Assembly: GCF_012848855.1 (NCBI RefSeq)
Contig: NZ_CP051630.1
Coordinates: 3,017,501-3,081,500 of the forward strand
Reading direction: 5' to 3'
DNA: 64,000 nt
Origin: Pyruvatibacter mobilis
GTDB lineage: Bacteria; Pseudomonadota; Alphaproteobacteria; CGMCC-115125
Part shown: one piece after another, positions 1-64,000 of the stretch
Layout: every line of letters begins with the position of its first letter
Numbering within the stretch: the stretch's first letter is position 1
Notes under the pieces: model-generated
The model's input: the letters and a program-made list of their open reading frames with translations, nothing else
What the model was told of the DNA's origin: nothing
Databases searched by the model: none
Translations under genes and position numbers: made by a program

Positions 1-241
1 TGCCGTTGCCGACGCAGGTGTCCACGACGATGCGGGTCGATGGTGTCTCGATGAGCAGCGCGTGGATCGCGGCGATGATCATGCCGTCATCAGTGGCCCA
101 GTGGGGCCGCAGCCAGTCGATCTGCTTCACCGCATCCGGATAGGCCGCCTCCACCATGGAGCCCTCGCCGCCGCCGGGCATCGGCCCCTCATATTCCACG
201 ATCCGCGTGATCGTGATGTCACCCACCTTCCATGTCTGCAT
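1..241 (-). CDS. MBL-fold metallo-hydrolase, N-terminal part
   Basis: Only the first 80 codons are in the window; the gene runs off the left edge. The protein begins MQTWKVGDITITRIVEYEG and continues to VVDTCVGNG, the first beta-strands typical of metallo-beta-lactamase-fold hydrolases (strand, 'IETPSTRIVVDTC' strand, then the loop leading to the zinc motif). The HxHxDH zinc motif lies outside the window, so catalytic competence cannot be judged. It is transcribed leftward, downstream of acs on the same strand and separated from it by a long hairpin. The substrate is unknown. Confidence 0.75.
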   Translation of the reverse strand, partial: MQTWKVGDITITRIVEYEGPMPGGGEGSMVEAAYPDAVKQIDWLRPHWATDDGMIIAAIHALLIETPSTRIVVDTCVGNG

Positions 242-333
242 GGTGCGTCCCGTCCTGTCCCTGCTCACTCTTGCGTGATTGTTGAGGGACATGTGGGGAG
301 CGCTGAGCGGCTGCGCAAGTTGTGAGGCGGGAA

Positions 334-374
334 GAGGCACGCACCGGCCGGCCCGGTGCGTGCCTCGATTTTTT
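334..374 (-). terminator. Hairpin directly after acs
   Basis: A perfect 14-bp stem (334-347 with 353-366) closes a 5-nt loop right after the acs stop codon. A run of six T (369-374) follows on the + strand and overlaps the acs stop. On the acs (-) strand the stem is followed only by a weak pyrimidine stretch. The position fits acs transcript termination, but the T-run orientation is better for rightward transcription, so it may work both ways. Confidence 0.55.
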
Positions 375-2325
375 ACGCGCTCTTGCCGCCGAGATTCTGG
401 CGGTTGTCGATCAGGTCATCGACGACGCCGGGGTCGGCGAGGGTGGAGGTGTCGCCGAGATTGGAGAAATCGTCCTCAGCGATCTTGCGCAGGATGCGGC
501 GCATGATCTTGCCGGAGCGGGTCTTGGGCAGGCCGGGCGCCCATTGCAGGAGGTCGGGTGAAGCGATGGGGCCGATCTCCTTGCGCACCCACTGGACGAG
601 CTCCTTCTTGAGGTCGTCCGACGGGTCCTGGCCCTGCTTGAGCGTCACATAGGCATAGATGCCCTGGCCCTTGATGTCGTGCGGGTAGCCGACGACGGCA
701 GCTTCCGCCACCTTCTCATGCGCCACCAGCGCGCTTTCGATTTCCGCCGTGCCCATGCGGTGGCCGGAGACATTGAGCACGTCATCGACGCGGCCGGTGA
801 TCCAGTAATAGCCGTCCTCGTCCCGGCGGCAGCCGTCGCCGGAGAAGTACTTGCCTTTGAACTGGCTGAAATAGGTCTCGAAGAAGCGCTTGTGGTCGCC
901 ATAGACCGTGCGCATCTGGCCGGGCCATGAATCCGCGATGCACAGATTGCCGGAGGTGGCGCCGTGCAGCGGGTGGCCGTCATTGTCCACCAGCACGGGT
1001 TCCACGCCGAAGAAGGGCCGCGTGGCGGAGCCGGGCTTCAGGTCGGTCGCGCCGGGAAGCGGTGAAATGAGGATGCCGCCGGTCTCCGTCTGCCACCAGG
1101 TGTCAACGATGGGGCAGCGCTCATCGCCCACCACCTTGTGGTACCAGAGCCAGGCTTCCGGGTTGATCGGTTCCCCCACCGAGCCGAGCAGGCGCAGGCT
1201 CTTGCGCGAAGTCTTTTTCACCGGCTCGTCGCCTTCGCGCATCAGGGCGCGGATGGCGGTGGGGGCGGTATAGAAGATGTTGACGTTGTGCTTGTCGCAG
1301 ACCTGCCAGCAGCGCGATGAATCCGGATAGGTGGGCACGCCTTCAAACATCAGCGTCGTCGCGCCATTGGCCAGCGGGCCATAGAGGATGTAGCTGTGGC
1401 CGGTCACCCAGCCCACATCCGCCGTGCACCAGTAGATGTCGCCGGGCTTGTAGTCGAAGACATATTGATGGGTCATCGACGCATAGACGAGATAGCCGCC
1501 GGTGGTGTGCAGCACGCCCTTGGGTTTGCCGGTGGAGCCGGACGTATACAGAATGAACAGCGGGTCTTCGGCGTTCATTTCCTCGCACGGGCATTCATGG
1601 TCCACCCGCCCGGCTACCTCGTGATACCAGACATCGCGGCCCTCCTTCATGGTGACGGCGCCGCCGGTGTGTTCGACCACGATGACGCTTTCAACGTCCG
1701 GGCAGCTATCAAGCGCGTCGTCGGTGTTTTCCTTGAGCGGGATCGGGCGGCCGCCGCGTACGCCTTCATCAGACGTGATGACGAAACGGCTGTCGCAGTC
1801 CTGGATGCGTCCGGCCAGCGCGTCCGGCGAGAAGCCGCCGAAGACCACCGAGTGCACCGCGCCGATGCGCGCGCAGGCGAGCATGGCGTAGGCCGCTTCG
1901 GGGATCATCGGCATATAGATGGTGACGCGGTCACCCTTCTTGACGCCCTGATCCTTCAGCACATTTGCGAAGCGCTGCACGTGGTGGTGCAGCTGGGTGT
2001 AGGTGATTGTCTGGTCGACGGACGGGTCGTCGCCCTCCCAGATGATCGCCACCTCGTCGCCCTTGTCCTTTACATGGCGGTCGACGCAGTTGTAGCAGGC
2101 GTTGAGCGTGCCATCCTCGAACCAGCGGATATGCAAATCGCGCTGGTTGTAGGAGACGTCCTTCACCTTGGTGTAAGGCTTGATCCAGTCGACGCGCTTG
2201 CCGTGCTCGGCCCAGAACCCCACCGGGTCCTTGATCGACTGCTCGTACATCTCGGTGTATTTCGCGTCGTCCACATAGGCGGACTTGGCCCAGTCGGCGG
2301 GGACTTTGATTAGCTGGTCGGACAT
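373..2325 (-). CDS. acs: Acetyl-CoA synthetase (AMP-forming)
   Basis: 650 aa, the usual length for Acs. It activates acetate to acetyl-CoA through acetyl-AMP in the cytoplasm. The adenylate-forming core motif [11 protein letters not shown] is near residue 262. The C-terminal [11 protein letters not shown] motif carries the lysine (about K606) that is catalytic for adenylation and is acetylated in characterised Acs enzymes. The start is supported by GGGAG six bases upstream. It stands alone, with a hairpin after the stop. It would feed two-carbon units to the TCA/glyoxylate cycle, in keeping with the beta-oxidation-type genes elsewhere in the window. Confidence 0.97.
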
Positions 2326-2575
2326 GGTTGCTCCCTGATCCCGTAAGGGGGTGCGGGAGGCGGGGCGTCATCACGCCCCCGTGTCGTTCTCAGCCGTCCC
2401 AACCCCGAACATCTTGTTGGCCCGCATTCTGGTGCCCCGACGCCTGCCGGGCAAGGGCAGGCGGGTTGCGGTGGGTCAAAAAGTGCGGCCGTCAGCGTTG
2501 CGCAGGTCGGTTCCCACTCCTCGATGGGGAGGGCCGGGGCGGCGGGTATTTGCTAACTCCCCACAGCCCTTCTTC

Positions 2576-2606
2576 TGTCATTCCGCGATCAAGTCGCGGG
2601 GTGACA
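2576..2606. repeat. Palindromic repeat, TCAAG loop
   Basis: The inner palindrome CCGCGA-TCAAG-TCGCGG (2583-2599) is enclosed by TGTCA/TGACA (2576-2580 and 2602-2606). It belongs to the dispersed family with a constant CTTGA/TCAAG loop and variable GC-rich arms. Confidence 0.6.
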
Positions 2607-2672
2607 GTAGTGGGGGTGGCTGGGTGTGAGGCCGAAACAAGTCGCCCTCAACCGCCCCACCACCACCGCTGT

Positions 2673-2693
2673 CCCTCCGGCTTGACCGGAGGG
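2673..2693. repeat. Palindromic repeat, CTTGA loop
   Basis: Perfect 8-bp arms CCCTCCGG/CCGGAGGG around CTTGA. The same 21 bases recur at 6012-6032, and an inverted-loop version is at 5788-5808. Intergenic, so likely a REP-like element. Confidence 0.7.
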
Positions 2694-2735
2694 TCTCCGG
2701 GTGGGGGACGACAGCCTGACCGCCCGCACATACCT

Positions 2736-4031
2736 TCAGCCCTTCGAGACCGCCGCGATCTCCGCATCACTCAACCCGGCGTCTCGCAGCACAGCTTCCG
2801 TGTCCACGCCCAGCGCCGGCGGGTGGTGCCTGTGCGTCGCGGGTGTTTTTTCAAAATTCACCGGCTGTTTCATGGCCACATAGGTGCCTTCCTGCGGGTG
2901 GTCGTAGTGCTCGAAGAAGCCGATCGACTGCAGATGCGGGTCGCTGGTCACGTCGTCCAGGCGGTTCACGCGCATGGCGGGGATGTTCTTTTCCTTCAGC
3001 AGGTCGATCCATTCCTCGCTGGTGCGGGTCTGGGCCACTTCCTCCACCAGCGCGTAGAGCGCCAGCACGTTCTGGGTGCGGTTCTGGTAGGTGTTGAAGC
3101 GGTCGTCTTCCTGCAACAGGCCCTTGCGGCCGCCGAGCTCGAAGAAATCATCCCACTGGCGGTCCGAATACGGAACAATCGACAGATAGCCGTCCTTGGT
3201 CTTGAAGGGACGCCGGTTGGGGTTGAGCACGCGGGAATAGCCGTAGCCGCCGACCGGCGGCTCGAAGCAGTGGCCGTAGAGGTTCTCGCTCATGGTGAAG
3301 CTGGTGAAGCATTCCAGCATCGGCACTTCGACGAACTGGCCCTCGCCCGTCCGCTGCTTGTGATAGAGCGCTGCCAGCGTCGCATAGACCATGTGCAGGC
3401 CTGTGGTCTTGTCGGCGACGAGGCTCGGCAGATAGGCGGGGCGCTCGAACTGTTCGCCCTCAAGCCCTGCGCGCTGGTTGACGCGCGGCAAGAGGTCGGT
3501 GCCGCCGGAGGCTGCCTGGATCAGGTCATCATAGGCCTGCAGCCCGCCATAGGCGCCGTCCTTGCCGAAGCCTGCCGCGTGCACATAGACGATCTCCGGG
3601 TTGATCTTCTTGACGCTGTCATAGTCTATCCCCAGCCGCTCCATGCCCGCATAGCGGATGTTGGAAGCAAAGACGTCGGCGTCCTTGATGAGGGTACGCA
3701 GTGCTTCGCGCGCCTCTTCCCTCTTGAGGTCGAGCATCACCGAGCGCTTGTTGCGGTTGTACGTCATGAACAGCGGGCCCATGCCGGGGCCCTTGGGTGA
3801 CTTGCCGCCCCAGCGCAGGATGTCGCCGCCGGGGGAGCCTTCCGCCGTCGGTGCCTCGATCTTGATCACCTCGGCCCCGAGATCACCCAGGATCTGCATG
3901 GCATAGGCGCCGAGCACCACGGAGGTGCAGTCGACGATCTTCACCCCGGCGAGCGGGCCGGTGTTTTCGGTGTCAGGCGATTTGGTGGCGGTCATGGGAT
4001 GCGGGTCCGTTTCTTCAGGTGGCGGGTTCAT
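2736..4031 (-). CDS. CaiB/BaiF family CoA-transferase
   Basis: 431 aa. The start of the fold is seen in GPLAGVKIVDCTSVVLGAYAMQILGDLGAEVIKIE (residues 27-62), followed by the NRNKRSVMLDLKREE stretch, both hallmarks of class III CoA-transferases. These move CoA between carboxylic acids or catalyse racemisation at the CoA-ester level. The substrate cannot be read from sequence. The ATG used here overlaps the stop of the upstream GNAT gene (ATGA), suggesting translational coupling. A second ATG 12 codons on (3995, MTATKSPD) is an alternative start; neither has a strong ribosome-binding site. Confidence 0.9.
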   Translation of the reverse strand: MNPPPEETDPHPMTATKSPDTENTGPLAGVKIVDCTSVVLGAYAMQILGDLGAEVIKIEAPTAEGSPGGDILRWGGKSPKGPGMGPLFMTYNRNKRSVMLDLKREEAREALRTLIKDADVFASNIRYAGMERLGIDYDSVKKINPEIVYVHAAGFGKDGAYGGLQAYDDLIQAASGGTDLLPRVNQRAGLEGEQFERPAYLPSLVADKTTGLHMVYATLAALYHKQRTGEGQFVEVPMLECFTSFTMSENLYGHCFEPPVGGYGYSRVLNPNRRPFKTKDGYLSIVPYSDRQWDDFFELGGRKGLLQEDDRFNTYQNRTQNVLALYALVEEVAQTRTSEEWIDLLKEKNIPAMRVNRLDDVTSDPHLQSIGFFEHYDHPQEGTYVAMKQPVNFEKTPATHRHHPPALGVDTEAVLRDAGLSDAEIAAVSKG

Positions 4032-4471
4032 GGCCAGCTATAGCGCGCATCCGGACATTTTTCCTCATTGGATTGTCCGTCCGTGAGGCCGACGCAGCGG
4101 AAGCCATGGGATTCGTAAAACGCACGGGCCGGCGCATTGCTCTGGAACACCCACAAGCTCAATCCTTGCGGGCAGTACGCCATCACATGGGCCAGCAGGG
4201 CCGCGCCGATGCCGCGGCGGTGGTGGTCGGGATGCACATAGAGGTGGGTGAGCCAGCCATCGGCATAGGCTGCGACCCCGGCAAGGGTGCCGCCGAGTTC
4301 CGCCACCGTCACGGTGTTGTCCGGCAGCATCGACCGGGTGATGAACGCAAGGTCGTCCTCCGCCGTGTGAATGTCCGGCACACCGGGCATGGCCCGGCGC
4401 GCGGGCGTAAACGCGCGGGCAATGGCGGCGGCGTCATCCGGGATGGCGGGGCGCAGGAGGATCTCTGACAT
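4028..4471 (-). CDS. GNAT family N-acetyltransferase
   Basis: 147 aa from the ATG at 4471 (MSEILLRPAIPDDAAAIA). It has the GNAT fold with the acetyl-CoA-binding motif A seen as LYVHPDHHRRGIGAALLAHV (R/Q-x-x-G-x-G/A) and the C-terminal FYESHGFRCVG. The start at 4471 has AGGAG upstream in the mRNA direction; a longer reading to 4537 would run into the divergent neighbour. The stop overlaps the next start as ATGA, so it likely forms an operon with the CoA-transferase. The acceptor substrate is unknown. Confidence 0.85.
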   Translation of the reverse strand: MSEILLRPAIPDDAAAIARAFTPARRAMPGVPDIHTAEDDLAFITRSMLPDNTVTVAELGGTLAGVAAYADGWLTHLYVHPDHHRRGIGAALLAHVMAYCPQGLSLWVFQSNAPARAFYESHGFRCVGLTDGQSNEEKCPDARYSWP

Positions 4472-4517
4472 GGGGCGATTTGCCGTCAGGGCGCCTGATG
4501 GGTCAAGCTTGGGCGTT

Positions 4518-5012
4518 ATGACCCGATCGCCCGACATACGGATTGCGGACCCGGATGATGCGCTGATGGCGCAGGCGCATGATCTGTTGCGGCAGCATTG
4601 GGGAGACAGCGTCGTGTCGCTCGGCCGGGCGGTCGATCCCTATACCCTGCCGGTCAGGGTCGCCCTGGCGGGGGATGATTTTGCGGGCTGTGCTGCCTAT
4701 CTCATTGAGGATGACGAGCTTGAGGTCGTTGCCCTTGCGGCGACAGGGGCTGTACGGGGCGCCGGCCGGGCGCTGATGGCGGACATGTTTGATGTCGCGC
4801 GGGGTGTGGGGTTGCGGCGGGTAAAGCTTGTGACCACCAACGACAATCTGCGCGCCATCGGCTTTTATCAGATCATCGGCATGCGGATCGCGCGGGTGGG
4901 GATCAACGCCATTGACGCGGCCCGCAGGCTGAAACCGCAGATCCCGATGACGGGCGAGAACGGAATCCCGATCCGCGACGAAATCGAATTCGAATATCTC
5001 ACAAGGAGCTAG
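4518..5012 (+). CDS. GNAT-like acetyltransferase
   Basis: 164 aa, starting MTRSPDIRIADPDDALMAQ. GNAT features are VRGAGRALMADMFDVARG (acetyl-CoA loop, degenerate) and NDNLRAIGFYQIIGMRI. It is divergent from the GNAT at 4471 with only 46 bases between the starts, so the two probably share a promoter region. The gene ends five bases before the creatininase-like gene, and its last codons contain that gene's AAGGAG ribosome-binding site, so the two are likely co-transcribed. Substrate unknown. Confidence 0.8.
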   Translation: MTRSPDIRIADPDDALMAQAHDLLRQHWGDSVVSLGRAVDPYTLPVRVALAGDDFAGCAAYLIEDDELEVVALAATGAVRGAGRALMADMFDVARGVGLRRVKLVTTNDNLRAIGFYQIIGMRIARVGINAIDAARRLKPQIPMTGENGIPIRDEIEFEYLTRS

Positions 5013-5017
5013 GCCCC

Positions 5018-5764
5018 ATGCTGCTGCACCATTCCACCTGGCAGGAAATCGACGCCTATCTCACGCGCTCGAAAGCCATCATCATTCCCATCGGCTCGAC
5101 GGAGCAGCACGGGCCGAACGGGCTGATCGGCACGGACGCGCTGTGTCCTGAGATCATCTCGCATGAGGCGCAGAAGGACGCGGACATGCTGGTCGGGCCC
5201 ACCTTCAATGTGGGCTGCGCGCAGCATCATCTGGGCTTTGCCGGCTCGATGACGCTGCGGCCGTCAACGATGATCGCCGCCATCCATGACTGGGTGTCGT
5301 CGCTCGCCGTGCACGGGTTTGAGCGGGTGCTGTTCTTCAACGGCCATGGCGGCAACATCGCCACCATCAATGCGGCATTCTCGGAAATCTATGCGGACCG
5401 TTCGCTTGCTGGTGACGCGTCCAATCGCGGGCCGGTGAAGTGCAAGCTCGACAATTGGTGGGACTACAAGCCCGTCATGGACATGTGCATGAAGACCTAC
5501 GGCAAGAGCCATGGCAGCCACGCCACCCCGTCGGAAGTGGCCGTCACCCAATGGGCCTATCCGGACAGCATCAAGCAGGCGGAGATGTCCCCGCAGATCG
5601 CCCCCAACGGCCGCTACACCGACGCGGCCGACTACCGCGCCAAATTCCCCGACGGCCGCATGGGCTCCGACCCGTCGCTCGCAACGCCCGAAGACGGCGG
5701 CAAGCTGGTGGCGTTGTCGGCCAAGGGACTGCAGGAGAGCTTTGCGAAATTCGCGGCGTCTTAG
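5018..5764 (+). CDS. Creatininase family protein
   Basis: 248 aa, the standard length for the creatininase/creatinine amidohydrolase family. Metal-ligand motifs are present: PIGSTEQHGPN (residues 26-36), GTDAL (40-44) and FFNGHGGN (near 105-112), plus a late SHGSHATPSE. These enzymes are metal-dependent cyclic-amide hydrolases. Homologues include creatininase, MftE and riboflavin-pathway amidases, so the substrate is not settled. An AAGGAG site eight bases upstream supports the start. It follows a GNAT gene in the same unit. Confidence 0.88.
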   Translation: MLLHHSTWQEIDAYLTRSKAIIIPIGSTEQHGPNGLIGTDALCPEIISHEAQKDADMLVGPTFNVGCAQHHLGFAGSMTLRPSTMIAAIHDWVSSLAVHGFERVLFFNGHGGNIATINAAFSEIYADRSLAGDASNRGPVKCKLDNWWDYKPVMDMCMKTYGKSHGSHATPSEVAVTQWAYPDSIKQAEMSPQIAPNGRYTDAADYRAKFPDGRMGSDPSLATPEDGGKLVALSAKGLQESFAKFAAS

Positions 5765-5787
5765 GCGTCCCGGCAAGCGGTAAGAGG

Positions 5788-5808
5788 TCCTCCGGTCAAG
5801 CCGGAGGA
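5788..5808. repeat. Palindromic repeat, TCAAG loop
   Basis: Arms TCCTCCGG/CCGGAGGA around TCAAG; the reverse orientation of the element at 2673-2693. Confidence 0.7.
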
Positions 5809-5840
5809 CGGGCGGGGATTTTTTCACCTACGTTCCGTCA

Positions 5841-5859
5841 CCCCGGACTTGATCCGGGG
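5841..5859. repeat. Palindromic repeat, CTTGA loop
   Basis: CCCCGGA-CTTGA-TCCGGGG, perfect 7-bp arms. An inverted copy lies at 5947-5965. Confidence 0.7.
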
Positions 5860-5946
5860 TCCACTCGCAGACCCGCTTGCCGCAGCGAGCGTCGGACTGT
5901 CAGAGCCGACCAGCCAACGCCATGCCCAATCACACAGGCGAGTAGG

Positions 5947-5965
5947 CCCCGGATCAAGTCCGGGG
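5947..5965. repeat. Palindromic repeat, TCAAG loop
   Basis: CCCCGGA-TCAAG-TCCGGGG, the inverted-loop copy of 5841-5859. Confidence 0.7.
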
Positions 5966-6011
5966 CCGCGGGGTAGTTAAATCACCTGGCCTCATATCCC
6001 CACCACCGTAT

Positions 6012-6032
6012 CCCTCCGGCTTGACCGGAGGG
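6012..6032. repeat. Palindromic repeat, CTTGA loop
   Basis: Identical over 21 bases to 2673-2693, and followed in both places by TCTC. It lies just past the end of the DUF1761 gene and may act as its 3' hairpin. Confidence 0.7.
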
Positions 6033-6056
6033 TCTCTATCGCCTTGCCGTGAGCCC

Positions 6057-6458
6057 CTACTGCCAGCCGCCCAGAATGGCGCCCATGAAGGCGAAGGCTG
6101 TGGCGGCGTGGAGGCCGTCGATCAGCACCAGGCGTTTGTCCGTACCCTGAAAGCTTGCGTTGAGCGCCTTGTTGGCGGTGACGACGCCGATGCCGAGGGC
6201 CACGCCCAGCAGCGCGCCACCGAGCCAGGTCGAGATGCCGGTGGTGACCAGCACGAGTGCGATGGTGAAGGCCATGGCCAGCTGCAGGCCGAAGGCGCCC
6301 GCATAGAGTGCGGGGCTCTGGGTCAGGTCTTCCTGGCTAAGGCCCGCTGCCTCCATCCACGGCTTGGCGAAGACGCCATACCAGACAGCACCGGTGGCAA
6401 AGCCCGCAATGGCTGCGGCCAGCACGGCCAGCCAGTTGATCTGGGACATGAGGTCCAT
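6057..6458 (-). CDS. DUF1761 family membrane protein
   Basis: 133 aa with about four hydrophobic segments (LAVLAAAIAGFATGAVWYGVF; LQLAMAFTIALVLVTTGI; LGGALLGVALGIGVV; DGLHAATAFAFMGAIL). The GAVWYGVFAKPWM stretch near the N terminus is characteristic of DUF1761. Function unknown; inner membrane expected. I chose the ATG at 6458 (MDLMSQ) because a GGGGAGG site lies six bases upstream. The ATG at 6464 would sit directly against that site. Confidence 0.82.
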   Translation of the reverse strand: MDLMSQINWLAVLAAAIAGFATGAVWYGVFAKPWMEAAGLSQEDLTQSPALYAGAFGLQLAMAFTIALVLVTTGISTWLGGALLGVALGIGVVTANKALNASFQGTDKRLVLIDGLHAATAFAFMGAILGGWQ

Positions 6459-6509
6459 TGGCATCCTCCCCCTGTGCCTGCCAACAGTGTGCGCGCCGAG
6501 AAATCAGCG

Positions 6510-6884
6510 TCAGCCGGAAATGATAACCATCCCGTCCTTAACGGCAACGGGGACGGGGATCAGGCGCTTGCCGGTGCAGGGGCCGGAGGTGCACAGCCCG
6601 TCCTCAATGCGGAACAGGGCGCCATGGGTGGAGCAGATGATTTCGTCTTCGGCGAGGGTCAGGAACTTGTCCGCCCATGTCTCCAGCGGGGTGAAGGCGT
6701 GGGGGCACTCGTTCACATAACCGACCACCTTGTCCCCCTGCCGCACGATGAACATGTCGAAGCGTGTGGTGCCTTCGCCGAACAGGAAGCCGCGGGCGCC
6801 CGGCTCGCGGATCTCGTCCAGGGCACACAGGCGCGTGCCGGGGGCGGGGGCGCCGGGGCGGTCTCTGTAGGAAGGCATGGTCAT
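6510..6884 (-). CDS. Rieske [2Fe-2S] domain protein
   Basis: 124 aa, a stand-alone Rieske domain. Cluster ligands are visible as C-P-H (NECPHAF, about residues 59-61) and C-S-T-H (IICSTHGALF, about 83-86), the CxH...CxxH pattern. This size fits ferredoxin-type electron carriers or small subunits of oxygenase/nitrite-reductase-like systems. No oxygenase alpha subunit is adjacent, so the partner is unknown. It starts 16 bases after the GFA gene, which suggests one transcript. Confidence 0.9.
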   Translation of the reverse strand: MTMPSYRDRPGAPAPGTRLCALDEIREPGARGFLFGEGTTRFDMFIVRQGDKVVGYVNECPHAFTPLETWADKFLTLAEDEIICSTHGALFRIEDGLCTSGPCTGKRLIPVPVAVKDGMVIISG

Positions 6885-6900
6885 CGGCCCGGCTCCCGTC

Positions 6901-7392
6901 TCAGCCCTCAGGGTGCCAGGCGGGCGTCATGGCGCGCCAGCGGGCTTCGAGGTCTGTGTCCGTTTCCGGCTGGTGCGGATAGACCAAATCATAGGCCGCA
7001 AGGTCCATATGCGCCTGCTTCGACGACGCCCAGATATGCCCGGCGGGGACCAGCCATTGTGCATCGTCCAGCGTCCCGGCCTTGACGTTCAGCTTGTCGC
7101 CATAGCCGTCGCGCTGATGGGTCAGCCGTGTGCCGCAAATCTCACAGAAGGTGCAGGTCTGGTGACCTCCCTTGGCGATCGGCCGCAGGAACACTTTCGT
7201 GGGGCCGGTGATGTCAAAATCTGCCAGCCTGACCCGCAGGCTCTCGCCGAAGGCGCTGGAGGATTGCGTCTGGCACTCGGTGCAGTGGCACAGATAGAAG
7301 ACCACCGGCGGGCCGGAAATCGTGTAGCGCACCGCGCCGCACTGGCAGCCGCCGGTGAGCGGCAAAGGCGGGGTCTCAAGCGGTGTCATCAT
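6901..7392 (-). CDS. GFA (CENP-V) family zinc protein
   Basis: 163 aa. Zinc-binding cysteines of the glutathione-dependent formaldehyde-activating fold are present: GGCQCGAVRY, LCHCTECQ and FCEICGTRL. Members are mostly uncharacterised; some bind glutathione adducts. The start is placed at the ATG pair 7389/7392 (MMTPLETPP) because GGAGGG lies five bases upstream; the ORF could extend to 7413. It is in a run of small leftward genes (EVE, GFA, Rieske, DUF1761). Confidence 0.87.
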   Translation of the reverse strand: MMTPLETPPLPLTGGCQCGAVRYTISGPPVVFYLCHCTECQTQSSSAFGESLRVRLADFDITGPTKVFLRPIAKGGHQTCTFCEICGTRLTHQRDGYGDKLNVKAGTLDDAQWLVPAGHIWASSKQAHMDLAAYDLVYPHQPETDTDLEARWRAMTPAWHPEG

Positions 7393-7431
7393 CCATGCCC
7401 TCCGGTGAGACATTATCCGCAGGCGGATGGC

Positions 7432-7848
7432 CTATTTCAGCCCGCCCATCTTGCAGATCTTCTTCCACTCCGCGGCCGTCACCGGCTGGACGGAGAGGCG
7501 GGAATTGTTGACCAGCACCATCTCTTCAAGGCCCGGCTCGGCCTTGATCTCGGCAAGCGTCACAAAGCGCGGCATGGGCTCAACGGCCTTGAGCTGCACC
7601 ATGCCGAACTTGCCTTTGGCGTCGGTCGGGTCGGGCACGTGTTCGCCGATCACCTCGACGATGCCGACGATCTGCTTCTCATTCACCGAGTGGTAGAAAA
7701 AGCCCTTGTCGCCAATCTTCATCTCTTTCATGAAGTTGTTGGCCATGTAGTTGCGCACGCCGTCCCATTCGGTGCCCTTGGCGCCGCATTTCACCTGGTC
7801 GTCCCAGGACCATGTTCCGGGTTCGGACTTGTAAAGCCAGTACGCCAT
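7432..7848 (-). CDS. EVE domain-containing protein
   Basis: 138 aa, the full EVE/PUA-like domain: MAYWLYKSEPGTWSWDD at the start, then WDGVRNYMANNFMKEMKIGD and FFYHS. Relatives bind modified cytosine in DNA or modified RNA (thymocyte nuclear protein 1 family). It sits 18 bases after the YciI gene. The tsaD-gpsA-YciI-EVE neighbourhood is, as I recall, frequent in alphaproteobacteria. Confidence 0.9.
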   Translation of the reverse strand: MAYWLYKSEPGTWSWDDQVKCGAKGTEWDGVRNYMANNFMKEMKIGDKGFFYHSVNEKQIVGIVEVIGEHVPDPTDAKGKFGMVQLKAVEPMPRFVTLAEIKAEPGLEEMVLVNNSRLSVQPVTAAEWKKICKMGGLK

Positions 7849-7866
7849 TGTTTCTTCTCCCCAGCG

Positions 7867-8145
7867 CTAATTGCCCAGCAGGAACTTCCAGGCGCGGATG
7901 TCCACGCGCGCGAACAGGCCGGCCAGCTGGTAGGGGTCGTCCGCCTGCAGCGTCTCGGCCTCGTGGCGGGTGGCGACGTCGATCACCAGGAAGGAGCCTT
8001 CCATGTGCTCGCCCGCGTCATCGGTGAACGGGCCGCCCAGCTTCACCTTGCCGGTTTCCGCCCAATATTTGAGATGCGCGTCGCGGTTGGCGAGGCGCAG
8101 ATCCTCGCTGTCGGGTTTGTCGACGCAGTAAAGGGCGTAGAGCAT
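7867..8145 (-). CDS. YciI family protein
   Basis: 92 aa, beginning MLYALYCVDKPDSEDLR. The dimeric alpha/beta YciI fold is indicated by NRDAHLKYW (conserved His) and by GPFTDDAGEHMEGSFLVID and DDPYQLAGLF. Biochemical role unknown. The ATG at 8145 matches the family start; an upstream extension to 8238 has no family support. Likely part of the gpsA-YciI-EVE transcript. Confidence 0.9.
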   Translation of the reverse strand: MLYALYCVDKPDSEDLRLANRDAHLKYWAETGKVKLGGPFTDDAGEHMEGSFLVIDVATRHEAETLQADDPYQLAGLFARVDIRAWKFLLGN

Positions 8146-8274
8146 GGGTCTGGTCCTTGGTGTTCTTAGTGTGGGACTGAGGCGGTGACGCGGTTGATAG
8201 TCGGGCGGCAAGATGGGCGAGCCGTTGCAAAGGCGCAAGCGCGGCGCGGGGTATCGGCGTGCGAAAAGACGTGA

Positions 8275-9279
8275 TCAGGCCTCGCGTTTGAAGGGCCGGG
8301 CGAGCAGGCCGCCAATGGCGTCGTCCACGCTGGCCTCGCCGGTGACGATGGCGGCGACCGCTTCGCAGATGGGCATTTCCACGTTGTGGCGGCGGGCCAG
8401 GGCCACCACGGCGGGGGCGGTGGCCACGCCCTCGGCAACGGTCACGCGCTCGGCGATGATCTCGGCCAGGTCGCGGCCTTCGCCCAGGGCTGCGCCCAGC
8501 GACATGTTGCGGCTTTGCCGGGAGCCGCAGGTGAGGATGAGGTCGCCGAGGCCGGAGAGCCCGCCGAGGGTCTCCGCCCGGGCACCGAGGGCGACGCCGA
8601 GGCGGGTGAGTTCGGCAAAGCCGCGGGCGGTCAGCGCGGCGGCGGCGGACGCGCCCAGCTTGCGTCCCTCGACAATGCCGCAGGCAATCGCCAGTACGTT
8701 CTTCACCGAGCCGCCAAGCTCCGCGCCGATAAGGTCGCTGGCGAGATAGGGCCGGAAGGCGGGGATGCCGATCGCCTCCACCAGCGCTTCGCCAAGCGCG
8801 TCATCGGCGCAGGCGAGGGTTACGGCAGTGGGCAGGCCGTTGGCCACGTCGGCGGCGAAGGACGGCCCGGACAGGACGGCGGGCACGGCCTCCGGCAGGG
8901 TCTCGGCCACCACCTCGGTCATCAGCTTGCCGGTGGCCTGCTCGATGCCCTTGGCGCAGATCGCAACCGGGGTGCCGGGTTTCACGTGGCGCGCCATGGA
9001 GCCGGTGACGCTGCGCAGGGCCTGGGCGGGGCAGACCAGCAGCAGGGCGTCATTGGCGGACACCGCGCTGAGATCCGTGGTCGCGCGGATCGACGTATCG
9101 AGCGGAATGCCGGGCAGATAAAGCTCGTTCAGGTGCTGCCGGTTGATGCTGTCGGCCACTTCCGGCTCATAGGCCCAGAGGGTGACTTTGCGTCCGGCGC
9201 GGGCGGCCACGGCAGCCAGGGCCGTGCCCCAGGCGCCGGCCCCGATGATGCCGATATGGGAGAGAGGCTTTTGGGCCAC
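8275..9279 (-). CDS. gpsA: NAD(P)H-dependent glycerol-3-phosphate dehydrogenase
   Basis: 334 aa from the GTG at 9279 ([19 protein letters not shown]). It reduces dihydroxyacetone phosphate to sn-glycerol-3-phosphate for phospholipid synthesis, in the cytoplasm. The nucleotide-binding GAGAWGT is at the N terminus. [18 protein letters not shown] and [18 protein letters not shown] are signature stretches, the latter with the catalytic lysine. A longer GTG start at 9330 is possible; I prefer 9279 because homologues begin a few residues before the Rossmann motif and AGGA lies upstream. Divergent from the TetR gene at 9355. Confidence 0.95.
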
Positions 9280-9354
9280 TTTGTGATCAGTCCTGCGGTG
9301 TTGTGATTGAATGGTTCGTTGATTATTCACCCGCGGACCTTACACTCCCGCCCC

Positions 9355-9990
9355 ATGACAGAAAAAGACGATACCAGGGACTGCATACTGGAAGCGGCAC
9401 GGACGCGATTTCTCCATTACGGCTATGGCAAGACCACCATGGCGGAGATCGCGAAGGATTGCGACATGTCGCCCGGCAATCTCTATCGCTTCTTCGAAGG
9501 CAAGCTGGACCTGGCGGAGGCCATTGCCCGCAAGGCGGCGACCGAGACCATGGAAGAGCTGGCCCGCGCCGTCCGCGCGCCGGGCAAGACGGCCACCCAG
9601 GCCATGCGGGACTACCTGTTCGGCAAGCTGCGCATGACCTACACCAATCTCGAAAAAGACCCCAAGATCATCGAGCTGGCGCAGACCGTGTCGGCGGAGC
9701 GGCCGGATTTCTCCAACGACATGCTGGAGCAGGAGCGGGCGATCCTGATGGAGATCATCGCCAATGGGCGCGAGCTGGGCGAGTTCGCCACCAGCGACGT
9801 GGCCTTCACGGCGGAGATGATCCAGTCGGCCACCATGAAGTTCAGCTATCCGCAGCTGTGGTCGCGGCTGACGCTTGAAAATCTCGAGCGCGAACTGGCC
9901 GGCGTCTTTGACCTGGTGCTGGGCGGCCTGTGCCCGGACCGCAAGCTGTTTGCCGGCGGCGGCATGGCGCCAGATCGCCAGACCGCCTGA
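9355..9990 (+). CDS. TetR family transcriptional regulator
   Basis: 211 aa. The N-terminal helix-turn-helix is clear: DCILEAARTRFLHYGYGKTTMAEIAKDCDMSPGNLYRFFEGKLDL (residues 9-53). The C-terminal ligand domain is divergent. It is transcribed away from gpsA and toward two tiny membrane-protein genes. A near-perfect 30-bp palindrome lies 215 bases past its stop and is the best candidate operator. The regulator, operator, leader and tiny genes look like one module inserted between gpsA and tsaD. Ligand unknown. Confidence 0.9.
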   Translation: MTEKDDTRDCILEAARTRFLHYGYGKTTMAEIAKDCDMSPGNLYRFFEGKLDLAEAIARKAATETMEELARAVRAPGKTATQAMRDYLFGKLRMTYTNLEKDPKIIELAQTVSAERPDFSNDMLEQERAILMEIIANGRELGEFATSDVAFTAEMIQSATMKFSYPQLWSRLTLENLERELAGVFDLVLGGLCPDRKLFAGGGMAPDRQTA

Positions 9991-10204
9991 CCGGCCTCTT
10001 TACCCGTCCCGGACAGGGCATCTGCCTTAAAAAGAGTCACCTGCGTTTCATGGCGCAGGGTTGGGCATGGAAGGCTGCGGAAAAGCGCCTGAAAGCCCCG
10101 CTTTTTCGCATGTGAGCCATGCCGGTTCAAAAGCGGGCCTCCTGACAAATCCCGATTTTCTCAATCAGAACAAGCCATTAGCTCCTCTCTTGGACTCCGT
10201 CTAA

Positions 10205-10234
10205 ACAATGAACAATTTGCAAAATATTCATTGT
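10205..10234. promoter_or_regulatory. 30-bp palindromic operator (probable TetR site)
   Basis: Outer arms ACAATGAA/TTCATTGT are perfect and the inner TTTG/CAAA also pairs. Thirteen of fifteen half-site positions are complementary. The length and symmetry suit a TetR dimer-pair site, and the nearest regulator is the TetR gene at 9355-9990. Binding is inferred, not shown. Confidence 0.65.
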
Positions 10235-10243
10235 GACAGCCGG

Positions 10244-10331
10244 ACCCGTGCCCCATATCCCAGAAGCCGGACGGGGTCCGGTGGTGTCCAGGTCGGCCGG
10301 GATCAGCGGGATCCGGGGTCGGGGCACGGGT
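10244..10331 (+). promoter_or_regulatory. Structured 5' leader candidate
   Basis: An 11-bp perfect stem (10244-10254 with 10321-10331) encloses an inner hairpin CCGGAC-GGG-GTCCGG (10267-10281) and a weaker GGATC/GATCC hairpin near 10300-10315. The closing stem ends 10 bases before the GGAGGG ribosome-binding site (10341-10346) of the first tiny gene. It could be a cis-acting RNA structure; no known riboswitch class was recognised. Confidence 0.4.
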
Positions 10332-10353
10332 AAAGCTGCTGGAGGGCTATCCC

Positions 10354-10473
10354 ATGACTTACGCATCCCTGAGGCTTGCAAGCCCCGTCAGCCGGTATCT
10401 GCCGGCCCTCGCCGTCGCGGTCTATGCGGTGGCGCTGATTGCGGAAGTGATGACCCGTGGCGGTGCCGTCTGA
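10354..10473 (+). CDS. Tiny single-helix membrane protein (39 aa)
   Basis: A 39-codon gene starting MTYASLRLASPVSRY and ending MTRGGAV. It has one hydrophobic helix (YLPALAVAVYAVALIAEV, about residues 15-32) with arginines on both flanks. A GGAGGG site lies seven bases before the ATG, good support for so short an ORF. It is followed 72 bases later by a second tiny membrane ORF and then a strong terminator. No family recognised. It is not a light-harvesting polypeptide, as the helix has no histidine. Downstream of a structured leader and a palindromic operator. Confidence 0.6.
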   Translation: MTYASLRLASPVSRYLPALAVAVYAVALIAEVMTRGGAV

Positions 10474-10545
10474 CCGGCACCCCGAGGCCCGCGGGACATC
10501 CCGCCGGCAGCTGCTTTTTCGCGTGCGTGTGGATGGAGACGACCG

Positions 10546-10689
10546 ATGAGCAACGCAAGCAAGACTTCGACTGACCTGCCTGAGCTTCTGCCGGTTCCGC
10601 TGACCACCAAGATCGTGGTGTTCGCCGGGACGGTGATCATGGCCGGGTACACGGCGGCCCTGGTGTTCCAGGCAGCCGACATTTTCTGA
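10546..10689 (+). CDS. Tiny single-helix membrane protein (47 aa)
   Basis: 47 aa, MSNASKTSTDLPELLPVPL followed by one hydrophobic helix (KIVVFAGTVIMAGYTAALVF, about residues 22-41) and AADIF. GGAGA precedes the ATG by eight bases (ATGGAGACGACCG). The layout resembles the first tiny gene: short polar N terminus, one helix, almost no tail. The two may form a small membrane complex. No homologue recognised. Ends 125 bases before a strong intrinsic terminator. Confidence 0.6.
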   Translation: MSNASKTSTDLPELLPVPLTTKIVVFAGTVIMAGYTAALVFQAADIF

Positions 10690-10813
10690 TCGCATTCGGG
10701 TCCGGCGGCCCTGGTCCCCCTCCTCTCAGGGCCCGCCGCCGGGTCCGCACCCTCTTCCTCCCTTGGCCGATATGGGTCCTCATCCCCGGACCCCAGGCGA
10801 AGGGTTTCCGACT

Positions 10814-10848
10814 GGGGCCGTGCTTTCGGGTACGGCCCCATTTTTTTT
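10814..10848 (+). terminator. Intrinsic terminator after tiny membrane genes
   Basis: Perfect 8-bp stem GGGGCCGT/ACGGCCCC (10814-10821 and 10832-10839), 10-nt loop, then an A and eight T (10841-10848). A textbook rightward terminator placed between the tiny genes and the convergent tsaD. Confidence 0.9.
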
Positions 10849-10860
10849 GATCAGAAGAAC

Positions 10861-11952
10861 TCAGTCAGCGGTGAGATCCGCCAGCGGCCAGCGCGGGCGG
10901 GGGCTGGCGTCCAGCGTGTCGGTGGAGCCTATCGCCACCCGCTCGACACCGGCCCAGGCAATCATCGCCGCATTGTCGGTGCACAGCGCCATGGGCGGGG
11001 CGGTGAGGTCAAAGCCTTCCGCCTGCGCCAAAGTTTCAAGCCGCTCGCGCAGGGCTGCATTGGCCGCAACGCCGCCTGCCACAACGAAGGGGATGGGGTC
11101 TCCGGTTCCGGCTCGCTCCCGCATCATCCGCATGGCGTTGCGGGTGCGGTCCTCGATGGCGTCGGCCACCGCAAGCTGGAAAGAGGCTGCGGCGTCGGCG
11201 AGGTCTGTTTCCGTCAGCGGCACCAGCTTGGTCACGGTCTGGCGCAGGGCCGTCTTGAGCCCGGCAAAGGAAAAATCCGCACCCGGACGGCCCTTCATCG
11301 GGCGCGGCAGGTCAAAGCGCTTCGCATCGCCCTTGCGCGCCCATTTCTCCACATGCGGCCCGCCGGGATAACCCAGGCCCAAGAGTTTCGCCGTCTTGTC
11401 AAAGGCTTCGCCCACAGCGTCATCCAGCGTGGTGCCGAGCAGGGTGTAGTCCCCCACGCCGCGTGCCTCCAGCAGCTGGCAATGGCCGCCTGAGACCAGC
11501 AGCACCAGATAGGGAAATTGCGTGCCGCTGACGAGGCGGGCGGTCAGCGCGTGGGCTTCCAGATGGTTCACGGCCACGAAGGGTTTTTGCGCTGCAAAGG
11601 CCAGGGCCTTGCCGGTCACAAGCCCCACCATCAGCCCGCCGACCAGGCCGGGACCGGCGGTGGCGGCAATCGCGTCCACGTCGTTAAGGCCGAGGCCCGC
11701 TTCACGCAGGGCGGAGGCGATGAGCGAATCCAGATGGTCGATATGGGCGCGGGCGGCGATCTCCGGTACCACGCCGCCATAGGGTGCGTGCTCGTCGAAC
11801 TGGGACAGCACAAGGTTCGCGCGGATGGTGCCCGGCCGGCCCGGCACGCCCGACACAACAGCGGCGGCGGTCTCGTCGCAGCTGGTTTCAAGGCCCAGAA
11901 CGGTAATTTCGTGGCTCGATTGGTTGGTCATCTGGCGGTTTGTGCTATCCAT
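10861..11952 (-). CDS. tsaD: tRNA threonylcarbamoyladenosine synthase subunit TsaD
   Basis: 363 aa. TsaD transfers threonylcarbamoyl to A37 of ANN-decoding tRNAs, with TsaB/TsaE. Motifs: [15 protein letters not shown] at the N terminus, the metal-binding [16 protein letters not shown], and [13 protein letters not shown] near the C terminus. I start at the ATG at 11952 (MDSTNRQM) because GGAAG lies seven bases upstream; the ATG at 11931 ([15 protein letters not shown]) is the alternative. Reading the frame further upstream to 13689 crosses hemC/hemD on the other strand and is not coding. Divergent from hemC, 87 bases apart. Confidence 0.96.
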
Positions 11953-12039
11953 CGCGTCACTTCCGCCGGGGCCTGCCTTTATGGGCCCCGCGCGGAAACC
12001 GCGCATAAAGCACATAGAGCGTTGATCCGTCGAGGTTTC

Positions 12040-12987
12040 ATGTCCACCAGCTTCACCGCCACATCCCCCTTGCGCCTCGGCACGCGCGGCAGCCCGCTGG
12101 CGCTGGTGCAGGCCAATGAGGTGGCCGACCGGCTGATCGCCGTGCACGGGCTTGAGGCCGGGGCTGTGGAAATCGTGCCGATCAGCACCAAGGGCGACCG
12201 CGAGCAGTCGCGGCCCCTGTCGGAGATCGGTGGCAAGGGGCTGTTCGCGCTTGAGATCGAGGCCGCCCTGCGCAGCGGCGACATCCACATCGCCGTCCAC
12301 TCCATGAAAGACGTGGAAACCGTGGTGCCCGCAGAATTCGAGATCACCGCCATGCTGCCGCGCGAGGACACGCGCGATGTGTGGCTCAGCCCGGTGGCAG
12401 CCCATCCGCGCGATTTGCCGCAAGGGGCTGTCGTCGGCACCGCGTCGCTGCGGCGCGGGGCGCAGATCAAGGCCATGCGGCCTGACGTTGAGATCATCAA
12501 TTTCCGCGGCAATGTGCAGACGCGGATGGACAAGCTGGCGCGCGGCGAGGTGCAGGGCACCATGCTGGCACTGGCGGGCCTCAAGCGGCTGGGCCTTGAA
12601 GACAAGGCCACCTGCCTGCTTGAGCCGCCGGAGATGATCGCCGCCGTCGGCCAGGGCGCCATCGGCATCGAAACCCGCAAGGCCGACGACGACGTCCGCC
12701 ATCTTGTGGCAGCGCTCGATGACGCGGACACGCATCTCTGTGTGGCCTGCGAGCGCGCCATGCTGGCCGAGCTTGACGGCACCTGCCGCACGCCCATTGG
12801 CGGCCATGCGGTGCTGGTGGCCGATGATCTGGTGAAGCTCACCGCCGTATTGCTGGCGGAGGACGGGTCGCAGGTGTTCCGCTATGAGGGCGAGGCAGCA
12901 GCGGCGGATGCCCTTGCCATGGGCAAGGAGGCAGGCGCGAAGCTCAAGGCGGAAGCGGGCGAGGATTTCGTCGCCAACATGGCCTGA
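12040..12987 (+). CDS. hemC: Hydroxymethylbilane synthase (porphobilinogen deaminase)
   Basis: 315 aa, normal length. It condenses four porphobilinogen molecules to hydroxymethylbilane in tetrapyrrole synthesis. Motifs: [18 protein letters not shown] (start of domain 1), [22 protein letters not shown], and [15 protein letters not shown] with the cysteine that carries the dipyrromethane cofactor. First gene of a hemC-hemD run; hemD follows after 18 bases. The ATG at 12040 is chosen by family length. Confidence 0.97.
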
Positions 12988-13005
12988 TCCTGACAGGTTT
13001 CCCCC

Positions 13006-13713
13006 ATGCGTCTCCTCATTACCCGGCCCGAGCCTGATGCCGCCCTGCTTGCGGACGAGCTGCGCGCGCGCGGCCATGAGGCGGTCATCGCGCCGCTGAT
13101 GGCCATCGCCCCGCGCCCCTTTGCGTTCGAGACGGAAGGGCTTGCGGGCGTGCTGTTCACCAGTGCCAATGGCGTCCGCGCCTTCGCCGAGATGATCGGC
13201 ACACCGCCCCGAGGCATCCCCGTTTATGCGGTGGGCCCGGCCAGTGCCGAGGCAGCGCGGGCGGCGGGCTGGGGTGAGGTGACGCCAGCGGGCGGTGACG
13301 TCCATTCCCTCGCGGCCCTGGTTGCTGATCGCGTTGCACCGGGGGCGGGCAGGCTCCTGCATCTGTCCGGCAAGGCGGCGGCGGGCGATCTCGCGGGTGA
13401 CTTGTCTGCCCGCGGCTATGATGTTGCGCGGGTCATCGCCTATGAGGCGCAGGCCGCCGATGCCCTGCCGGCGCTGGCAGCGGACGCTCTCAACGCCAAT
13501 CGTCTGGACGGGGTGCTTCTGTTCTCCCCGCGCACGGCCCGGCTTTATGCCGAGCTGGTCGCGGCGGCGGGGCTGTCGGATGCTGCGGGCAGCGTCACGG
13601 CCTATTGCCTGTCGCAGGCGGTGGCAGACGCGCTCGGCGGCCTGTCCCGGACGCCCAAAAAGGTCGCGTCCGCCCCGGAAACTGGCCAACTCCTTGCCTT
13701 GTTGTCGCCCTGA
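13006..13713 (+). CDS. hemD: Uroporphyrinogen-III synthase
   Basis: 235 aa. It cyclises hydroxymethylbilane with inversion of ring D. The family is poorly conserved, but [32 protein letters not shown] at the start, [31 protein letters not shown] and [16 protein letters not shown] are all typical. The position directly after hemC strengthens the call. It is followed by the Mic60-like gene, a common alphaproteobacterial order. Confidence 0.93.
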
Positions 13714-13808
13714 CGGAAGGCTACCTTCATATCTCCTTTCCGTGATCGGTCAGGCTTGGCCAGAAAAGACCGGCCGGGCCCGGCCAGAACAAGAATGCGT
13801 GCGCGTCC

Positions 13809-15308
13809 ATGAGCAGCAATGACACCCCCGACACCCCGACCTCCCCGGAAGCTGAGCCTTCAGGCGACGACAAGCGCAAGGCGCGGGTGATCGACGGCAC
13901 GGCGGAAGACGTGACGGACAAGCCGGCGGACGATACGGCCCCGGCACCTGCTAATGGCGGCTCCGGCCGCGGCATGGCGGTGGCGGCCTCCATCGGCGCG
14001 TTCTTCATCGGCGCGGCGGTGCTGACCGGCGTCTTCTGGCAGGCGGGTCTTCTCAACACGACGGCCCTCACCGGCGGCGGGCTGACCGGCGGCACGGTGA
14101 GCGGGCCGGTTGCCAGCGGCGACGTGGCGGGGCGTCTTGACGCGGCCGACACGCGGATCGCCGCGCTGCTGCGCGATGTCGAGCGCCTGGGCGGTGAACT
14201 GCGCAGCGCCCAGGAGGCGCGCACCGCGCTTGAGGGCAGGCTTGCGGATGTCCAGGCCCAGCTTGCCGCGGCCACCGGCGAAGACGCTGAGAAGCTGGCC
14301 AGCGCCGACGACCTCAACGCCGCCCTGCGCCTCATTACTGAAATCGACGGCAGGCTTGCGGATGCCGAAGCAGGCGTCGCGGTGGCTGAGACAGCCGTCC
14401 AGCCGGACCAGATCGAAGCCCTGCAGGCGGTGATTGCCCAGCTTGAAGAGCGCGTGGCCGAGGCCGAGGCGACCATCGTCAACGCCCAGGCCGCCGAGCG
14501 GCGGGTGGCCGCCATGGAGGCAGGCGTTGCCGCCATCGGTGCGCAGCAGACCACGCAGGCAACGGAACTCGGCACCGTGCGCAGCCAGATCGGCGCGCTG
14601 AGTGCCCGTGCGGAAGCGGTCCGCGACACGATCGCGGCCACCGACAGCAGGCTCGACGCCCAGGCGCAGGCTGATGCGGATTTCGAGGCCCGTCTTGCCA
14701 AGGTGGAAGGCCGGATCGACCAGCCGGAAGCAGCCCGCCGTGCCGCCCTCGGCATTGCGCTGGCAAGTCTTGCGGGCGCTGTCAGCGAGGGCGACGCCTT
14801 CGAGGTTGAGCTCGAGGCGGTCGCGGCCCTTGCTCCGGATGCGGAGGAAGTGACGGCGCTTGAAAGCCATGCCGCGCGCGGGGTCAAGGACGCCGCCCGG
14901 CTGCAGCAGGATTTCCAGCCCGTGGCACGCGCGGCGCTGCGGGCGCAGGCCGCAGGCGAAGCCGACGGGTTCTGGGACCGGCTTGCGGGCAATGCCCTGT
15001 CGGTCGTCACCGTGCGCCAGACAGGCGCGCTTGAGGGGGACGGGCTTGAAGCGCGGCTCGCCCGGATTGACCTTGCCCTCGGCAAGGCGGATGTGGCCGC
15101 TGCGGTGGACGAGGCAGAAGCCATTGACGGGGCGGCAGCAAGGGAGCTTGCCTCCTGGCTGGACGATGCCCGCGCCCGCGCCCAGGCGGACCGGCTGGTG
15201 GCGGAGATGCGCGCGGCGCTTCTCTCTGACCTGGCGCAGACCCATGCGCCGGGCAGGGCATCCGCAAATGCTCCGTCAACGGATGACGGGGAAGGCCAGG
15301 CACAATGA
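13809..15308 (+). CDS. Mitofilin/Mic60-like inner-membrane protein
   Basis: 499 aa. A polar N terminus (about 55 residues) is followed by one transmembrane helix (GMAVAASIGAFFIGAAVLTGVFW, about residues 55-77). A long Ala/Glu/Arg-rich region predicted as coiled coil follows (about 105-320). The C-terminal part (FWDRLAGNALSVVTVRQTG... LDDARARAQADRLVAEM) resembles the mitofilin domain of alphaproteobacterial Mic60. Such proteins shape intracytoplasmic membranes or contact the outer membrane. It overlaps the HemY-like gene by ATGA, and the hemC-hemD-mic60-hemY order is known in this class. Signature identity rests on architecture and context. Confidence 0.82.
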   Translation: MSSNDTPDTPTSPEAEPSGDDKRKARVIDGTAEDVTDKPADDTAPAPANGGSGRGMAVAASIGAFFIGAAVLTGVFWQAGLLNTTALTGGGLTGGTVSGPVASGDVAGRLDAADTRIAALLRDVERLGGELRSAQEARTALEGRLADVQAQLAAATGEDAEKLASADDLNAALRLITEIDGRLADAEAGVAVAETAVQPDQIEALQAVIAQLEERVAEAEATIVNAQAAERRVAAMEAGVAAIGAQQTTQATELGTVRSQIGALSARAEAVRDTIAATDSRLDAQAQADADFEARLAKVEGRIDQPEAARRAALGIALASLAGAVSEGDAFEVELEAVAALAPDAEEVTALESHAARGVKDAARLQQDFQPVARAALRAQAAGEADGFWDRLAGNALSVVTVRQTGALEGDGLEARLARIDLALGKADVAAAVDEAEAIDGAAARELASWLDDARARAQADRLVAEMRAALLSDLAQTHAPGRASANAPSTDDGEGQAQ

Positions 15309-17056
15309 TCCGGGGCTTGTGGTACTTTCTCATCGTTGCCGTCATCGCGGCCGTCACGGCGGGCATTGCCAGCGCGCCGGGCGAGATTGTCGCGACCGTG
15401 GGCGATACGCAGATCGCCCTGAGCGTGGCTGCGGCGCTCGGTCTGGTGGCGCTGCTCATCGGCCTTGCGATCTTCTCCGAGCGGATCATCAGCTTCGTCC
15501 TGCACGGGCCGGGCAATGTGGTGAATTTCTGGCGCACCCGGAAGGAAGTGCGCGGCTATGAAGCCCTGTCGCGCGGCCTTCTGGCGGTTGCGTCCGGCGA
15601 TGGGCAGTCAGCGCTGACCTATGCGCACAAGGCCGACAAGCTGCTCGACAAGCCGGCGCTGACGCTGCTGCTGTCGGCCCAGGCGGCCAAGCTTGCAGGC
15701 GACGAGGCTGAAAGCGGCCGCGCCTTCCGCGCCATGCTGGCCGCACCCGAGACCCACGCGCTGGCGCTCAAGGGCCTTTACGAGCACGCCATGGTGGCGG
15801 GTGATCTTGAGCAGGCGCACACCCATGCGGCCCGCGCGCTTGATGCCTCCCCCGCCACGCCCTGGGCCTTTGAAGGCAAGTTCGCCATCGAGGCGCGGCA
15901 GGAAAACTATGCAGCTGCGCTTGAGACCCTCGACAAGGCACTCGGCCAGGGCCTTCTGGAGCGCACCGATGCCCGCCGCCGCCGGGCGGTGCTGCTGACG
16001 GGCCTGGCGCAGCAGGAAGCCGCCCGCATCGCCGAGCCGCAGGGCCCGCGCGATGAAGAGGATCTGCCCGAGGGCGGCGGCAAGAGCGTGGCCGCGATCC
16101 GCGCCCAGGCCCTGCGCCATGCCATCGAGGCGCGCGATCTTGCGCCTGATCTCGTGCCGGCTGCCGCTCTGGCGGCGCGGCTTGTCTTCGAGGACGGGCG
16201 GGCCCGGCGGGCGCAGAAGATCATCGAGGATGGCTGGGCGCGGGCACCGCATCCGGAGCTGGCCGGTGTGTTCATGAACCTGTTCCCGGACGAGGCAGCG
16301 GAGCAGCGCTACAAGCGCGCCCGGGTGCTGGCGTCCCGCAACCCGGACCATGTGGAAAGCCGCGTGCTGGTGGCGCGCTCAGCCATTGCCGCGCGCCGTT
16401 TTGATGACGCGCGCGCGCAGCTTGCCTCCTATGCGGAGCCGTTTCCCACGCGGCGCATCTGCCTCTTGATGGCGGAGATTTCCGAAGGCATGGGCGATAT
16501 GGGCGGTACCCGTGAATGGCTGTCGCGCTCGGTCAAGGCCCCGGCGGATGCCCAGTGGGTGGCCGATGGCTACCGCACACCGGACTGGTCGCCGGTGGTG
16601 CCCACGACAGGTGCTTTCGACCGGCTTGAATGGCGCGCGCCGACGGATGCGGTGATGCCCGCGCGGGTCTCCTCCACCGAGGAAGCCATGGCGCAGATGG
16701 GTGAGGCCGTCGTGCTGCCCGCGCCCGTGCCGGCCGCCCCCGAGCCCAGGGTCGTGTCCCCGGTTGCCCCCGCCGTTGATGCGCCGATGGACCGCAAGAC
16801 CACCTCCCCGGCAGTTGCGCCTGCGGCACCTGTGGCGCCTGCGGCCCCGGCACCCATGAAGGCCGCGCCTGCTGCGGCGGCGTCCTCCGCGCCCGTATCA
16901 CCGTCTGCCCCGGTTTCGTCTGCCCCGGGGGCGGTTCCGGCCCAGGCGGCTGTCCTCGACGATATCCATGAAGAGATTGATTTCATGCCCCGGCGGCCTG
17001 ATGATCCCGGTCCGGATGCATTTGACGAGGACGACGAGCGGCGCAGCTCCTGGTAG
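15305..17056 (+). CDS. HemY-like TPR membrane protein
   Basis: 583 aa. Two N-terminal transmembrane helices (LWYFLIVAVIAAVTAGIA and LSVAAALGLVALLIGLAIF) precede the HemY_N-type region, with EVRGYEALSRGLLAVASGDGQSALTYAHKADKLL, then TPR-like repeats to about residue 410. The last 150 residues are Pro/Ala-rich, low-complexity and acidic at the end, longer than usual. HemY-type proteins sit in heme operons but their role is unclear; this is not the HemY protoporphyrinogen oxidase of Firmicutes. The start overlaps the Mic60-like stop, so expression is coupled. Confidence 0.88.
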   Translation: MIRGLWYFLIVAVIAAVTAGIASAPGEIVATVGDTQIALSVAAALGLVALLIGLAIFSERIISFVLHGPGNVVNFWRTRKEVRGYEALSRGLLAVASGDGQSALTYAHKADKLLDKPALTLLLSAQAAKLAGDEAESGRAFRAMLAAPETHALALKGLYEHAMVAGDLEQAHTHAARALDASPATPWAFEGKFAIEARQENYAAALETLDKALGQGLLERTDARRRRAVLLTGLAQQEAARIAEPQGPRDEEDLPEGGGKSVAAIRAQALRHAIEARDLAPDLVPAAALAARLVFEDGRARRAQKIIEDGWARAPHPELAGVFMNLFPDEAAEQRYKRARVLASRNPDHVESRVLVARSAIAARRFDDARAQLASYAEPFPTRRICLLMAEISEGMGDMGGTREWLSRSVKAPADAQWVADGYRTPDWSPVVPTTGAFDRLEWRAPTDAVMPARVSSTEEAMAQMGEAVVLPAPVPAAPEPRVVSPVAPAVDAPMDRKTTSPAVAPAAPVAPAAPAPMKAAPAAAASSAPVSPSAPVSSAPGAVPAQAAVLDDIHEEIDFMPRRPDDPGPDAFDEDDERRSSW

Positions 17057-17091
17057 CAGCGCGTCCCCGTTCGTCCGCGAAGGGGGACAGC

Positions 17092-18264
17092 ATGATGAAG
17101 CGGATCGTTCTGGGCGTGCTCGCCCTCGTGGTCATTGCCATTGCGGTGATCGCGGCGGCCTGGGTAAAATTCGATATCCCGCGCGAGGAGCTGGTGGCGA
17201 AATATGCCAGCGACGCCTCGCAGTTCATCGAGCTGCCGTCGGGCGCCGTCGCCCATGTCCGCGATGAGGGCCGGCCGGACGGGGACGTGCTGGTGCTGGT
17301 GCACGGCTCCAACGCCTCCCTGCACACCTGGGAGCCCTGGGTGGCGGCCCTGGGCGATACTTACCGCATCATTTCCATCGACATGCCGAGCCACGGGCTG
17401 ACGGGTGCCGTGCCGAACGAGGATTACTCGGTGTCCGGCATGGCTGCATTCACCCGCGAGGTGGTGCAAGCGCTGGATGTGGGCAGCTTCACGCTGGCGG
17501 GCAATTCAATGGGCGGGGCGGTCGCGCTCAATTACGCGGTCTCCTATCCGGATGATCTGGACGGGCTGATCCTCGTCTGTGCCGCGGGCATTGCGCGCGA
17601 GGAGGACGAGGTGTCGAGCGGTGACGCGTCCTTTGCCTTCTCCCTCGTCCGCATGCCGGTGGTGGGCGACGCGCTGATGCTGGTGACGCCGCGATTCATC
17701 TTCGAGGACGCGACCCGCGGGGTGTTCGTCGACCAGTCCGTCGTCACTGACGAGATGGTGGACCGCTATTACGAGCTCAACGTGATGGAGGGCACGCGCC
17801 CGGCCACCTTCAAGCGCTTCGCCACGCCGCGCGCGCCCGTGCCGGACGAGACGGTGCGGCAGCTGGAAGTGCCGGCGCTCGTCATGTGGGGCGACAAGGA
17901 CCCGCTGATCCCGGTCAGCGTGGGGGAGCGCTTCCACGCGCTGCTGCCCAATTCCACCTTGGTGATCTACGAGAATGTGGGCCACATCCCGATGGAGGAA
18001 GTGGCCGAGGTGAGCGCGGCCGATGTGCGCAGCTTCATGGAAGCCAATGCCGCCCGCATGCCGGCGCTTGAGGCGACGGTGACGCTGGAAGACGACGGTT
18101 CGCTGACGGTGACAGGCCCGCAATCGGGCCTCGCCCCAATGCCTGACGCAGATGTGCCTGACGCAGACGTGTCTGGTGCAGAAGCGCCGGAAGGCGATGC
18201 AGTGGTGGAAGAGGCTGCGGAGGAAGACGCAGCGGGGGAAGAGGCAGCCGGACCCGCCAACTAG
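17092..18264 (+). CDS. Alpha/beta hydrolase, membrane-anchored or exported
   Basis: 390 aa. An N-terminal hydrophobic segment (IVLGVLALVVIAIAVIAAAWV) suggests an anchor or uncleaved signal. The fold is clear: LVLVHGSNASLHTWEPWVAAL (oxyanion loop), nucleophile elbow AGNSMGGAVAL (Ser about 143), acid in WGDKDPLIP, and histidine in ENVGHIPMEE. The family usually ends soon after the His; here about 75 more residues follow, ending in an Asp/Glu/Ala-rich tail. Substrate unknown. AAGGGGGA upstream supports the ATG at 17092 (a second ATG follows at once). It lies 35 bases after the HemY-like gene. Confidence 0.88.
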   Translation: MMKRIVLGVLALVVIAIAVIAAAWVKFDIPREELVAKYASDASQFIELPSGAVAHVRDEGRPDGDVLVLVHGSNASLHTWEPWVAALGDTYRIISIDMPSHGLTGAVPNEDYSVSGMAAFTREVVQALDVGSFTLAGNSMGGAVALNYAVSYPDDLDGLILVCAAGIAREEDEVSSGDASFAFSLVRMPVVGDALMLVTPRFIFEDATRGVFVDQSVVTDEMVDRYYELNVMEGTRPATFKRFATPRAPVPDETVRQLEVPALVMWGDKDPLIPVSVGERFHALLPNSTLVIYENVGHIPMEEVAEVSAADVRSFMEANAARMPALEATVTLEDDGSLTVTGPQSGLAPMPDADVPDADVSGAEAPEGDAVVEEAAEEDAAGEEAAGPAN

Positions 18265-18321
18265 GTCAGCATTTGTTAACCATGGCAGCCTAGGGTCAGG
18301 GCCGGAACGCGGGACTGAAAA

Positions 18322-18348
18322 TTGACGCTCCGGCACTCTTGCTATGGC
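18322..18348 (+). promoter_or_regulatory. Possible tRNA-Thr promoter
   Basis: TTGACG (18322-18327) and TATGGC (18343-18348) with a short 15-bp spacer, about 75 bases before the tRNA. Spacing is suboptimal, so the assignment is weak. Confidence 0.3.
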
Positions 18349-18423
18349 GCGCCAATGCCCCTATTTTCCGCCTCCTCTGACCGGGCAGCCCCCCATCACC
18401 GGGGCCCGCCGCCGTGGATCAAA

Positions 18424-18499
18424 GCCGCTTTAGCTCAGCTGGTAGAGCACATCATTCGTAATGATGGGGTCGGGTGTTCAAGTCACCCAAGCGGCACCA
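18424..18499 (+). tRNA. tRNA-Thr(CGT)
   Basis: Complete cloverleaf with encoded CCA. Acceptor GCCGCTT pairs with AAGCGGC, D-arm GCTC/GAGC, anticodon stem CATCA/TGATG with loop TTCGTAA (anticodon CGT, reads ACG), and T-arm GGGTG-TTCAAGT-CACCC. 76 nt including CCA. As an ANN-decoding tRNA it is a target of the TsaD pathway encoded nearby. Confidence 0.96.
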
Positions 18500-18571
18500 C
18501 GGGCCCCGGCCATTTCTCAGACCCGTTTCCGTGATGCCGCTTGGGCGGAGTGTCGCCTGTGGCATGCAGCC

Positions 18572-19021
18572 TTATGCGGCGCTGGCCAGTTCCTGCTGCT
18601 TGCGCTGGCGGAACTTGGTGCCAAGCTGGTTGATCTCGTTTTCGGAGAGCACCTGGCGGGCGAGCTTGAAGACGTCTTCTTCTTCCTCGTCCATGTGGTG
18701 CACCATTTTGTGCTGCAGCTCCTCGGCGGCGGCGATCCAGCCGGGGCTTGAGAAATCCATCTCCGCCAGCTTCTCGATCAGGTCGTCGGCTTCCTTGTGC
18801 TCGGCGATCGAGTGACGGGCCTGGTCCTGCACGTCGGGCTTGGACAGCAGGGCCGCATAGAAGGTCTGCTCCTCGGCGTCCGCGTGGGCGGTGATGTCCA
18901 GCTTCAGCTCCTGGAACACGTTCTGGCGCTCCATGCTGTTGCCGTGGGTCTCCACCACGCGCTGAAGCAGGGCGCGGTGATATTCGTGGTCCTTGATGAT
19001 CTCGTCGAAGATGTCGCTCAT
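18572..19021 (-). CDS. Hemerythrin domain-containing protein
   Basis: 149 aa, a four-helix hemerythrin-like bundle. Candidate di-iron ligands: HEYHRALLQ (first helix), HADAEEQTFY (His and Glu, second), HSIAEHKEADD (third) and HKMVHHMDEEEEDVF (fourth). Members bind O2 or sense oxygen and nitrosative stress, or store iron. The C-terminal KFRQRKQQE tail is basic. Cytoplasmic; single gene, divergent from the TerB-like gene. Confidence 0.9.
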   Translation of the reverse strand: MSDIFDEIIKDHEYHRALLQRVVETHGNSMERQNVFQELKLDITAHADAEEQTFYAALLSKPDVQDQARHSIAEHKEADDLIEKLAEMDFSSPGWIAAAEELQHKMVHHMDEEEEDVFKLARQVLSENEINQLGTKFRQRKQQELASAA

Positions 19022-19232
19022 GGGGAAATGCGCTCTCTTGCTGAAGTGTCCCCCCTCTCAACCATGCAACGGAAACACGGTCGGCGCTGAATTGTTCCGG
19101 GCCTGGGCGCCGGGGTAGCGCTGCCTGCAGGGCTGCCTATATTGCGGGGCACCGGCGGTCCTCGCCGGCCTGAGGCGGGGGCCTGTGTGCCGGCCCGTCC
19201 CTGCAGACCGATCAGATGGAGTGCGTATCCCC

Positions 19233-19697
19233 ATGGGCTTTCTCGACGACATCACCGCCCGGTTCAAATCGCTGGTGGGCGACACCGGCGACGGTGCCCC
19301 TGAAGAGCATGATCTGCGGCTGGCCATCGCCACCCTGCTGGTGCGCTCGCTGACGGTGGACGGGGAGGAAGTGATCGAGGAAGCGATGAAGCTCGTTGAT
19401 CTGCTCAAGGCCCGCTTTGATCTCACCGACCGGGAGGCCGAGCAGCTGTTCGACGAGGCCAAGCGCGCCGAGCGCGAGGCGACGGACCTGTTCAAGTTCA
19501 CCCGCACGGTCACCGAGCAGCTCGACCGGGACGGTCGCATCGGTGTCCTGGAAATGATGTTCGAGATCGTCGCCGCGGATGGCGTGGTGGATGTGTTTGA
19601 GGAAAACCTGATGACCCGCGCCGCCACCCTGCTGCGCGTGCCCGACTATTATGCGGACCGCATGCGGCCGAAGCTGTTCGCGCTGATGGGGAAGTAA
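19233..19697 (+). CDS. TerB-family (tellurite resistance-like) protein
   Basis: 154 aa, all helical. The repeated acidic motifs RSLTVDGEEVIEEAMKLVDLL and EIVAADGVVDVFEENLM match the metal-binding DG-x-x-D/E pattern of the TerB fold. The N-terminal MGFLDDITARFKSLVG may be amphipathic. Despite the name, such proteins are general and not proof of tellurite resistance. The ATG at 19233 is chosen because it opens the conserved domain; GGAG lies about ten bases upstream. Confidence 0.85.
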   Translation: MGFLDDITARFKSLVGDTGDGAPEEHDLRLAIATLLVRSLTVDGEEVIEEAMKLVDLLKARFDLTDREAEQLFDEAKRAEREATDLFKFTRTVTEQLDRDGRIGVLEMMFEIVAADGVVDVFEENLMTRAATLLRVPDYYADRMRPKLFALMGK

Positions 19698-19727
19698 TCT
19701 CAACCAGACCGGAACGGGGAGGGGCTC

Positions 19728-20111
19728 ATGTCCGCCAACACAGATGTCGTCGATGCCTTTGTCGCCGCGTGGAACGCCCGCGATTTCGACAGGCTGATGA
19801 GCTTTTTTGATGCGGAGAGCTTCTATCACAATCTGCCGCTTGATCCTGTCACCGGCACCGAGGCGATCCGCGGCGTGCTGGAGATGTTCTTCAACTCCGC
19901 CAGCGAAATCGACTGGGTGATGCACGGCATCGCCGAAACGCCCTCCGGCACCGTCCTCACCGAGCGCACCGACCGCTTCCTCATCAACGGCCAGTGGCTT
20001 GAGCTGCCGGTGATGGGCGCCTTTGAAATAGACGGCAGCATCATCCGCGCCTGGCGGGACTATTTCGACCTCAAGAAGTTCGAGGCCGATATGGCGCGGG
20101 TGTCAGGGTAG
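19728..20111 (+). CDS. Limonene-1,2-epoxide hydrolase family protein
   Basis: 127 aa, SnoaL/NTF2-like fold. The residues used by Rhodococcus limonene epoxide hydrolase are all recognisable: Tyr/Asn in FYHNLPLDP, Arg-x-Asp in TERTDRF, and the last Asp in WRDYFD. An active epoxide hydrolase is therefore plausible, though the natural substrate is unknown. GGGGAGGGG lies four bases before the ATG. It follows the TerB gene by 30 bases and converges on the amidohydrolase gene. Confidence 0.85.
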   Translation: MSANTDVVDAFVAAWNARDFDRLMSFFDAESFYHNLPLDPVTGTEAIRGVLEMFFNSASEIDWVMHGIAETPSGTVLTERTDRFLINGQWLELPVMGAFEIDGSIIRAWRDYFDLKKFEADMARVSG

Positions 20112-20116
20112 GGGCG

Positions 20117-21841
20117 TCACCCCGCCTGCGGCCCCCTGAGCAGCCCGCCGGGACGGGCGCCGGTGTCTTCGCCGTTTTCGAAAGTCACCTGGCCTGATTT
20201 GAGGATCGCCGTGTAGCCGCGGGCTTCCTGCACGAGGCGGCGGCCCTGGGCGGGCAGGTCGTGGACCATGTGCGGGGCGGGGATCGACAGGTGATCGAGG
20301 TCGATCACGTTGATGTCGGCCTTGAGGCCCGGCCTGATGAGGCCGCGGTCGGCGAAGCCATAGAGCAGTGCCGTGTCGCGGGTCTGGCGTTTCACCACGA
20401 ATTCGAGCGGCAGGCGCTCGCCGCGGGCGCGGCCCTTCACCCAGTGGGTGAGCATGAAGGTGGGGATCGACGCGTCACAAATGGCGCCGCAATGGGCGCC
20501 GCCGTCGCCGAGGCCGATATTGGTGCGCGGGTGCTGCAGCATGGTGCGGATCGGGTCCATGGCACCGGAGGTGTAGTTGAACAGCGGGAAGTAGAGCAGG
20601 CCTTCCCCGCCATTGGCCGTCATCACGTCATAGATGATTTCTTCGGGCGTCACGCCCTTCGCCTTGGCAATAGCGGCGACGCTTTGCTCGGGCGCAGGCT
20701 CGTAGTCCGGGGCCTGGCCGCCGCCCGCATCCAGCACAAACATCTTCTCAAAGCTGCGGGTGACAAACAGGCCGAAGCCTTCCAGCGGGGCCGGTGTCTC
20801 GGCCAGCATCCTGGCGCGGAAGTCAGGGTCCGCCACGCGGCTGCGGCGGTCTGCGGCGGAGAGGGCCGCCAGCTCCGCCCAGCTGGGGAAGGCGATAAAG
20901 GGGTGTACGGAGCATTCCCAGCCCATGAGGATGCCGGCGGGGCGGCCGGCCACCTGCGCATAGACGGGCAGATCATCCGCCTGCGCCTGGTCGAGCAGGC
21001 CCAGCATCTTCTTCCACAGTTCCGGGGCCTCGTCGGTCTGCACCAGGTTGAAGGTGACGGTGACGCCCAGCTCGCGCGCCATCTTCTCCATCCAGGAGAA
21101 TTCCCGGTCCATGTCCTTGTGGTTGGAGGTCATCTGGAAGACGCCATGGCCCGCGCGCTTGAGCGCGTGGCCGATGCCGAAGAGTTCATCCTCCGTGGCG
21201 AAGGTGCCGGGCACATATTCGCCGTCGATCGCCTTGTGCAGGAAGGTGCGGGAGGTGGAGAAACCGACGGCGCCCGCGCGCACGCCTTCTTCCACGATCG
21301 CGGCCATCTGCGCGATGTCCTCGGCGCTGGCTTCCTCGTTCTTCGCCCCGCGCTCGCCCATCACATAGCCGCGCACGGCCCCGTGCGGCACCTGGGCGGC
21401 AATGTCCATGGCGTAGGAGCGGCGGTCGAGCGCGTCGAGATAGCCGGGGAAGCTTTCCCACTCCCATTGCAGGCCCTCGGTCATCGCAGCGCCGGGGATG
21501 TCCTCCACGCCTTCCATCAGGCCGATCAGCCATTCTCGTTTTTCCGGGGCTGCGGGTGCAAAGCCGACGCCGCAATTGCCCATGACGGCGGTTGTGACGC
21601 CATGCCAGGAGGAAGGCGCCAGCGCGCCGTCCCAGGTGGCCTGGGCATCGTAATGGGTGTGGATGTCAACCCAGCCGGGCGTCACCAGCGCGCCCTGCGC
21701 ATCAATCTCGCGGGATGCCGTGCCTGCGACCTTGCCCACTTCGGTGATCCGGTCATCCTTGATGGCGATGTCGCCGGTGAAGGTCGCCTCGCCCGAGCCG
21801 TCGGCAATGGTGCCGCCGCGGATGATGAGATCGTGGGTCAT
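20117..21841 (-). CDS. Amidohydrolase, N-acyl-D-amino-acid deacylase family
   Basis: 574 aa. Metal-dependent amidohydrolase with MTHDLIIRGGTIADGSGEATFTGDIAIKDDRI, then the HxH metal motif in PGWVDIHTHYDAQATWD (about residue 60) and GNCGVGFAPA, both typical of D-aminoacylase-like enzymes. Late motifs LGDGGAHCGAICD and RGLIRPGLKADINVIDLD fit the family. It probably hydrolyses an N-acyl or cyclic amide; substrate unproven. Start at 21841 chosen because GGGAG lies nine bases upstream; the frame continues to 21892. Confidence 0.9.
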   Translation of the reverse strand: MTHDLIIRGGTIADGSGEATFTGDIAIKDDRITEVGKVAGTASREIDAQGALVTPGWVDIHTHYDAQATWDGALAPSSWHGVTTAVMGNCGVGFAPAAPEKREWLIGLMEGVEDIPGAAMTEGLQWEWESFPGYLDALDRRSYAMDIAAQVPHGAVRGYVMGERGAKNEEASAEDIAQMAAIVEEGVRAGAVGFSTSRTFLHKAIDGEYVPGTFATEDELFGIGHALKRAGHGVFQMTSNHKDMDREFSWMEKMARELGVTVTFNLVQTDEAPELWKKMLGLLDQAQADDLPVYAQVAGRPAGILMGWECSVHPFIAFPSWAELAALSAADRRSRVADPDFRARMLAETPAPLEGFGLFVTRSFEKMFVLDAGGGQAPDYEPAPEQSVAAIAKAKGVTPEEIIYDVMTANGGEGLLYFPLFNYTSGAMDPIRTMLQHPRTNIGLGDGGAHCGAICDASIPTFMLTHWVKGRARGERLPLEFVVKRQTRDTALLYGFADRGLIRPGLKADINVIDLDHLSIPAPHMVHDLPAQGRRLVQEARGYTAILKSGQVTFENGEDTGARPGGLLRGPQAG

Positions 21842-21953
21842 GTCGTCTGCTCCCTGAAACGTCGTCCGGGCCATCAATCGGGCCCTGGCCATTTGGGGGG
21901 AGACTAGCGGGATGCGGGCGGCGAGTCAGCCTTGATGCGGGCCTCGGCCGGGC

Positions 21954-23045
21954 TCACTCGTCCATCGCCGCGATCCAGTCGCGGATCAGCGCCACGCCCT
22001 CGTCATGGATCGTGGTGCGGCCGAGTTCCGGCATCATGATGCCCGGGTCCGTCGAGTTCATCCGGTAGGGGATGATCGAGGTCGCGGGGCTGCCGGGGTC
22101 GATGGAGAAGTCATGCCCGCCGGAGCCGCGGCCGGCGGCCACCGGGCGCTTGTAGACACCGAGATGGGCAGGGTCGGTCTCGCGGCTGTCGAGATAAAGG
22201 CCGGAGGTGTGCGCCGGGCCGTCCGGTGCGTGGCAATGGGCGCAATTGATGTCGAGATAGGCGCGTGCCCGCTCGGTGAGACCGGCATCGGGGTCGTCCC
22301 AGCGGGCGAGGCGCGGGGCGTCGGCGGGATTATCCGGCCCGCCCGTGAGCAGGCCTGCCTGGCGCCATTTCACCAGCTGGTTGGTGACACCGTCCGCATA
22401 GGCGAAGTCGTGGTTCAGGTGCTTGGCCTCGGGGCCGATGGGCGTGGTCTCGCGGTCGCGGCCCAGGCCCTTCACGTGGCAGGAGCGGCACTGGTTCATG
22501 TTGGGCACCGCATAGGAGATGGTGCGCGTGGCGCCGGACACGGTCTGCCAGCTCACATCCAGTTTCGCCCCCAGCGGTGACAGGACGGCATCCGTCATCT
22601 CGGCGTTCCACACATAGGGGTAGGCGCGCCATCCCTTGTCCGTGCGGGCGAGCACGCGCGTTTCCACGTGACGCAGATCTTCGCCGGGCCGCGCCATGTC
22701 GGCGGGGTAGGTGAAGGTCTTGATCAGGGCCGAGCCCACCGGCAGGTCGAACACCTCGTCCGGGTTGTAGGCCGCTGTCTTGCCCTCCGGCACATAAACG
22801 AAGCGCAGCTTCTCCGCGTAGTCGGTGAACAGCGGGGTAATCAGGTCATAGGGCAGCACGCGGTCTGCCGGGCTGTGCGCGGGCACATCGTCGAAAAATC
22901 CGTAGGCGGATAATGTCTTGAGCGGCGTGCCGGATTGAATGGCAGCACTGTCCACCCCGGCTGCGGCCATCTGCGGGGCTGCACTGGCGGCTGCGATCAG
23001 CGCCGCCGCCAGGATCTTGCGGCATATGGCAATCGGTGCCGTCAC
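21954..23045 (-). CDS. Periplasmic diheme c-type cytochrome (SO2930/HNE_0200-like)
   Basis: 363 aa with a signal peptide (ILAAALIAAASAAPQMAAAG). Two CxxCH heme sites: QCRSCHVKG (about residue 187) and NCAHCHAPDG (about 263). Conserved sequence around LYDYVDPxF-like 'PYDLITPLFTDYAEKLRFVYVPEG' marks the family that occurs beside beta-helix proteins. The start overlaps the stop of the upstream beta-helix gene (ATGA). It likely accepts electrons from a periplasmic reaction done with its partner; the reaction is not known. Confidence 0.85.
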   Translation of the reverse strand: MTAPIAICRKILAAALIAAASAAPQMAAAGVDSAAIQSGTPLKTLSAYGFFDDVPAHSPADRVLPYDLITPLFTDYAEKLRFVYVPEGKTAAYNPDEVFDLPVGSALIKTFTYPADMARPGEDLRHVETRVLARTDKGWRAYPYVWNAEMTDAVLSPLGAKLDVSWQTVSGATRTISYAVPNMNQCRSCHVKGLGRDRETTPIGPEAKHLNHDFAYADGVTNQLVKWRQAGLLTGGPDNPADAPRLARWDDPDAGLTERARAYLDINCAHCHAPDGPAHTSGLYLDSRETDPAHLGVYKRPVAAGRGSGGHDFSIDPGSPATSIIPYRMNSTDPGIMMPELGRTTIHDEGVALIRDWIAAMDE

Positions 23046-24403
23046 AGCGTGCGGGCCTTTTCTTCCTGGTCGGCGGGCAGGGTGGCGCCCGGCAGTGCGT
23101 CCACGCCGCCTGCATGATCTGGCAGGTCGGTGGACGGGGAATGGAACCAGCTCAGGGTGAAGAAGGGGATCACGTCGAGATCCATGAAGCTGGCGCTGCC
23201 GTCATCGGCACTGCCTGCATTCTCGCCGACATAGATGCCCCGGTTTTCAGGAATGCCGGCCAGGTAGTGCCAGAAGGGCACGTTGCCGTCCCAGACGATG
23301 TCGGGCACCGGCGTGCCGGAGATGGAGGCAATCAGCTCGCCGATCTCGTTGTCTGGCGCAAAGCCGATATTCTCGAAGCTGTTGTCGTAGACGGAGATGC
23401 CTTCCGGGTACGGATAATATTTTTCGTCTTCATATTCGTTGGGATAGGCAACGATGAGGACGCCCGTGGTGGCGTTGTTGGCGATGCGGTTCTTGAACAC
23501 CTCGACCTTGGAGTTGGCCATCACCATCACGCCGGTGCCCATGGGGACGCCGCCGACAATGTTGCCGGCGGGGGCGAAGTTGGGGGTGTCGTTGTCGATC
23601 ACCGTGTTGTTGAACACGCGCACAGAATGGCCGCCTTGCTGGGGCAGGCCGGGCAGGTCGAACACCAGGATGCCGCCGGTGTTGTGGCGCGCCACATTGT
23701 CATAGACGTCGGCCACGTAGCTGTTCTCGATCTCGATACCGGCGACGTTGTATTCGGCCAGCGAGTTGCGGACGATGATGTTGTCGGACTGGCCCACATA
23801 GATGCCCGCGTCCGACGCGCCGCGCGCCACCGCGCCGTCGATCAGCACGTTCTTGCAGGCAACGGGATAAAGGCCGTAGGCGCCGTTCAGGGCATCCGGC
23901 CCGTTGGTCCATTCAGCGCGCACGCGCAGGAAGGTGATGCCGTCTGCGCCGATCACCTTGATGGCGTCGCCCTTGGCGTCCTCGACGGCGAAATCCATCA
24001 GTGTCACGCCGGAGCTTTCCACCAGCAGGCCTTCGGCGCCGGTTTCCTGACCGCGGAAGGACAGGATGGTCTTGTCCATGCCCGCGCCCTTGATGGTCAC
24101 GTCATCCACGTTGAGCGACAGGCCGTCGCTGAGTTCGTAGCGGCCCGGGCCGAGTTCGATGACCGCGCCGGGTTCGGCCATGATCAGCGCCTGCTGGATG
24201 GCGGTGTAGGCGTCGGTTGTTTCTGTGGCTTCTGTGGCCTCGGTCGTTTCGGCTGCGGGGGTATCGCCGGTGCCGCCGTCCTGTGCCGAGGCCGCGACGG
24301 GGGCTGTTGCCGTCAGCGGCGCGGCCAGCAGGGCCGCCAAGAGGGCAGCCGTCGTGCCGGGCAGGAAGCGTCTTGTGTCTTGGATGTCTGCGATAGGCGG
24401 CAT
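23042..24403 (-). CDS. Exported parallel beta-helix repeat protein
   Basis: 453 aa. Signal-type N terminus (FLPGTTAALLAALLAAPL), then a Thr/Ala/Glu linker (about residues 40-65). Next come right-handed beta-helix rungs rich in N/D/G/V turns, for example DNIIVRNSLAEYNVAGIEIENSY and DNVARHNTGGILVFDLPG, of the PbH1/NosD-like type. Its constant partner is the diheme cytochrome that follows with a 4-base overlap. The start at 24403 has GGGGGA eight bases upstream; the open frame to 24565 looks non-coding. Possibly a carbohydrate or surface-polymer binding or cleaving protein. Confidence 0.83.
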   Translation of the reverse strand: MPPIADIQDTRRFLPGTTAALLAALLAAPLTATAPVAASAQDGGTGDTPAAETTEATEATETTDAYTAIQQALIMAEPGAVIELGPGRYELSDGLSLNVDDVTIKGAGMDKTILSFRGQETGAEGLLVESSGVTLMDFAVEDAKGDAIKVIGADGITFLRVRAEWTNGPDALNGAYGLYPVACKNVLIDGAVARGASDAGIYVGQSDNIIVRNSLAEYNVAGIEIENSYVADVYDNVARHNTGGILVFDLPGLPQQGGHSVRVFNNTVIDNDTPNFAPAGNIVGGVPMGTGVMVMANSKVEVFKNRIANNATTGVLIVAYPNEYEDEKYYPYPEGISVYDNSFENIGFAPDNEIGELIASISGTPVPDIVWDGNVPFWHYLAGIPENRGIYVGENAGSADDGSASFMDLDVIPFFTLSWFHSPSTDLPDHAGGVDALPGATLPADQEEKARTL

Positions 24404-25076
24404 GGTGATCGTCCCCCGAAAGTCCTGTTGCCTGGGCCGGTTCTGGTGCCGGCATCCAATCCTAGCGCGCCCGGATGGGGGCGGGGCAGCGGAAAATTGC
24501 CACGTTCGGCGTGTGGCGGGTTCATGGCGGGCTCGTGGTGTGCTTTGGGCGGGCCGGGTGCCCATGGAGCCGCGCCGACAGCCTCCGCGATGGGTCCTAA
24601 GGGCAGGTAAAGGGGATCATTTAGGGCAAGCGGCGACGCGCCCGCGAGCGTGGATTTCTGGGCATGAATTTGCGCACGCAGTGCGCTTTATCGGGGCGCT
24701 GTTGCGCGCCTGCACTTGCCCGGAATGCCTAAAATTGAAGCAGCGAATCGAATGATTACTGCTCCGTTAAATGCTGTTAACCCCCCGGTTTCAAAGAAAT
24801 ATTGCGGCGCAGCAATTCGTGAATAATGAGTCTTTCATTTAGCAATCTGCTCAAATCGTGACCAAAAAGCCATACCCGGGGTCAATGATGTCGGGGCGCC
24901 GTCATAAACCGTCACAATCCGGTTGACTCGGATGGGGTCCATCCAGTGGTCTAGTCGTGAGGGATGCTGACTGGCCGGGGGGACAGGGACTTCCACTCTT
25001 ATGTATCAAGAGTGACCCTTCTCCTCCTTGCGTAGTCATTACGTCTGAAAAGCGAGGATCGAGGAGGATCGCTCAT
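24404..25076. other. Divergent promoter region, beta-helix versus DUF1302
   Basis: About 670 bases, the longest gene-free stretch in the window, and AT-richer from 24720 to 24960. No gene is seen. It holds a TTGACT (24923-24928) that might be a -35 box without a clear -10, and an inverted repeat CACTCTT/AAGAGTG (24994-25000 and 25008-25014) inside the likely DUF1302 leader. GAGGAGG at 25060-25066 is the DUF1302 ribosome-binding site. Confidence 0.55.
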
Positions 25077-27641
25077 ATGACTACTCGCACATTGCGATCC
25101 GCACTTCTCGGCAGTGCCGTGGGTGTGGGTCTGCTGGCTTCGGGGGGGCAGGCGCTAGCGCTGTCGACCGAACTCGGCGAAGTGAAAATTTTCTTTGATA
25201 CAACGGTGTCCGTTGGCGCGCAGATGAGTGTCGCCAATGAGCGCAAGGCATTTTTGTCTGAAGCCAATGGCGGCAACCAGGGCCCGATCACGGCCGTGGC
25301 CAACCCGGCCGCTGCGTCGGCGCTGGGTGTCACCGGCACGGTGACCACCAATGCCGCGCCTGACCAGAGCTTCGGTGCCTCGATCAACGGCGACGACGGT
25401 ATCCTGAACTTCGATTCAGGCGACCTGACCTCCGCCAACATCAAGGCCACCCACGACATCCAGGCCACCTGGCGGAACTTCACGCTGTTCAGCCGCGTGA
25501 CCGAGTTCTACGACTTCATCCAGGCGCGTGACGACGGCTACAACCGTTCGGGCATCGACCGGAACAACATTGAGGAAGTGGGCCGCGATATCCGCCTGCT
25601 CGACCTCTACATTTCCGGTGACTTTGATGTGGGCAGCCTGCCGGTCAACATCCGCGCCGGTAAGCAGGTGATCTCCTGGGGTGAAGGGACCTTCATCTTC
25701 AACGGTGTGAACGTCGTCAACCCGGTTGATGTCAGCGCGTTCCGCCGCCCGGGCGTGGAAATCAAGGAAGGTCTGCTTCCGGTCTGGGCCCTGTACGGCT
25801 CCGTTGGCCTGCCGTTCGACCTGTCTCTTGAAGCCTTCTACCAGCTTGACTGGGAGCCGTTCCAGCTCGACGTGGCCGGCACGCACTTCGCCGGCTCCGA
25901 CGTTGCCAACCCGAATTCATCATTCGGCGGCAACCAGGGCATCGGCTTCTATTCCGGCAGTGCCTTCCCGAACTCCGTGCGCCAGAATTGCGCGGGTTCT
26001 GGCTTTGAAGGGCTTACTGCCCTCTCGGCAGCTGGTGGTGGCCTAACTGCGCTCCTGCCCGCTCCGCTGCAGCCTGGTGCCCAGGCAGCCGCAGCGCAGG
26101 CACTCAATGCCTTCCCTGGCTGCGTGGACGGCTCGTTCCGCGACTTTGACACGGCCCTCACTGTTGGCCGCGCCGAACAGGAGCTTATCGCTCTCAACCC
26201 GCTTCTGGGTACGCGCCGCGGCGCTGACCAGGATCCGGATGACAGCGGCCAGTGGGGTGTTGCCCTGCGCTGGTACTCCGAAGACCTGAACTCCACCGAG
26301 TTTGGCTTCTACTACGTCAACTATCACAGCCGTCTGCCCTACGCGCAGGTTGCCCCGACTGTGGGTGCGCTGCCGCAGGTTATTCTGGGGTCTGAGACCG
26401 CAGGCGGTGCTGCCGGTTCAAAAGCCCCTCGCGGTATTGGCTGTGCAAATTTCCTGGGTGGCGGTGCATATGCTGATCCAGCAATGGCATCGCTGGTAAA
26501 CGTGGCAGTGTCCGACCCGAACGGTATCCTCGGAAATCTTGCTGCGTTTGCCGATACGATCCTGACGGCAGCTGCGAACCCTGCTGCTGGTACGATTGCG
26601 CCAAGTGTTGCGGCCAACGGTGCCAACGCATTTGATGCTGCGCGAATCAACTGTGCTTTGGTCGCAGCGACGGCAGATACGTCTGTTGTGCCGAGTGGCC
26701 TGGTCATTGACGGCGAGCCTGTGCTCGGGCTCCAGCAGGATCTGACCACAACGCTGGTTTATCCCGAGGACATTGAGCTTTGGGGTATCAGCTTCAATAC
26801 GACTATCGGTGACTGGGGTGTCCAGGGCGAATTCACTTTCCGTCCGAACATGCCGTTCCAGACTGATACCGATCAGCAGACCATTGCTGCGGCTGGTTCC
26901 GGACAATGCTCCGGTGTCGTGGGCTTTGGCGATGCTCTCAGCGGTGCCGGTGCGTCTGGCGTTATTCTGGGTGCGTTGGGGTCTTCCCCCCTTAATCAAC
27001 TGAGCACGTCGCCCTTGCGCGATGGCTTTGATGTCGGCACGAACTGCAATGTCGGCAATATTGGTCAGTCCAACCCGGCCTTTGTGCGTGAAGAGATGTT
27101 CACGTTCCAGATCGGTACGACGGCCACCTACACCAACTCGAACCCGCTCATCGACTTCCTGGGTGCCGACATCGGTATCCTGGTGACGGAATTCGGCCTG
27201 GTGCACGTGCCGGATGTGCCGGATGAGGTGACCAACACCGGTGCGCCGCAGGACCGCTTCTACCGCTTCCAGAATGTGTGCGTGTCCGGTACGGACCTGC
27301 CGCTGGGTGGCGTGCTGGCCCTGGACAACCGTTCGGGCTGCCGTGCGACGGAAACGTCTTACGGTGTCGTCCTGCTCACCCGTCTGGACTACAACAACGC
27401 CTTTGGTTCGGCTTGGACGATCTCTCCGCAGATCTCCTACCGCCACGATCTTGAAGGCTTCACGCCGGCTCCGGTCTCCAACTTCTCGGAAGACCGCAAG
27501 ACCCTTGGTCTGTCGGTGTCGGCCAACTACCAGAACCAGTGGCGCCTGACCGCGGGGTACACCAACTTCATGGGTAAGGAAAAGTACCACCGCAACCTGG
27601 ACCAGGACTTCGTGTCCCTTAGCGCGAGCTACTCGTTCTAA
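25077..27641 (+). CDS. DUF1302 family outer-membrane protein
   Basis: 854 aa with a signal peptide (LLGSAVGVGLLASGGQALA). The rest alternates short hydrophobic/polar strands with aromatic ends (for example EFGFYYVNYHSRLPYA and FVSLSASYSF at the C terminus, ending in Phe), as in outer-membrane beta-barrels. Ten or so cysteines lie in the loops, unusual for a barrel. DUF1302 genes are regularly paired with DUF1329 and YCF48-like genes, as here. The segment 26180-27000 uses more T/A-ending codons than its flanks. Presumed hydrophobic-compound uptake or export; not shown. The ATG at 25077 has GAGGAGG upstream. Confidence 0.87.
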   Translation: MTTRTLRSALLGSAVGVGLLASGGQALALSTELGEVKIFFDTTVSVGAQMSVANERKAFLSEANGGNQGPITAVANPAAASALGVTGTVTTNAAPDQSFGASINGDDGILNFDSGDLTSANIKATHDIQATWRNFTLFSRVTEFYDFIQARDDGYNRSGIDRNNIEEVGRDIRLLDLYISGDFDVGSLPVNIRAGKQVISWGEGTFIFNGVNVVNPVDVSAFRRPGVEIKEGLLPVWALYGSVGLPFDLSLEAFYQLDWEPFQLDVAGTHFAGSDVANPNSSFGGNQGIGFYSGSAFPNSVRQNCAGSGFEGLTALSAAGGGLTALLPAPLQPGAQAAAAQALNAFPGCVDGSFRDFDTALTVGRAEQELIALNPLLGTRRGADQDPDDSGQWGVALRWYSEDLNSTEFGFYYVNYHSRLPYAQVAPTVGALPQVILGSETAGGAAGSKAPRGIGCANFLGGGAYADPAMASLVNVAVSDPNGILGNLAAFADTILTAAANPAAGTIAPSVAANGANAFDAARINCALVAATADTSVVPSGLVIDGEPVLGLQQDLTTTLVYPEDIELWGISFNTTIGDWGVQGEFTFRPNMPFQTDTDQQTIAAAGSGQCSGVVGFGDALSGAGASGVILGALGSSPLNQLSTSPLRDGFDVGTNCNVGNIGQSNPAFVREEMFTFQIGTTATYTNSNPLIDFLGADIGILVTEFGLVHVPDVPDEVTNTGAPQDRFYRFQNVCVSGTDLPLGGVLALDNRSGCRATETSYGVVLLTRLDYNNAFGSAWTISPQISYRHDLEGFTPAPVSNFSEDRKTLGLSVSANYQNQWRLTAGYTNFMGKEKYHRNLDQDFVSLSASYSF

Positions 27642-27671
27642 GATTACAAAAAAGATACATACGCACTGACC

Positions 27672-27706
27672 CCGGGCCGCATGCCTTTGCTGGCAATGCG
27701 GCCCGG
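27672..27706 (+). promoter_or_regulatory. Intercistronic hairpin
   Basis: Perfect 11-bp stem (27672-27682 with 27696-27706) plus an inner GCC/GGC, between the DUF1302 and DUF1329 genes. No T-run follows, so it is more likely a processing or stability element, setting different levels of the two messages, than a terminator. Confidence 0.5.
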
Positions 27707-27808
27707 AAGTCGCTAAAAATACTCGTGGGGAACACGAACGGACCGCGACCGGCGCGCGTGATGACGCGCTGGCAAGGCCGATAAAAACCTTCAGTGGAGG
27801 AAGATTTG

Positions 27809-29173
27809 ATGAAATCCAGTGGCATTCTTGCGGCCACTCTGCTGGGCAGTGTCGCGCTGGGCGTGACGGTTGCCTCGGCAAAGGTGTCGCAGGACCAGGC
27901 GGACCGCCTGGGCAAGGATCTCACGCCGATGGGCGCCGAGAAGGCAGGCAATGGCGGTGCCATTCCGGCCTGGACCGGCGGCATCCCGACGCCGCCGCCG
28001 GGCATTACGGTGACCCAGGGCGAGCGTCTCGCAAATCCGTTTGCCAGCGACGCGGTGGAATACACCGTCACGCCGGGCAATATGGGCCAGTACGATTCCG
28101 TGCTGACCGAGGGCTACAAGAAGATGCTCTCGACCTATGACACCTACAAGATGAACGTCTACCAGACGCGCCGTACCTGCGCGTTCCCGGAGTTCGTCTA
28201 CGAAGCCAACAAGCGCAACGCCACGGTGGCTGAGCTGGTCGGCGGCGGTAATGGTGTCGGCAAGGGCATCATGGGGACGCCGTTCCCGATCATCAACAGC
28301 GGTCTGGAAGGTATCTGGAACCACACGCTGCGCTATCGCTCCTTCAAGCTCACCCGCCAGTTCACCGCTGCGCCGGTGACCGCGACGGGCGACTACACCC
28401 TGCAGACGGTGCAGGACGAAGCGATCCTGCAGTGGTCGGATCCCTCCAAGGGTGCGGCAGAAGAGCTCGACAACATCTCGATCTACTACATCGCCAACAC
28501 GACGGCTCCGGCCCGTGCGGCGGGTAACGTGATCCTGGTGCACGAGACCCTCAACCGTGCGCTTGATCCGCGCAAGGCATGGCAGTACTCGCCGGGCACG
28601 CGCCGTGTGCGCCGCGCGCCGAACATCGCCTATGACAACCCGGGCACCAACTCCGACGGCCTGTCCACTTCGGACTCGTTCGACGGCTACAACGGCGCCC
28701 CGGACCGCTTCGACTGGACCGTTAAGGGCAAGAGCGAAAAGCTCATCGCCTACAACACCTATGACGCGGAACAGGCGAAGTACGACGAGTTCATTCAGGC
28801 CCGTCACCTGAACCAGGATAAGATCCGTTACGAGCTGCACCGTGTGTGGACCATCGAAGCCAATCTGCGCTCCGATACCCGCCACATCTACAGCCGCCGT
28901 GTGAAGCACATGGATGAGGATGCCTGGCAGCTGGCTCAGGCCGAACTCTATGACGGCCGTGGTGAACTGTGGCGCGTGCAGGAACTGCACACGATCCAGC
29001 GCTACAACGTGCCGCTCTGCGGTTCGGCTGCCGAGATCGTGTATGACACCGGCAACGGTCGTTATCTCGCCCTCGCCATGCAGAACGAAGAGCCCGGCAT
29101 CAACTACTTCGCCGACGAGCTCAATCCGGACCGTTACACGCCGAGCGCCATTCGCCAGCTTGGTGTGCGCTAA
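27809..29173 (+). CDS. DUF1329 family exported protein
   Basis: 454 aa with a signal peptide (ILAATLLGSVALGVTVASA, cut before KVSQDQA). The DUF1329 core is seen in LGKDLTPMGAEKAGNGGAIPAWTGG near the N terminus and in PAKAWQYSPGTRRVRRAPNIAYDNPG-like and HYIYSRRVKHMDEDAW-like stretches. These proteins have a LolA/LolB-like fold and are presumed periplasmic lipid or hydrophobic ligand carriers. GGAGG eight bases before the ATG at 27809 supports the start. It lies 167 bases after DUF1302 with a hairpin between, and ends at a strong terminator. Confidence 0.9.
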   Translation: MKSSGILAATLLGSVALGVTVASAKVSQDQADRLGKDLTPMGAEKAGNGGAIPAWTGGIPTPPPGITVTQGERLANPFASDAVEYTVTPGNMGQYDSVLTEGYKKMLSTYDTYKMNVYQTRRTCAFPEFVYEANKRNATVAELVGGGNGVGKGIMGTPFPIINSGLEGIWNHTLRYRSFKLTRQFTAAPVTATGDYTLQTVQDEAILQWSDPSKGAAEELDNISIYYIANTTAPARAAGNVILVHETLNRALDPRKAWQYSPGTRRVRRAPNIAYDNPGTNSDGLSTSDSFDGYNGAPDRFDWTVKGKSEKLIAYNTYDAEQAKYDEFIQARHLNQDKIRYELHRVWTIEANLRSDTRHIYSRRVKHMDEDAWQLAQAELYDGRGELWRVQELHTIQRYNVPLCGSAAEIVYDTGNGRYLALAMQNEEPGINYFADELNPDRYTPSAIRQLGVR

Positions 29174-29202
29174 GACGATCCTGATCTGACACGACTGACC
29201 TG

Positions 29203-29237
29203 CGGGCCGGTCCTCATTCCCGAGGACCGGCCCGTTT
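29203..29237 (+). terminator. Terminator after DUF1329
   Basis: Perfect 13-bp stem (29203-29215 with 29222-29234), 6-nt loop, then TTT. A strong hairpin though the T-run is short. It separates DUF1302-DUF1329 from the YCF48-like gene, which must have its own promoter or rely on read-through. Confidence 0.75.
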
Positions 29238-29481
29238 GCTGCCTGAACCCCCCTATGCCATACAGCTACTCCATGGCGGCAGGGCGGTTTACCTTGTCCG
29301 CCCATTTCGCTAACCCGCGGGTTATGCGACACTGGCAAGATAACAGGGAGGGCAGCGTGATCCCGGGTGGTGACATCCACCAAGGCCGGTTGCATGGCAC
29401 CATGCCGACCGGCGCCCCAGACACGCACCGGGCCTCGTCAGGAGGGCCGCATGCTCATAACCGAGTGGATTGAGTAAACCG
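29238..29481. promoter_or_regulatory. Upstream region of YCF48-like gene
   Basis: About 240 bases without a gene. A perfect 14-bp palindrome TAACCCGCGGGTTA (29311-29324) lies 158 bases before the ATG and could be an operator. No clear -35/-10 pair was placed. Confidence 0.4.
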
Positions 29482-30537
29482 ATGAGCAAACTGAAAAACG
29501 TTCTGATGGGGAGTGCGGCCGCGCTGATGATGGCCGGTATCGCTTCCCTGCCGGCCCAGGCCGTGCCGACCGTCAACCAGGAAGAAGCCGCGCAGATCCG
29601 CGAGCTGGAAAGCAAGGGCTGGGCAACGCCGTCCGACCTTGCGGCCAGGAGCCTGCTGGTTGCCGCCGCTGATCTCGGCGAGCGCATTGTCGCCGTCGGC
29701 CAGTTCGGCCATGTGGTGATTTCCGACGACCGGGGCGAGACCTGGCGCCAGGCATCGCAGGTGCCGACCCAGGCCCTTCTCACCGGCGTCTATTTCGTCG
29801 ACGACAAGACCGGCTACGCGGTCGGCCATGACGCTGTCATCATCAAGACCGAAGACGGCGGCGAGACTTGGGAGCTGAAATACAGCGACCCGGAAGCCGA
29901 GATGCCGCTGTTCTCCGTGATGTTTGCCGACGCGCGCAACGGCATCGCCGTCGGCGCATTCTCCACGGCGCTCTCCACCACCGACGGCGGTGAGACCTGG
30001 AACCTGCAGTCGGTCATTCCGGACCCGCCCCCGCCGCTCGAAGGCCTGGAATATGAGCCGCATCTCAACGGCCTGTTCCGTGGCCCCAGCGGCAGCCTGT
30101 TCATCGCGGCTGAGACCGGCTTCATCTTCCGGTCCACCGACAACGGTGCCAACTGGGAGCCGATCAAGACACCCTATTTCGGCTCGTTCTGGGGGGGCAT
30201 CACCCTCAATGACGGCTCCATCCTGATCTACGGCATGCGCGGCAATGTCTGGCGCTCCGATGATGGTGGCACGACCTGGGCCCAGGTGGACACGGGTTCC
30301 CGCAAGTCCTTCGGCGGCGCCACGCTGCTGGAAGACGGCACGGTTGTGCTGGCCGGTCTCAATGGCGGTGTTGCCTACAGCACCGACAATGGCCGCAGCT
30401 TCGACGTGGTCGACCGTCCGGACCGCAAGGGCTATTCCGCCGTGGTCAACGGGCCCGACGGGCACGTCATCATCTTCGGTGAGCCCGGTGCCGTGAAGCA
30501 TCCGGACAATGCGGAGGCCTTCCGCAGCGGCAGCTGA
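29482..30537 (+). CDS. YCF48/BNR-repeat exported beta-propeller
   Basis: 351 aa. Signal peptide (VLMGSAAALMMAGIASLPAQA). At least five Asp-box-type repeats: SDDRGETW, TEDGGETW, TTDGGETW, STDNGANW, SDDGGTTW and STDNGRSF, giving a beta-propeller related to photosystem II assembly factor YCF48/HCF136. In non-phototrophs such proteins accompany DUF1302/DUF1329 and often an RND (MMPL-type) transporter; none follows here. The ATG at 29482 is used; a TTG four codons upstream is the alternative. Confidence 0.88.
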   Translation: MSKLKNVLMGSAAALMMAGIASLPAQAVPTVNQEEAAQIRELESKGWATPSDLAARSLLVAAADLGERIVAVGQFGHVVISDDRGETWRQASQVPTQALLTGVYFVDDKTGYAVGHDAVIIKTEDGGETWELKYSDPEAEMPLFSVMFADARNGIAVGAFSTALSTTDGGETWNLQSVIPDPPPPLEGLEYEPHLNGLFRGPSGSLFIAAETGFIFRSTDNGANWEPIKTPYFGSFWGGITLNDGSILIYGMRGNVWRSDDGGTTWAQVDTGSRKSFGGATLLEDGTVVLAGLNGGVAYSTDNGRSFDVVDRPDRKGYSAVVNGPDGHVIIFGEPGAVKHPDNAEAFRSGS

Positions 30538-30610
30538 TGCCGTTCATTACCGGACAGGCCGCCGCATGGCTGCCTGACACAAGCAACCGTCGTTCCCGCT
30601 CATGCCCGCC

Positions 30611-30660
30611 GTTCAGGCAATTGCGCATGATGCGGGGCGGCGGTACTTTTTTGCCTGAAC
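30611..30660. promoter_or_regulatory. Spaced inverted repeat before enoyl-CoA hydratase
   Basis: GTTCAGGCAA (30611-30620) and TTGCCTGAAC (30651-30660) are perfect 10-bp inverted copies with centres 40 bases apart, about four helical turns. They lie 40-90 bases upstream of the hydratase ATG. They could be paired operator half-sites, or a hairpin with a T-rich loop (six T before the right arm). Confidence 0.4.
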
Positions 30661-30699
30661 CATAAAAGGCCGATCAGGCCAAAGGGGAGACGGCAGTTC

Positions 30700-31503
30700 A
30701 TGAGTGACCGGTTTTCCGGCTATAGCCGCATCCGCGCGGAGCGCGACGGCACCATCCTTACCCTGATGATTTCCAACCCCGCCCTCCGCAATGCGGTGGA
30801 CGAGCAGATGCACCACGAGCTTGCCTCCATCTTTGTCGATGCGCAGGAAGATGCTGACAGCACGGTCATCGTGCTCACCGGCGACCCCGAAGGGAACGCC
30901 TTCTGCGCCGGCGGCGACATCGCCTGGATGAAGGCCGCGCTCGACGGCACGGTGGCCGGGCCGGGCGTCGCCGAGGGCCGCCGCATCGTCACGAGCCTTC
31001 TGGACGTGGAAAAGCCCATCGTGGCGGCCATCAACGGCCCCGCCGTCGGGCTCGGGGCCACCCTTGCCCTGTTCAGCGACGTCATCTTCATGGGCGAGAG
31101 CGCCCAGGTGGCGGACCCGCATGTGAAGGTCGGCCTTGTCGCCGGTGACGGCGGTGCGGTGATCTGGCCGCAGCTTGTCGGCTATGCGCGGGCCAAGGAA
31201 TATCTGATGACCGGCGACCCGGTCCCGGCGGCGGAGGCCGAGCGGATCGGGCTGGTGAACCATGTCGTTCCGGATGCGGAGCTTCAGGAGCGGGCCATGG
31301 CATTTGCGCGCAAGCTTGCCCGAGGCGCGCCGCAGGCCATCCAGCACACCAAGGCCGCAGTCAACATGGAGCTCAAGAGGCTCGCGGCAACCGTGTTTGA
31401 CGCCTCGCTCGCCTATGAGATGATCTCCTTCACACGGGATGATCACCGGGAGGCCGTGTCGGCCTTCCTCGAAAAGCGGGCCCCGGCCTTCACGGGCCGG
31501 TAG
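30700..31503 (+). CDS. Enoyl-CoA hydratase/isomerase family protein
   Basis: 267 aa crotonase. Oxyanion-hole motifs are NAFCAGGDIAWM (about residues 66-77) and INGPAVGLGATLALFSDVIF (about 109-128). The glutamates of classical hydratase are replaced or shifted around ADPHVKVGLVAGDGG, where Asp occupies the usual second acidic position (GLVAGDGG), a pattern seen in isomerase-like subfamilies. It acts on a CoA thioester. GGGGAGACGGCAG precedes the ATG. First gene of a rightward run of CoA-metabolism genes to 35161. Confidence 0.9.
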   Translation: MSDRFSGYSRIRAERDGTILTLMISNPALRNAVDEQMHHELASIFVDAQEDADSTVIVLTGDPEGNAFCAGGDIAWMKAALDGTVAGPGVAEGRRIVTSLLDVEKPIVAAINGPAVGLGATLALFSDVIFMGESAQVADPHVKVGLVAGDGGAVIWPQLVGYARAKEYLMTGDPVPAAEAERIGLVNHVVPDAELQERAMAFARKLARGAPQAIQHTKAAVNMELKRLAATVFDASLAYEMISFTRDDHREAVSAFLEKRAPAFTGR

Positions 31504-31589
31504 CACGCGCAGGCCGGTCAGCCGGCAGGCCAGAGAACACGAAACGACAAGGCCGGACCAACCGGCCCGAAACAGTCAGGGAGCAAGAG

Positions 31590-32783
31590 ATGGCGACGGA
31601 TACGGCGACGATCGTGACACATCCGACCACGGCAGACGGGCTGGTGGCCGCGGCGCATTCCTTCAGTGCCGAGCTGCGCGATCGCGCAGCCGAGATCGAG
31701 GCAGCCCGACAGCTGCCGCAGGACATTGCCGACCGCTTTGCGCGCACGGGGTTTTACCGCATGGCGGTGCCCAAGGCCCTTGGCGGCCTTGAAGCAACGC
31801 CCCGGCAGATCGCCGCCGTCATTGACGCGTTGGCCCAGGCGGACGGCTCGGCCGCCTGGTGCGTAATGATCGGCTCGACCACGGGGCTGACCGCCGCCTA
31901 TCTGGCGCCGGACGCTGCCGCGCGCATTTACGGCGATGATCCGGACACGATTACTGCCGGTGTCTTCGCGCCGATGGGCAAGGCGGAGCTTGAAGGCGAG
32001 ACGGCACGGGTGTCTGGCCGCTGGGCGTGGGGCTCCGGCTCGCACAACGCGCAATGGGTGTTCGGCGGTGCCCGGCTCATCACAGGCGGGGAGCCGGTGC
32101 TGGATGAGCGGGGCGCCCCGCGCACCCAGATGTTCGCCATGCGCGCCGCTGACCTCACCCTGCATGACAATTGGGACCCGTCGGGTCTTGCCGGCAGCGG
32201 CAGCAGCGATTTTGAAGCGGCTGGCGTTCAGGTGCCCGTCGGCCATGGTGCCGATATCACCCGGCCCCCGGCCAACGACAATCCGCTCTATGCCTTCCCG
32301 GTGTTCGGCCTGCTGGCGGTCGGTATCGCGTCCGTCGCCACGGGGCTGGCGCGCCAGGCCATCAACGAGATCATCGAGATGGGCGGGGGCAAAGTGCCAC
32401 AGGGCAGCCGCAAGACGCTGGCGCACCGTCCGCAGGCTCAGGCCGAACTGGCCCAGGCCGAGGCCGAGCTGCGCGCGGCCCGGGCCTTCCTCACCGAAGC
32501 GGTGGATACTGCCTGGGACACAGCCGCGTCCCAGGGCGCCATTCCCGTCGAGATGCGCCGGGATATCCGCCTCGCCGCCACCCACGCCACCACGGCCTCC
32601 GCGCGGGTGGTGGACCGGATGTATCTGATCGGCGGCGGCAGTTCCGTACACCGCAAGGCACCCATCCAGCGCGCCTTCCGTGATGTGCATGTGGCCACCC
32701 AGCACATGATGACGGCACCCGCCACATGGGAGCTGACGGGCCGGCTGCTGTTCGGCCTTGAGACCGACACAACGACGCTCTGA
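31590..32783 (+). CDS. Acyl-CoA dehydrogenase-fold flavoprotein (monooxygenase-like)
   Basis: 397 aa. It has the acyl-CoA dehydrogenase fold, but the catalytic Glu motif and the C-terminal IYGGTNEIQ motif are absent. Instead FYRMAVPKALGGLEATPRQI, WGSGSHNAQWVFGGA and GSSDFEA resemble group D flavin monooxygenases (HsaA/DszC/4-HPA hydroxylase type). It would need reduced flavin from a partner reductase; none is adjacent. LIGGGSSVHRKAPIQRAFRDVH near the end is typical. GGGAGCAAGAG gives the ribosome-binding site. Substrate unknown; aromatic or steroid-like is possible. Confidence 0.83.
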   Translation: MATDTATIVTHPTTADGLVAAAHSFSAELRDRAAEIEAARQLPQDIADRFARTGFYRMAVPKALGGLEATPRQIAAVIDALAQADGSAAWCVMIGSTTGLTAAYLAPDAAARIYGDDPDTITAGVFAPMGKAELEGETARVSGRWAWGSGSHNAQWVFGGARLITGGEPVLDERGAPRTQMFAMRAADLTLHDNWDPSGLAGSGSSDFEAAGVQVPVGHGADITRPPANDNPLYAFPVFGLLAVGIASVATGLARQAINEIIEMGGGKVPQGSRKTLAHRPQAQAELAQAEAELRAARAFLTEAVDTAWDTAASQGAIPVEMRRDIRLAATHATTASARVVDRMYLIGGGSSVHRKAPIQRAFRDVHVATQHMMTAPATWELTGRLLFGLETDTTTL

Positions 32784-32823
32784 CGCCGTATCAGAGCCAC
32801 AGGACAAGCGGGGGGAGACGGCA

Positions 32824-33450
32824 GTGACGGACAAGACGCCTCCTCCCGTTCCGCCATCCGCTCCCGTGCCACCGGAAAGCCCGGCGCGGGCAGATGAAAA
32901 GCGGCAGCGCATTCTGGATGCCGGCCTCGCCCTGTTCGCCCGCAAGGGCTATCACGCGACCGCCGTTCCCGAGATCGCCCAGGCCGCCAGCGTGGCCACC
33001 GGCACCATCTACCGGCATTTCGCCACCAAGGATGCGCTGCTCAACGCGGTCTATCTGCACTGGCAGTCGGCGCTGACCGCCATGATGGAAACGCGGGGCG
33101 ACACGCGTCTTCCTGTGGCCGAGCGGTTCGCGGGAGACTGGCACCGCCTCGTGGTCTGGCACCGGGACCATCCGGATGCGTCGGCCTTCCTCGACTCCCA
33201 CGCCGCCATGGCCGAGCTTGAGGAGGATGCGCGGGCTGCAACCCGTGCCTACCGGATGGCACTTCAAGGCATTGTGGGCGCTGCCATGGACCGGCAGGAG
33301 ATCCGCATGTCGCCGCCGGAAGTCACGGCTTCGGTGCTGCATCACGCCGCCGCCGGGCTCGCGCGGGACGCCCGTACCGGCGCCCTTGCGCTGACAGACC
33401 CTGTCATCGATGCGGCGGGCCGGCTTCTCTGGCTCGGGCTTGCACGCTGA
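32824..33450 (+). CDS. TetR family transcriptional regulator
   Basis: 208 aa from a GTG (32824) with GGGGGAG just upstream. A Pro-rich N-terminal arm (TPPPVPPSAPVPPESPA) precedes the helix-turn-helix KRQRILDAGLALFARKGYHATAVPEIAQAASVATGTIYRHFATKDALL. It sits inside the acyl-CoA gene run, 40 bases after the flavoprotein, and probably controls it. The spaced inverted repeat at 30611-30660 is a candidate target. Ligand possibly an acyl-CoA. Confidence 0.9.
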   Translation: MTDKTPPPVPPSAPVPPESPARADEKRQRILDAGLALFARKGYHATAVPEIAQAASVATGTIYRHFATKDALLNAVYLHWQSALTAMMETRGDTRLPVAERFAGDWHRLVVWHRDHPDASAFLDSHAAMAELEEDARAATRAYRMALQGIVGAAMDRQEIRMSPPEVTASVLHHAAAGLARDARTGALALTDPVIDAAGRLLWLGLAR

Positions 33451-33521
33451 GCTTTCCGCAGGGTCCGCGTTCCGTTAGCGTGTCGCCTCCAACCAAAAGA
33501 CGACAGCGTACAGGGAGTGTC

Positions 33522-34346
33522 ATGACCGCCATGCCGCAGACAGGCGAGATCGAAACCCGCGACTTCACCACCATCGAGCGGCGCGGCCCGGTTGCGCTGG
33601 TGCGCTATGACCGCAAGGACGGTCTCAATGCTCTGTCGCGGGCGGCGATGCGGGAGCTCACCGACATTGCCCGCATGTTCAACGATGACATCTCCACCCA
33701 TGTGATCGTGCTTACCGGCACCGACAAAATCTTCAGCGCCGGGGCGGACCTCAAGGACCCGGAGATGGCGTCCGGCCGCGACGGCGGGCTGATGGCGCGG
33801 CGGCATGCGCTGCGGGTGGGGCCGGATATGTGCGACGCGTGGGAAGCGCTCGAGCAGCTCACCATCTGCGCCATCGAGGGTCATTGCATCGGCGGCGGCG
33901 TGGCGCTGGTGGGGTCCTGCGACATCCGCATCGCCGCGCAGTCGGCCTCTTTCCGCCTGCCGGAAATCCCCCTCGGCATGAATATGAGCTGGCACTCCAA
34001 TCCGCGGCTGGTAAATCTGATGGGCCCGGCGCGAGCCAAGCTGTTCGTCATTCTCGGCGAGGCGCTCAAGGCGCCGGACGCGCTTGACTGGCGTTTCGTC
34101 GAGGAGGTCGTGCCGGACGGTACAGCGCTGGACGCGGCAATGGATCTTGCCGCCCGGGCCGCCGCGGTGCCGCCAGTGCCGCTGCGCATGTCCAAGCAGT
34201 CGCTTGAGATGGCCGCCAAGGCGCTCAACCCGGTCGCCACCTATATGGACCGCGACCAGTTCGCGCTGGCGGCCACCGGCAAGGATCAGACGGAGGCAAT
34301 CACCGCCTTCCTCGAAAAGCGCGCCCCCCGGTTCACCGGCGAGTGA
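33522..34346 (+). CDS. Enoyl-CoA hydratase/isomerase family protein
   Basis: 274 aa crotonase-fold protein, second of the run. Oxyanion-hole motifs are FSAGADLKDPEM and IEGHCIGGGVALVGSCDIRIA, followed by SFRLPEIPLGMN (Glu at the first acidic site; Met-Asn where the second is expected). GGGAG lies six bases before the ATG at 33522. Likely beta-oxidation-like hydration or isomerisation of a CoA ester, with the acyl-CoA and SDR genes beside it. Confidence 0.9.
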   Translation: MTAMPQTGEIETRDFTTIERRGPVALVRYDRKDGLNALSRAAMRELTDIARMFNDDISTHVIVLTGTDKIFSAGADLKDPEMASGRDGGLMARRHALRVGPDMCDAWEALEQLTICAIEGHCIGGGVALVGSCDIRIAAQSASFRLPEIPLGMNMSWHSNPRLVNLMGPARAKLFVILGEALKAPDALDWRFVEEVVPDGTALDAAMDLAARAAAVPPVPLRMSKQSLEMAAKALNPVATYMDRDQFALAATGKDQTEAITAFLEKRAPRFTGE

Positions 34347-34393
34347 GCGCGCGACACCAATTCATCCGTAACCTGAGAAAATAGGAGACAACA

Positions 34394-35161
34394 ATGAGCG
34401 GACGTGTTTCAGGCAAGGTGGCCATGGTCACGGGCGGGGCATCGGGCCTTGGGGCTGCAACGTCAAAGCTGCTGGTTGAGGAAGGCGCGCGCGTCGTGAT
34501 CGCCGACATCAACCTCGCGGGCGCCGAGCAGGTGGCCGCCGAGATCAACAAGGCGCATCCGGATATGGCTCTCGCCGTCGAGCTGGATGTCACCTCCGAG
34601 CAGCAATGGCAGGACGCGCTGGAGACCGCCGTCGGCTTTCTCGGCGGGCTCAACATCCTGGTCAACAATGCTGGCATCGGCGGGTCGGCGCCCGTCGAGG
34701 ACGAGACCTTCGAAAACTGGAAGAAGATTCAGGCGGTTGATCTCGACAGCGTGTTCCTCGGCTGCAAATACGCCCTCGGTCACATGAAGGCGCATCAGCC
34801 GGGCTCCATCGTCAACATCTCGTCGATCGCGGGCCTGATCGCCGGGCACAATATGGGCGCGTATAACGCGGCTAAGGCGGGTGTGTGGCTGTTCTCCAAG
34901 TCGGTGGCGCTGCATTGCGCCAAGCGTGGCTATGATATCCGCTCAAACTCCGTGCACCCCACCTTCATCCGCACCCCGATCCTTGAGGGGCTGTTCGCCA
35001 AGACCACCAATGGCGAAGAGAAGCTGGCCAAGCAGGTGCCGCTCGGCCGCATCGGCGAGCCCAATGACGTGGCCTATGCGGTGCTCTATCTGGCAAGCGA
35101 TGAAAGCCGGTTCGTGACCGGTGCCGAGATCAAGATCGATGGCGGCATTTCCGCCATGTAA
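34394..35161 (+). CDS. Short-chain dehydrogenase/reductase (SDR)
   Basis: 255 aa classical SDR. Cofactor motif TGGASGLG (residues 13-20), NNAGIGG (about 90), catalytic Ser/Tyr/Lys in NISSIAGLIAGHNMGAYNAAKAG, and C-terminal GAEIKIDGGISAM. Asp in VIADINLAG (end of beta2) favours NAD(H). It resembles hydroxysteroid or 3-hydroxyacyl-CoA dehydrogenases; the substrate is open. AATAGGAGA upstream gives the start. Forty-eight bases after the hydratase, so likely the last step encoded by the same operon. Confidence 0.92.
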   Translation: MSGRVSGKVAMVTGGASGLGAATSKLLVEEGARVVIADINLAGAEQVAAEINKAHPDMALAVELDVTSEQQWQDALETAVGFLGGLNILVNNAGIGGSAPVEDETFENWKKIQAVDLDSVFLGCKYALGHMKAHQPGSIVNISSIAGLIAGHNMGAYNAAKAGVWLFSKSVALHCAKRGYDIRSNSVHPTFIRTPILEGLFAKTTNGEEKLAKQVPLGRIGEPNDVAYAVLYLASDESRFVTGAEIKIDGGISAM

Positions 35162-35272
35162 TCCTCACAGGTCCTGGTCCCTGTCCCCTCGCGGGACGGG
35201 GATTAGGATTTGGTTAGCACTTCCATCGCTCGGCGATTGATCCGGCTACTGGCTGCCGGGCATTCTCGCCCC

Positions 35273-35635
35273 ATGGTCAGCCCGCTTTCCACAGCTGCAG
35301 ACGGTTTGAAGCTTGCCCGTGCCGGTGTCGGCAAGGCAGCCAGCGACGTGGTGCGCGCGGCCCAGTCCGCCAGTTCCGCCTATCAGAAGACGGCAGGCAT
35401 TGCCCGGCCCAATGGTCTCGGGGCGGGTGCGCCGGGGGCAGGGGGCGCAAATGCCGGTGCGGCCGCGCCGCGGTTCACCCCGCAGGTGGGTACGGTTGCG
35501 TCAGGCGGCCAGGAGGGGGACCTCGTGACAGCTAGCGTCGCGCTTACCCGCGCGGAGGTGGCCTACAAGGCAACGGCCGCTGCCTTCAGGGCAACGGCCG
35601 AGACCACCGAAACACTTCTGGATACGCTGGTATAG
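35273..35635 (+). CDS. Small protein with flagellar-rod-like C terminus
   Basis: 120 aa from the ATG at 35273 (MVSPLSTAADGLKLARAG). The middle is Gly/Ala-rich and disordered (GLGAGAPGAGGANAGAAAP). The last 40 residues (DLVTASVALTRAEVAYKATAAAFRATAETTETLLDTLV) follow the heptad pattern of FlgC/FlgG-type rod protein C termini. No flagellar gene is near. It may be a stray helical tail family common in alphaproteobacteria; function unknown. The frame extends upstream to a TTG at 35210. Confidence 0.6.
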   Translation: MVSPLSTAADGLKLARAGVGKAASDVVRAAQSASSAYQKTAGIARPNGLGAGAPGAGGANAGAAAPRFTPQVGTVASGGQEGDLVTASVALTRAEVAYKATAAAFRATAETTETLLDTLV

Positions 35636-35664
35636 CGCCCGCAGGCGCTGTCCGGGCCGGCTGC

Positions 35665-37200
35665 TTATGCAGCGCCCTGCAATTCCCTGTCTTCCGCCAC
35701 ATCTTCGATCAGCCGGAACTCGGCAAAGTCCGGGCGGTGCATGTCGTCGAGATATTGCTGCGGCGGGAAGGGATAGAGGTTGGGCGTGCCGGACTTGTCG
35801 AAGTACCAGCTGTCACAGCCGCCTGACGCCCACACGGTCTGCGGCACGCGTTCCGCCATGGCCTTGTTGTAGGCGGCATAGGCGTCCTGGCGCGGGCAGA
35901 CGGCGTCAAGGCCCGCATCACGCATCTTGTTCAGCATGCTGATGATATAATCCACCTGGTGCTCACTGATCGAGATCAGCGACAGGTTGCCGACGGGGCC
36001 CGTCGGTCCTTCCAGCAGCCAGAAATTGGGGAAGCCCGGCACGGCCACGGCCCGGTGGGCGCGGGGAGAGCCGTCCCAGGTCTCGCCGAGGTCCTGGCCG
36101 TTCTCGCCCGTCACCTTGGTGGGCAGGATGAAGGCACCGGCATCAAAGCCCGTGGCGAGGATCAGCACGTCAAGCTCGTGCAGTTTGCCGTCCACGGTGC
36201 GGATGCCGTTCGGCTCGATCCGCTCAATGCCCTCGGTGATGAGGTTGGCATTGTCGCGGGAGATGGCCGGGTAGAAGTCCGAGCAGAAGATGAGGCGCTT
36301 GCAGGCGGCCTGGTAGGAGGGCGTCAGCTTGGCGCGCAGCTCCGGGTCGGCGACGGCTTCGTTCAGATGCTTGGTGCAGGCGTCCTGGATGTCGGCCAGC
36401 TTCTTCTGGTCGCCGGTGGTCGCGGCGCCGAAATTTTTCGCCATGGTGGTCGAATAGAAGCGGTAGGTCATGCGCTGCAGGGCGGGGATCTTGCGCAGCA
36501 GCCATTTCCAGGCGGAGGAATATTCCTTCTGCGGCAGCGGGATCATCCATTGCGGCGTGCGCTGGAACACGTTCATCGTGCCCACCTTGTGGGTGATGGC
36601 GCCGACGATCTGCGCGGAGGTGGAGCCGGTGCCGATGATGCCGACCTTGCGGCCCTCGAGCTTCACCGAGTGATCCCAGCGGGCGGTGTGGAACTTGTCG
36701 CCTGCGAAGCTGTCGAGGCCGTCGATATTGGGAAAAGACGGCTTGTGCAGCACGCCGGTGGCGGAGATCGCCACGTCAAAATATTCGACGTCGCCCTTGT
36801 CCGTGGTCAGCCGCCAGCGCGGGGCCTCATAGGTGAGGTCGGTGACGGCGGTGTTGAACTGCACAATGTCGGTAACGCCGAAATCCTTCGCGGTCTTTTC
36901 CATATAGGCCTGGATTTCCGGGCCGTAGGAAAAGCGGTGCGACCAGTCCGGGTTGAGCGCAAAGGAGAAGGAATACCAGCGCGAGGGCACGTCGCAGGAC
37001 AGGCCCGGATACTGGTTCTCGCGCCAGGTTCCGCCCACCTTGGAGGCTTTCTCATAGACGGTGATGTCGGTGTAGCCGGCCTGGCGCAGCTTCACCACGG
37101 CGGCGATGCCGGACATGCCGGCCCCGATGATGGCGATGCGCGGCTGTTCCCCGCGCTTGGCCCAGCCCATGGCGGACATGTCGCTTGCATGCATGTTCAT
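35665..37200 (-). CDS. Flavin-containing (Baeyer-Villiger-type) monooxygenase
   Basis: 511 aa. FAD motif IIGAGMSGIAAV (about residues 25-36), second Rossmann motif IIGTGSTSAQIV, and the Baeyer-Villiger fingerprint FxGxxxHxxxW present as FAGDKFHTARW (about 170-180). It oxidises ketones to esters/lactones or heteroatoms with NADPH and O2. GGGAGAG before the ATG at 37200 supports the start. Divergent from a TetR gene, with a 31-bp palindrome between. Fits catabolism of cyclic or branched hydrophobic ketones. Confidence 0.92.
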   Translation of the reverse strand: MNMHASDMSAMGWAKRGEQPRIAIIGAGMSGIAAVVKLRQAGYTDITVYEKASKVGGTWRENQYPGLSCDVPSRWYSFSFALNPDWSHRFSYGPEIQAYMEKTAKDFGVTDIVQFNTAVTDLTYEAPRWRLTTDKGDVEYFDVAISATGVLHKPSFPNIDGLDSFAGDKFHTARWDHSVKLEGRKVGIIGTGSTSAQIVGAITHKVGTMNVFQRTPQWMIPLPQKEYSSAWKWLLRKIPALQRMTYRFYSTTMAKNFGAATTGDQKKLADIQDACTKHLNEAVADPELRAKLTPSYQAACKRLIFCSDFYPAISRDNANLITEGIERIEPNGIRTVDGKLHELDVLILATGFDAGAFILPTKVTGENGQDLGETWDGSPRAHRAVAVPGFPNFWLLEGPTGPVGNLSLISISEHQVDYIISMLNKMRDAGLDAVCPRQDAYAAYNKAMAERVPQTVWASGGCDSWYFDKSGTPNLYPFPPQQYLDDMHRPDFAEFRLIEDVAEDRELQGAA

Positions 37201-37253
37201 GGCGCGTCTCTCCCAGTCTGTTGCCTTTTGCAGGCTTCTTGGAAGTGAGCGTG

Positions 37254-37284
37254 CCCCCTTATTGACGGCTTGTCAATAAGGGGG
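37254..37284. promoter_or_regulatory. 31-bp palindromic operator
   Basis: Perfect 13-bp arms CCCCCTTATTGAC / GTCAATAAGGGGG around GGCTT, in the 155 bases between the divergent monooxygenase and TetR genes. TTGAC in each arm could also be part of -35 boxes for both directions (on the - strand a perfect TTGACA, complement of 37271-37276). Probable TetR site controlling both genes. Confidence 0.7.
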
Positions 37285-37355
37285 CGAGGCCGTAGATTTG
37301 GGGTTCAACACCCAGACCCGCGCCGGGTAACGGCAGCGGGCGTATCGGAGGGGAC

Positions 37356-37970
37356 ATGGCGGTTCGGTCGCATCAGCGCATCCGGCGTTCGCCGCAAATG
37401 GCGCGCGACGAGATCATCGACGCCACGGAAGCGGCGCTGGCGGAAATGCCGTTCAGCGCGCTCACCGTTGACGCGGTGATGAAGCGCACCGGCATGACGC
37501 GGTCGTCCTTCTACCACTACTTCAAGAGCGTGGATGACCTGGCGCTCGGCTTTCTCGACCGGCTGGAAAAGGCGATCCGCGAGCCGGTGGATGACTGGCT
37601 GCATGGCCGCGGCACCGATGATTATCTGGGGGATACGCACCGGCACCTGACCGACATGTTCGTGGCGATGGATGTGCACCGCCCGGCGATGATCGCGCTG
37701 GGGCAGGCGTCCAGCATCAGCGAGAGCGTCTATGATGCCTGGCGCGAGCGCATCCTCGATTACTTTGTCGATCTCACGGCCCGGTTCATCCTGCAGCAGA
37801 TGATGCTGGGCCGCTCAAAGGTGACGGACCCGCAGCGCGTGGCGCGGGCGCTGATCCTGATGAACAATGCCTTGTCGAGCGACAATCTGCTGCGCGCAGA
37901 GCCCGATGACCCAAACGAGATGGGGCGGACCTGTGCCAATATCTGGAACGCCACGATTTACGGGTCTTGA
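37356..37970 (+). CDS. TetR family transcriptional regulator
   Basis: 204 aa. Helix-turn-helix at ARDEIIDATEAALAEMPFSALTVDAVMKRTGMTRSSFYHYFKSVDDL (about residues 16-62). The C-terminal domain is rich in aromatic and Met residues, as in hydrophobic-ligand sensors. Divergent from the Baeyer-Villiger-type monooxygenase, with the 31-bp palindrome between them, so it is the likely repressor of that enzyme and of itself. Confidence 0.92.
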   Translation: MAVRSHQRIRRSPQMARDEIIDATEAALAEMPFSALTVDAVMKRTGMTRSSFYHYFKSVDDLALGFLDRLEKAIREPVDDWLHGRGTDDYLGDTHRHLTDMFVAMDVHRPAMIALGQASSISESVYDAWRERILDYFVDLTARFILQQMMLGRSKVTDPQRVARALILMNNALSSDNLLRAEPDDPNEMGRTCANIWNATIYGS

Positions 37971-38042
37971 CCTTCCCCCTGGTGGAAGGCGCATCTCTTG
38001 GGCAGGCCGGGACTGCGCCCGGCACAGCAACAGAGACGACCC

Positions 38043-40286
38043 ATGAGCCATTCCCATTCATCCCATGACCATTCCTGCTGCGCGGGCCGCGACGAGGCGG
38101 CTGCCGCTGCGGCGGATGACGGGCGCTATAACCTTCTGCCGCCGGATTATCAGGGCACGGTCTATACCTGCCCGATGGACCCCGAGGTAAGGCAGCCGAC
38201 GCCGGGCACCTGCCCGATCTGCGGCATGGCGCTGGAAGCCGAGGGCCTGCCGCCAGCGGAAGAAGACACGTCCGAACTTGATGACATGAGCCGCCGGTTC
38301 TGGGTCAGCCTCGTCTTCACCCTGCCGCTCTTCACCTTTGCCATGGCGGAGATGATCCCGGGCCTCGGGCTCAAGACATGGCTGGGGGAATGGCTCGGCT
38401 ACGGCATGGCGCAGTGGCTGCAGCTTGCCCTGGCGGCGCCTGTGGTGTTCTGGGCCGGGCTGCCCTTCCTGGCGCGCGGGGTGCAGAGCCTGCGCACGCT
38501 CAACTTCAACATGTTCACCCTCATCATGCTCGGCGTGCTGGCGGCTTTCTTCTACAGCCTGCTGGCAACCGCCGCGCCGCAGCTGTTCCCGGCCTCGATG
38601 CGCAGCATGTTCGGGCGCGTCGGGGTCTATTACGAGGCGGCGGCAGTCATTGTCACCCTGGTGCTGCTGGGCCAGGTGCTCGAGCTTCGGGCCCGCTCGG
38701 CCACGTCGGGCGCGATCCGGGCCCTGATGGATCTGGCGCCGGCCCGCGCCCGCCGGGTGAAGGCGGACGGGCGCGAGCAGGATGTGGCGCTGGAGGATGT
38801 CAGGGCCGGTGACCGGCTGCGGGTGCGCCCCGGCGACAAGGTGCCGGTGGATGGTGTCGTCCTGTCCGGTGCGGGCACGGTGGATGAATCCATGGTGACC
38901 GGCGAATCAATGCCGCAGACAAAGGCTGCGGCTGACAGTGTCACCGGCGGCACCATGACCCTCTCCGGCAGCTTCGTGATGGAAGCCCGGCGGGTGGGGG
39001 AAGACACCCTGCTGTCACGCATCGTGATGATGGTCGCCGAGGCGCAGCGCAGCCGCGCACCGATCCAGCGGCTGGCGGACAGTGTCGCCCGCTATTTCGT
39101 GCCCGCGGTCGTGGCGGTCGCTGTCATTGCCTTCGCCGCGTGGTGGGGCCTCACCGGCAATCTGTCTCTTGCGCTGGTGGCCGGGGTCTCCGTCCTCATC
39201 ATCGCCTGCCCCTGCGCGCTCGGCCTGGCGACGCCCATGTCCATCATGGTTGGTGCGGGGCGCGGGGCGCGGGGCGGCGTGCTGTTCCGCGAAGCGGCCT
39301 CCCTCGAAACGCTCGAGCGCGTCGATACGCTGGTCGTCGACAAGACCGGCACCTTGACCGAAGGCCGACCGGCGCTGGTGACGCTTGAGACCAATGACGG
39401 CTTTGCGCGCGACGAGGTGCTGCGGCTTGCCGCCTCGGTCGAGCAGGGCAGCGGTCACCCGGTGGCACTGGCGATTGTCGAGGCGGCAACCGAGACCGGG
39501 GGGCAGGACCGGCTTGCTGAGGTTGTGGATTTTCACTCCCTCACCGGCAAGGGCGTCGAAGGGCGTGTCGATGGCCGCAGGGTCTCGGTCGGCAATGCGG
39601 CCATGATGGCCGCCGGTGGTGTTCAGCTCACCGACGATATGCGCACCCGCATGGACGAGTTGGCCCGGGCCGGACAGACGGTGATGGCGGTTGCCGTTGA
39701 CGGCAGCCCTGCCGGCCTCATCGGCGTGGCGGACCCTATCAAGGCCAGCACGGCGCAGGCGGTGGGTGACCTTGCCGCCATGGGGCTCGACATCGTCATG
39801 CTCACCGGCGACGCGGAAGGCACGGCGCAGGCCGTGGCGCGCGAGCTCGGCATCGCCCAGGTGCACGCGCAGGTGCTGCCGGAGGACAAGCACCGCATCG
39901 TGCAGGAGCTTCAGCAAGCCGGCCGCAAGGTGGCCATGGCGGGTGACGGCATTAACGATGCCCCGGCTCTGGCGCAGGCGGATGTGGGCATCGCCATGGG
40001 CACGGGTACAGATGTGGCAATGGAAAGCGCCGGCATCACCCTTGTGCGGGGTGACCTGATGGGGCTTGTGCGCGCCATGCGGCTCAGCCGCGCCACCATG
40101 CGCAATATCCGGCAGAACCTGCTGTTCGCCTTCCTTTACAACACGCTGGGCGTGCCGGTGGCAGCGGGGGTGCTGTACCCGGTGTTCGGGCTCCTGCTGA
40201 GCCCGATGATCGCCGCCGCGGCCATGAGCCTCAGCTCCGTTTCCGTGATCGGCAACGCCCTGCGCCTGCGCACCGTTCGGCTGTAG
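38043..40286 (+). CDS. copA: Copper-translocating P-type ATPase
   Basis: 747 aa. P1B-1 ATPase exporting Cu(I) across the inner membrane. In order: a His/Cys N terminus ([13 protein letters not shown]), a heavy-metal-binding zinc-ribbon-like domain ([25 protein letters not shown], about 39-64), membrane helices, the actuator [12 protein letters not shown], metal motif [10 protein letters not shown] (about 390), phosphorylation site DKTGTLTEG (about 433), GHP motif, and hinge [10 protein letters not shown]. No GMTCxxC-type HMA domain is present; the short CPM/CPICGM domain takes its place. The ATG at 38043 opens the His-rich segment. Confidence 0.93.
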
Positions 40287-40387
40287 GGGAACAAACAGCG
40301 GCATTACGGGGTTATCAGTGCAAGCAGCGCGGACGGCGTGTCTTCACGCCGCCCGCGCGGGGCATGTTTCATGACGGGAGCTGAGCA

Positions 40388-40546
40388 ATGGACCTCATCC
40401 GCATCATTCTGGCTATTCTTCTGCCGCCCCTGGGCGTCTTTCTCCAGGTCGGCATTGGCGCGCAGTTCTGGCTGAACATTCTGCTGACGCTTCTGGGGTA
40501 CATCCCCGGCATCGTCCACGCCGTCTGGATCATTGCCCGCCGCTAG
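40388..40546 (+). CDS. YqaE/Pmp3 family membrane peptide
   Basis: 52 aa: MDLIRIILAILLPPLGVFLQVGI, then AQFWLNILLTLLGYIPGIVHAVWII. Two helices with the PPLGVFLQ and LLGYIPGIVHA motifs identify the Pmp3 family, linked to membrane potential and cation/stress tolerance. GGGAG lies seven bases before the ATG. It follows the copper ATPase by about 100 bases and ends three bases before the convergent ogt gene. Confidence 0.92.
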   Translation: MDLIRIILAILLPPLGVFLQVGIGAQFWLNILLTLLGYIPGIVHAVWIIARR

Positions 40547-40549
40547 GGC

Positions 40550-41092
40550 TCAAATCATGGACAACTGCTCGGGGCCGGGAGGCGCAAGCGCGCCCTCGAG
40601 CTCCAGCAGGAATGTCTTGGTCTGCATGCCGCCGCCGAACCCGGTGAGGGAGCCATCGGCGCCGATGACGCGGTGGCAGGGCAGGACGATGGGCAGGGGG
40701 TTGGCCCCGTTGGCGGCACCGACCGCGCGGCTGGCGCCCGGCCTGCCAAGCGCCTTGGCCAGTTGCCCGTAGGACCACGTCGCGCCGAACGGGATCGCGG
40801 CAAGTTGCTGCCACACGGCGTTCTGGAAGGCGGTGCCGCCGAGGGAGAGCGGCAGGTCGAACCGCGTGCGCTTCCTGTCGAAATAGTCGTCCAGCTGGCG
40901 CCGCACCTCGGTAAAGGGGGCTGTCGCCCGCTGCCATCCATCCGCCGGACCGATTTCCTTCGGGCCGGTCGAAAATCCGATCAGATGCAGGGATGCGTCG
41001 TCGCCTGCCAGCAGCAATGGGCCGACGGGGCTGTCATGCCAGTCATAGGACAGGCTGCGGGCCAGAACTGAATAGGGCGAGACGCGGGTCAT
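40550..41092 (-). CDS. ogt: Methylated-DNA--protein-cysteine methyltransferase
   Basis: 180 aa. Suicide repair of O6-alkylguanine. Active-site motif LPCHRVIG (Cys about 143), preceded by FQNAVWQQLAAIPFGATWSYGQLAKALGRPGASRAVG, the helix-turn-helix and Arg finger region. The N-terminal part (SPVGPLLLAGDDASLHLIGF) is a ribonuclease-H-like fold without the zinc site, as in Ogt. A second alkyltransferase domain occurs in the Ada-like protein at 44349. Confidence 0.95.
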   Translation of the reverse strand: MTRVSPYSVLARSLSYDWHDSPVGPLLLAGDDASLHLIGFSTGPKEIGPADGWQRATAPFTEVRRQLDDYFDRKRTRFDLPLSLGGTAFQNAVWQQLAAIPFGATWSYGQLAKALGRPGASRAVGAANGANPLPIVLPCHRVIGADGSLTGFGGGMQTKTFLLELEGALAPPGPEQLSMI

Positions 41093-41278
41093 GGCACAAG
41101 TCTAGCCGTGCAGGCCCGTCCGCGCACCTCTCCGTGGGGTCATCGGGTCCGGCTTCCGCCCATCATTTTCCCGTGACCTGTCGTGCGGTGCCAGCGTCTG
41201 CGCTAAGCTTGCGGTGAACCAGACAAAAGGCGCTGTGTCCGTCACCGGGCCCGGCGCCGCCGATACAGGGAGAGCCCC

Positions 41279-42475
41279 ATGGATATGAGCTTCAGCCCGG
41301 AGCTTGAACCGTTCCGCCAGGAGGTGCGCAGCTTCTTTGCCACCGAGTACCCGCAAGACATTCTCGACAAGGTCCGCAAGGGCCATTCGCTGTCGACCGC
41401 CGAAGTGCGCAAGGCCGAAATGGCGCTGGGCGCCAAGGGCTGGCTTGCAACTGCCTGGCCGAAGGAATTCGGCGGGCCGGGCTGGTCGATCGAGGAGCAG
41501 TACATCTTCGATGAGGAACTGGAGCGCGCGGGCGCGCCGACGGTGACGCCCATGGGTGTGATCTATGTGGGGCCGGTGATCTACACCTTCGGCTCCGACG
41601 CGCAGAAGGAAAAATGGCTCGGCCCCACGCGCTCCGGCGAGATGGGCTGGGCGCAGGGCTACAGCGAACCCGGCTCGGGCTCCGACCTTGCGTCGCTGCA
41701 GTTCTCTGCAAAGCGCGACGGCGACGAGTTCGTGCTCAACGGCCACAAGATCTGGACGTCGGCGGCCCAGCACGCGGACTGGATATTCCTTTTGGCGCGC
41801 ACCTCCAAGGGCGAGCGCAAGCAGCAGGGCATCAGCTTCATCTGCTGCGAGATGGACCGGCCCGGCGTCACGCTGGTGCCGATCATCGGCATCGACGGCA
41901 AGCATTACCTCAACCAGGTGATCTTCGAGGATGTGCGCGTGCCCGCCGAGTACATGATCGGCGAAGAGGGCAAGGGGTGGGAATATTCCACCTATCTACT
42001 CGGCCATGAGCGCACCTCCTATGCGCGCATCGGCGCCAAGCGGAAGATGCTGTCGGACCTCAAGGACATCGCCAAGGCAGCGCTCGCGGGCGGCAACGAA
42101 GCCCTCATCAATGACATGAGCTTTGTTGCCAGGTTGGCCGACACCGAGATCAAGGTGGACGGGCTGGAGACGACGGTGCTGCGGATCCTGTCATCGGTGG
42201 CCGATGGCGGGGCGCCGGGGAATGAAGCGTCCATCGTGAAGATCCTGGCGACCGAAACCCATCAGGCGATTACCGAGCTGATGCTGGAAGCCTGTGGCCG
42301 CGCCGCGGTGGTGGGAACGCCTGATTCCGCGTCGCCGGACTGGGCGGCGGACCCGGTCACTGCCTATGCGCCGCCAGCGGTCTCCACCTATTTCGCCACC
42401 CGGGCGCAGTCGATCTATGGCGGCACCAACGAAATCCAGAAAAACATCATCGCCAAGCGGGTGCTGGGGCTCTAG
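41279..42475 (+). CDS. Acyl-CoA dehydrogenase
   Basis: 398 aa. FAD-dependent alpha,beta-dehydrogenation of an acyl-CoA. Motifs: WPKEFGGPGWSIEEQYIFDEEL, QGYSEPGSGSDLASLQ (FAD binding), WTSAAQHADWIFLLARTS, and the C-terminal QSIYGGTNEIQKNIIAKRVLGL. The internal NSGDE...PAVSTYFATRAQSIYGG stretch resembles the large acyl-CoA dehydrogenase branch that includes steroid and branched-chain degraders. GGGAG five bases before the ATG. Stands alone between ogt and a small XRE gene. Confidence 0.93.
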   Translation: MDMSFSPELEPFRQEVRSFFATEYPQDILDKVRKGHSLSTAEVRKAEMALGAKGWLATAWPKEFGGPGWSIEEQYIFDEELERAGAPTVTPMGVIYVGPVIYTFGSDAQKEKWLGPTRSGEMGWAQGYSEPGSGSDLASLQFSAKRDGDEFVLNGHKIWTSAAQHADWIFLLARTSKGERKQQGISFICCEMDRPGVTLVPIIGIDGKHYLNQVIFEDVRVPAEYMIGEEGKGWEYSTYLLGHERTSYARIGAKRKMLSDLKDIAKAALAGGNEALINDMSFVARLADTEIKVDGLETTVLRILSSVADGGAPGNEASIVKILATETHQAITELMLEACGRAAVVGTPDSASPDWAADPVTAYAPPAVSTYFATRAQSIYGGTNEIQKNIIAKRVLGL

Positions 42476-42643
42476 TCGCGAAAATCGGCTGACTTCAGCC
42501 GCTTTCATGCCGCCCTTCCGGGGTTAATCAGGCTGCTGTCAGGCATCTGGCGGGCGGCTGGCGGGATGGTGACGTGGTCCTTTGCGGTTACCCGCGGCGA
42601 TGATCCGGGGTACCGCAGGCCACGCATGGAAGGGAGACGGCTG

Positions 42644-43126
42644 GTGTTGATCCGAAAGCTTCGTGTCGAAAGGGGATGGTCGCAGGAGACGCTGGCCGAC
42701 ATCAGCGGTCTCAGTGTGCGGACCATCCAGCGGCTCGAACGGGGCGGCAATGCCAGCATGGACACGCTCGGTGCGTTGGCTGCGGCTTTTGAGGTGGATG
42801 TCGCCACCCTTGCCGAGGAAACGAGCATGTATGCCCAGAAAGATCTGACTGAAGAGGAACGCCGCGCGGTCGCTTATGTGCGCGACATCAAGGCGTTTTA
42901 CAGCCATCTGGCTACCTATGTGGTGGTGATTGCCGCGCTTGCCCTGGTGAACCTGTTTTCCGACGCCGAGCGGCTGTGGTTCCTGTGGCCGTTGTTCGGC
43001 TGGGGTATCGGCGTGGCCGCGCACGGGCTGTCGGTCTTTGAGGTGGTGTCCCTGTTTGATGCCGACTGGGAAAAACGCCAGATCCGCAAGCGGCTGGACC
43101 GCAACCGTTCTTCCGCCGACGAATAG
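42644..43126 (+). CDS. Membrane-tethered XRE regulator with 2TM domain
   Basis: 160 aa from a GTG at 42644 (VLIRKLRVERGWSQETLADIS). The N-terminal Cro/C1-type helix-turn-helix (SQETLADISGLSVRTIQRLERG) is followed by a linker and two membrane helices (SHLATYVVVIAALALVNLF and LWFLWPLFGWGIGVAAHGLSVF), then a basic tail. AAGGGAG lies seven bases before the GTG. An ATG at 42626 is an alternative, but it would bury that site. A DNA-binding domain fixed to the membrane; target unknown. Confidence 0.82.
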   Translation: MLIRKLRVERGWSQETLADISGLSVRTIQRLERGGNASMDTLGALAAAFEVDVATLAEETSMYAQKDLTEEERRAVAYVRDIKAFYSHLATYVVVIAALALVNLFSDAERLWFLWPLFGWGIGVAAHGLSVFEVVSLFDADWEKRQIRKRLDRNRSSADE

Positions 43127-43141
43127 GCCGAGTGTCTGCTC

Positions 43142-43187
43142 TTGACGGCTGACGCGCGCGTTCCTAAGTTTGTACCAATTGGTACAA
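43142..43187 (+). promoter_or_regulatory. Promoter with overlapping 18-bp operator
   Basis: TTGACG (43142-43147), 17-bp spacer, TAAGTT (43165-43170), then a perfect 18-bp palindrome TTGTACCAATTGGTACAA (43170-43187) across the expected transcription start. It lies 18 bases before the DUF1348 ATG. It is the clearest promoter-operator in the window and is probably bound by the TetR encoded by the next gene. Confidence 0.75.
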
Positions 43188-43205
43188 GTTGTTTGGAGTA
43201 GCCTC

Positions 43206-43688
43206 ATGAGTGCATCCGCTGAAGCCGACCGCCCGCCGCTGCCGCCGTTCAATTTTCTCACTGCCACCCGCAAGGCACGGATGGCAGAGGATGCGTGGAA
43301 CAGCTGTAATCCGGCCAAGGTGGCGCTCGCCTATACGCCGGACAGCGTGTGGCGCAACCGGTCAGATTTCTTCCAGGGCCGGGAGGCCATCGAGGCATTC
43401 CTCACCGCAAAGTGGGAGCGTGAGCTCGACTACCGCCTGATCAAGGAGCTGTGGGGCTTTCACGAAAACCGCATCGCCGTGCGCTTTCAGTATGAATGGC
43501 ATGATGCCTTGGGCCAGTGGTACCGCTCCTATGGCAATGAACAGTGGGAGTTTGCCGCAAGCGGCCATATGCGCCGCCGCGAGGCCAGCATCAACGACGT
43601 GCTGATCAATGAAGCCGACCGCAAGTTCCTGTGGGACAAAGGTCCGCGTCCGGATGATTATCCCGGCCTCACGGAACTGGGGCTCTGA
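43206..43688 (+). CDS. DUF1348 / NTF2-like protein
   Basis: 160 aa. NTF2-like fold, DUF1348 family: [65 protein letters not shown], and [18 protein letters not shown]. Function unknown; members are often under TetR control in stress responses. Co-transcribed with the TetR gene 4 bases downstream and controlled by the operator at 43170. GGAG upstream of the ATG at 43206. Confidence 0.9.
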
Positions 43689-43692
43689 CCCG

Positions 43693-44352
43693 ATGCCAGG
43701 CACGACGACGACAGCCCCGGCCCCGCCTCCTGCAAAGGCGAAAGCACGGAAGAAGGCAACAGCCCCTGCCGGGGCATCGGCCAGGGGGCGGGTGGACCGG
43801 GAAGGTGCTGTGGTGCTGATCGCGGAGCTGTTCCGCGAATATGGCTATCACGGCACGTCCTACGGGCAGATCACCGAGGCCACGGGCCTGGGCAAGGGGA
43901 GCCTCTACAATTACTTCCCCGACGGGAAGGAAGGCATGACCCGTGCCGTGCTGGCCCATGTGCATGGCTGGTTCGAGGATCATGTCTTCGCCCCGCTTGA
44001 AGGTGATACCGAGGCTGCCAAGGCCGTGGCAGGCATGTTCAAGGCGGTGGATGACTATTTCCACTCGGGCCGCCGCATCTGCCTGCTGGGAGCCTTCTCG
44101 CTCTATGACGCGCGGGATGCGTTCGACCGGGAGATCGCCGGGTACTTCACCCGCTGGGTCGCGGCGCTGAAGACCTGTCTCCGGCGCGGCGGCGTGGCGG
44201 CGGACAAGGCCGGCATGCTGGCCATGGCCTGCATGGTGGATATCCAGGGCGGGCTGGTGATGGCCCAGGCGCTGGACCGTCCCGCCGTGTTCCGCGACAC
44301 GCTGAAGCGCAGCCGCCTGTCGCTGGACGTGGCCCTGGAGGCCGTGGCCTAG
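43693..44352 (+). CDS. TetR family transcriptional regulator
   Basis: 219 aa. A Pro/Ala/Lys-rich arm (about 35 residues) leads to the helix-turn-helix DREGAVVLIAELFREYGYHGTSYGQITEATGLGKGSLYNYFPDGKEGM. ICLLGAFSLYDARDAFDREIAGYF matches the C-terminal domain of the TetR subgroup related to YxaF/LmrA. It starts four bases after the DUF1348 stop, so it likely autoregulates through the 18-bp palindrome. The stop overlaps the convergent ada stop by four bases. Confidence 0.92.
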   Translation: MPGTTTTAPAPPPAKAKARKKATAPAGASARGRVDREGAVVLIAELFREYGYHGTSYGQITEATGLGKGSLYNYFPDGKEGMTRAVLAHVHGWFEDHVFAPLEGDTEAAKAVAGMFKAVDDYFHSGRRICLLGAFSLYDARDAFDREIAGYFTRWVAALKTCLRRGGVAADKAGMLAMACMVDIQGGLVMAQALDRPAVFRDTLKRSRLSLDVALEAVA

Positions 44353-45467
44353 GACGCGTCGCTGTCACTTGCGGGGCCTTCGCGCTCAAGCAGTGTCTTT
44401 TTCCGGTCAACGCCCCAGCGATAGCCGGACAGGGCACCGCCCGTGCGCACCACCCGGTGGCACGGCACCGCAAGGGCCACCGGATTTGCCGCGCAGGCGC
44501 CCGCCACGGCGCGGGAGGCCCGGGGCGCGCCGATCTGCCGGGCGATCTCCGCATAACTTGCGGTGCTGCCAAGCGGGATCTTGCGCAGCGCCTGCCAGAC
44601 GCGGGCCTGAAAGGCGGTCGCTTCAATGTCGAGGGGCAGGTCGAAGGCGGCCTCAGGCTGTTCCACCTGCGCCAGCACCCGGGCCACAAGCCTGTCGAAC
44701 CCGGCATCGCCGCCGATGAAGTCTGCGGCATGAAAGCGTGCCTGCACGGCATCCACGAGGGTGGCAGCGTCGTCCCCCAGCTCAATGGCGCAGACGCCCC
44801 GGTCGGTCGCGGCCACCAGCACGGCCCCCAGCGATGTTTCGCCGACTGCAAAGCGGATGCGTGCCCCCTTGCCGCCCCTGCCGTAGCTGGCGGGCTTCAT
44901 GCCCAGGGTGCTGTCTGCTTCGGCGTAAAACCGGCTGGCGGCGTTGTAGCCTGCGTCGTAAAGCGCGTCGGTCACGCTTGCGCCTGCCGTCAGGCCGTCG
45001 CGCATGCGGTGCGACCTGTGGCTTGCCGCATAGGCTTTCGGCGTTACGCCCATGGCCTGCTTGAACAGGCGGTGGAAGTGGTGCGGGCTGAGGCCGGCCT
45101 CAGCCGCAAGGCGGGCGAGGGTCGGCGGCGTTTCCGCCGTCTCGATCATGCGGCAGGCCCTGGCGATCATCGCCCGGCGCGCCTGCGCTGCTTTATCGCT
45201 GTCCCGGCCGCATCGCTTGCACGGCCTGAACCCGGCTGCTGCGGCATCCTCTGCCGTGTCGAAGAAAGTCACGTTCTGCCGCTTGGCCGGGCGGGACGGG
45301 CAGGAGGGGCGGCAATAGATACCCGTCGTCTTCACCGCATAGACGAAATGCCCGTCTGCCGCCGCGTCGCGCGTGCGGACAGCCTCCCAGCGCGCAGCGG
45401 TGCTGGTGAACCGGTCGGGGCAGGCAGGCTTTGTGCCGGTCGGGGCTGCAAGCGATGTCGAGGGCAT
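44349..45467 (-). CDS. ada: Ada-type bifunctional alkylation-repair regulator
   Basis: 372 aa. The N-terminal AdaA-like domain has the zinc/methyl-acceptor cysteines in TTGIYCRPSCPSRPAKRQNV and FRPCKRCGRD (about residues 48-87). An AraC-type helix-turn-helix follows (LARLAAEAGLSPHHFHRLFKQAMGVTPKAYA, about 115-150). The C-terminal O6-alkylguanine transferase has VPCHRVVRTGG (about 340). It repairs methyl phosphotriesters and O6-alkylguanine and activates repair genes. AAGGA seven bases before the ATG at 45467. Confidence 0.96.
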   Translation of the reverse strand: MPSTSLAAPTGTKPACPDRFTSTAARWEAVRTRDAAADGHFVYAVKTTGIYCRPSCPSRPAKRQNVTFFDTAEDAAAAGFRPCKRCGRDSDKAAQARRAMIARACRMIETAETPPTLARLAAEAGLSPHHFHRLFKQAMGVTPKAYAASHRSHRMRDGLTAGASVTDALYDAGYNAASRFYAEADSTLGMKPASYGRGGKGARIRFAVGETSLGAVLVAATDRGVCAIELGDDAATLVDAVQARFHAADFIGGDAGFDRLVARVLAQVEQPEAAFDLPLDIEATAFQARVWQALRKIPLGSTASYAEIARQIGAPRASRAVAGACAANPVALAVPCHRVVRTGGALSGYRWGVDRKKTLLEREGPASDSDAS

Positions 45468-45550
45468 GGGGTCATCCTTGGCGCGGGGTCTCAGTTTCCA
45501 CCGCCCATGCTGCCCCGGCAAGCTGCCCGCCGCATTCCGGTTCTTGCTGT

Positions 45551-46684
45551 CTAATTCGCCGCTTCCGGTGCGCGCCCGAGGCGGCGCAGCCACTCGAATT
45601 TCTCGGCCACGGGATTGGCCTCAAACACCTTGATGGCCTGGTTGTAGGGGGCCTGCCGGTCCGGATCGTAGTGGGAGACGGCGGGCACGTCGTCGGTCCA
45701 GATGAGGGCTGCCTGGGGGGACGGCAGCAGGGCCTTCACCGCCGCCTGGGAGGCAGGGTCCAGCGCTGCGAACTGCTCGCGCAGGCGCTCCAGGCAATAG
45801 ACCCGGTAGCGGGAGGCGGGCAGGTCCTCATAGGGGCAGCCCTGCACTGTCATGGCAAAGCGCGTGTCGCCCGCGGCCACAGCCTGCGCATTGGCTTCAA
45901 GCTGCACCAGATGTGTCTCGCAGATTTCCGTCAGCAGCGCGGCTGCGTCGGCAGGCACGTCGTCGAGGAAGGCGCTGTCGGCCACCGTCGCCCCGGCATT
46001 CCAGGTGCGCGCCACCCATTCAGCGATGTCCGGCCAGTCATTGCGCATGATGGCGTCCGGCGTCGGGTCCTGTCCGAAATGGCGCAGGAACGGCCCCATC
46101 AGGCCAATATCGGCGATGGAGGGGGCGTCGCCCAGCAGAAAGGGACGAGTCCGGAGCATGTCCTGCATGGCGCGCATGGCGGTGAAGTAGCCCTGCTCCA
46201 CATGGTCCCAGGTGCTGTCTGTCACCCCGTCCCCAATCACGTAGCCGCCGCGCTGGCGCTTGCGCAGGATGAAGCGGCGCACGAAGCGCGGAAGGCGGAT
46301 ATGGGTGGTCACTTCATCGGCGAGGATGCGCGACAGTAATTCCCGGTCGTGCTCATAGCTCCACCGGTAATGCATGGCGACGCGCCACAGCCATTCATCC
46401 GCATAGTCCTCGATCAGCAGCGCGATGAAGCGCACGACCGGGTTCTGCGGCATGACGGGGCGGGCGGGGAACTCCGTTTCCAGCGCCTGGATGATCGGCG
46501 TGGTGTCGGACATGAAGCGGCCGTCCCCGCGCTCGATCAGCGGCACCTGCACGGCGCCCGCCATCCGGCGCACGCGGACAGCATCCGCATAGGGCGGCTC
46601 CATCTCGTAGGGGATGTGCTTGTAGCGCAGATAGGTTTCGAGCTTGCCGGTGAAATAGGAAACGCTGACGCCCCAGACCTTCAT
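45551..46684 (-). CDS. Glutathione S-transferase family protein
   Basis: 377 aa, longer than a typical GST. The N-terminal thioredoxin-like domain is seen in MKVWGVSVSYFTGKLETYLRYKHIPYE and VQVPLIERGDGRFMSDTTPII (cis-Pro and Asp-Ser/Thr glutathione motif). A helical C-terminal domain follows (LLGDAPSIADIGLMGPFL). About 110 extra C-terminal residues are not GST-like. GGGAGAA upstream of the ATG at 46684. Divergent from the Crp/Fnr gene at 46816, which may regulate it. Confidence 0.87.
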   Translation of the reverse strand: MKVWGVSVSYFTGKLETYLRYKHIPYEMEPPYADAVRVRRMAGAVQVPLIERGDGRFMSDTTPIIQALETEFPARPVMPQNPVVRFIALLIEDYADEWLWRVAMHYRWSYEHDRELLSRILADEVTTHIRLPRFVRRFILRKRQRGGYVIGDGVTDSTWDHVEQGYFTAMRAMQDMLRTRPFLLGDAPSIADIGLMGPFLRHFGQDPTPDAIMRNDWPDIAEWVARTWNAGATVADSAFLDDVPADAAALLTEICETHLVQLEANAQAVAAGDTRFAMTVQGCPYEDLPASRYRVYCLERLREQFAALDPASQAAVKALLPSPQAALIWTDDVPAVSHYDPDRQAPYNQAIKVFEANPVAEKFEWLRRLGRAPEAAN

Positions 46685-46815
46685 GGGTTTTCTCCCGTAT
46701 GTGCCGCCCGCCTGTTGCCGGTGATGCGGGGGTGATGGGCTTGACCTTAGGGGGTCGGGCATCCGTAGAATGCTAAAAAGTTACATTTCAGTCTCTCCAG
46801 CCGACGGATGGCGTC

Positions 46816-47508
46816 ATGAAGGTGCTGCGCGCCAGGACCCGGACCCTGAAAGACCTTCTGCCGCCGCCGCTGATGGCAAGGCTGCTCGGGGAGGGACAAC
46901 TGCGGCGCTACGCTGACGGGCAGATCGTGCAGGAGCGCGGGGATGACCGCGCCGCGCTCTCCATCGTCACGCGCGGGGAGGTGGTGGCTGGCAATCTCAG
47001 CCTCGACGGCGCGCTGCTGGCGTCCGCCCTGCTACGGCCGGGGGAAACCTTTGGCGAGTTCTCCCTGTTCGCCGGCCTGCCGCGCACGCAGACCCTGTGG
47101 GCGCAGGGCGATGTCGAAATCGCGCATGTGTCCGCCACCCGCTTCTGGCCCCTGTTCGACACGGAGCCCGCGCTGGCCCGGGCCCTGATGAGCCTCACCG
47201 TCGCCCGCAATTATGAAATCCTTGAATTTGTCGATGCGCAGCGGCGGCTGAAGCTGCCCGCGCGGCTGGTGCAGCTCTTGCTGACGGCGGTGGAGGAGGG
47301 CGCGCCTTCCGCGCAGATCGCCTGCCGTCAGGAGGATCTCGCCATGATGCTCGGCCTGTCGCGCGTCGCCATCGGCAAGGCGCTGACGCAGCTTGCCGCG
47401 CAGGGGCTGGTGGTCCCCGGCTATGGCGAGATCACGCTTTCCGACGTCTCCCGCCTGCGCCGCTGGTTCGCCGCGCAGGATCAGCGGCAGCCGCTTGACG
47501 CAGTCTAG
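46816..47508 (+). CDS. Crp/Fnr family transcriptional regulator
   Basis: 230 aa. Cyclic-nucleotide-binding-type beta-roll (LRPGETFGEFSLFAGLPRTQTLWA, about residues 74-97), a long helix, then a winged helix-turn-helix (CRQEDLAMMLGLSRVAIGKALTQLAAQGLV, about 173-202). No N-terminal Cys cluster as in FNR. The GEFSLF stretch differs from the GEMALL/R-S phosphate site of CRP, so the ligand may not be cAMP. Divergent from the GST gene. Confidence 0.9.
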   Translation: MKVLRARTRTLKDLLPPPLMARLLGEGQLRRYADGQIVQERGDDRAALSIVTRGEVVAGNLSLDGALLASALLRPGETFGEFSLFAGLPRTQTLWAQGDVEIAHVSATRFWPLFDTEPALARALMSLTVARNYEILEFVDAQRRLKLPARLVQLLLTAVEEGAPSAQIACRQEDLAMMLGLSRVAIGKALTQLAAQGLVVPGYGEITLSDVSRLRRWFAAQDQRQPLDAV

Positions 47509-47528
47509 GGGCGGGGGGCAGGCCGCAT

Positions 47529-48536
47529 TCAGAAGGTCAGTACGATCTTGCCGAAATGCGTCTGGCTTTCGAGGTGGCGAAACGCGTCCTGGATGTCGTC
47601 GAGGTCAAACGCCCGGTCGATCACCGGGCGGATGTCCGAGGCTTCCAGCGCACGCACCATATCCTGCTGCTGGCGCCGGTTGCCCACGCCGATGCCGCTG
47701 ATCTTGAGCTGTGACTTAAAAATCTCGGCGGTGGGCACGTCGCCGCTCACACCGGTCAGGACGCCGATCAGGGCAATGTGGCCGCCGACCCTGCAGGCGG
47801 CAATCGACTGGCCAAGCGTCTGCGGGCCGCCGACTTCGATGACGTGATCCACGCCTTCCCCGCCGATGATTTCCTTTGCCGTGACACCCCACTGCGGATC
47901 GGTCCGGTAGTTGATCACATGGTCTGCCCCCAGCGCCTGGGCGCGGGCGAGCTTGGCGTCGGACGACGATGTGGCGATCACTCTGGCGCCGGCGTTTTTT
48001 GCCAGCTGCACGGCAAACAGGGAGACGCCGCCTGTGCCCTGCACCAGCACCGTGTCGCCGGATTTGAGCCGACCCTCTTCGATGAGGCTGCGCCAGGCGG
48101 TCAGTGCGGCGCAGGGCAGCGTCGCGGCTTCCTCATGGCTGTAGCCCGCCGGGGCTTTGGTGAACCAGCTTTCCGGCGCGCACACCTTGTCGCGTGCATA
48201 GCCGTCATTGCGGTCACCGGTAATGAGGCGGGTCAGATGCGGGGCGGGCCTGCCGTCCTGCCAGGCGGGATAGAACGTCGTCATCACCCTGTCCCCCGGC
48301 GCGAACGCTGTGACGTCCCCGCCGCAGGCGATCACTTCGCCTGCTGCATCCGAAAGCGGAATGCGGTTCGGCGCGACGGGGATGAACCCTGCCACCACGG
48401 CATAATCATGAAAGTTGAGCGAGGCGGCCCGCAGGCGGACGCAGATCTCGCCGGGGCCAGGCTCGCATGTGCCGTCCTTCTGTTCGGTGCGGACGAGATT
48501 GTCGATGCCGGGGGCTGCAAGCTGGAAAATACGCAT
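47529..48536 (-). CDS. Zinc-independent MDR alcohol dehydrogenase/quinone reductase
   Basis: 335 aa. Medium-chain dehydrogenase/reductase with GroES-like N domain (LNFHDYAVVAGFIPVAPNRIPLSDAAGEV) and Rossmann motif VLVQGTGGVSLFAVQLAK (about residue 163). Catalytic zinc ligands (GHE motif) are absent, so it resembles quinone oxidoreductase or enoyl reductase types. NADPH-dependent reduction is inferred. It converges on the Crp/Fnr gene (20 bases apart) and follows the CPBP gene by 19 bases. Confidence 0.9.
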   Translation of the reverse strand: MRIFQLAAPGIDNLVRTEQKDGTCEPGPGEICVRLRAASLNFHDYAVVAGFIPVAPNRIPLSDAAGEVIACGGDVTAFAPGDRVMTTFYPAWQDGRPAPHLTRLITGDRNDGYARDKVCAPESWFTKAPAGYSHEEAATLPCAALTAWRSLIEEGRLKSGDTVLVQGTGGVSLFAVQLAKNAGARVIATSSSDAKLARAQALGADHVINYRTDPQWGVTAKEIIGGEGVDHVIEVGGPQTLGQSIAACRVGGHIALIGVLTGVSGDVPTAEIFKSQLKISGIGVGNRRQQQDMVRALEASDIRPVIDRAFDLDDIQDAFRHLESQTHFGKIVLTF

Positions 48537-48555
48537 GTCTTTGTCCTCAGGGTCT

Positions 48556-49407
48556 TCAGGAGCTGTGACGGTTCGGGGCTTGGCGGCGGCCGGGCTTGAG
48601 CCGGGAGAGCAGCCAAAGCGCCACGGGCAATGTCAGCACCATCCCCGTCACGCCCCAGGGGGAGGTCAGCCAGTTGCTGTGCGGATCGGCAATCAGGTCA
48701 TAGGCGCCCAGGGTGAACGCATTGGCCACGGCATGCATGAGAACCGGCGTCCACAGGCTTTCATGGCGCAGCCGCAGGCAGGCCATCACGATGCCCCAGG
48801 AGGTGAGGGACAGGGTGAACAGCACGCTGCCCAAAAGTGGCTGCGGGAACACCCAGGCAATCGCGATCACCATGGGGATGTGCCACGCCCCCCAGGCAAA
48901 GGCGGAGCCGATGACGGCGGCGCGCACGCCATAACGTTCGGTGAGGCCATCCAGCAGATAGCCACGCCACAAAACTTCCTCCCCTGCCGCGGTGACGAGG
49001 TGCAGCAGCGGCCCACAAAGAAGCAGGAACACAAGAAAGGCCACAGGCGTTGCAGATGCTGCGTCGGGCAGCAGCCAGGCAAAGGGGTAGGCCGCGATTG
49101 TCGCGGCATCGACGGGGGATGTCTCAACGCCGAAAAAAAGGACAGCGGCCCCGCAGGCGCAAATGACGAGCGCAGTCCACAGCCACCACCCGGCCAGCGG
49201 GCGCAGGGGCGGGATGCGGCGGACCAGCGTCCACAGCCTGCGCCGGTAGGTCCCGGTCATCAGCAGTACGATGAGCCCCGGCAGAAGCTGCGTTAGGCCG
49301 ACCGCCATCAGGGGAAGGTTCTCCCGGCCAATCAGCCAGAAGCCCGCATTGAGGGCGATCTGGGCAAGGAGAATGGTTGTCAGTACAAGGATAAACCGGT
49401 TGAACAT
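48556..49407 (-). CDS. CPBP family intramembrane metalloprotease
   Basis: 283 aa with about eight hydrophobic segments. The Abi/CAAX-protease motifs are intact: EEVLWRGYLL (EExxxR), FAWGAWHIPM (FxxxH) and LMHAVANAF (HxxxN). It is a membrane-embedded glutamyl protease; targets in bacteria are mostly unknown, and some confer bacteriocin immunity. The ATG at 49407 begins MFNRFILVLTTILLAQIALNA; the longer frame to 49929 covers the divergent regulator and is not coding. Confidence 0.9.
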   Translation of the reverse strand: MFNRFILVLTTILLAQIALNAGFWLIGRENLPLMAVGLTQLLPGLIVLLMTGTYRRRLWTLVRRIPPLRPLAGWWLWTALVICACGAAVLFFGVETSPVDAATIAAYPFAWLLPDAASATPVAFLVFLLLCGPLLHLVTAAGEEVLWRGYLLDGLTERYGVRAAVIGSAFAWGAWHIPMVIAIAWVFPQPLLGSVLFTLSLTSWGIVMACLRLRHESLWTPVLMHAVANAFTLGAYDLIADPHSNWLTSPWGVTGMVLTLPVALWLLSRLKPGRRQAPNRHSS

Positions 49408-49572
49408 GGGAAAAATATCCGCACCTGTGGGAAACGCTGTGGCATTGTCGGGGCGGACGCTAAGGGGCAGGCCGGGGCCGGGCCAATGACCAAGTTGGTC
49501 ATCGCGCGGCGGCCTTCTCTCGCCACGGCAACACACGTAGGCACCACAAGACGGCAACAGCAGGTACGGTGG

Positions 49573-50415
49573 ATGAACGCTGAACACCCAGGAAGCTTTG
49601 GAGATCATCTCAGGCTGTGGCGGCAGGGCCGCGGTCTCAGCCAGCTCAGCCTGTCCGGCCTCACCGGCGTGTCGCAGCGCTATCTGAGCACCCTTGAGAC
49701 GGACAAGGCGCATCCCAGCCGCGCCATGGTGACCGCGCTGTGTGATGCGCTCGACGTGCCGGCGCGGGCGCGGGCCGACATGCTGATGGCCGCCGATTAT
49801 GTGCCGACGCCTGCCTCTGCGCCGCCGGACGAGGCCAGCATCGCCGCCAGCCGCGACAGTCTTGCGCATCTGCTCAAGGCGCATGATCCCGTCCCCTCCG
49901 TCCTGGTGGACCGGCTGTGGAACGTGCACGACTACAATTCAGGGTTTGGCCGTCTCATCCGCCAGTTCGGCGAGGTGGACGATATCCTGTCGCGCGTTGC
50001 CTTCGACGGCCGGCCGAACCTGTTGAAGCTGTTCTACCTGGCGGCAGGCATCTGCTCGCATGTTTCCAATGGCTCGCAGATAGGCCGGCAGGCGCTGGCG
50101 CGGCTGATGCTCCAGTCGTTGCAGGCTCCGGGCGACACGCAACTCGCCGCGCTGCGGGATGATTTGCAGACATTGGGAGAAGCCCCGGGTGAGTGGTGGG
50201 AGCTGCCCGCCGACACCCCAAGCGAGATCGGCGAACTGGTTCTCACGCGTGACGGGGTGCGCCTGCGCCTCGCCGTCCTCGTCAGCGCGTTCGGCGCCCT
50301 GACCGAAGACAACGATCTCGGCTGGCGCATCGTCACCTATCTGCCCCTGGACGCTGCCACCCGCGCAAGCTTCCACATGGCCGAAACAACCCCCGCCATG
50401 ACCCCTGCTGACTGA
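49573..50415 (+). CDS. XRE regulator with MmyB-like ligand domain
   Basis: 280 aa. N-terminal helix-turn-helix (LRLWRQGRGLSQLSLSGLTGVSQRYLSTLETDKAHPSR) and a C-terminal MmyB-like sensor domain (PVPSVLVDRLWNVHDYNSGFGRLIRQF; later GELVLTRDGVRLRLAVLVSAFG), known to bind fatty-acid-like ligands. Often controls an adjacent dehydrogenase; here the divergent CPBP-quinone reductase pair is the likely target. Ends before a shared terminator. Confidence 0.9.
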   Translation: MNAEHPGSFGDHLRLWRQGRGLSQLSLSGLTGVSQRYLSTLETDKAHPSRAMVTALCDALDVPARARADMLMAADYVPTPASAPPDEASIAASRDSLAHLLKAHDPVPSVLVDRLWNVHDYNSGFGRLIRQFGEVDDILSRVAFDGRPNLLKLFYLAAGICSHVSNGSQIGRQALARLMLQSLQAPGDTQLAALRDDLQTLGEAPGEWWELPADTPSEIGELVLTRDGVRLRLAVLVSAFGALTEDNDLGWRIVTYLPLDAATRASFHMAETTPAMTPAD

Positions 50416-50455
50416 GGCGAGACTGGGTGGCACAAAGATAGGAGCCTCAAATCAA

Positions 50456-50485
50456 AGGGGCGGCCGCGTGGATGCGGCCGCCCCT
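50456..50485. terminator. Bidirectional terminator between convergent genes
   Basis: Perfect 12-bp stem AGGGGCGGCCGC/GCGGCCGCCCCT (50456-50467 and 50474-50485) with a 6-nt loop, between the XRE gene and the convergent anchor-protein gene. Flanks are only moderately T-rich (CGTTCTTC on the right). Confidence 0.75.
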
Positions 50486-50517
50486 CGTTCTTCATGCAGG
50501 CGAGTGCTGAACAGCTA

Positions 50518-51192
50518 TCAGTAAGTCCGTTTCAGCTCGCTATAGGTGCCATCGAGACGGAGGGTCACGGTGACGTCCTGCCGGTCACGGTTGCGCCAGA
50601 ACCAGCCATGGGCACCGGTAAATGCCGCAACGATCTCGCCGCTCTCGCTGGTGCTGCCACGGCCTTCCTCATAGGTTGTCTTCTCGCCGCTGTCGGGCCC
50701 GGTGCCGTCGCCGTGAAGTGAGAAGTTGATGCGCCCGCCGGCGGTTTCCCAGCGGAACTGGGCAATATCACCCGCGTTCATCATCAGCTTCCATTCGATG
50801 CCTTCGCCGGGTGCCAAGGTGAATGACAGTTCGTCACGCCACTCGCCCTGAGTCTCCTGTGCGTGTGCCTCGTCCACAAGTGCTCCGAACACGGATGTCA
50901 GCAGCGTGCTGACGGCCGAGCCAAACAGGCCCGCGGTAACCAGAGCGCCCGGATCCTGCGATAGCGAAGAGGACCTGTCGCGCTCCGCTTCGTCTGCCAG
51001 TTGCTGCTTGATCTCACCCATCTCCGTCAGGCCGAGAAGGCGGCCAATGCGAGTGGGGTCGATGGCATACTCCGCTGGCAGGATGATGGTGATGAGAATG
51101 AACACCGCTGCTGCGACGGAAATGGCAGTTGAGCGCAGGAGTTGCGCGGTGCTGGGGAGCTCCTCCGGGGAGGGCTTTTCTGCGTTGTACAT
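50518..51192 (-). CDS. Membrane-anchored protein paired with HupE-like gene
   Basis: 224 aa from the ATG at 51192. A short N tail (MYNAEKPSPEELPSTAQLLRS) precedes one transmembrane helix (ISVAAAVFILITIILPAEYAI, about residues 22-44), followed by LLGLTEMGEIKQQLADEAERD. A periplasmic beta-rich domain ends the protein (LSFTLAPGEGIEWKLMMNAGDIAQFRWET, W-rich). I recognise the arrangement as the 'transmembrane anchor protein' found beside HupE/UreJ genes; its function is not established. It follows HupE by 16 bases. It may bind metal or present it to the permease. Confidence 0.78.
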   Translation of the reverse strand: MYNAEKPSPEELPSTAQLLRSTAISVAAAVFILITIILPAEYAIDPTRIGRLLGLTEMGEIKQQLADEAERDRSSSLSQDPGALVTAGLFGSAVSTLLTSVFGALVDEAHAQETQGEWRDELSFTLAPGEGIEWKLMMNAGDIAQFRWETAGGRINFSLHGDGTGPDSGEKTTYEEGRGSTSESGEIVAAFTGAHGWFWRNRDRQDVTVTLRLDGTYSELKRTY

Positions 51193-51208
51193 GGATGGTC
51201 TCCGAGGA

Positions 51209-51937
51209 TCAGGAAGCAAGGGCAAGGCCGGTGAGCTGATAGCCGATGAGCATGAAGCCCATGGACATCATCACCACATTGGCGGTGTAGGCATGACGCA
51301 TGAAATGCCGATGCCGCCGCCAGAAGCCCATGACGATGAGGATGACGGCGAGGGCAAGTATCTGTCCCAGCTCCACGCCTACGTTGAAGGCCAGCAGGTT
51401 AGGCAACAGACCCTCGTCGGCGATCTTGTAATCAAGGATCTTGGTGGCGAGGCCCAGGCCGTGGAAATAGCCGAAGATGAGGGTTGCGATCTTGGTGTTG
51501 GGCTGGAAACCGAACCACCGCTGATACGCGCCCAGATTGTCCAGTGCCTTGTAGACGACACTGAAGCCAATGATGGCGTCGACCACATAGGCATTGACGT
51601 TCCAGCCGAAATAGACCCCGGCCAGCATGGTTGTTGAATGTCCAAGCGCGAAGAGACTCACATAGATCGCAACGTGCTTCATCCGATACAGGAAGAAAAC
51701 CACACCGAAGAGAAACAGGATGTGGTCATAGCCGGTCACCATGTGCTTGGCGCCGAGATAGGCAAAGGGGATGAGGTTGACGCCCCAGATTTCCTGTATG
51801 TAGCCGGCGTCTCCGGCAGTGACATTGTGTGCTGATGCCTGTTCTGCGCCTGTTGCGAGGCAGAGAAGCAGGAGAGCAGGCAGAAGCAGCAGGCTGCGCC
51901 AGCATGGCGCGTGCCCGCTCCGGTTCAGGAGGTGCAT
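51209..51937 (-). CDS. HupE/UreJ family metal permease-like protein
   Basis: 242 aa. Signal-like N terminus (LLLLPALLLLCLATGAEQASA) then six or so helices. HupE-type metal motifs are present: AKHMVTGYDHILFLFG, LFALGHSTTM and FGYFHGLGLA. HupE/UreJ proteins move nickel (sometimes cobalt). Here it stands next to an H-C-H-C metal sensor and a His-tailed exporter, which fits nickel handling. GGAG upstream of the ATG at 51937. No hydrogenase or urease genes are in the window. Confidence 0.87.
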   Translation of the reverse strand: MHLLNRSGHAPCWRSLLLLPALLLLCLATGAEQASAHNVTAGDAGYIQEIWGVNLIPFAYLGAKHMVTGYDHILFLFGVVFFLYRMKHVAIYVSLFALGHSTTMLAGVYFGWNVNAYVVDAIIGFSVVYKALDNLGAYQRWFGFQPNTKIATLIFGYFHGLGLATKILDYKIADEGLLPNLLAFNVGVELGQILALAVILIVMGFWRRHRHFMRHAYTANVVMMSMGFMLIGYQLTGLALAS

Positions 51938-51993
51938 GCAGATTACTCCGTAGGGAAATGATTGACGGGATGGGCCTTGGAAGGCCCGGTCAA

Positions 51994-52416
51994 TCACCCT
52001 CGCGGAGGTCGCTCTATGCGGGAGGCATGTGCGGGCAGCAGGAGGCCAGGCGCTCCGGCTGTCATGTCTGATGCCCAGGGTGAGGCGGCAAGGCCGCCGG
52101 GCATGAAGGGCAGGGCAGTGCTGTGATCATGGTCGATCATGGTGCGCGGGTGCCCGTGGAAAGCCCAGTAGATATCCATCACCGAGGCGCCTGTATCGCC
52201 ATCTGCGCCCAGGTTGCCGGACTGCAATGCCGCCGCAGTGATGCCGTCTGTCCCCAGGTCAGCAGCGCCGTGGCTGTGGCCATGGACGGACAGGGCTGTT
52301 GCGGCGGTTCCGATGGCCGGGACATGCGGAATGGATGGTCCGATGCACCAGGCCAGGATCGCAATGCAGAGCAGGGTGCAGAGGGCGCGATCTGCCTGCT
52401 GTGCGAAAGAGTTCAT
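51994..52416 (-). CDS. Small His-rich exported protein
   Basis: 140 aa from the ATG at 52416. One N-terminal hydrophobic segment with Cys (LCTLLCIAILAWCIGPSIP), then a His/Asp-containing mature part: HGHSHG, FHGHP and DHDHS. It looks like a metal-binding periplasmic or membrane-tethered protein. No family recognised. First gene of the leftward nickel-cluster unit, 56 bases before the HupE-like gene. The start codon has no strong ribosome-binding site; the frame extends to a TTG at 52449. Confidence 0.6.
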   Translation of the reverse strand: MNSFAQQADRALCTLLCIAILAWCIGPSIPHVPAIGTAATALSVHGHSHGAADLGTDGITAAALQSGNLGADGDTGASVMDIYWAFHGHPRTMIDHDHSTALPFMPGGLAASPWASDMTAGAPGLLLPAHASRIERPPRG

Positions 52417-52475
52417 CAGGATAGCCCGGGTGGCGGCGGTGGACGGCAAAACGCTGTGATGGCGGTTGCTTGCTC

Positions 52476-52494
52476 TATCCCCCCTGGGGGGATA
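52476..52494. promoter_or_regulatory. CsoR/RcnR-type G-tract operator
   Basis: TATCCCCCC-T-GGGGGGATA, a perfect palindrome of two 9-base arms. CsoR/RcnR-family repressors bind such G/C tracts flanked by AT. It lies ten bases before the sensor gene and 60 bases before the divergent leftward unit, so it can control both. Confidence 0.82.
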
Positions 52495-52504
52495 TTGTTC
52501 TTAT

Positions 52505-52765
52505 ATGTCACAGCCTCATATTCATGCAAGCCATCCTGCCATCATCGCCAGGCTCAAACGTGCCAACGGGCATCTGCGCGCGGTCATCGGCATGATCGAG
52601 CATGGCCGTCCCTGTCTCGATGTGGCGCAGCAGCTTCACGCAGTTGAGCGTGCTGTTGCCAATGCAAAGCAGCTTCTTATCCATGACCACATGGATCACT
52701 GTCTTGATAGCGACAGTTCGGACGCGGACCGCGCCGAACTCAAAGCCATCACCCGCTATCTCTAG
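52505..52765 (+). CDS. CsoR/RcnR-family metal-sensing repressor (InrS-like)
   Basis: 86 aa, all-helical DUF156 family. The metal fingerprint reads His5, Cys37, His62, Cys66 (H-C-H-C; spacing 32, 25 and 4). This is the pattern of the nickel sensor InrS; copper CsoR has x-C-H-C and RcnR H-C-H-H. Seen stretches: MSQPHIHASH, GRPCLDVAQQL and HDHMDHCLD. Nickel is the best inference, supported by the NreB/NrsD-like exporter next door. The operator lies immediately upstream. Confidence 0.88.
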   Translation: MSQPHIHASHPAIIARLKRANGHLRAVIGMIEHGRPCLDVAQQLHAVERAVANAKQLLIHDHMDHCLDSDSSDADRAELKAITRYL

Positions 52766-52775
52766 GCGCTGCTCC

Positions 52776-54146
52776 ATGCTGGCCATTCTTGCGAATTCTA
52801 CGTACCGGCACCTTTTTGCAGCTCAGATTGTTGCCCTTCTGGGAACGGGGCTCGCCACGGTGGCACTTGGTCTGCTGGCCTATGATCTGTCGGGGGCAGA
52901 TGCCGGTTTGGTGCTGGGCATGATTTTCACCATCAAGATGGTGGCCTATGTGCTGATTGCGCCCATTGCCGGGGCATTCGCCGATCGCATGCCGCGCCGT
53001 GCATTGCTCGTTGCGTTGGATCTTGTACGGGGGGCGGCGGCGCTGGCACTCCCGTTCGTCAGCGAGCTTTGGCAGGTCTTTGCGCTTGTTTTTGTTCTTC
53101 AATCCGCGTCGGCGGCCTTCACACCGACATTCCAGGCAATAATTCCTGACATTCTACAGGATGAATCGGCCTATACGCGGGCGCTGTCGCTGTCACGGTT
53201 GGCTTATGATCTGGAGAACATCATCAGCCCGACACTGGCTGCCATGTTGCTTCTAGTGGTGTCCTACGACCTGTTGTTTGCTGGCACTGCATTGGGGTTC
53301 GTCGCTTCCGCATTGCTCGTTGTAAGCGTGACGCTGCCGCGGCCGGCGCAGGGTGGGGGCACGGGTGAAGTGTCTCAGCCCCGGCGTGGCATTTATGACC
53401 GCACGACTCGCGGCCTGCGGATTTTTCTCGCCACCCCGCGATTGCGCGGCCTGCTGGCGCTGACGCTCGCAGCCTCCGCCGGCGGGGCCATGGTGCTCGT
53501 CAACAGCGTTGTACTGGTACAGGCAGGACCGGGCATTGGGTTGGGATTTGGTGAAAGCGGCGTTGCCTGGGCGCTTGCGGCCTTCGGCGGCGGCTCCATG
53601 CTGGCGGCCCTGCTGCTGCCACCCGTTCTTGATCGGTTGCCGGACCGCCTGGTCATGCTGGCCGCTGCTGGCTGGATTGTATGTGTGCTGAGTGGGTTTG
53701 CTGTTCTTCTGAGCGCGGTGGGGCTGGGCTGGGTGATGCTTCTCGTGGCATGGGCGCTGGTCGGGCTCGGCTACTCAACCGTTCTGACCCCGTCCGGACG
53801 TCTGCTGCGACGTTCCTCACATGCTGAGGACCGGCCAGCGGTCTTTGCTGCTCAGTTTGCCCTCAGCCATCTGTGCTGGCTTGTTGCCTACCCGCTCGCG
53901 GGCGCGCTGATGACCGTGTTCGGCGCGCAGGCGGCGCTTCTGACGTTGGCAACCATAGCCCTTGCGGCCACCATTGCGGCAGCGCGCCTCTGGCTTCGTG
54001 ATGATCCTGAGCACGTGACCCATACCCACCCTGATCTGCCGGTCAGTCATCCGCATCTGCGTGGCGGCGCGCATGGTGCGCACAGCCATGCCTATGTCAT
54101 CGACGACCTGCACCGTCGCTGGCCGAGAAACGCCGCGTACGAGTAG
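52776..54146 (+). CDS. nreB: MFS nickel exporter with His-rich tail (NreB/NrsD-like)
   Basis: 456 aa. Major facilitator with 11-12 helices: YRHLFAAQIVALLGTGLATVALGLLAYDLSG at the start, GAFADRMPRRALLVALD (loop 2-3 motif), and WVMLLVAWALVGLGYSTVLTPSGRLLRR. The last 48 residues hold nine histidines (HVTHTHPD, SHPHLRGGAHGAHSH), as in NreB and NrsD, which pump nickel out. Ten bases after the sensor gene, so one operon. The C-terminal His tail likely binds the cation. Symbol is by similarity. Confidence 0.82.
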   Translation: MLAILANSTYRHLFAAQIVALLGTGLATVALGLLAYDLSGADAGLVLGMIFTIKMVAYVLIAPIAGAFADRMPRRALLVALDLVRGAAALALPFVSELWQVFALVFVLQSASAAFTPTFQAIIPDILQDESAYTRALSLSRLAYDLENIISPTLAAMLLLVVSYDLLFAGTALGFVASALLVVSVTLPRPAQGGGTGEVSQPRRGIYDRTTRGLRIFLATPRLRGLLALTLAASAGGAMVLVNSVVLVQAGPGIGLGFGESGVAWALAAFGGGSMLAALLLPPVLDRLPDRLVMLAAAGWIVCVLSGFAVLLSAVGLGWVMLLVAWALVGLGYSTVLTPSGRLLRRSSHAEDRPAVFAAQFALSHLCWLVAYPLAGALMTVFGAQAALLTLATIALAATIAAARLWLRDDPEHVTHTHPDLPVSHPHLRGGAHGAHSHAYVIDDLHRRWPRNAAYE

Positions 54147-54210
54147 GGCACGAGCATGTCGGGTCATCCAGGACTCGAAGCGGTTTCTATCCGACCTGGG
54201 CAAAAAACTC

Positions 54211-54326
54211 GTGGAGCACCCCAAGACAGAAAACCGGGGCGTAACCAGCTCGACTGAGAGGGGAAGTGGTGGAGCACCCCAAAACAAAAAACCGAGGCGC
54301 AACCAGTCCGACTGAAAGGATAAGTG
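54211..54326. repeat. 58-bp tandem repeats of tRNA-Ala 3' end
   Basis: Two units (54211-54268 and 54269-54326), about 84 percent identical (9 differences in 58). Each begins with GTGGAGC, the complement of the tRNA-Ala 3' end (GCTCCAC). A third copy of that motif at 54327 is the tRNA itself, exactly 58 bases on. On the tRNA strand the tail is thus tRNA 3' end plus spacer, repeated twice. It resembles the rtT-type repeats after E. coli tyrT, or remnants of attachment-site duplication. Confidence 0.7.
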
Positions 54327-54400
54327 GTGGAGCCGAGGGGAATCGAACCCCTGACCTCAGCAGTGCGATTGCTGCGCTCTCCCATCTGAGCTACGGCCCC
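54325..54400 (-). tRNA. tRNA-Ala(CGC)
   Basis: Complete, 76 nt with CCA. Acceptor GGGGCCG pairs with CGGCTCC (one G-U), D-arm GCTC/GAGC, anticodon arm CAGCA-ATCGCAC-TGCTG (anticodon CGC, reads GCG), T-arm GGGG-TTCGATT-CCCC. Its 3' end faces the nickel cluster and abuts the 58-bp repeats. Confidence 0.95.
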
Positions 54401-54591
54401 GTTGCGCGTCTCCGGCTGGGAATGTGCCGGGCGGGCATTTGCCGGTTTGGCAAGGGCGGCATTTAGGGTCTCCCGACGCCGGCTGTCAAGGTGGCGGCAG
54501 AGCGTGCGCCGGTCCCCCGGCTGTGGCATGGAAGGGGCGGGAATTCACGTCATCACAGGCCCCGTGCACGGCCGTTTCTCAGGACTGACGA

Positions 54592-54867
54592 ATGGATCTG
54601 GCAGGCCTTGTGCCCTATGCGGAGGTGGTTGGCGCGCTTGCGGCCGTTCTCACCTCCATCTCCTTTCTGCCGCAGGTGTGGAAGACCGTGAAAACGCGCC
54701 ACGCGGATGATTTTTCGTGGGGGTGGCTGGCGGCCTTCGGTGCCGGTGTGGCGATGTGGGCGTTTTACGGCCTGATCCTCGGCGCGCCGTCGATCATCCT
54801 CAACAACATCCTGGTAAGGCTCTGCGTGGCGGTGATGGCGTGGATCAAGTTCACCGCCCGCAGATGA
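54592..54867 (+). CDS. SemiSWEET transporter
   Basis: 91 aa with three helices. The PQ motif in AVLTSISFLPQVWKTVKTRHADDFSWGW and the NN motif in APSIILNNILVRL identify a SemiSWEET (MtN3/saliva half) transporter. These dimerise and pass sugars by facilitated diffusion. Stands alone; the substrate is not predictable. Confidence 0.93.
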   Translation: MDLAGLVPYAEVVGALAAVLTSISFLPQVWKTVKTRHADDFSWGWLAAFGAGVAMWAFYGLILGAPSIILNNILVRLCVAVMAWIKFTARR

Positions 54868-55001
54868 CGCGCCCGGCCGGAATGGTCACTTTCTGAAGAT
54901 CCGGCCTCTCGCAGGGCCGCTTGTGGCCTATGCCGCCTTGCGTCCGCAGGGCGGCGCAAGTACATGTGGAATCACGAAATTTCACATGTCTGGACGGGTC
55001 G

Positions 55002-55280
55002 ATGCAGGTTCTTGCAGAAGTCGCGCTTCTTATCCTCAACCTTGCCTGGTGGGTGGTCATCATCAGCGTCATCATGAGCTGGCTGATCGCCTTCAACGTG
55101 CTGGATACGCGCAACCGCGTCGTCTACCAGATCGCCGACATGCTCTACCGGCTGACCGAGCCTGTCTACCAGCCGATCCGCAACATGCTGCCGGCGATGG
55201 GCGGGATCGACCTGTCGCCGCTGATCGTGCTGATCGCCATCTTCGCCCTGCAGCGCGCCATCATCATCTACATGCTGTGA
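55002..55280 (+). CDS. YggT family membrane protein
   Basis: 92 aa with two helices ([27 protein letters not shown] and [19 protein letters not shown]). The YggT core is [25 protein letters not shown]. Role unclear; linked to osmotic-stress tolerance and cell-envelope organisation. The ATG at 55002 ([10 protein letters not shown]) matches family starts; the ribosome-binding site is weak. Followed 76 bases later by folD. Confidence 0.93.
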
Positions 55281-55356
55281 CGCCTGCCTGATCCGCTCTG
55301 CCTTCTTTCTTCCGCCGCATATCGCCGCCAGACGGCCAAGACAGGACCGCCCGCCC

Positions 55357-56250
55357 ATGCCCGCCACGCTGATTGACGGCAAACACTATTCCGCCGAGGT
55401 CAAGGCGCGGGTCGCTGTGGGCGTCGAGGCGCTCAAGGCGCAGCACGGCATCACCCCGGCGCTGGCGGTGGTGCTGGTGGGCGAGGACCCGGCCTCAAAG
55501 GTCTATGTGGCCTCCAAGGGCCGGGCCTGTGCCGAAGTCGGCATACGCTCCATCGAGCACCGCCTGCCGGAGACCACCAGCGAGGACAAGCTGCTGGCGC
55601 TGGTCCGCCAGCTCAATGACGACCCCGAAGTCAGCGGCATCCTGGTTCAGTTCCCGGTACCGGCGCAGATTTCCCAGCAGGCGGTGATCAACACCATCGA
55701 TCCGCTCAAGGATGTGGACGGGCTGCACCCGCTCAATGCCGGGCGGCTGGCCAGCGGGCTGGATGCCATGGTGCCCTGCACGCCGTATGGCGCCTATCTG
55801 ATGCTCAAGGGCGTGCGGGATGATCTCTCGGGCCTCAAGGCGCTGGTGATCGGCCGGTCCAACCTGGTCGGCAAGCCGGTGGCGCAGCTGCTGCTGAAAG
55901 AGAACTGCACCGTCACCATGGCGCATTCGCGCACCAAGGATCTGCGGGCCGAGGCGCGGGCGGCGGACATTCTGGTGGCCGCCATCGGCCGTCCGCATTT
56001 CGTCCAGGCGGACTGGGTGAAGCCCGGCGCGCTGGTGATCGATGTGGGCATCAACCGCATTCCGGCGCCGGAGAAGGGCGAGGGCAAGACGCGGCTGGTG
56101 GGCGACGTGGATTTCACGCCCGCCTCGGAGATCGCCGGGGCTATCACCCCGGTGCCCGGCGGTGTCGGGCTGATGACGGTGGCCTGCCTGATGCGCAACA
56201 CGCTGATCGCCGCGCACCGGCAGGCGGGCCTCGCCGACCCGGCGGTTTGA
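55357..56250 (+). CDS. folD: Bifunctional methylene-THF dehydrogenase/cyclohydrolase
   Basis: 297 aa. It interconverts 5,10-methylene-, methenyl- and 10-formyl-tetrahydrofolate. Motifs: [25 protein letters not shown] (catalytic Lys), [44 protein letters not shown] (NADP site), and [20 protein letters not shown]. Follows YggT; 38 bases before the aldo/keto reductase. Confidence 0.97.
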
Positions 56251-56288
56251 GCACGGCCCTTTAACTCCCATTTTCCAAGGAGCGGCAC

Positions 56289-57317
56289 ATGCAGACACGG
56301 CAGCTAGGATCGCTCTGGCCCGTCAGCGCGCTCACCCTCGGCGGCGGCGGGCTCGGCCAGCTCTGGGGAGAAACCTCCCGCGAGGAAGCGGTGGCCACGG
56401 CGCGGGCCGCGGTCGAGGGCGGTATCACCCTGCTTGATATGGCCCCGGGCTACGGGCGCGGTGAGGCTGAGCAGGTCATTGGCGCGGCCTTCGACGGCGC
56501 GCTGCCTGACGGTGTGCGCGTCACCACCAAGTGCCAGCTCGGCTCCCCGCCGGCTGACAAGATTGCCGCGGAGCTTGAGCGCAAGCTAGTGCGGTCGCTG
56601 GAAACGATGAAGGTCGAACGGGCGGACATCTATTTCCTGCATTCGAATATCTGCCCGGATGATTACGAGTATGCCCGCAACGCGGAGACGCAGCACCGCT
56701 GGGCGACGCGGTTTTCTCTCTATACGGACCACGTGATCCCCGCCATGGAAGCCCTGAAGGAAAAGGGGCTGATCGGTGCCTGGGGCATTACGGGGACGGG
56801 CCTGCCGCGCGCGGTGATGGATGCCCTGCGCCATGAAGTGAAACCCGATGCCGTCCAGGCTGTCGCCAATCTGATGGATTCCGCCGGCGACATGCGCAGC
56901 TATGAAGAGCCCGCAGAGCCGCGCAACATCATCCGCACGGCAAAGAACAATGATGTGGGCGTGCTGGGCATCCGCGCCGTGCAGGCAGGCGCGCTGACGG
57001 CGGCGATCGACCGCGCCCTGCCCGCCGACAATGCCAATGTGGCCGACTACAAGAAGGCCGAGCCGTTCCGTGCCCTGTGCGCGGAACTGGGCGAAGACCC
57101 GGCCGTGGTGGCGCATCGCTATGCACTGGGCATGGAAGGGGTGGACAGCGTCATTCTCGGGGTCAAGAACCGCGACGAGCTGGCCATGCTGCTGCGCGCC
57201 GAGGAACGTGGGCCGCTTGAGGATGACGTAAGGGCGAAGGTTGATGCCCTGCGGCTCAACTTCCAGATCCCGCGCATCCCTCTTGAAGAAATCTCCCTGG
57301 AGGATCTGACGCGGTGA
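56289..57317 (+). CDS. Aldo/keto reductase
   Basis: 342 aa TIM-barrel reductase. Catalytic tetrad as Asp and Tyr in LLDMAPGYGRGEAEQVIG, Lys in VTTKCQLGSP, and His in IYFLHSNICPDD. Likely NADPH-dependent reduction of an aldehyde or ketone. AAGGAG six bases before the ATG. The stop overlaps the next gene's GTG start (GTGA), so the two are coupled. Confidence 0.93.
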   Translation: MQTRQLGSLWPVSALTLGGGGLGQLWGETSREEAVATARAAVEGGITLLDMAPGYGRGEAEQVIGAAFDGALPDGVRVTTKCQLGSPPADKIAAELERKLVRSLETMKVERADIYFLHSNICPDDYEYARNAETQHRWATRFSLYTDHVIPAMEALKEKGLIGAWGITGTGLPRAVMDALRHEVKPDAVQAVANLMDSAGDMRSYEEPAEPRNIIRTAKNNDVGVLGIRAVQAGALTAAIDRALPADNANVADYKKAEPFRALCAELGEDPAVVAHRYALGMEGVDSVILGVKNRDELAMLLRAEERGPLEDDVRAKVDALRLNFQIPRIPLEEISLEDLTR

Positions 57318-58843
57318 TACAGCGCGCGCTCAGGCTTCTGGCGGCAGGCGTCCTGATGGTGGCGGGCGCGGGCACTGCTGCGGCTGATACGGGCATGCTT
57401 ACCTGGACGGTTGAGGAAACCGCGCAGGCGCTTGATGCCTTCGTGCCGCGCCTGATGGACGAGAACGACGTTCCCGGTGCGCAGGTGGCATTGATGCGCA
57501 ATGGCCGCCTTGTCTATGAGCGGGCCTTCGGTGTCGACAATGTCATCGGCCGCACGCCGGTGACGCCGGACACGGTCTTCGAGGCAGCGTCGCTCTCCAA
57601 GCCCGTCACCGCGCATGTGGCCATGCAGCTGGTGGCGGCGGGCAAGCTGCGGCTCGACAAGGATGTGGGCCTCGGCGTTGAACCGGCCTGGCTTGAAGCC
57701 AATGAGGACGGGCGTGTACCGCCGGTCACGCTGGAACAGATCCTCACCCACCGGTCGGGCCTCACCAACGACATCCGCCGCAGCACCCATGCGCTGGTGA
57801 CTGAGCCCGGCGGTGCGTTCGCCTATTCCGGGGAAGGCTTCGGTTATCTGGGCTATGCCATCAGCGCCTATGAGCAGGCACCCTTCGCGCAGGTGGCGCG
57901 CGACCGGGTGTTTGCCCCCCTCGGCATGGCCACGTCCGGCTTCGAGGTGGCGCCGGAGCGCATGGGCGCGATGGCGACGGGGCATGTGCCCTTGTGGGTG
58001 CCGCTGGCGCTCGTTTTTGTGCCGTTCCTCGCCGTGTTTGTCGTCGGCGGTATCGTCACCTTCTTCGTGGTGCGGCTGGTGTTGCAGCACCCGCATATGG
58101 AAGCAGGCAGCCTGGTGTTTCCGGCCATTCTCGGCGGCATCGCCGCCTTCGTCGCGGTGCTGGAGCTTGTCGGCCTCGGCCTGCTGACTGCCGTGTTCCT
58201 CATTACCCTGATCTTCCTGCTCTTCGTCGCCCTTGCCGCCATTCTGTGGCGGCTGGTGTTCCACCTGCTGGGCTTCACCCGTGAGCGGCCGGGCATGGTC
58301 ATGCGGCGTGATGATGCGGCCATGGGCGGCGGCTGGACGCGGGTGGCGCTGGTGCTCGGCGTCCTGTCGCTGACGCCGTTCCTGTTCCGCAGCGTGCCGG
58401 TGCCGCTCAGGGCAGCAGGCGACGTGCACCCGGCATCCTCCCTGCGCACCTCGGCAGGCGACATGGCGCGGTTCGCCGACGAGATGATGACGCCGAGCCT
58501 GCTTGCCGTCAGCGATTTGCGTGAGATGACGCGTCCGCGCGTCAAGGTGGGGCACGGGGCGGAGGACGGCCTGGCCTGGGGGCTCGGCATCGGCGTGCGC
58601 GACCGCCGCCTGCCGGACGGGGAAACCCAGCGTACCCTGTGGCAGTGGGGCTCCAATCCCGGCTATGCCAGCATCCTGGTAATCGAGCCGCGCGCCAAGA
58701 CGGCCCTGGTGGTGCTCACCAATGCGCAGACCGGCGGCGACATGGCCCAGGAGCTGGCGGCGCATGTGTTCGGCGGGCTGGAGGAATTTCAGCGCGGCGA
58801 CATGTGGATCGTCCCCTTTGATGCCGTCGCGCCGATGTTCTGA
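57314..58843 (+). CDS. Serine hydrolase (beta-lactamase-like) with inserted membrane domain
   Basis: 509 aa from a GTG (57314). Signal or anchor at the N terminus (LLAAGVLMVAGAGTAAA). Class C-type motifs: S93-x-x-K96 in EAASLSKPVTA, Tyr171 in FAYSGEGFGYLG, and WQWGSNPGY near residue 440 for the third motif. Between ATGHVP (about 221) and HPASSLRTSAGDMARF (about 372) there is an insertion of about 150 residues with four hydrophobic helices (about 228-257, 266-290, 293-316, 343-358). Normally this gap is about 15-25 residues. Target may be a peptide or ester outside the membrane. Confidence 0.87.
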   Translation: MIQRALRLLAAGVLMVAGAGTAAADTGMLTWTVEETAQALDAFVPRLMDENDVPGAQVALMRNGRLVYERAFGVDNVIGRTPVTPDTVFEAASLSKPVTAHVAMQLVAAGKLRLDKDVGLGVEPAWLEANEDGRVPPVTLEQILTHRSGLTNDIRRSTHALVTEPGGAFAYSGEGFGYLGYAISAYEQAPFAQVARDRVFAPLGMATSGFEVAPERMGAMATGHVPLWVPLALVFVPFLAVFVVGGIVTFFVVRLVLQHPHMEAGSLVFPAILGGIAAFVAVLELVGLGLLTAVFLITLIFLLFVALAAILWRLVFHLLGFTRERPGMVMRRDDAAMGGGWTRVALVLGVLSLTPFLFRSVPVPLRAAGDVHPASSLRTSAGDMARFADEMMTPSLLAVSDLREMTRPRVKVGHGAEDGLAWGLGIGVRDRRLPDGETQRTLWQWGSNPGYASILVIEPRAKTALVVLTNAQTGGDMAQELAAHVFGGLEEFQRGDMWIVPFDAVAPMF

Positions 58844-58849
58844 CGGTCA

Positions 58850-58873
58850 GGCGGCCTGAAGGATCAGGCCGCC
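58850..58873. terminator. Hairpin between convergent genes
   Basis: Perfect 10-bp stem GGCGGCCTGA/TCAGGCCGCC with loop AGGA between the serine hydrolase and the convergent saccharopine-dehydrogenase-like gene. No T-run on either side, so any termination is weak or Rho-assisted. Confidence 0.5.
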
Positions 58874-58881
58874 GTCACGCC

Positions 58882-59871
58882 TCACGACTCTTCCACCGTC
58901 ACACCCAGCGCGCGCAGCTCCGCCATCGCCTCTCCTGCATCCAGGATTGCTTCCGGCATCAGCACTGCCGGGGCCGGCGCGGGCCGCTCATCGCCGCCGA
59001 CCGCGCGCCGGGTCGCAAGGGCTGCGCCGGTTGCGGTCAGTTCCGCCTGGCCGCGCGGGTCGGAGACGATGCGGGTGCGGGTGAGCTTTGCACCCGATGC
59101 ATCCGTGCCCTCGACGGTGATCTCCATGTCGTGGGAGGCCGCGCCGCCCGCCCGTGTGCCGCGGGAGGTGCCGATGCCGAGGCGGAATTCGATGTCGCGC
59201 GCGTGGGTGACGGCCCGCAGGCTCGGCACATCGAGCACGCTCATGGGGCGGGTCTCGATCGTTTCACCGGCAACCGGCACGCTTGCCACTTCCGCGTCCG
59301 GGTCCACCCAGCACCAGGCACCGTCGCGCAGCACCTGTGCCTTACCGAAGAAGCTGCCGGAATCTTCCAGCGTCATCGGGCCGATGGGGTCGGCCATGTC
59401 GAACAGGGCCGCGATAGAGATGCGATCCACGCGGTCGAACGCGCTCTGCACCAGGTCAAGGACGGCAAGGGTGGTGATGCCTGCCTGCCAGTGCGCGGTG
59501 GGGATCACGGGGGCCTGCAAGGTGCTGTTGCCGGTGCGCGCCAGCAGCGATGCCATATCATTGACTGAGCGTGTGATGCTCAGATGGGCGCAGCCGGTCT
59601 CAATGGCATGGGCGAGCAGCTGGTCATGGGGGTCCTGCAGGGCGCAGACCATGGCATCCAGCGGCCCGGCGGCGGCAAGGGCCGCGCGCGGGTCGGTGCT
59701 GTCCATGGTGCAGGCGGTGGCATTCCCCAGCTCGGCCACCAGCTCCGTCGCCTTGTCCGGGCTGCGGCCCGCGATCAGCAGGCGGGCGTCGGGCACCAGG
59801 CGGCGGATGTGGCGGGCGATGTGGCTGCCGACGAGGCCGTAGCCCCCGGCGATCAGTATGGTCTTGGTCAT
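58882..59871 (-). CDS. Saccharopine dehydrogenase-like NAD(P)-binding protein
   Basis: 329 aa. Rossmann motif MTKTILIAGGYGLVGSHIARHI; then PLDAMVCALQDPHDQLLAHAIETGCAHLSITRSV, as in the saccharopine dehydrogenase NADP-binding family. The C-terminal half is unlike true lysine-pathway enzymes, so substrate and reaction are unknown. The ATG at 59871 opens the fold; the GNAT gene upstream ends ten bases away. Confidence 0.85.
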   Translation of the reverse strand: MTKTILIAGGYGLVGSHIARHIRRLVPDARLLIAGRSPDKATELVAELGNATACTMDSTDPRAALAAAGPLDAMVCALQDPHDQLLAHAIETGCAHLSITRSVNDMASLLARTGNSTLQAPVIPTAHWQAGITTLAVLDLVQSAFDRVDRISIAALFDMADPIGPMTLEDSGSFFGKAQVLRDGAWCWVDPDAEVASVPVAGETIETRPMSVLDVPSLRAVTHARDIEFRLGIGTSRGTRAGGAASHDMEITVEGTDASGAKLTRTRIVSDPRGQAELTATGAALATRRAVGGDERPAPAPAVLMPEAILDAGEAMAELRALGVTVEES

Positions 59872-59881
59872 GGGACAGATC

Positions 59882-60514
59882 CTACAGGGTAATGGCCATG
59901 CGCATCTCCATCGGGATGCCATGGACGCGACAGGGTTCGGGGGCGATGGTTTCTGCCACGCAGGTCAGCCCCATGGCGGTGTAGAGGCCGACGGCCGGGT
60001 TGTCCGACAGCACATCCAGGTGAAGCGCGCGGTAGCCGCCGGCGCGGGCGCGATCGATGGCGCGCTGCAACAGCGCCTTGCCGATGCCGCGGCCGCGCTG
60101 GCTTTCCGGTACGGCGAGGGCCATCAGGTAATAGACGTCGGGCGGCACCCAGGCATTGAGGTAGCTGGCCTTGTCGGCCTTCTCGGCAATGGCTGTCAGG
60201 TCCTCGAAGGATACAGCGCCTGCTTTCATCGCTTCGGCCGCGGCTCCGGCGGTCGCGTCCCGGCGGGCGTAGAATTCCTCGCCCGCATACCCGATCTCGA
60301 TGCCCGCCATGGTGCTGCCGTCCATCACGACGCTTGCTGTCTCATGGGAGTAGAGAGTGCCGTCACCGCGCCAGGCGTGGCGGATGATGGGCGCCAGCCT
60401 GGCCATGCCGCCGAAGATGTAGTCATAGGAGGCAGGGCCTGTGGCGTAGATGAGGGCGGCTGCGTCATCCGCCGGCATGTCCGGGCGGCCGGGGCTGGCT
60501 GCGATCTCTGTCAT
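59882..60514 (-). CDS. GNAT family N-acetyltransferase
   Basis: 210 aa. GNAT motif in YYLMALAVPESQRGRGIGKALLQRAIDRARAGG (Q-x-x-G-x-G/A) and in LHLDVLSDNPAVGLYTAMGL. The N-terminal half is longer than minimal GNATs (YATGPASYDYIFGGMARLAP). Divergent from a TetR gene with a 15-bp palindrome between, so it is probably the regulated target. Substrate unknown. Confidence 0.9.
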   Translation of the reverse strand: MTEIAASPGRPDMPADDAAALIYATGPASYDYIFGGMARLAPIIRHAWRGDGTLYSHETASVVMDGSTMAGIEIGYAGEEFYARRDATAGAAAEAMKAGAVSFEDLTAIAEKADKASYLNAWVPPDVYYLMALAVPESQRGRGIGKALLQRAIDRARAGGYRALHLDVLSDNPAVGLYTAMGLTCVAETIAPEPCRVHGIPMEMRMAITL

Positions 60515-60525
60515 GGCATATCCAA

Positions 60526-60550
60526 TAAGTTACTATTCGTAAGTTACGAA
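60526..60550. promoter_or_regulatory. TetR operator candidate, 15-bp palindrome
   Basis: TTCGTAA-G-TTACGAA (60536-60550), perfect. TAAGTTAC also occurs twice with a 14-base period (60526-60533 and 60540-60547). It lies 12-36 bases upstream of the GNAT ATG and about 46 bases before the TetR ATG. Confidence 0.65.
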
Positions 60551-60596
60551 AAGTAGGATATGTAGTTCAGGCGACGAGTCAAGCAGGAGTGGATCA

Positions 60597-61187
60597 ATGG
60601 CGGCATCACAGCGCATGTCGAAGCCCGAGAGGCGGGCGCAGTTGCTGGAGGCGGCGGCGGCCATCGTGGCCGAGGCGGGCACCGAAGCACTGACGCTGCA
60701 GGCGGTGGCCGCGCGCGCCGGTGTCACCAAGCCCATCGCCTATGATCATTTCGGCTCCCGCGAGGGCGCGCTCATCGCGCTTTACCGGCGGCTCGATGAA
60801 GATCAAATGGCGGCCGCGCGTGACGTTCTGGCCAACGGGCCGGATACGCTGGAGGCGGTCTGTGAGGTGATTGCCGCGTCCTATATTCGCTGCTGCGTGC
60901 AGGTAGGGCCGGCCTATGCAGCCATTGCCGCAGCCCTTGAAGGATCAGACGCCATGCAGGCGGCCAAGGGTGAATTGCGGGAGGCCTATGTGTCCGGCAT
61001 TCACCAGGCATTGCGGCCCTTTGTCAGCCTGCCGCCGCAAAAGGCGCGGCTGGTGATCCTCGGGTTCCTTGGGGCGGCGGACGCGCTGGGGGCTGAGGCG
61101 GCGGCCCAAAGAACAACGCCCAAGCAGGCGGCTGACCTGCTTGGGCGCTTGATGTGTGACGGGCTGTCGGCCTGGCGGGCCGGATAG
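60597..61187 (+). CDS. TetR family transcriptional regulator
   Basis: 196 aa. Helix-turn-helix RRAQLLEAAAAIVAEAGTEALTLQAVAARAGVTKPIAYDHFGSREGAL (about residues 11-59). C-terminal TetR_C-type domain with Cys-rich SYIRCCVQVGP. Divergent from the GNAT gene; the palindrome at 60536-60550 is the likely site. Ends 16 bases before the convergent ppa stop. Confidence 0.93.
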   Translation: MAASQRMSKPERRAQLLEAAAAIVAEAGTEALTLQAVAARAGVTKPIAYDHFGSREGALIALYRRLDEDQMAAARDVLANGPDTLEAVCEVIAASYIRCCVQVGPAYAAIAAALEGSDAMQAAKGELREAYVSGIHQALRPFVSLPPQKARLVILGFLGAADALGAEAAAQRTTPKQAADLLGRLMCDGLSAWRAG

Positions 61188-61203
61188 CGCCCGGCCTTGC
61201 GTC

Positions 61204-61731
61204 CTAGACCTTGGCCTTCTCGATCGCCTTGACGATCATCTCGCGGGCCTTGTCCGCGTCCGCCCAGCCATTGAGCTTCACCCACTTGTCGCGCTCCAGC
61301 GCCTTGTAGTGGTTGAAGAAGTGCTCGATCTGGTCGAGCAGCATTTTCGGCAGGTCGGTGTAGTTCTCCACCTTGTCGTAATAGGTGTTGAGGCGGTGCG
61401 GCGGCACGGCGAGGATCTTCTCGTCCATGCCAGCTTCGTCTTCCATCAGCAGCACGCCGACGGGACGGGCGGCCAGCACGGCGCCGGGCACGACCGCCGG
61501 GGTGCCGGCAATCAGCACGTCCACCGGGTCACCGTCGTCAGACAGGGTGTGGGGCACGAAGCCGTAATTGCACGGGTAGCGCATGGACGCGTTCAGAAAG
61601 CGATCCACCATCAGGGCGCCTGAGGGCTTGTCGAACTCGTACTTGATGGGCGCGCCGCCGACGGGCACTTCAACGATCACGTTGAGGTCTTCCGGCGGGT
61701 TCTCTCCGATGGGGAGGGCTTCAATACGCAT
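61204..61731 (-). CDS. ppa: Inorganic pyrophosphatase
   Basis: 175 aa family I pyrophosphatase. It hydrolyses PPi to phosphate, driving biosynthesis. Motifs: [63 protein letters not shown] (Mg-binding Asp), and [26 protein letters not shown]. Next to argG, which makes PPi. Likely shares its transcript (gap of 24 bases). Confidence 0.97.
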
Positions 61732-61755
61732 ACTGAGTTTTGCCTTTTCTCGAAA

Positions 61756-62979
<1,224 letters not shown>

Positions 62980-63159
62980 TTTTGTTGTGCCCCGCTTCTT
63001 GCAGGTGCGCCCGGTGAATGGGCGCACATTTCTTGGGGCGGGGTTTTGCGCGTCTGGCGGCGTTTGTCAAAGGGTCAGTTGGCTGCCCGCCGGAAGGGTG
63101 ATGCCCGCAGATGCATGGGCTGCGGCAAAGGGCGTCCGGCGGGCAGCCAAAGATGCGGC

Positions 63160-63609
63160 TCAGAACGGCAGTTGCGGGACCATGACCCACAGCAGATAGG
63201 CCCCCAGCGCGATGCCTGTGAGGGCTGTCAGCGTGGCGCCGCCTGCACGGAACAGCACAACCGTGCCTGAGCCCGTGGCCCCGTCACCCGCCAGCTTGCC
63301 GTGGGAGCCCTTGAGGTTGGAAAAGCCGAAGGCGTGCGACAGGCGGGCCAGCAGGAAGACGCCGGCGAAGATCTGCACGGCGAGTGTGGGGCCGGTGGCC
63401 AGTTCCAGCAGCGCCAGCCCGGCAATGAAAATCGCAGAATTCTCCGCCAGATTGCCGTGGCGCCGCACCAGCCGCTCCAAATTCTTGTCGTCTGCATAGC
63501 CGACACCGATGCCGGTTCGGGCGCGCAGGGTGCCGGCTGACAGCATCAGCACCTGCTGCAGGATCAACAGCAGTCCGGCCAGGGCTGCGGTGATGATGGG
63601 GAATGTCAT
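63160..63609 (-). CDS. MAPEG family membrane protein
   Basis: 149 aa, four helices. ITAALAGLLLILQQVLMLSAGTLRARTGIGVGYADDKNLERLVRRHGNLAENSAIFIAGLALLE contains the MAPEG pattern (RxHGNxxE). The family includes microsomal glutathione transferase-like and eicosanoid enzymes; bacterial roles are unknown. GGAGGAG seven bases before the ATG at 63609. Divergent from the LysR gene. Confidence 0.93.
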   Translation of the reverse strand: MTFPIITAALAGLLLILQQVLMLSAGTLRARTGIGVGYADDKNLERLVRRHGNLAENSAIFIAGLALLELATGPTLAVQIFAGVFLLARLSHAFGFSNLKGSHGKLAGDGATGSGTVVLFRAGGATLTALTGIALGAYLLWVMVPQLPF

Positions 63610-63747
63610 GGAAGTCTCCTCCGGCTGAATGGCGGCTTGTTGAAGGATGGCGCCGCCTGATGAAGTCCGTGCCCCTTGATGACCCGGTTCTGTCACCCGA
63701 TCTAGGTGTTTCGAATTCGGTCCATAAGATGACAGAAAAGAACCGAC

Positions 63748-64000
63748 ATGGTCCAAAAAAGAACCGACCAGGCCACTGGCGGGCTGAACGCACCGGAAGA
63801 CCCCTCCTGGGATGATCTGCGCCTGCTGCTGGCTGTCGGCCGGGCGGGCAGTTTGCGCAAGGCAGCCGGTCAGCTTGGCCTTGGCCACGCCACCCTGTCG
63901 CGGCGGCTGGGCCGGCTGGAGCAGCAATTGGGGGTCAGGCTGTTTGACCGGCCATCGGCGGGAGCTGTCGTGCTGACCCCGGCGGGCGAGGAACTTGCCG
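63748..64000 (+). CDS. LysR family transcriptional regulator, N-terminal part
   Basis: 84 codons to the right window edge. Winged helix-turn-helix DLRLLLAVGRAGSLRKAAGQLGLGHATLSRRLGRLEQQLGVRLFDR, then LTPAGEELA, typical of LysR. It is divergent from the MAPEG gene over 138 bases and may regulate it. The ATG at 63748 is preceded by AGAAAAGAACCGAC; AAAAGAACCGAC recurs after the start. Truncated by the window. Confidence 0.85.
   Translation, partial: MVQKRTDQATGGLNAPEDPSWDDLRLLLAVGRAGSLRKAAGQLGLGHATLSRRLGRLEQQLGVRLFDRPSAGAVVLTPAGEELA

Follow-up and report, generated by a model that had tools for sequence, protein, structure and literature searches.

There are precedents for combining a small protein with a regulatory RNA. 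In SgrS/SgrT, one transcript gives both a small protein and a base-pairing RNA. Among the very small membrane proteins, TisB and DinQ are peptides of the type I toxin-antitoxin type. YohP and DinQ, each with a single helix, are described as reducing the membrane potential (PMC12719787; PMC3567139), whereas AcrZ, KdpF and MgtS exert their effect on complexes for transport (PMC11539335). In alphaproteobacteria, a short DUF1127 protein frequently goes together with CcsR-like sRNAs, as in the CIN1 locus (PMC10253847, citing Reinkensmeier and Giegerich 2015), and the sRNAs CcsR1-4 are processed from the ccaF1 3'UTR (PMC8625941).

The locus analysed here lies in a window of Pyruvatibacter mobilis DNA (by window we mean the whole stretch analysed, 64,000 nucleotides) and shares features with all these systems. 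Like the CIN1/cuckoo loci (CcsR1-4 with CcaF1; ar14), it comprises small-protein genes followed by an RNA in the same inferred transcript and an intrinsic terminator, in an alphaproteobacterium (PMC10253847). Hairpins with CCUCC-type loops are also common to both, one being present in the window and such hairpins being found in 33 of 78 loci. In contrast to CIN1, there is no DUF1127 protein and its place is taken by one-helix membrane proteins, a TetR operator stands where ccaF1 has an RpoHI/RpoHII promoter, and the Rfam gathering scores are not reached. Since tests showed that two of the defining features are lacking, we file the locus not as a CIN1 member, but as a CIN1-like operon of small proteins and RNA that has its own repressor and a protein family not described before. 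As in SgrS/SgrT, a small protein and an RNA would come from one transcript, although the dual function is only inferred here and the RNA part differs, consisting of 3'UTR hairpins with anti-SD-like loops. The proteins resemble YohP, AcrZ, MgrB, MgtS and DinQ in being very small, with one helix and a predicted place in the inner membrane (PMC12719787, PMC11539335 and PMC3567139), but they match no known family, and each set of one to three tandem paralogues has a TetR of its own.

The module is flanked by gpsA upstream and tsaD downstream, both on the opposite strand. An earlier, sequence-only reading of the region had proposed the order operator, leader, 39-aa ORF, 47-aa ORF and terminator just downstream of a TetR gene, and every element was found in its proposed place. 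The TetR-family repressor (211 aa, 9355-9990, forward strand) exceeds the Pfam cut-offs for both of its domains, with 48.8 bits for TetR_N (cut-off 24) and 51.7 bits for TetR_C_27 (cut-off 26.1), which bears out its earlier assignment. The AF2 model of the protein (pLDDT 89.2) is helical throughout and, in comparison with QacR, has the TetR fold over its full length. QacR is also its best PDB match (Z 19.1, rmsd 2.4, 183 aligned), and regulators of the FadR and EthR types follow closely (SaFadR, Z 17.2). As the model is nearest to QacR and then to FadR- and EthR-type regulators, it suggests a hydrophobic ligand; the ligand itself has not been shown. With the QacR/FadR-type sensors of the TetR/AcrR group the protein shares the fold and a palindromic operator across the promoter, the latter being known from sequence only, without binding data. 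What differs is the regulated function: tiny membrane proteins stand here in place of a pump or genes for fatty acids.

Operator O1, which belongs to the promoter of the small ORFs, is an inverted repeat at 10205-10234 (two 15-nt arms, 87% complementarity, no gap) with a 22-bp core at 10209-10230. It varies at only a few positions among the four genomes of the genus and is kept in other families too. The inferred promoter (10231-10259, forward strand) consists of a -35 element TTGTGA (10231-10236), which sits at the edge of O1, a 17-nt spacer and a -10 element CATATC (10254-10259). A strict sigma-70 consensus scan of 9200-11500 gave no promoter-like site, and the proposed promoter rests on a pattern seen across species. 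Of 72 loci, 71 have TTG at this edge (both T residues were part of the search pattern, the G was not), and a strict -10 test (4 of 6 positions, with A2 and T6) was passed by 16 of the 72 against a mean of 1.2 at control offsets. TATA stands exactly 23 nt from the edge TTG (+23) in 32 of 72 loci; this count was made only after the result of the strict test was known. The operator covers the -35 element and the arrangement therefore fits repression rather than activation by TetR, which is inferred from the nucleotide sequence and not from an experiment. Where the mRNA is inferred to begin, a short hairpin, CCGGACGGGGTCCGG, is predicted (10267-10281, forward strand), which is nearly the same in all genomes of the genus alignment. 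We also note that the promoter spacer (10237-10254) and the leader before the SD (10321-10338) are complementary at 83%, a feature that is kept only in part in the other three species.

A second operator, TGAATGGTTCGTTGATTATTCA, lies in the gpsA-TetR interval (9308-9329; genome positions 3026808-3026829) and matches the operator pattern with one mismatch. Its letters are the same in all four genomes of the genus, and similar sites precede TetR in many relatives. The TTGATT inside it (9319-9324) is likely to be the -35 element of the TetR gene. The inferred -10 element, TACACT (9341-9346), is very near the ATG, which raises the possibility of a leaderless TetR mRNA; this region (9341-9355) is kept in the genus.

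The two small ORFs are on the forward strand. smORF-A encodes 39 aa (10354-10473; SD GGAGGG 7 nt before the ATG) and smORF-B 47 aa (10546-10689; SD GGAG 7 nt before the ATG), each with a single hydrophobic stretch predicted to form one transmembrane helix, so the good ribosome-binding sites and single helices of the sequence-only reading are confirmed. Its remark that neither peptide was recognisable also stands, as searches of Pfam, NCBIfam and PHROGs gave no consistent match. Had neither ORF been conserved in related genomes, that reading would have been refuted; both are conserved, and among the genus genomes the dN/dS is 0.12 for smORF-A and 0.28 for smORF-B, whereas the two wrong frames of these ORFs gave pN/pS values of 1.2-3.5 and contained stops. 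The idea of a tiny-membrane-protein module with TetR thus holds, and an operator over the -35 element, purifying selection and a small ORF behind the operator, also where TetR lies at another place, can be added to it. It was incomplete in that it missed the 3'UTR RNA conserved in many relatives; the membership of A and B in one family, two more operators and a third regulated small ORF were also absent from it. By sequence comparison the locus is probably a TetR-linked, inducible module of tiny membrane proteins, for which there are no expression data.

The order of the source genome is represented by four genomes, all of one genus, and TetR and the same arrangement of module elements are present in all four. 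When the whole source genome was searched with the operator pattern at 0-1 mismatch, three sites were found: O1, the site before TetR, and C1:2072325-2072346; four more places appeared at 2 mismatches. The third operator precedes smORF-C, a 63-aa one-helix ORF (L019:1784-1975) with a dN/dS of 0.22, and both operator and ORF are found in 4/4 genomes of the genus. With a small-protein profile whose rows include A, B and C, only these three were detected in the source genome at E<=1.

Sequence comparison places smORF-A and smORF-B in one new protein family. An HMM was built from 113 other members (at least one of them, L123_2, is a doubtful ORF) and scored against 300 shuffles of each protein. 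No shuffle scored as high as gA1, gA2, gB1 or gB2, and one did so for gB3; smORF-C is not clearly above its shuffles, 5 and 49 of 300 reaching its scores. The family has a median length of 38 aa (n=119). K+R residues average 1.91 per protein on the N-terminal side of the helix and 0.28 on the other side, hence the N-terminus is probably inside. The sequences diverge strongly between lineages. The core of the non-Hyphomonadaceae type is about [LA]..Y[GATS]..[LF]..Q.A; a Tyr occurs in or near the helix in 72 of the 119 proteins and the fuller motif in 63. In alignment A4 the Tyr is invariant by choice, since its 32 sequences were picked for the Y-type core. A profile of A4 matched 18 of 385 genomes at E<=1e-3 and 17 of these carry TetR; the 18th match (G258) falls within a frame of 412 aa and was taken to be fortuitous. 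Most of the matched genomes had also supplied rows of A4, and the only independent elements in this result are the lack of matches in TetR-less genomes and the G045 locus described below. Pfam, NCBIfam and PHROGs searches with 32 of the 119 members gave isolated weak matches only, with no family in more than two members, and identity with a known protein family was rejected for want of a consistent match. Purifying selection was detected on A, B and C, on the Parvibaculum-type A and on the Henriciella ORF. The Parvibaculum-type smORF-B, i.e. the second small ORF of nine loci (L067-L085), is a separate case: its pS is very low (0.144) and its pN/pS is 0.99, with no purifying excess, as if the DNA itself were constrained. 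Alignment A5 took 33 of the 80 named loci.

The layout is not confined to the genus. TetR was matched at E<=1e-30 in 40 of the 385 genomes of the class. In 29 of the 40, one of them doubtful (L061), an operator and small ORF(s) follow TetR, in 4 there is an operator without a small ORF, and in 7 there is no operator at that place. Operator and candidate small ORF were found together in 57 of 80 named loci (operator score >=23 of 32), including Parvibaculum, Rhodobiaceae, Henriciella and Hyphomonas records as well as MAGs; two Zavarzinia loci among the 80 have no operator and small ORF there. The two samples overlap, some named contigs being from the same genomes as the TetR set, and related loci in these counts are not independent. 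Eight of the 385 genomes contain the operator pattern in exact form, and each of the eight has TetR; the reversed-pattern control gave 0/385. An SD-led one-TM ORF lies within 420 nt after the operator in 43 of 54 named loci, the 54 being those of the 80 that have an operator and 420 nt after it. The controls are close to zero: 1 for the antisense strand, 0.2 expected from shuffles, and 0/281 other windows.

The family can also be found away from TetR. In G007 TetR is followed by a lolA-like gene, and an operator with one mismatch and a 42-aa one-helix ORF adjoin tsaD. In G045 some 28 kb separate TetR from three tandem family members, which are preceded by operator-like sites (2-3 mismatches). 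G171 belongs to the same family as G045, but the two stretches viewed there (L159, L205) showed no small ORF of this kind. A wider operator search was made in the 40 genomes. Among the matches listed, most had a single mismatch, and several genomes equalled the reversed control; nine places from this search (L150, L151, L153-L157, L161, L162) were dropped for having no family-like small ORF.

The neighbouring genes vary. Those between the small ORFs and tsaD, or replacing the small ORFs, are esterase-, DUF4399-, SDR-, DUF1329-, RND- and lolA-like, the names being taken from the sequence alone without a family search. In some lineages an SDR-like, DUF1329-like or RND-type gene follows the operator instead of small ORFs (L060, L062, L011, L065), and these replacement genes might hint at the nature of the ligand. 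Another lineage has a lolA-like gene (so named from its sequence) directly after TetR, with no operator or small ORFs there (L068, L088, L089, L092, L093, L096, L102, L105). Because the linked genes differ by lineage, no function was drawn from neighbours.

The unit is closed by an intrinsic terminator (10813-10848, forward strand) that is kept in the genus. Its stem at 10813-10840 has 12 pairs, 8 of them GC, and the T tail runs to 10848, which agrees with the strong terminator claimed before. Between smORF-B and the terminator the transcript is predicted to be structured: the fold of 10690-10848 has a z of -3.63 against 200 shuffles. It includes a hairpin at 10697-10747 (forward strand), found both by folding and by the hairpin scan, with the C/U-rich loop CCCUCCUCUCA (10718-10728). 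The hairpin is followed by an anti-SD-like stretch, CACCCUCUUCCUCCCUU (10748-10764, forward strand), which is almost invariant in the genus alignments and mostly unpaired, its last bases being paired in this fold.

A CCUCC-type loop is what we take to be the mark of cuckoo RNAs, an assumption that rests in part on the Rfam name of CcsR1. The 33 of 78 3'UTRs in which the scan detected CCUCC/CUCCC-loop hairpins carry 49 such hairpins in total, whereas shuffles lead one to expect 10.1 loci with 10.9 hairpins, the antisense strand gave 2, and random windows 27/714. An MFE-based count of such loops gave 32/70 3'UTRs versus 6/210. The last small ORF was chosen by script in the scan and can be wrong (e.g. 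L086). The scanned hairpin is absent from 45 of the 78 3'UTRs, i.e. from most loci of the Hyphomonadaceae/Caulobacterales type, from G002 and from the three smORF-C loci tested; in G002, which belongs to the source genus, the MFE fold does show a CCUCC/CUCCC-type loop though the scan did not.

The structure is best supported in the nine Parvibaculum-type sequences. Helix 1 has 9 pairs, of which 4 show changes on both sides and none is broken, and in the whole structure 98.7% of the cells pair, as against at most 54.9% when the structure is slid along the alignment. A covariance model of these nine sequences (R1) was run on 33 sources (258 kb) and gave 16 matches at E<1, each at a small-ORF 3'UTR. 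The best E-value, 1e-35, is at a training locus; other records follow with 6e-10, 5e-8 and 1e-7, and the weakest matches are that of the window (0.49) and one at 0.77. One of the 16 is a training locus and three repeat the locus of another row; the repeated sources are L002 (the window), L027 (a training locus), L101 (L033) and L081 (L029). No match at E<1 was found in 17 of the 33 sources, including the three other loci of the genus. The match in the window (10723-10869, forward strand) has 12.5 bits and is the better of two listed there. On this comparative evidence a 3'UTR RNA is well supported in several relatives, while in the window the support is weak and the RNA is only plausible.

The Rfam models gave weaker signals. 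The window scored 13.6 bits with CcsR1, for which the gathering score is 65.3. Scans of relatives covered 15 loci, and with ar14 (gathering score 58.8) the 3'UTRs of four relatives of one family scored 46.0, 45.9, 34.5 and 31.3 bits, the first two loci being near-identical to each other; weaker matches were seen in two Parvibaculum-type 3'UTRs (32.4 and 30.0 bits). Whole-genome searches with ar14 were made in 20 of the 40 TetR genomes, and the gathering score was reached in none of the 20. The small-ORF 3'UTR was the best whole-genome match in G021, G250, G152 and G323, and the 3'UTRs of G001 and G003 were matched at E 0.045 and 0.20; three of 14 control genomes had a weak match. The 34.5-bit 3'UTR of the locus scan (L046) is not among the matches listed in the whole-genome search. 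A match of 40.3 bits in G231 (L215) is inside a gene, looks like coding sequence and was rejected as probable chance; as such a match reaches 40.3 bits, 46 bits is only modest support for ar14. Both ar14 matches of the source genome lie outside the window locus, and the better one (L218), beside another ORF, was set aside. Matches of 3'UTRs to anti-hemB, sbrA, SorY and suhB were below gathering and were read as terminator-like chance. No DUF1127 match (PF06568, E<=0.001) was found in 12 of the 14 TetR genomes searched, the source genome being one of the 12. In other TetR-bearing genomes there are stand-alone RNAs with CCUCCUCCC loops (L216, L217 and L220, around position 1501), which appear to be cuckoo RNAs standing free, in addition to those in 3'UTRs.

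The small ORFs could, in principle, be chance frames in the long region after the TetR gene, and the lack of database family matches would be in line with this. For the set as a whole, however, the idea is contradicted by conservation in the genus, by dN/dS and by the 43 of 54 loci with a one-TM ORF; it was rejected on the dN/dS values and on this count against the near-zero controls, and we find it barely conceivable. The same coding evidence bears on the view that the RNA is the main product, in which case a cuckoo-type sRNA would be made from the transcript and the small ORFs would be mainly translated spacers or stability elements. The compensatory changes in the 3'UTR and the pN/pS of 0.99 in the Parvibaculum-type smORF-B could be cited for it, but the ORFs under purifying selection (A, B, C, Parvibaculum-type A and that of Henriciella) speak against it, as do most loci of the Hyphomonadaceae/Caulobacterales type and the three tested smORF-C loci, which keep an ORF without the hairpin. 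We therefore regard this view as quite unlikely.

If the proteins are what matters, the question is how they act. They might be membrane-acting stress peptides, similar to YohP, DinQ or TisB, which lower the membrane potential and slow metabolism without a specific partner. Their size, single helix and strong divergence between lineages fit such a role. Nevertheless, the dN/dS of smORF-A, the Tyr in or near so many helices, the 1-3 paralogues per operon and the retention in genomes of 1.7-1.9 Mb suggest more than bulk hydrophobicity, and we consider the stress-peptide role unlikely without dismissing it. They might instead assist a known transporter or enzyme complex as its accessory subunits, TetR being the ordinary substrate-sensing repressor of that complex and the 3'UTR only a stabilising terminator region. 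AcrZ, KdpF and MgtS provide a precedent (PMC11539335), and an RND-type gene follows TetR in L065 and a DUF1329-like gene in L011 (both names from sequence). Yet the three good operator sites of the genus precede TetR/gpsA and small ORFs and no transporter, one of the four 2-mismatch places having been viewed, and such a subunit role seems unlikely, though it too is not dismissed.

The reading we prefer is a TetR-repressed dual-output operon that yields membrane microproteins and a regulatory 3'UTR RNA and is released by a ligand. We place about even confidence in this reading as a whole; repression, ligand class, partner, RNA processing and RNA targets are all inferred. A TetR dimer bound to the palindrome over the -35 element would block transcription from the small-ORF promoter, and a dimer would also occupy the second palindrome before its own gene. 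TetR would be freed from the operator by a ligand of hydrophobic or amphipathic character, which probably signals that the membrane or its lipids are disturbed. The derepressed transcript would then give one to three very small inner-membrane proteins with the N-terminus inside and a single helix that often carries Tyr and Gln/Glu/Asn as polar residues; these proteins may pack against a membrane partner or one another. In many lineages the 3' end would form a hairpin RNA whose CCUCC/CUCCC loops could pair with Shine-Dalgarno regions, so that other mRNAs would be translated less.

The conserved layout, the coding selection, the overlap of operator and promoter, the three operator sites of the genus and, in several relatives, the structured 3'UTR are established by genome comparison. 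Comparison thus gives good support to the protein module and to its control by TetR, in the absence of expression, binding or ligand data. Among the open-licence papers listed by the searches, none was recognised as describing a TetR/small-membrane-protein/3'UTR RNA system. Tentatively, and with somewhat more doubt than belief, we see in it an old alphaproteobacterial envelope-stress device with a dedicated TetR, a new one-helix microprotein family of 1-3 paralogues and a co-transcribed cuckoo-type 3'UTR RNA. If this is true, the system would be a counterpart of CIN1 in which membrane proteins replace DUF1127 and a single transcript affects the membrane as well as the translation of other mRNAs. 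Small membrane proteins are often met singly, and little then points to what controls them or to a partner. In the present case a whole family has a dedicated repressor, operator and promoter and, in many relatives, an RNA linked to it, in several alphaproteobacterial families including ones with small genomes, therefore its regulon, ligand and partner are directly testable. In other words, this looks like an unrecognised membrane-stress switch in alphaproteobacteria, one that joins two poorly understood classes, the membrane microproteins and the CU-rich-loop RNAs.
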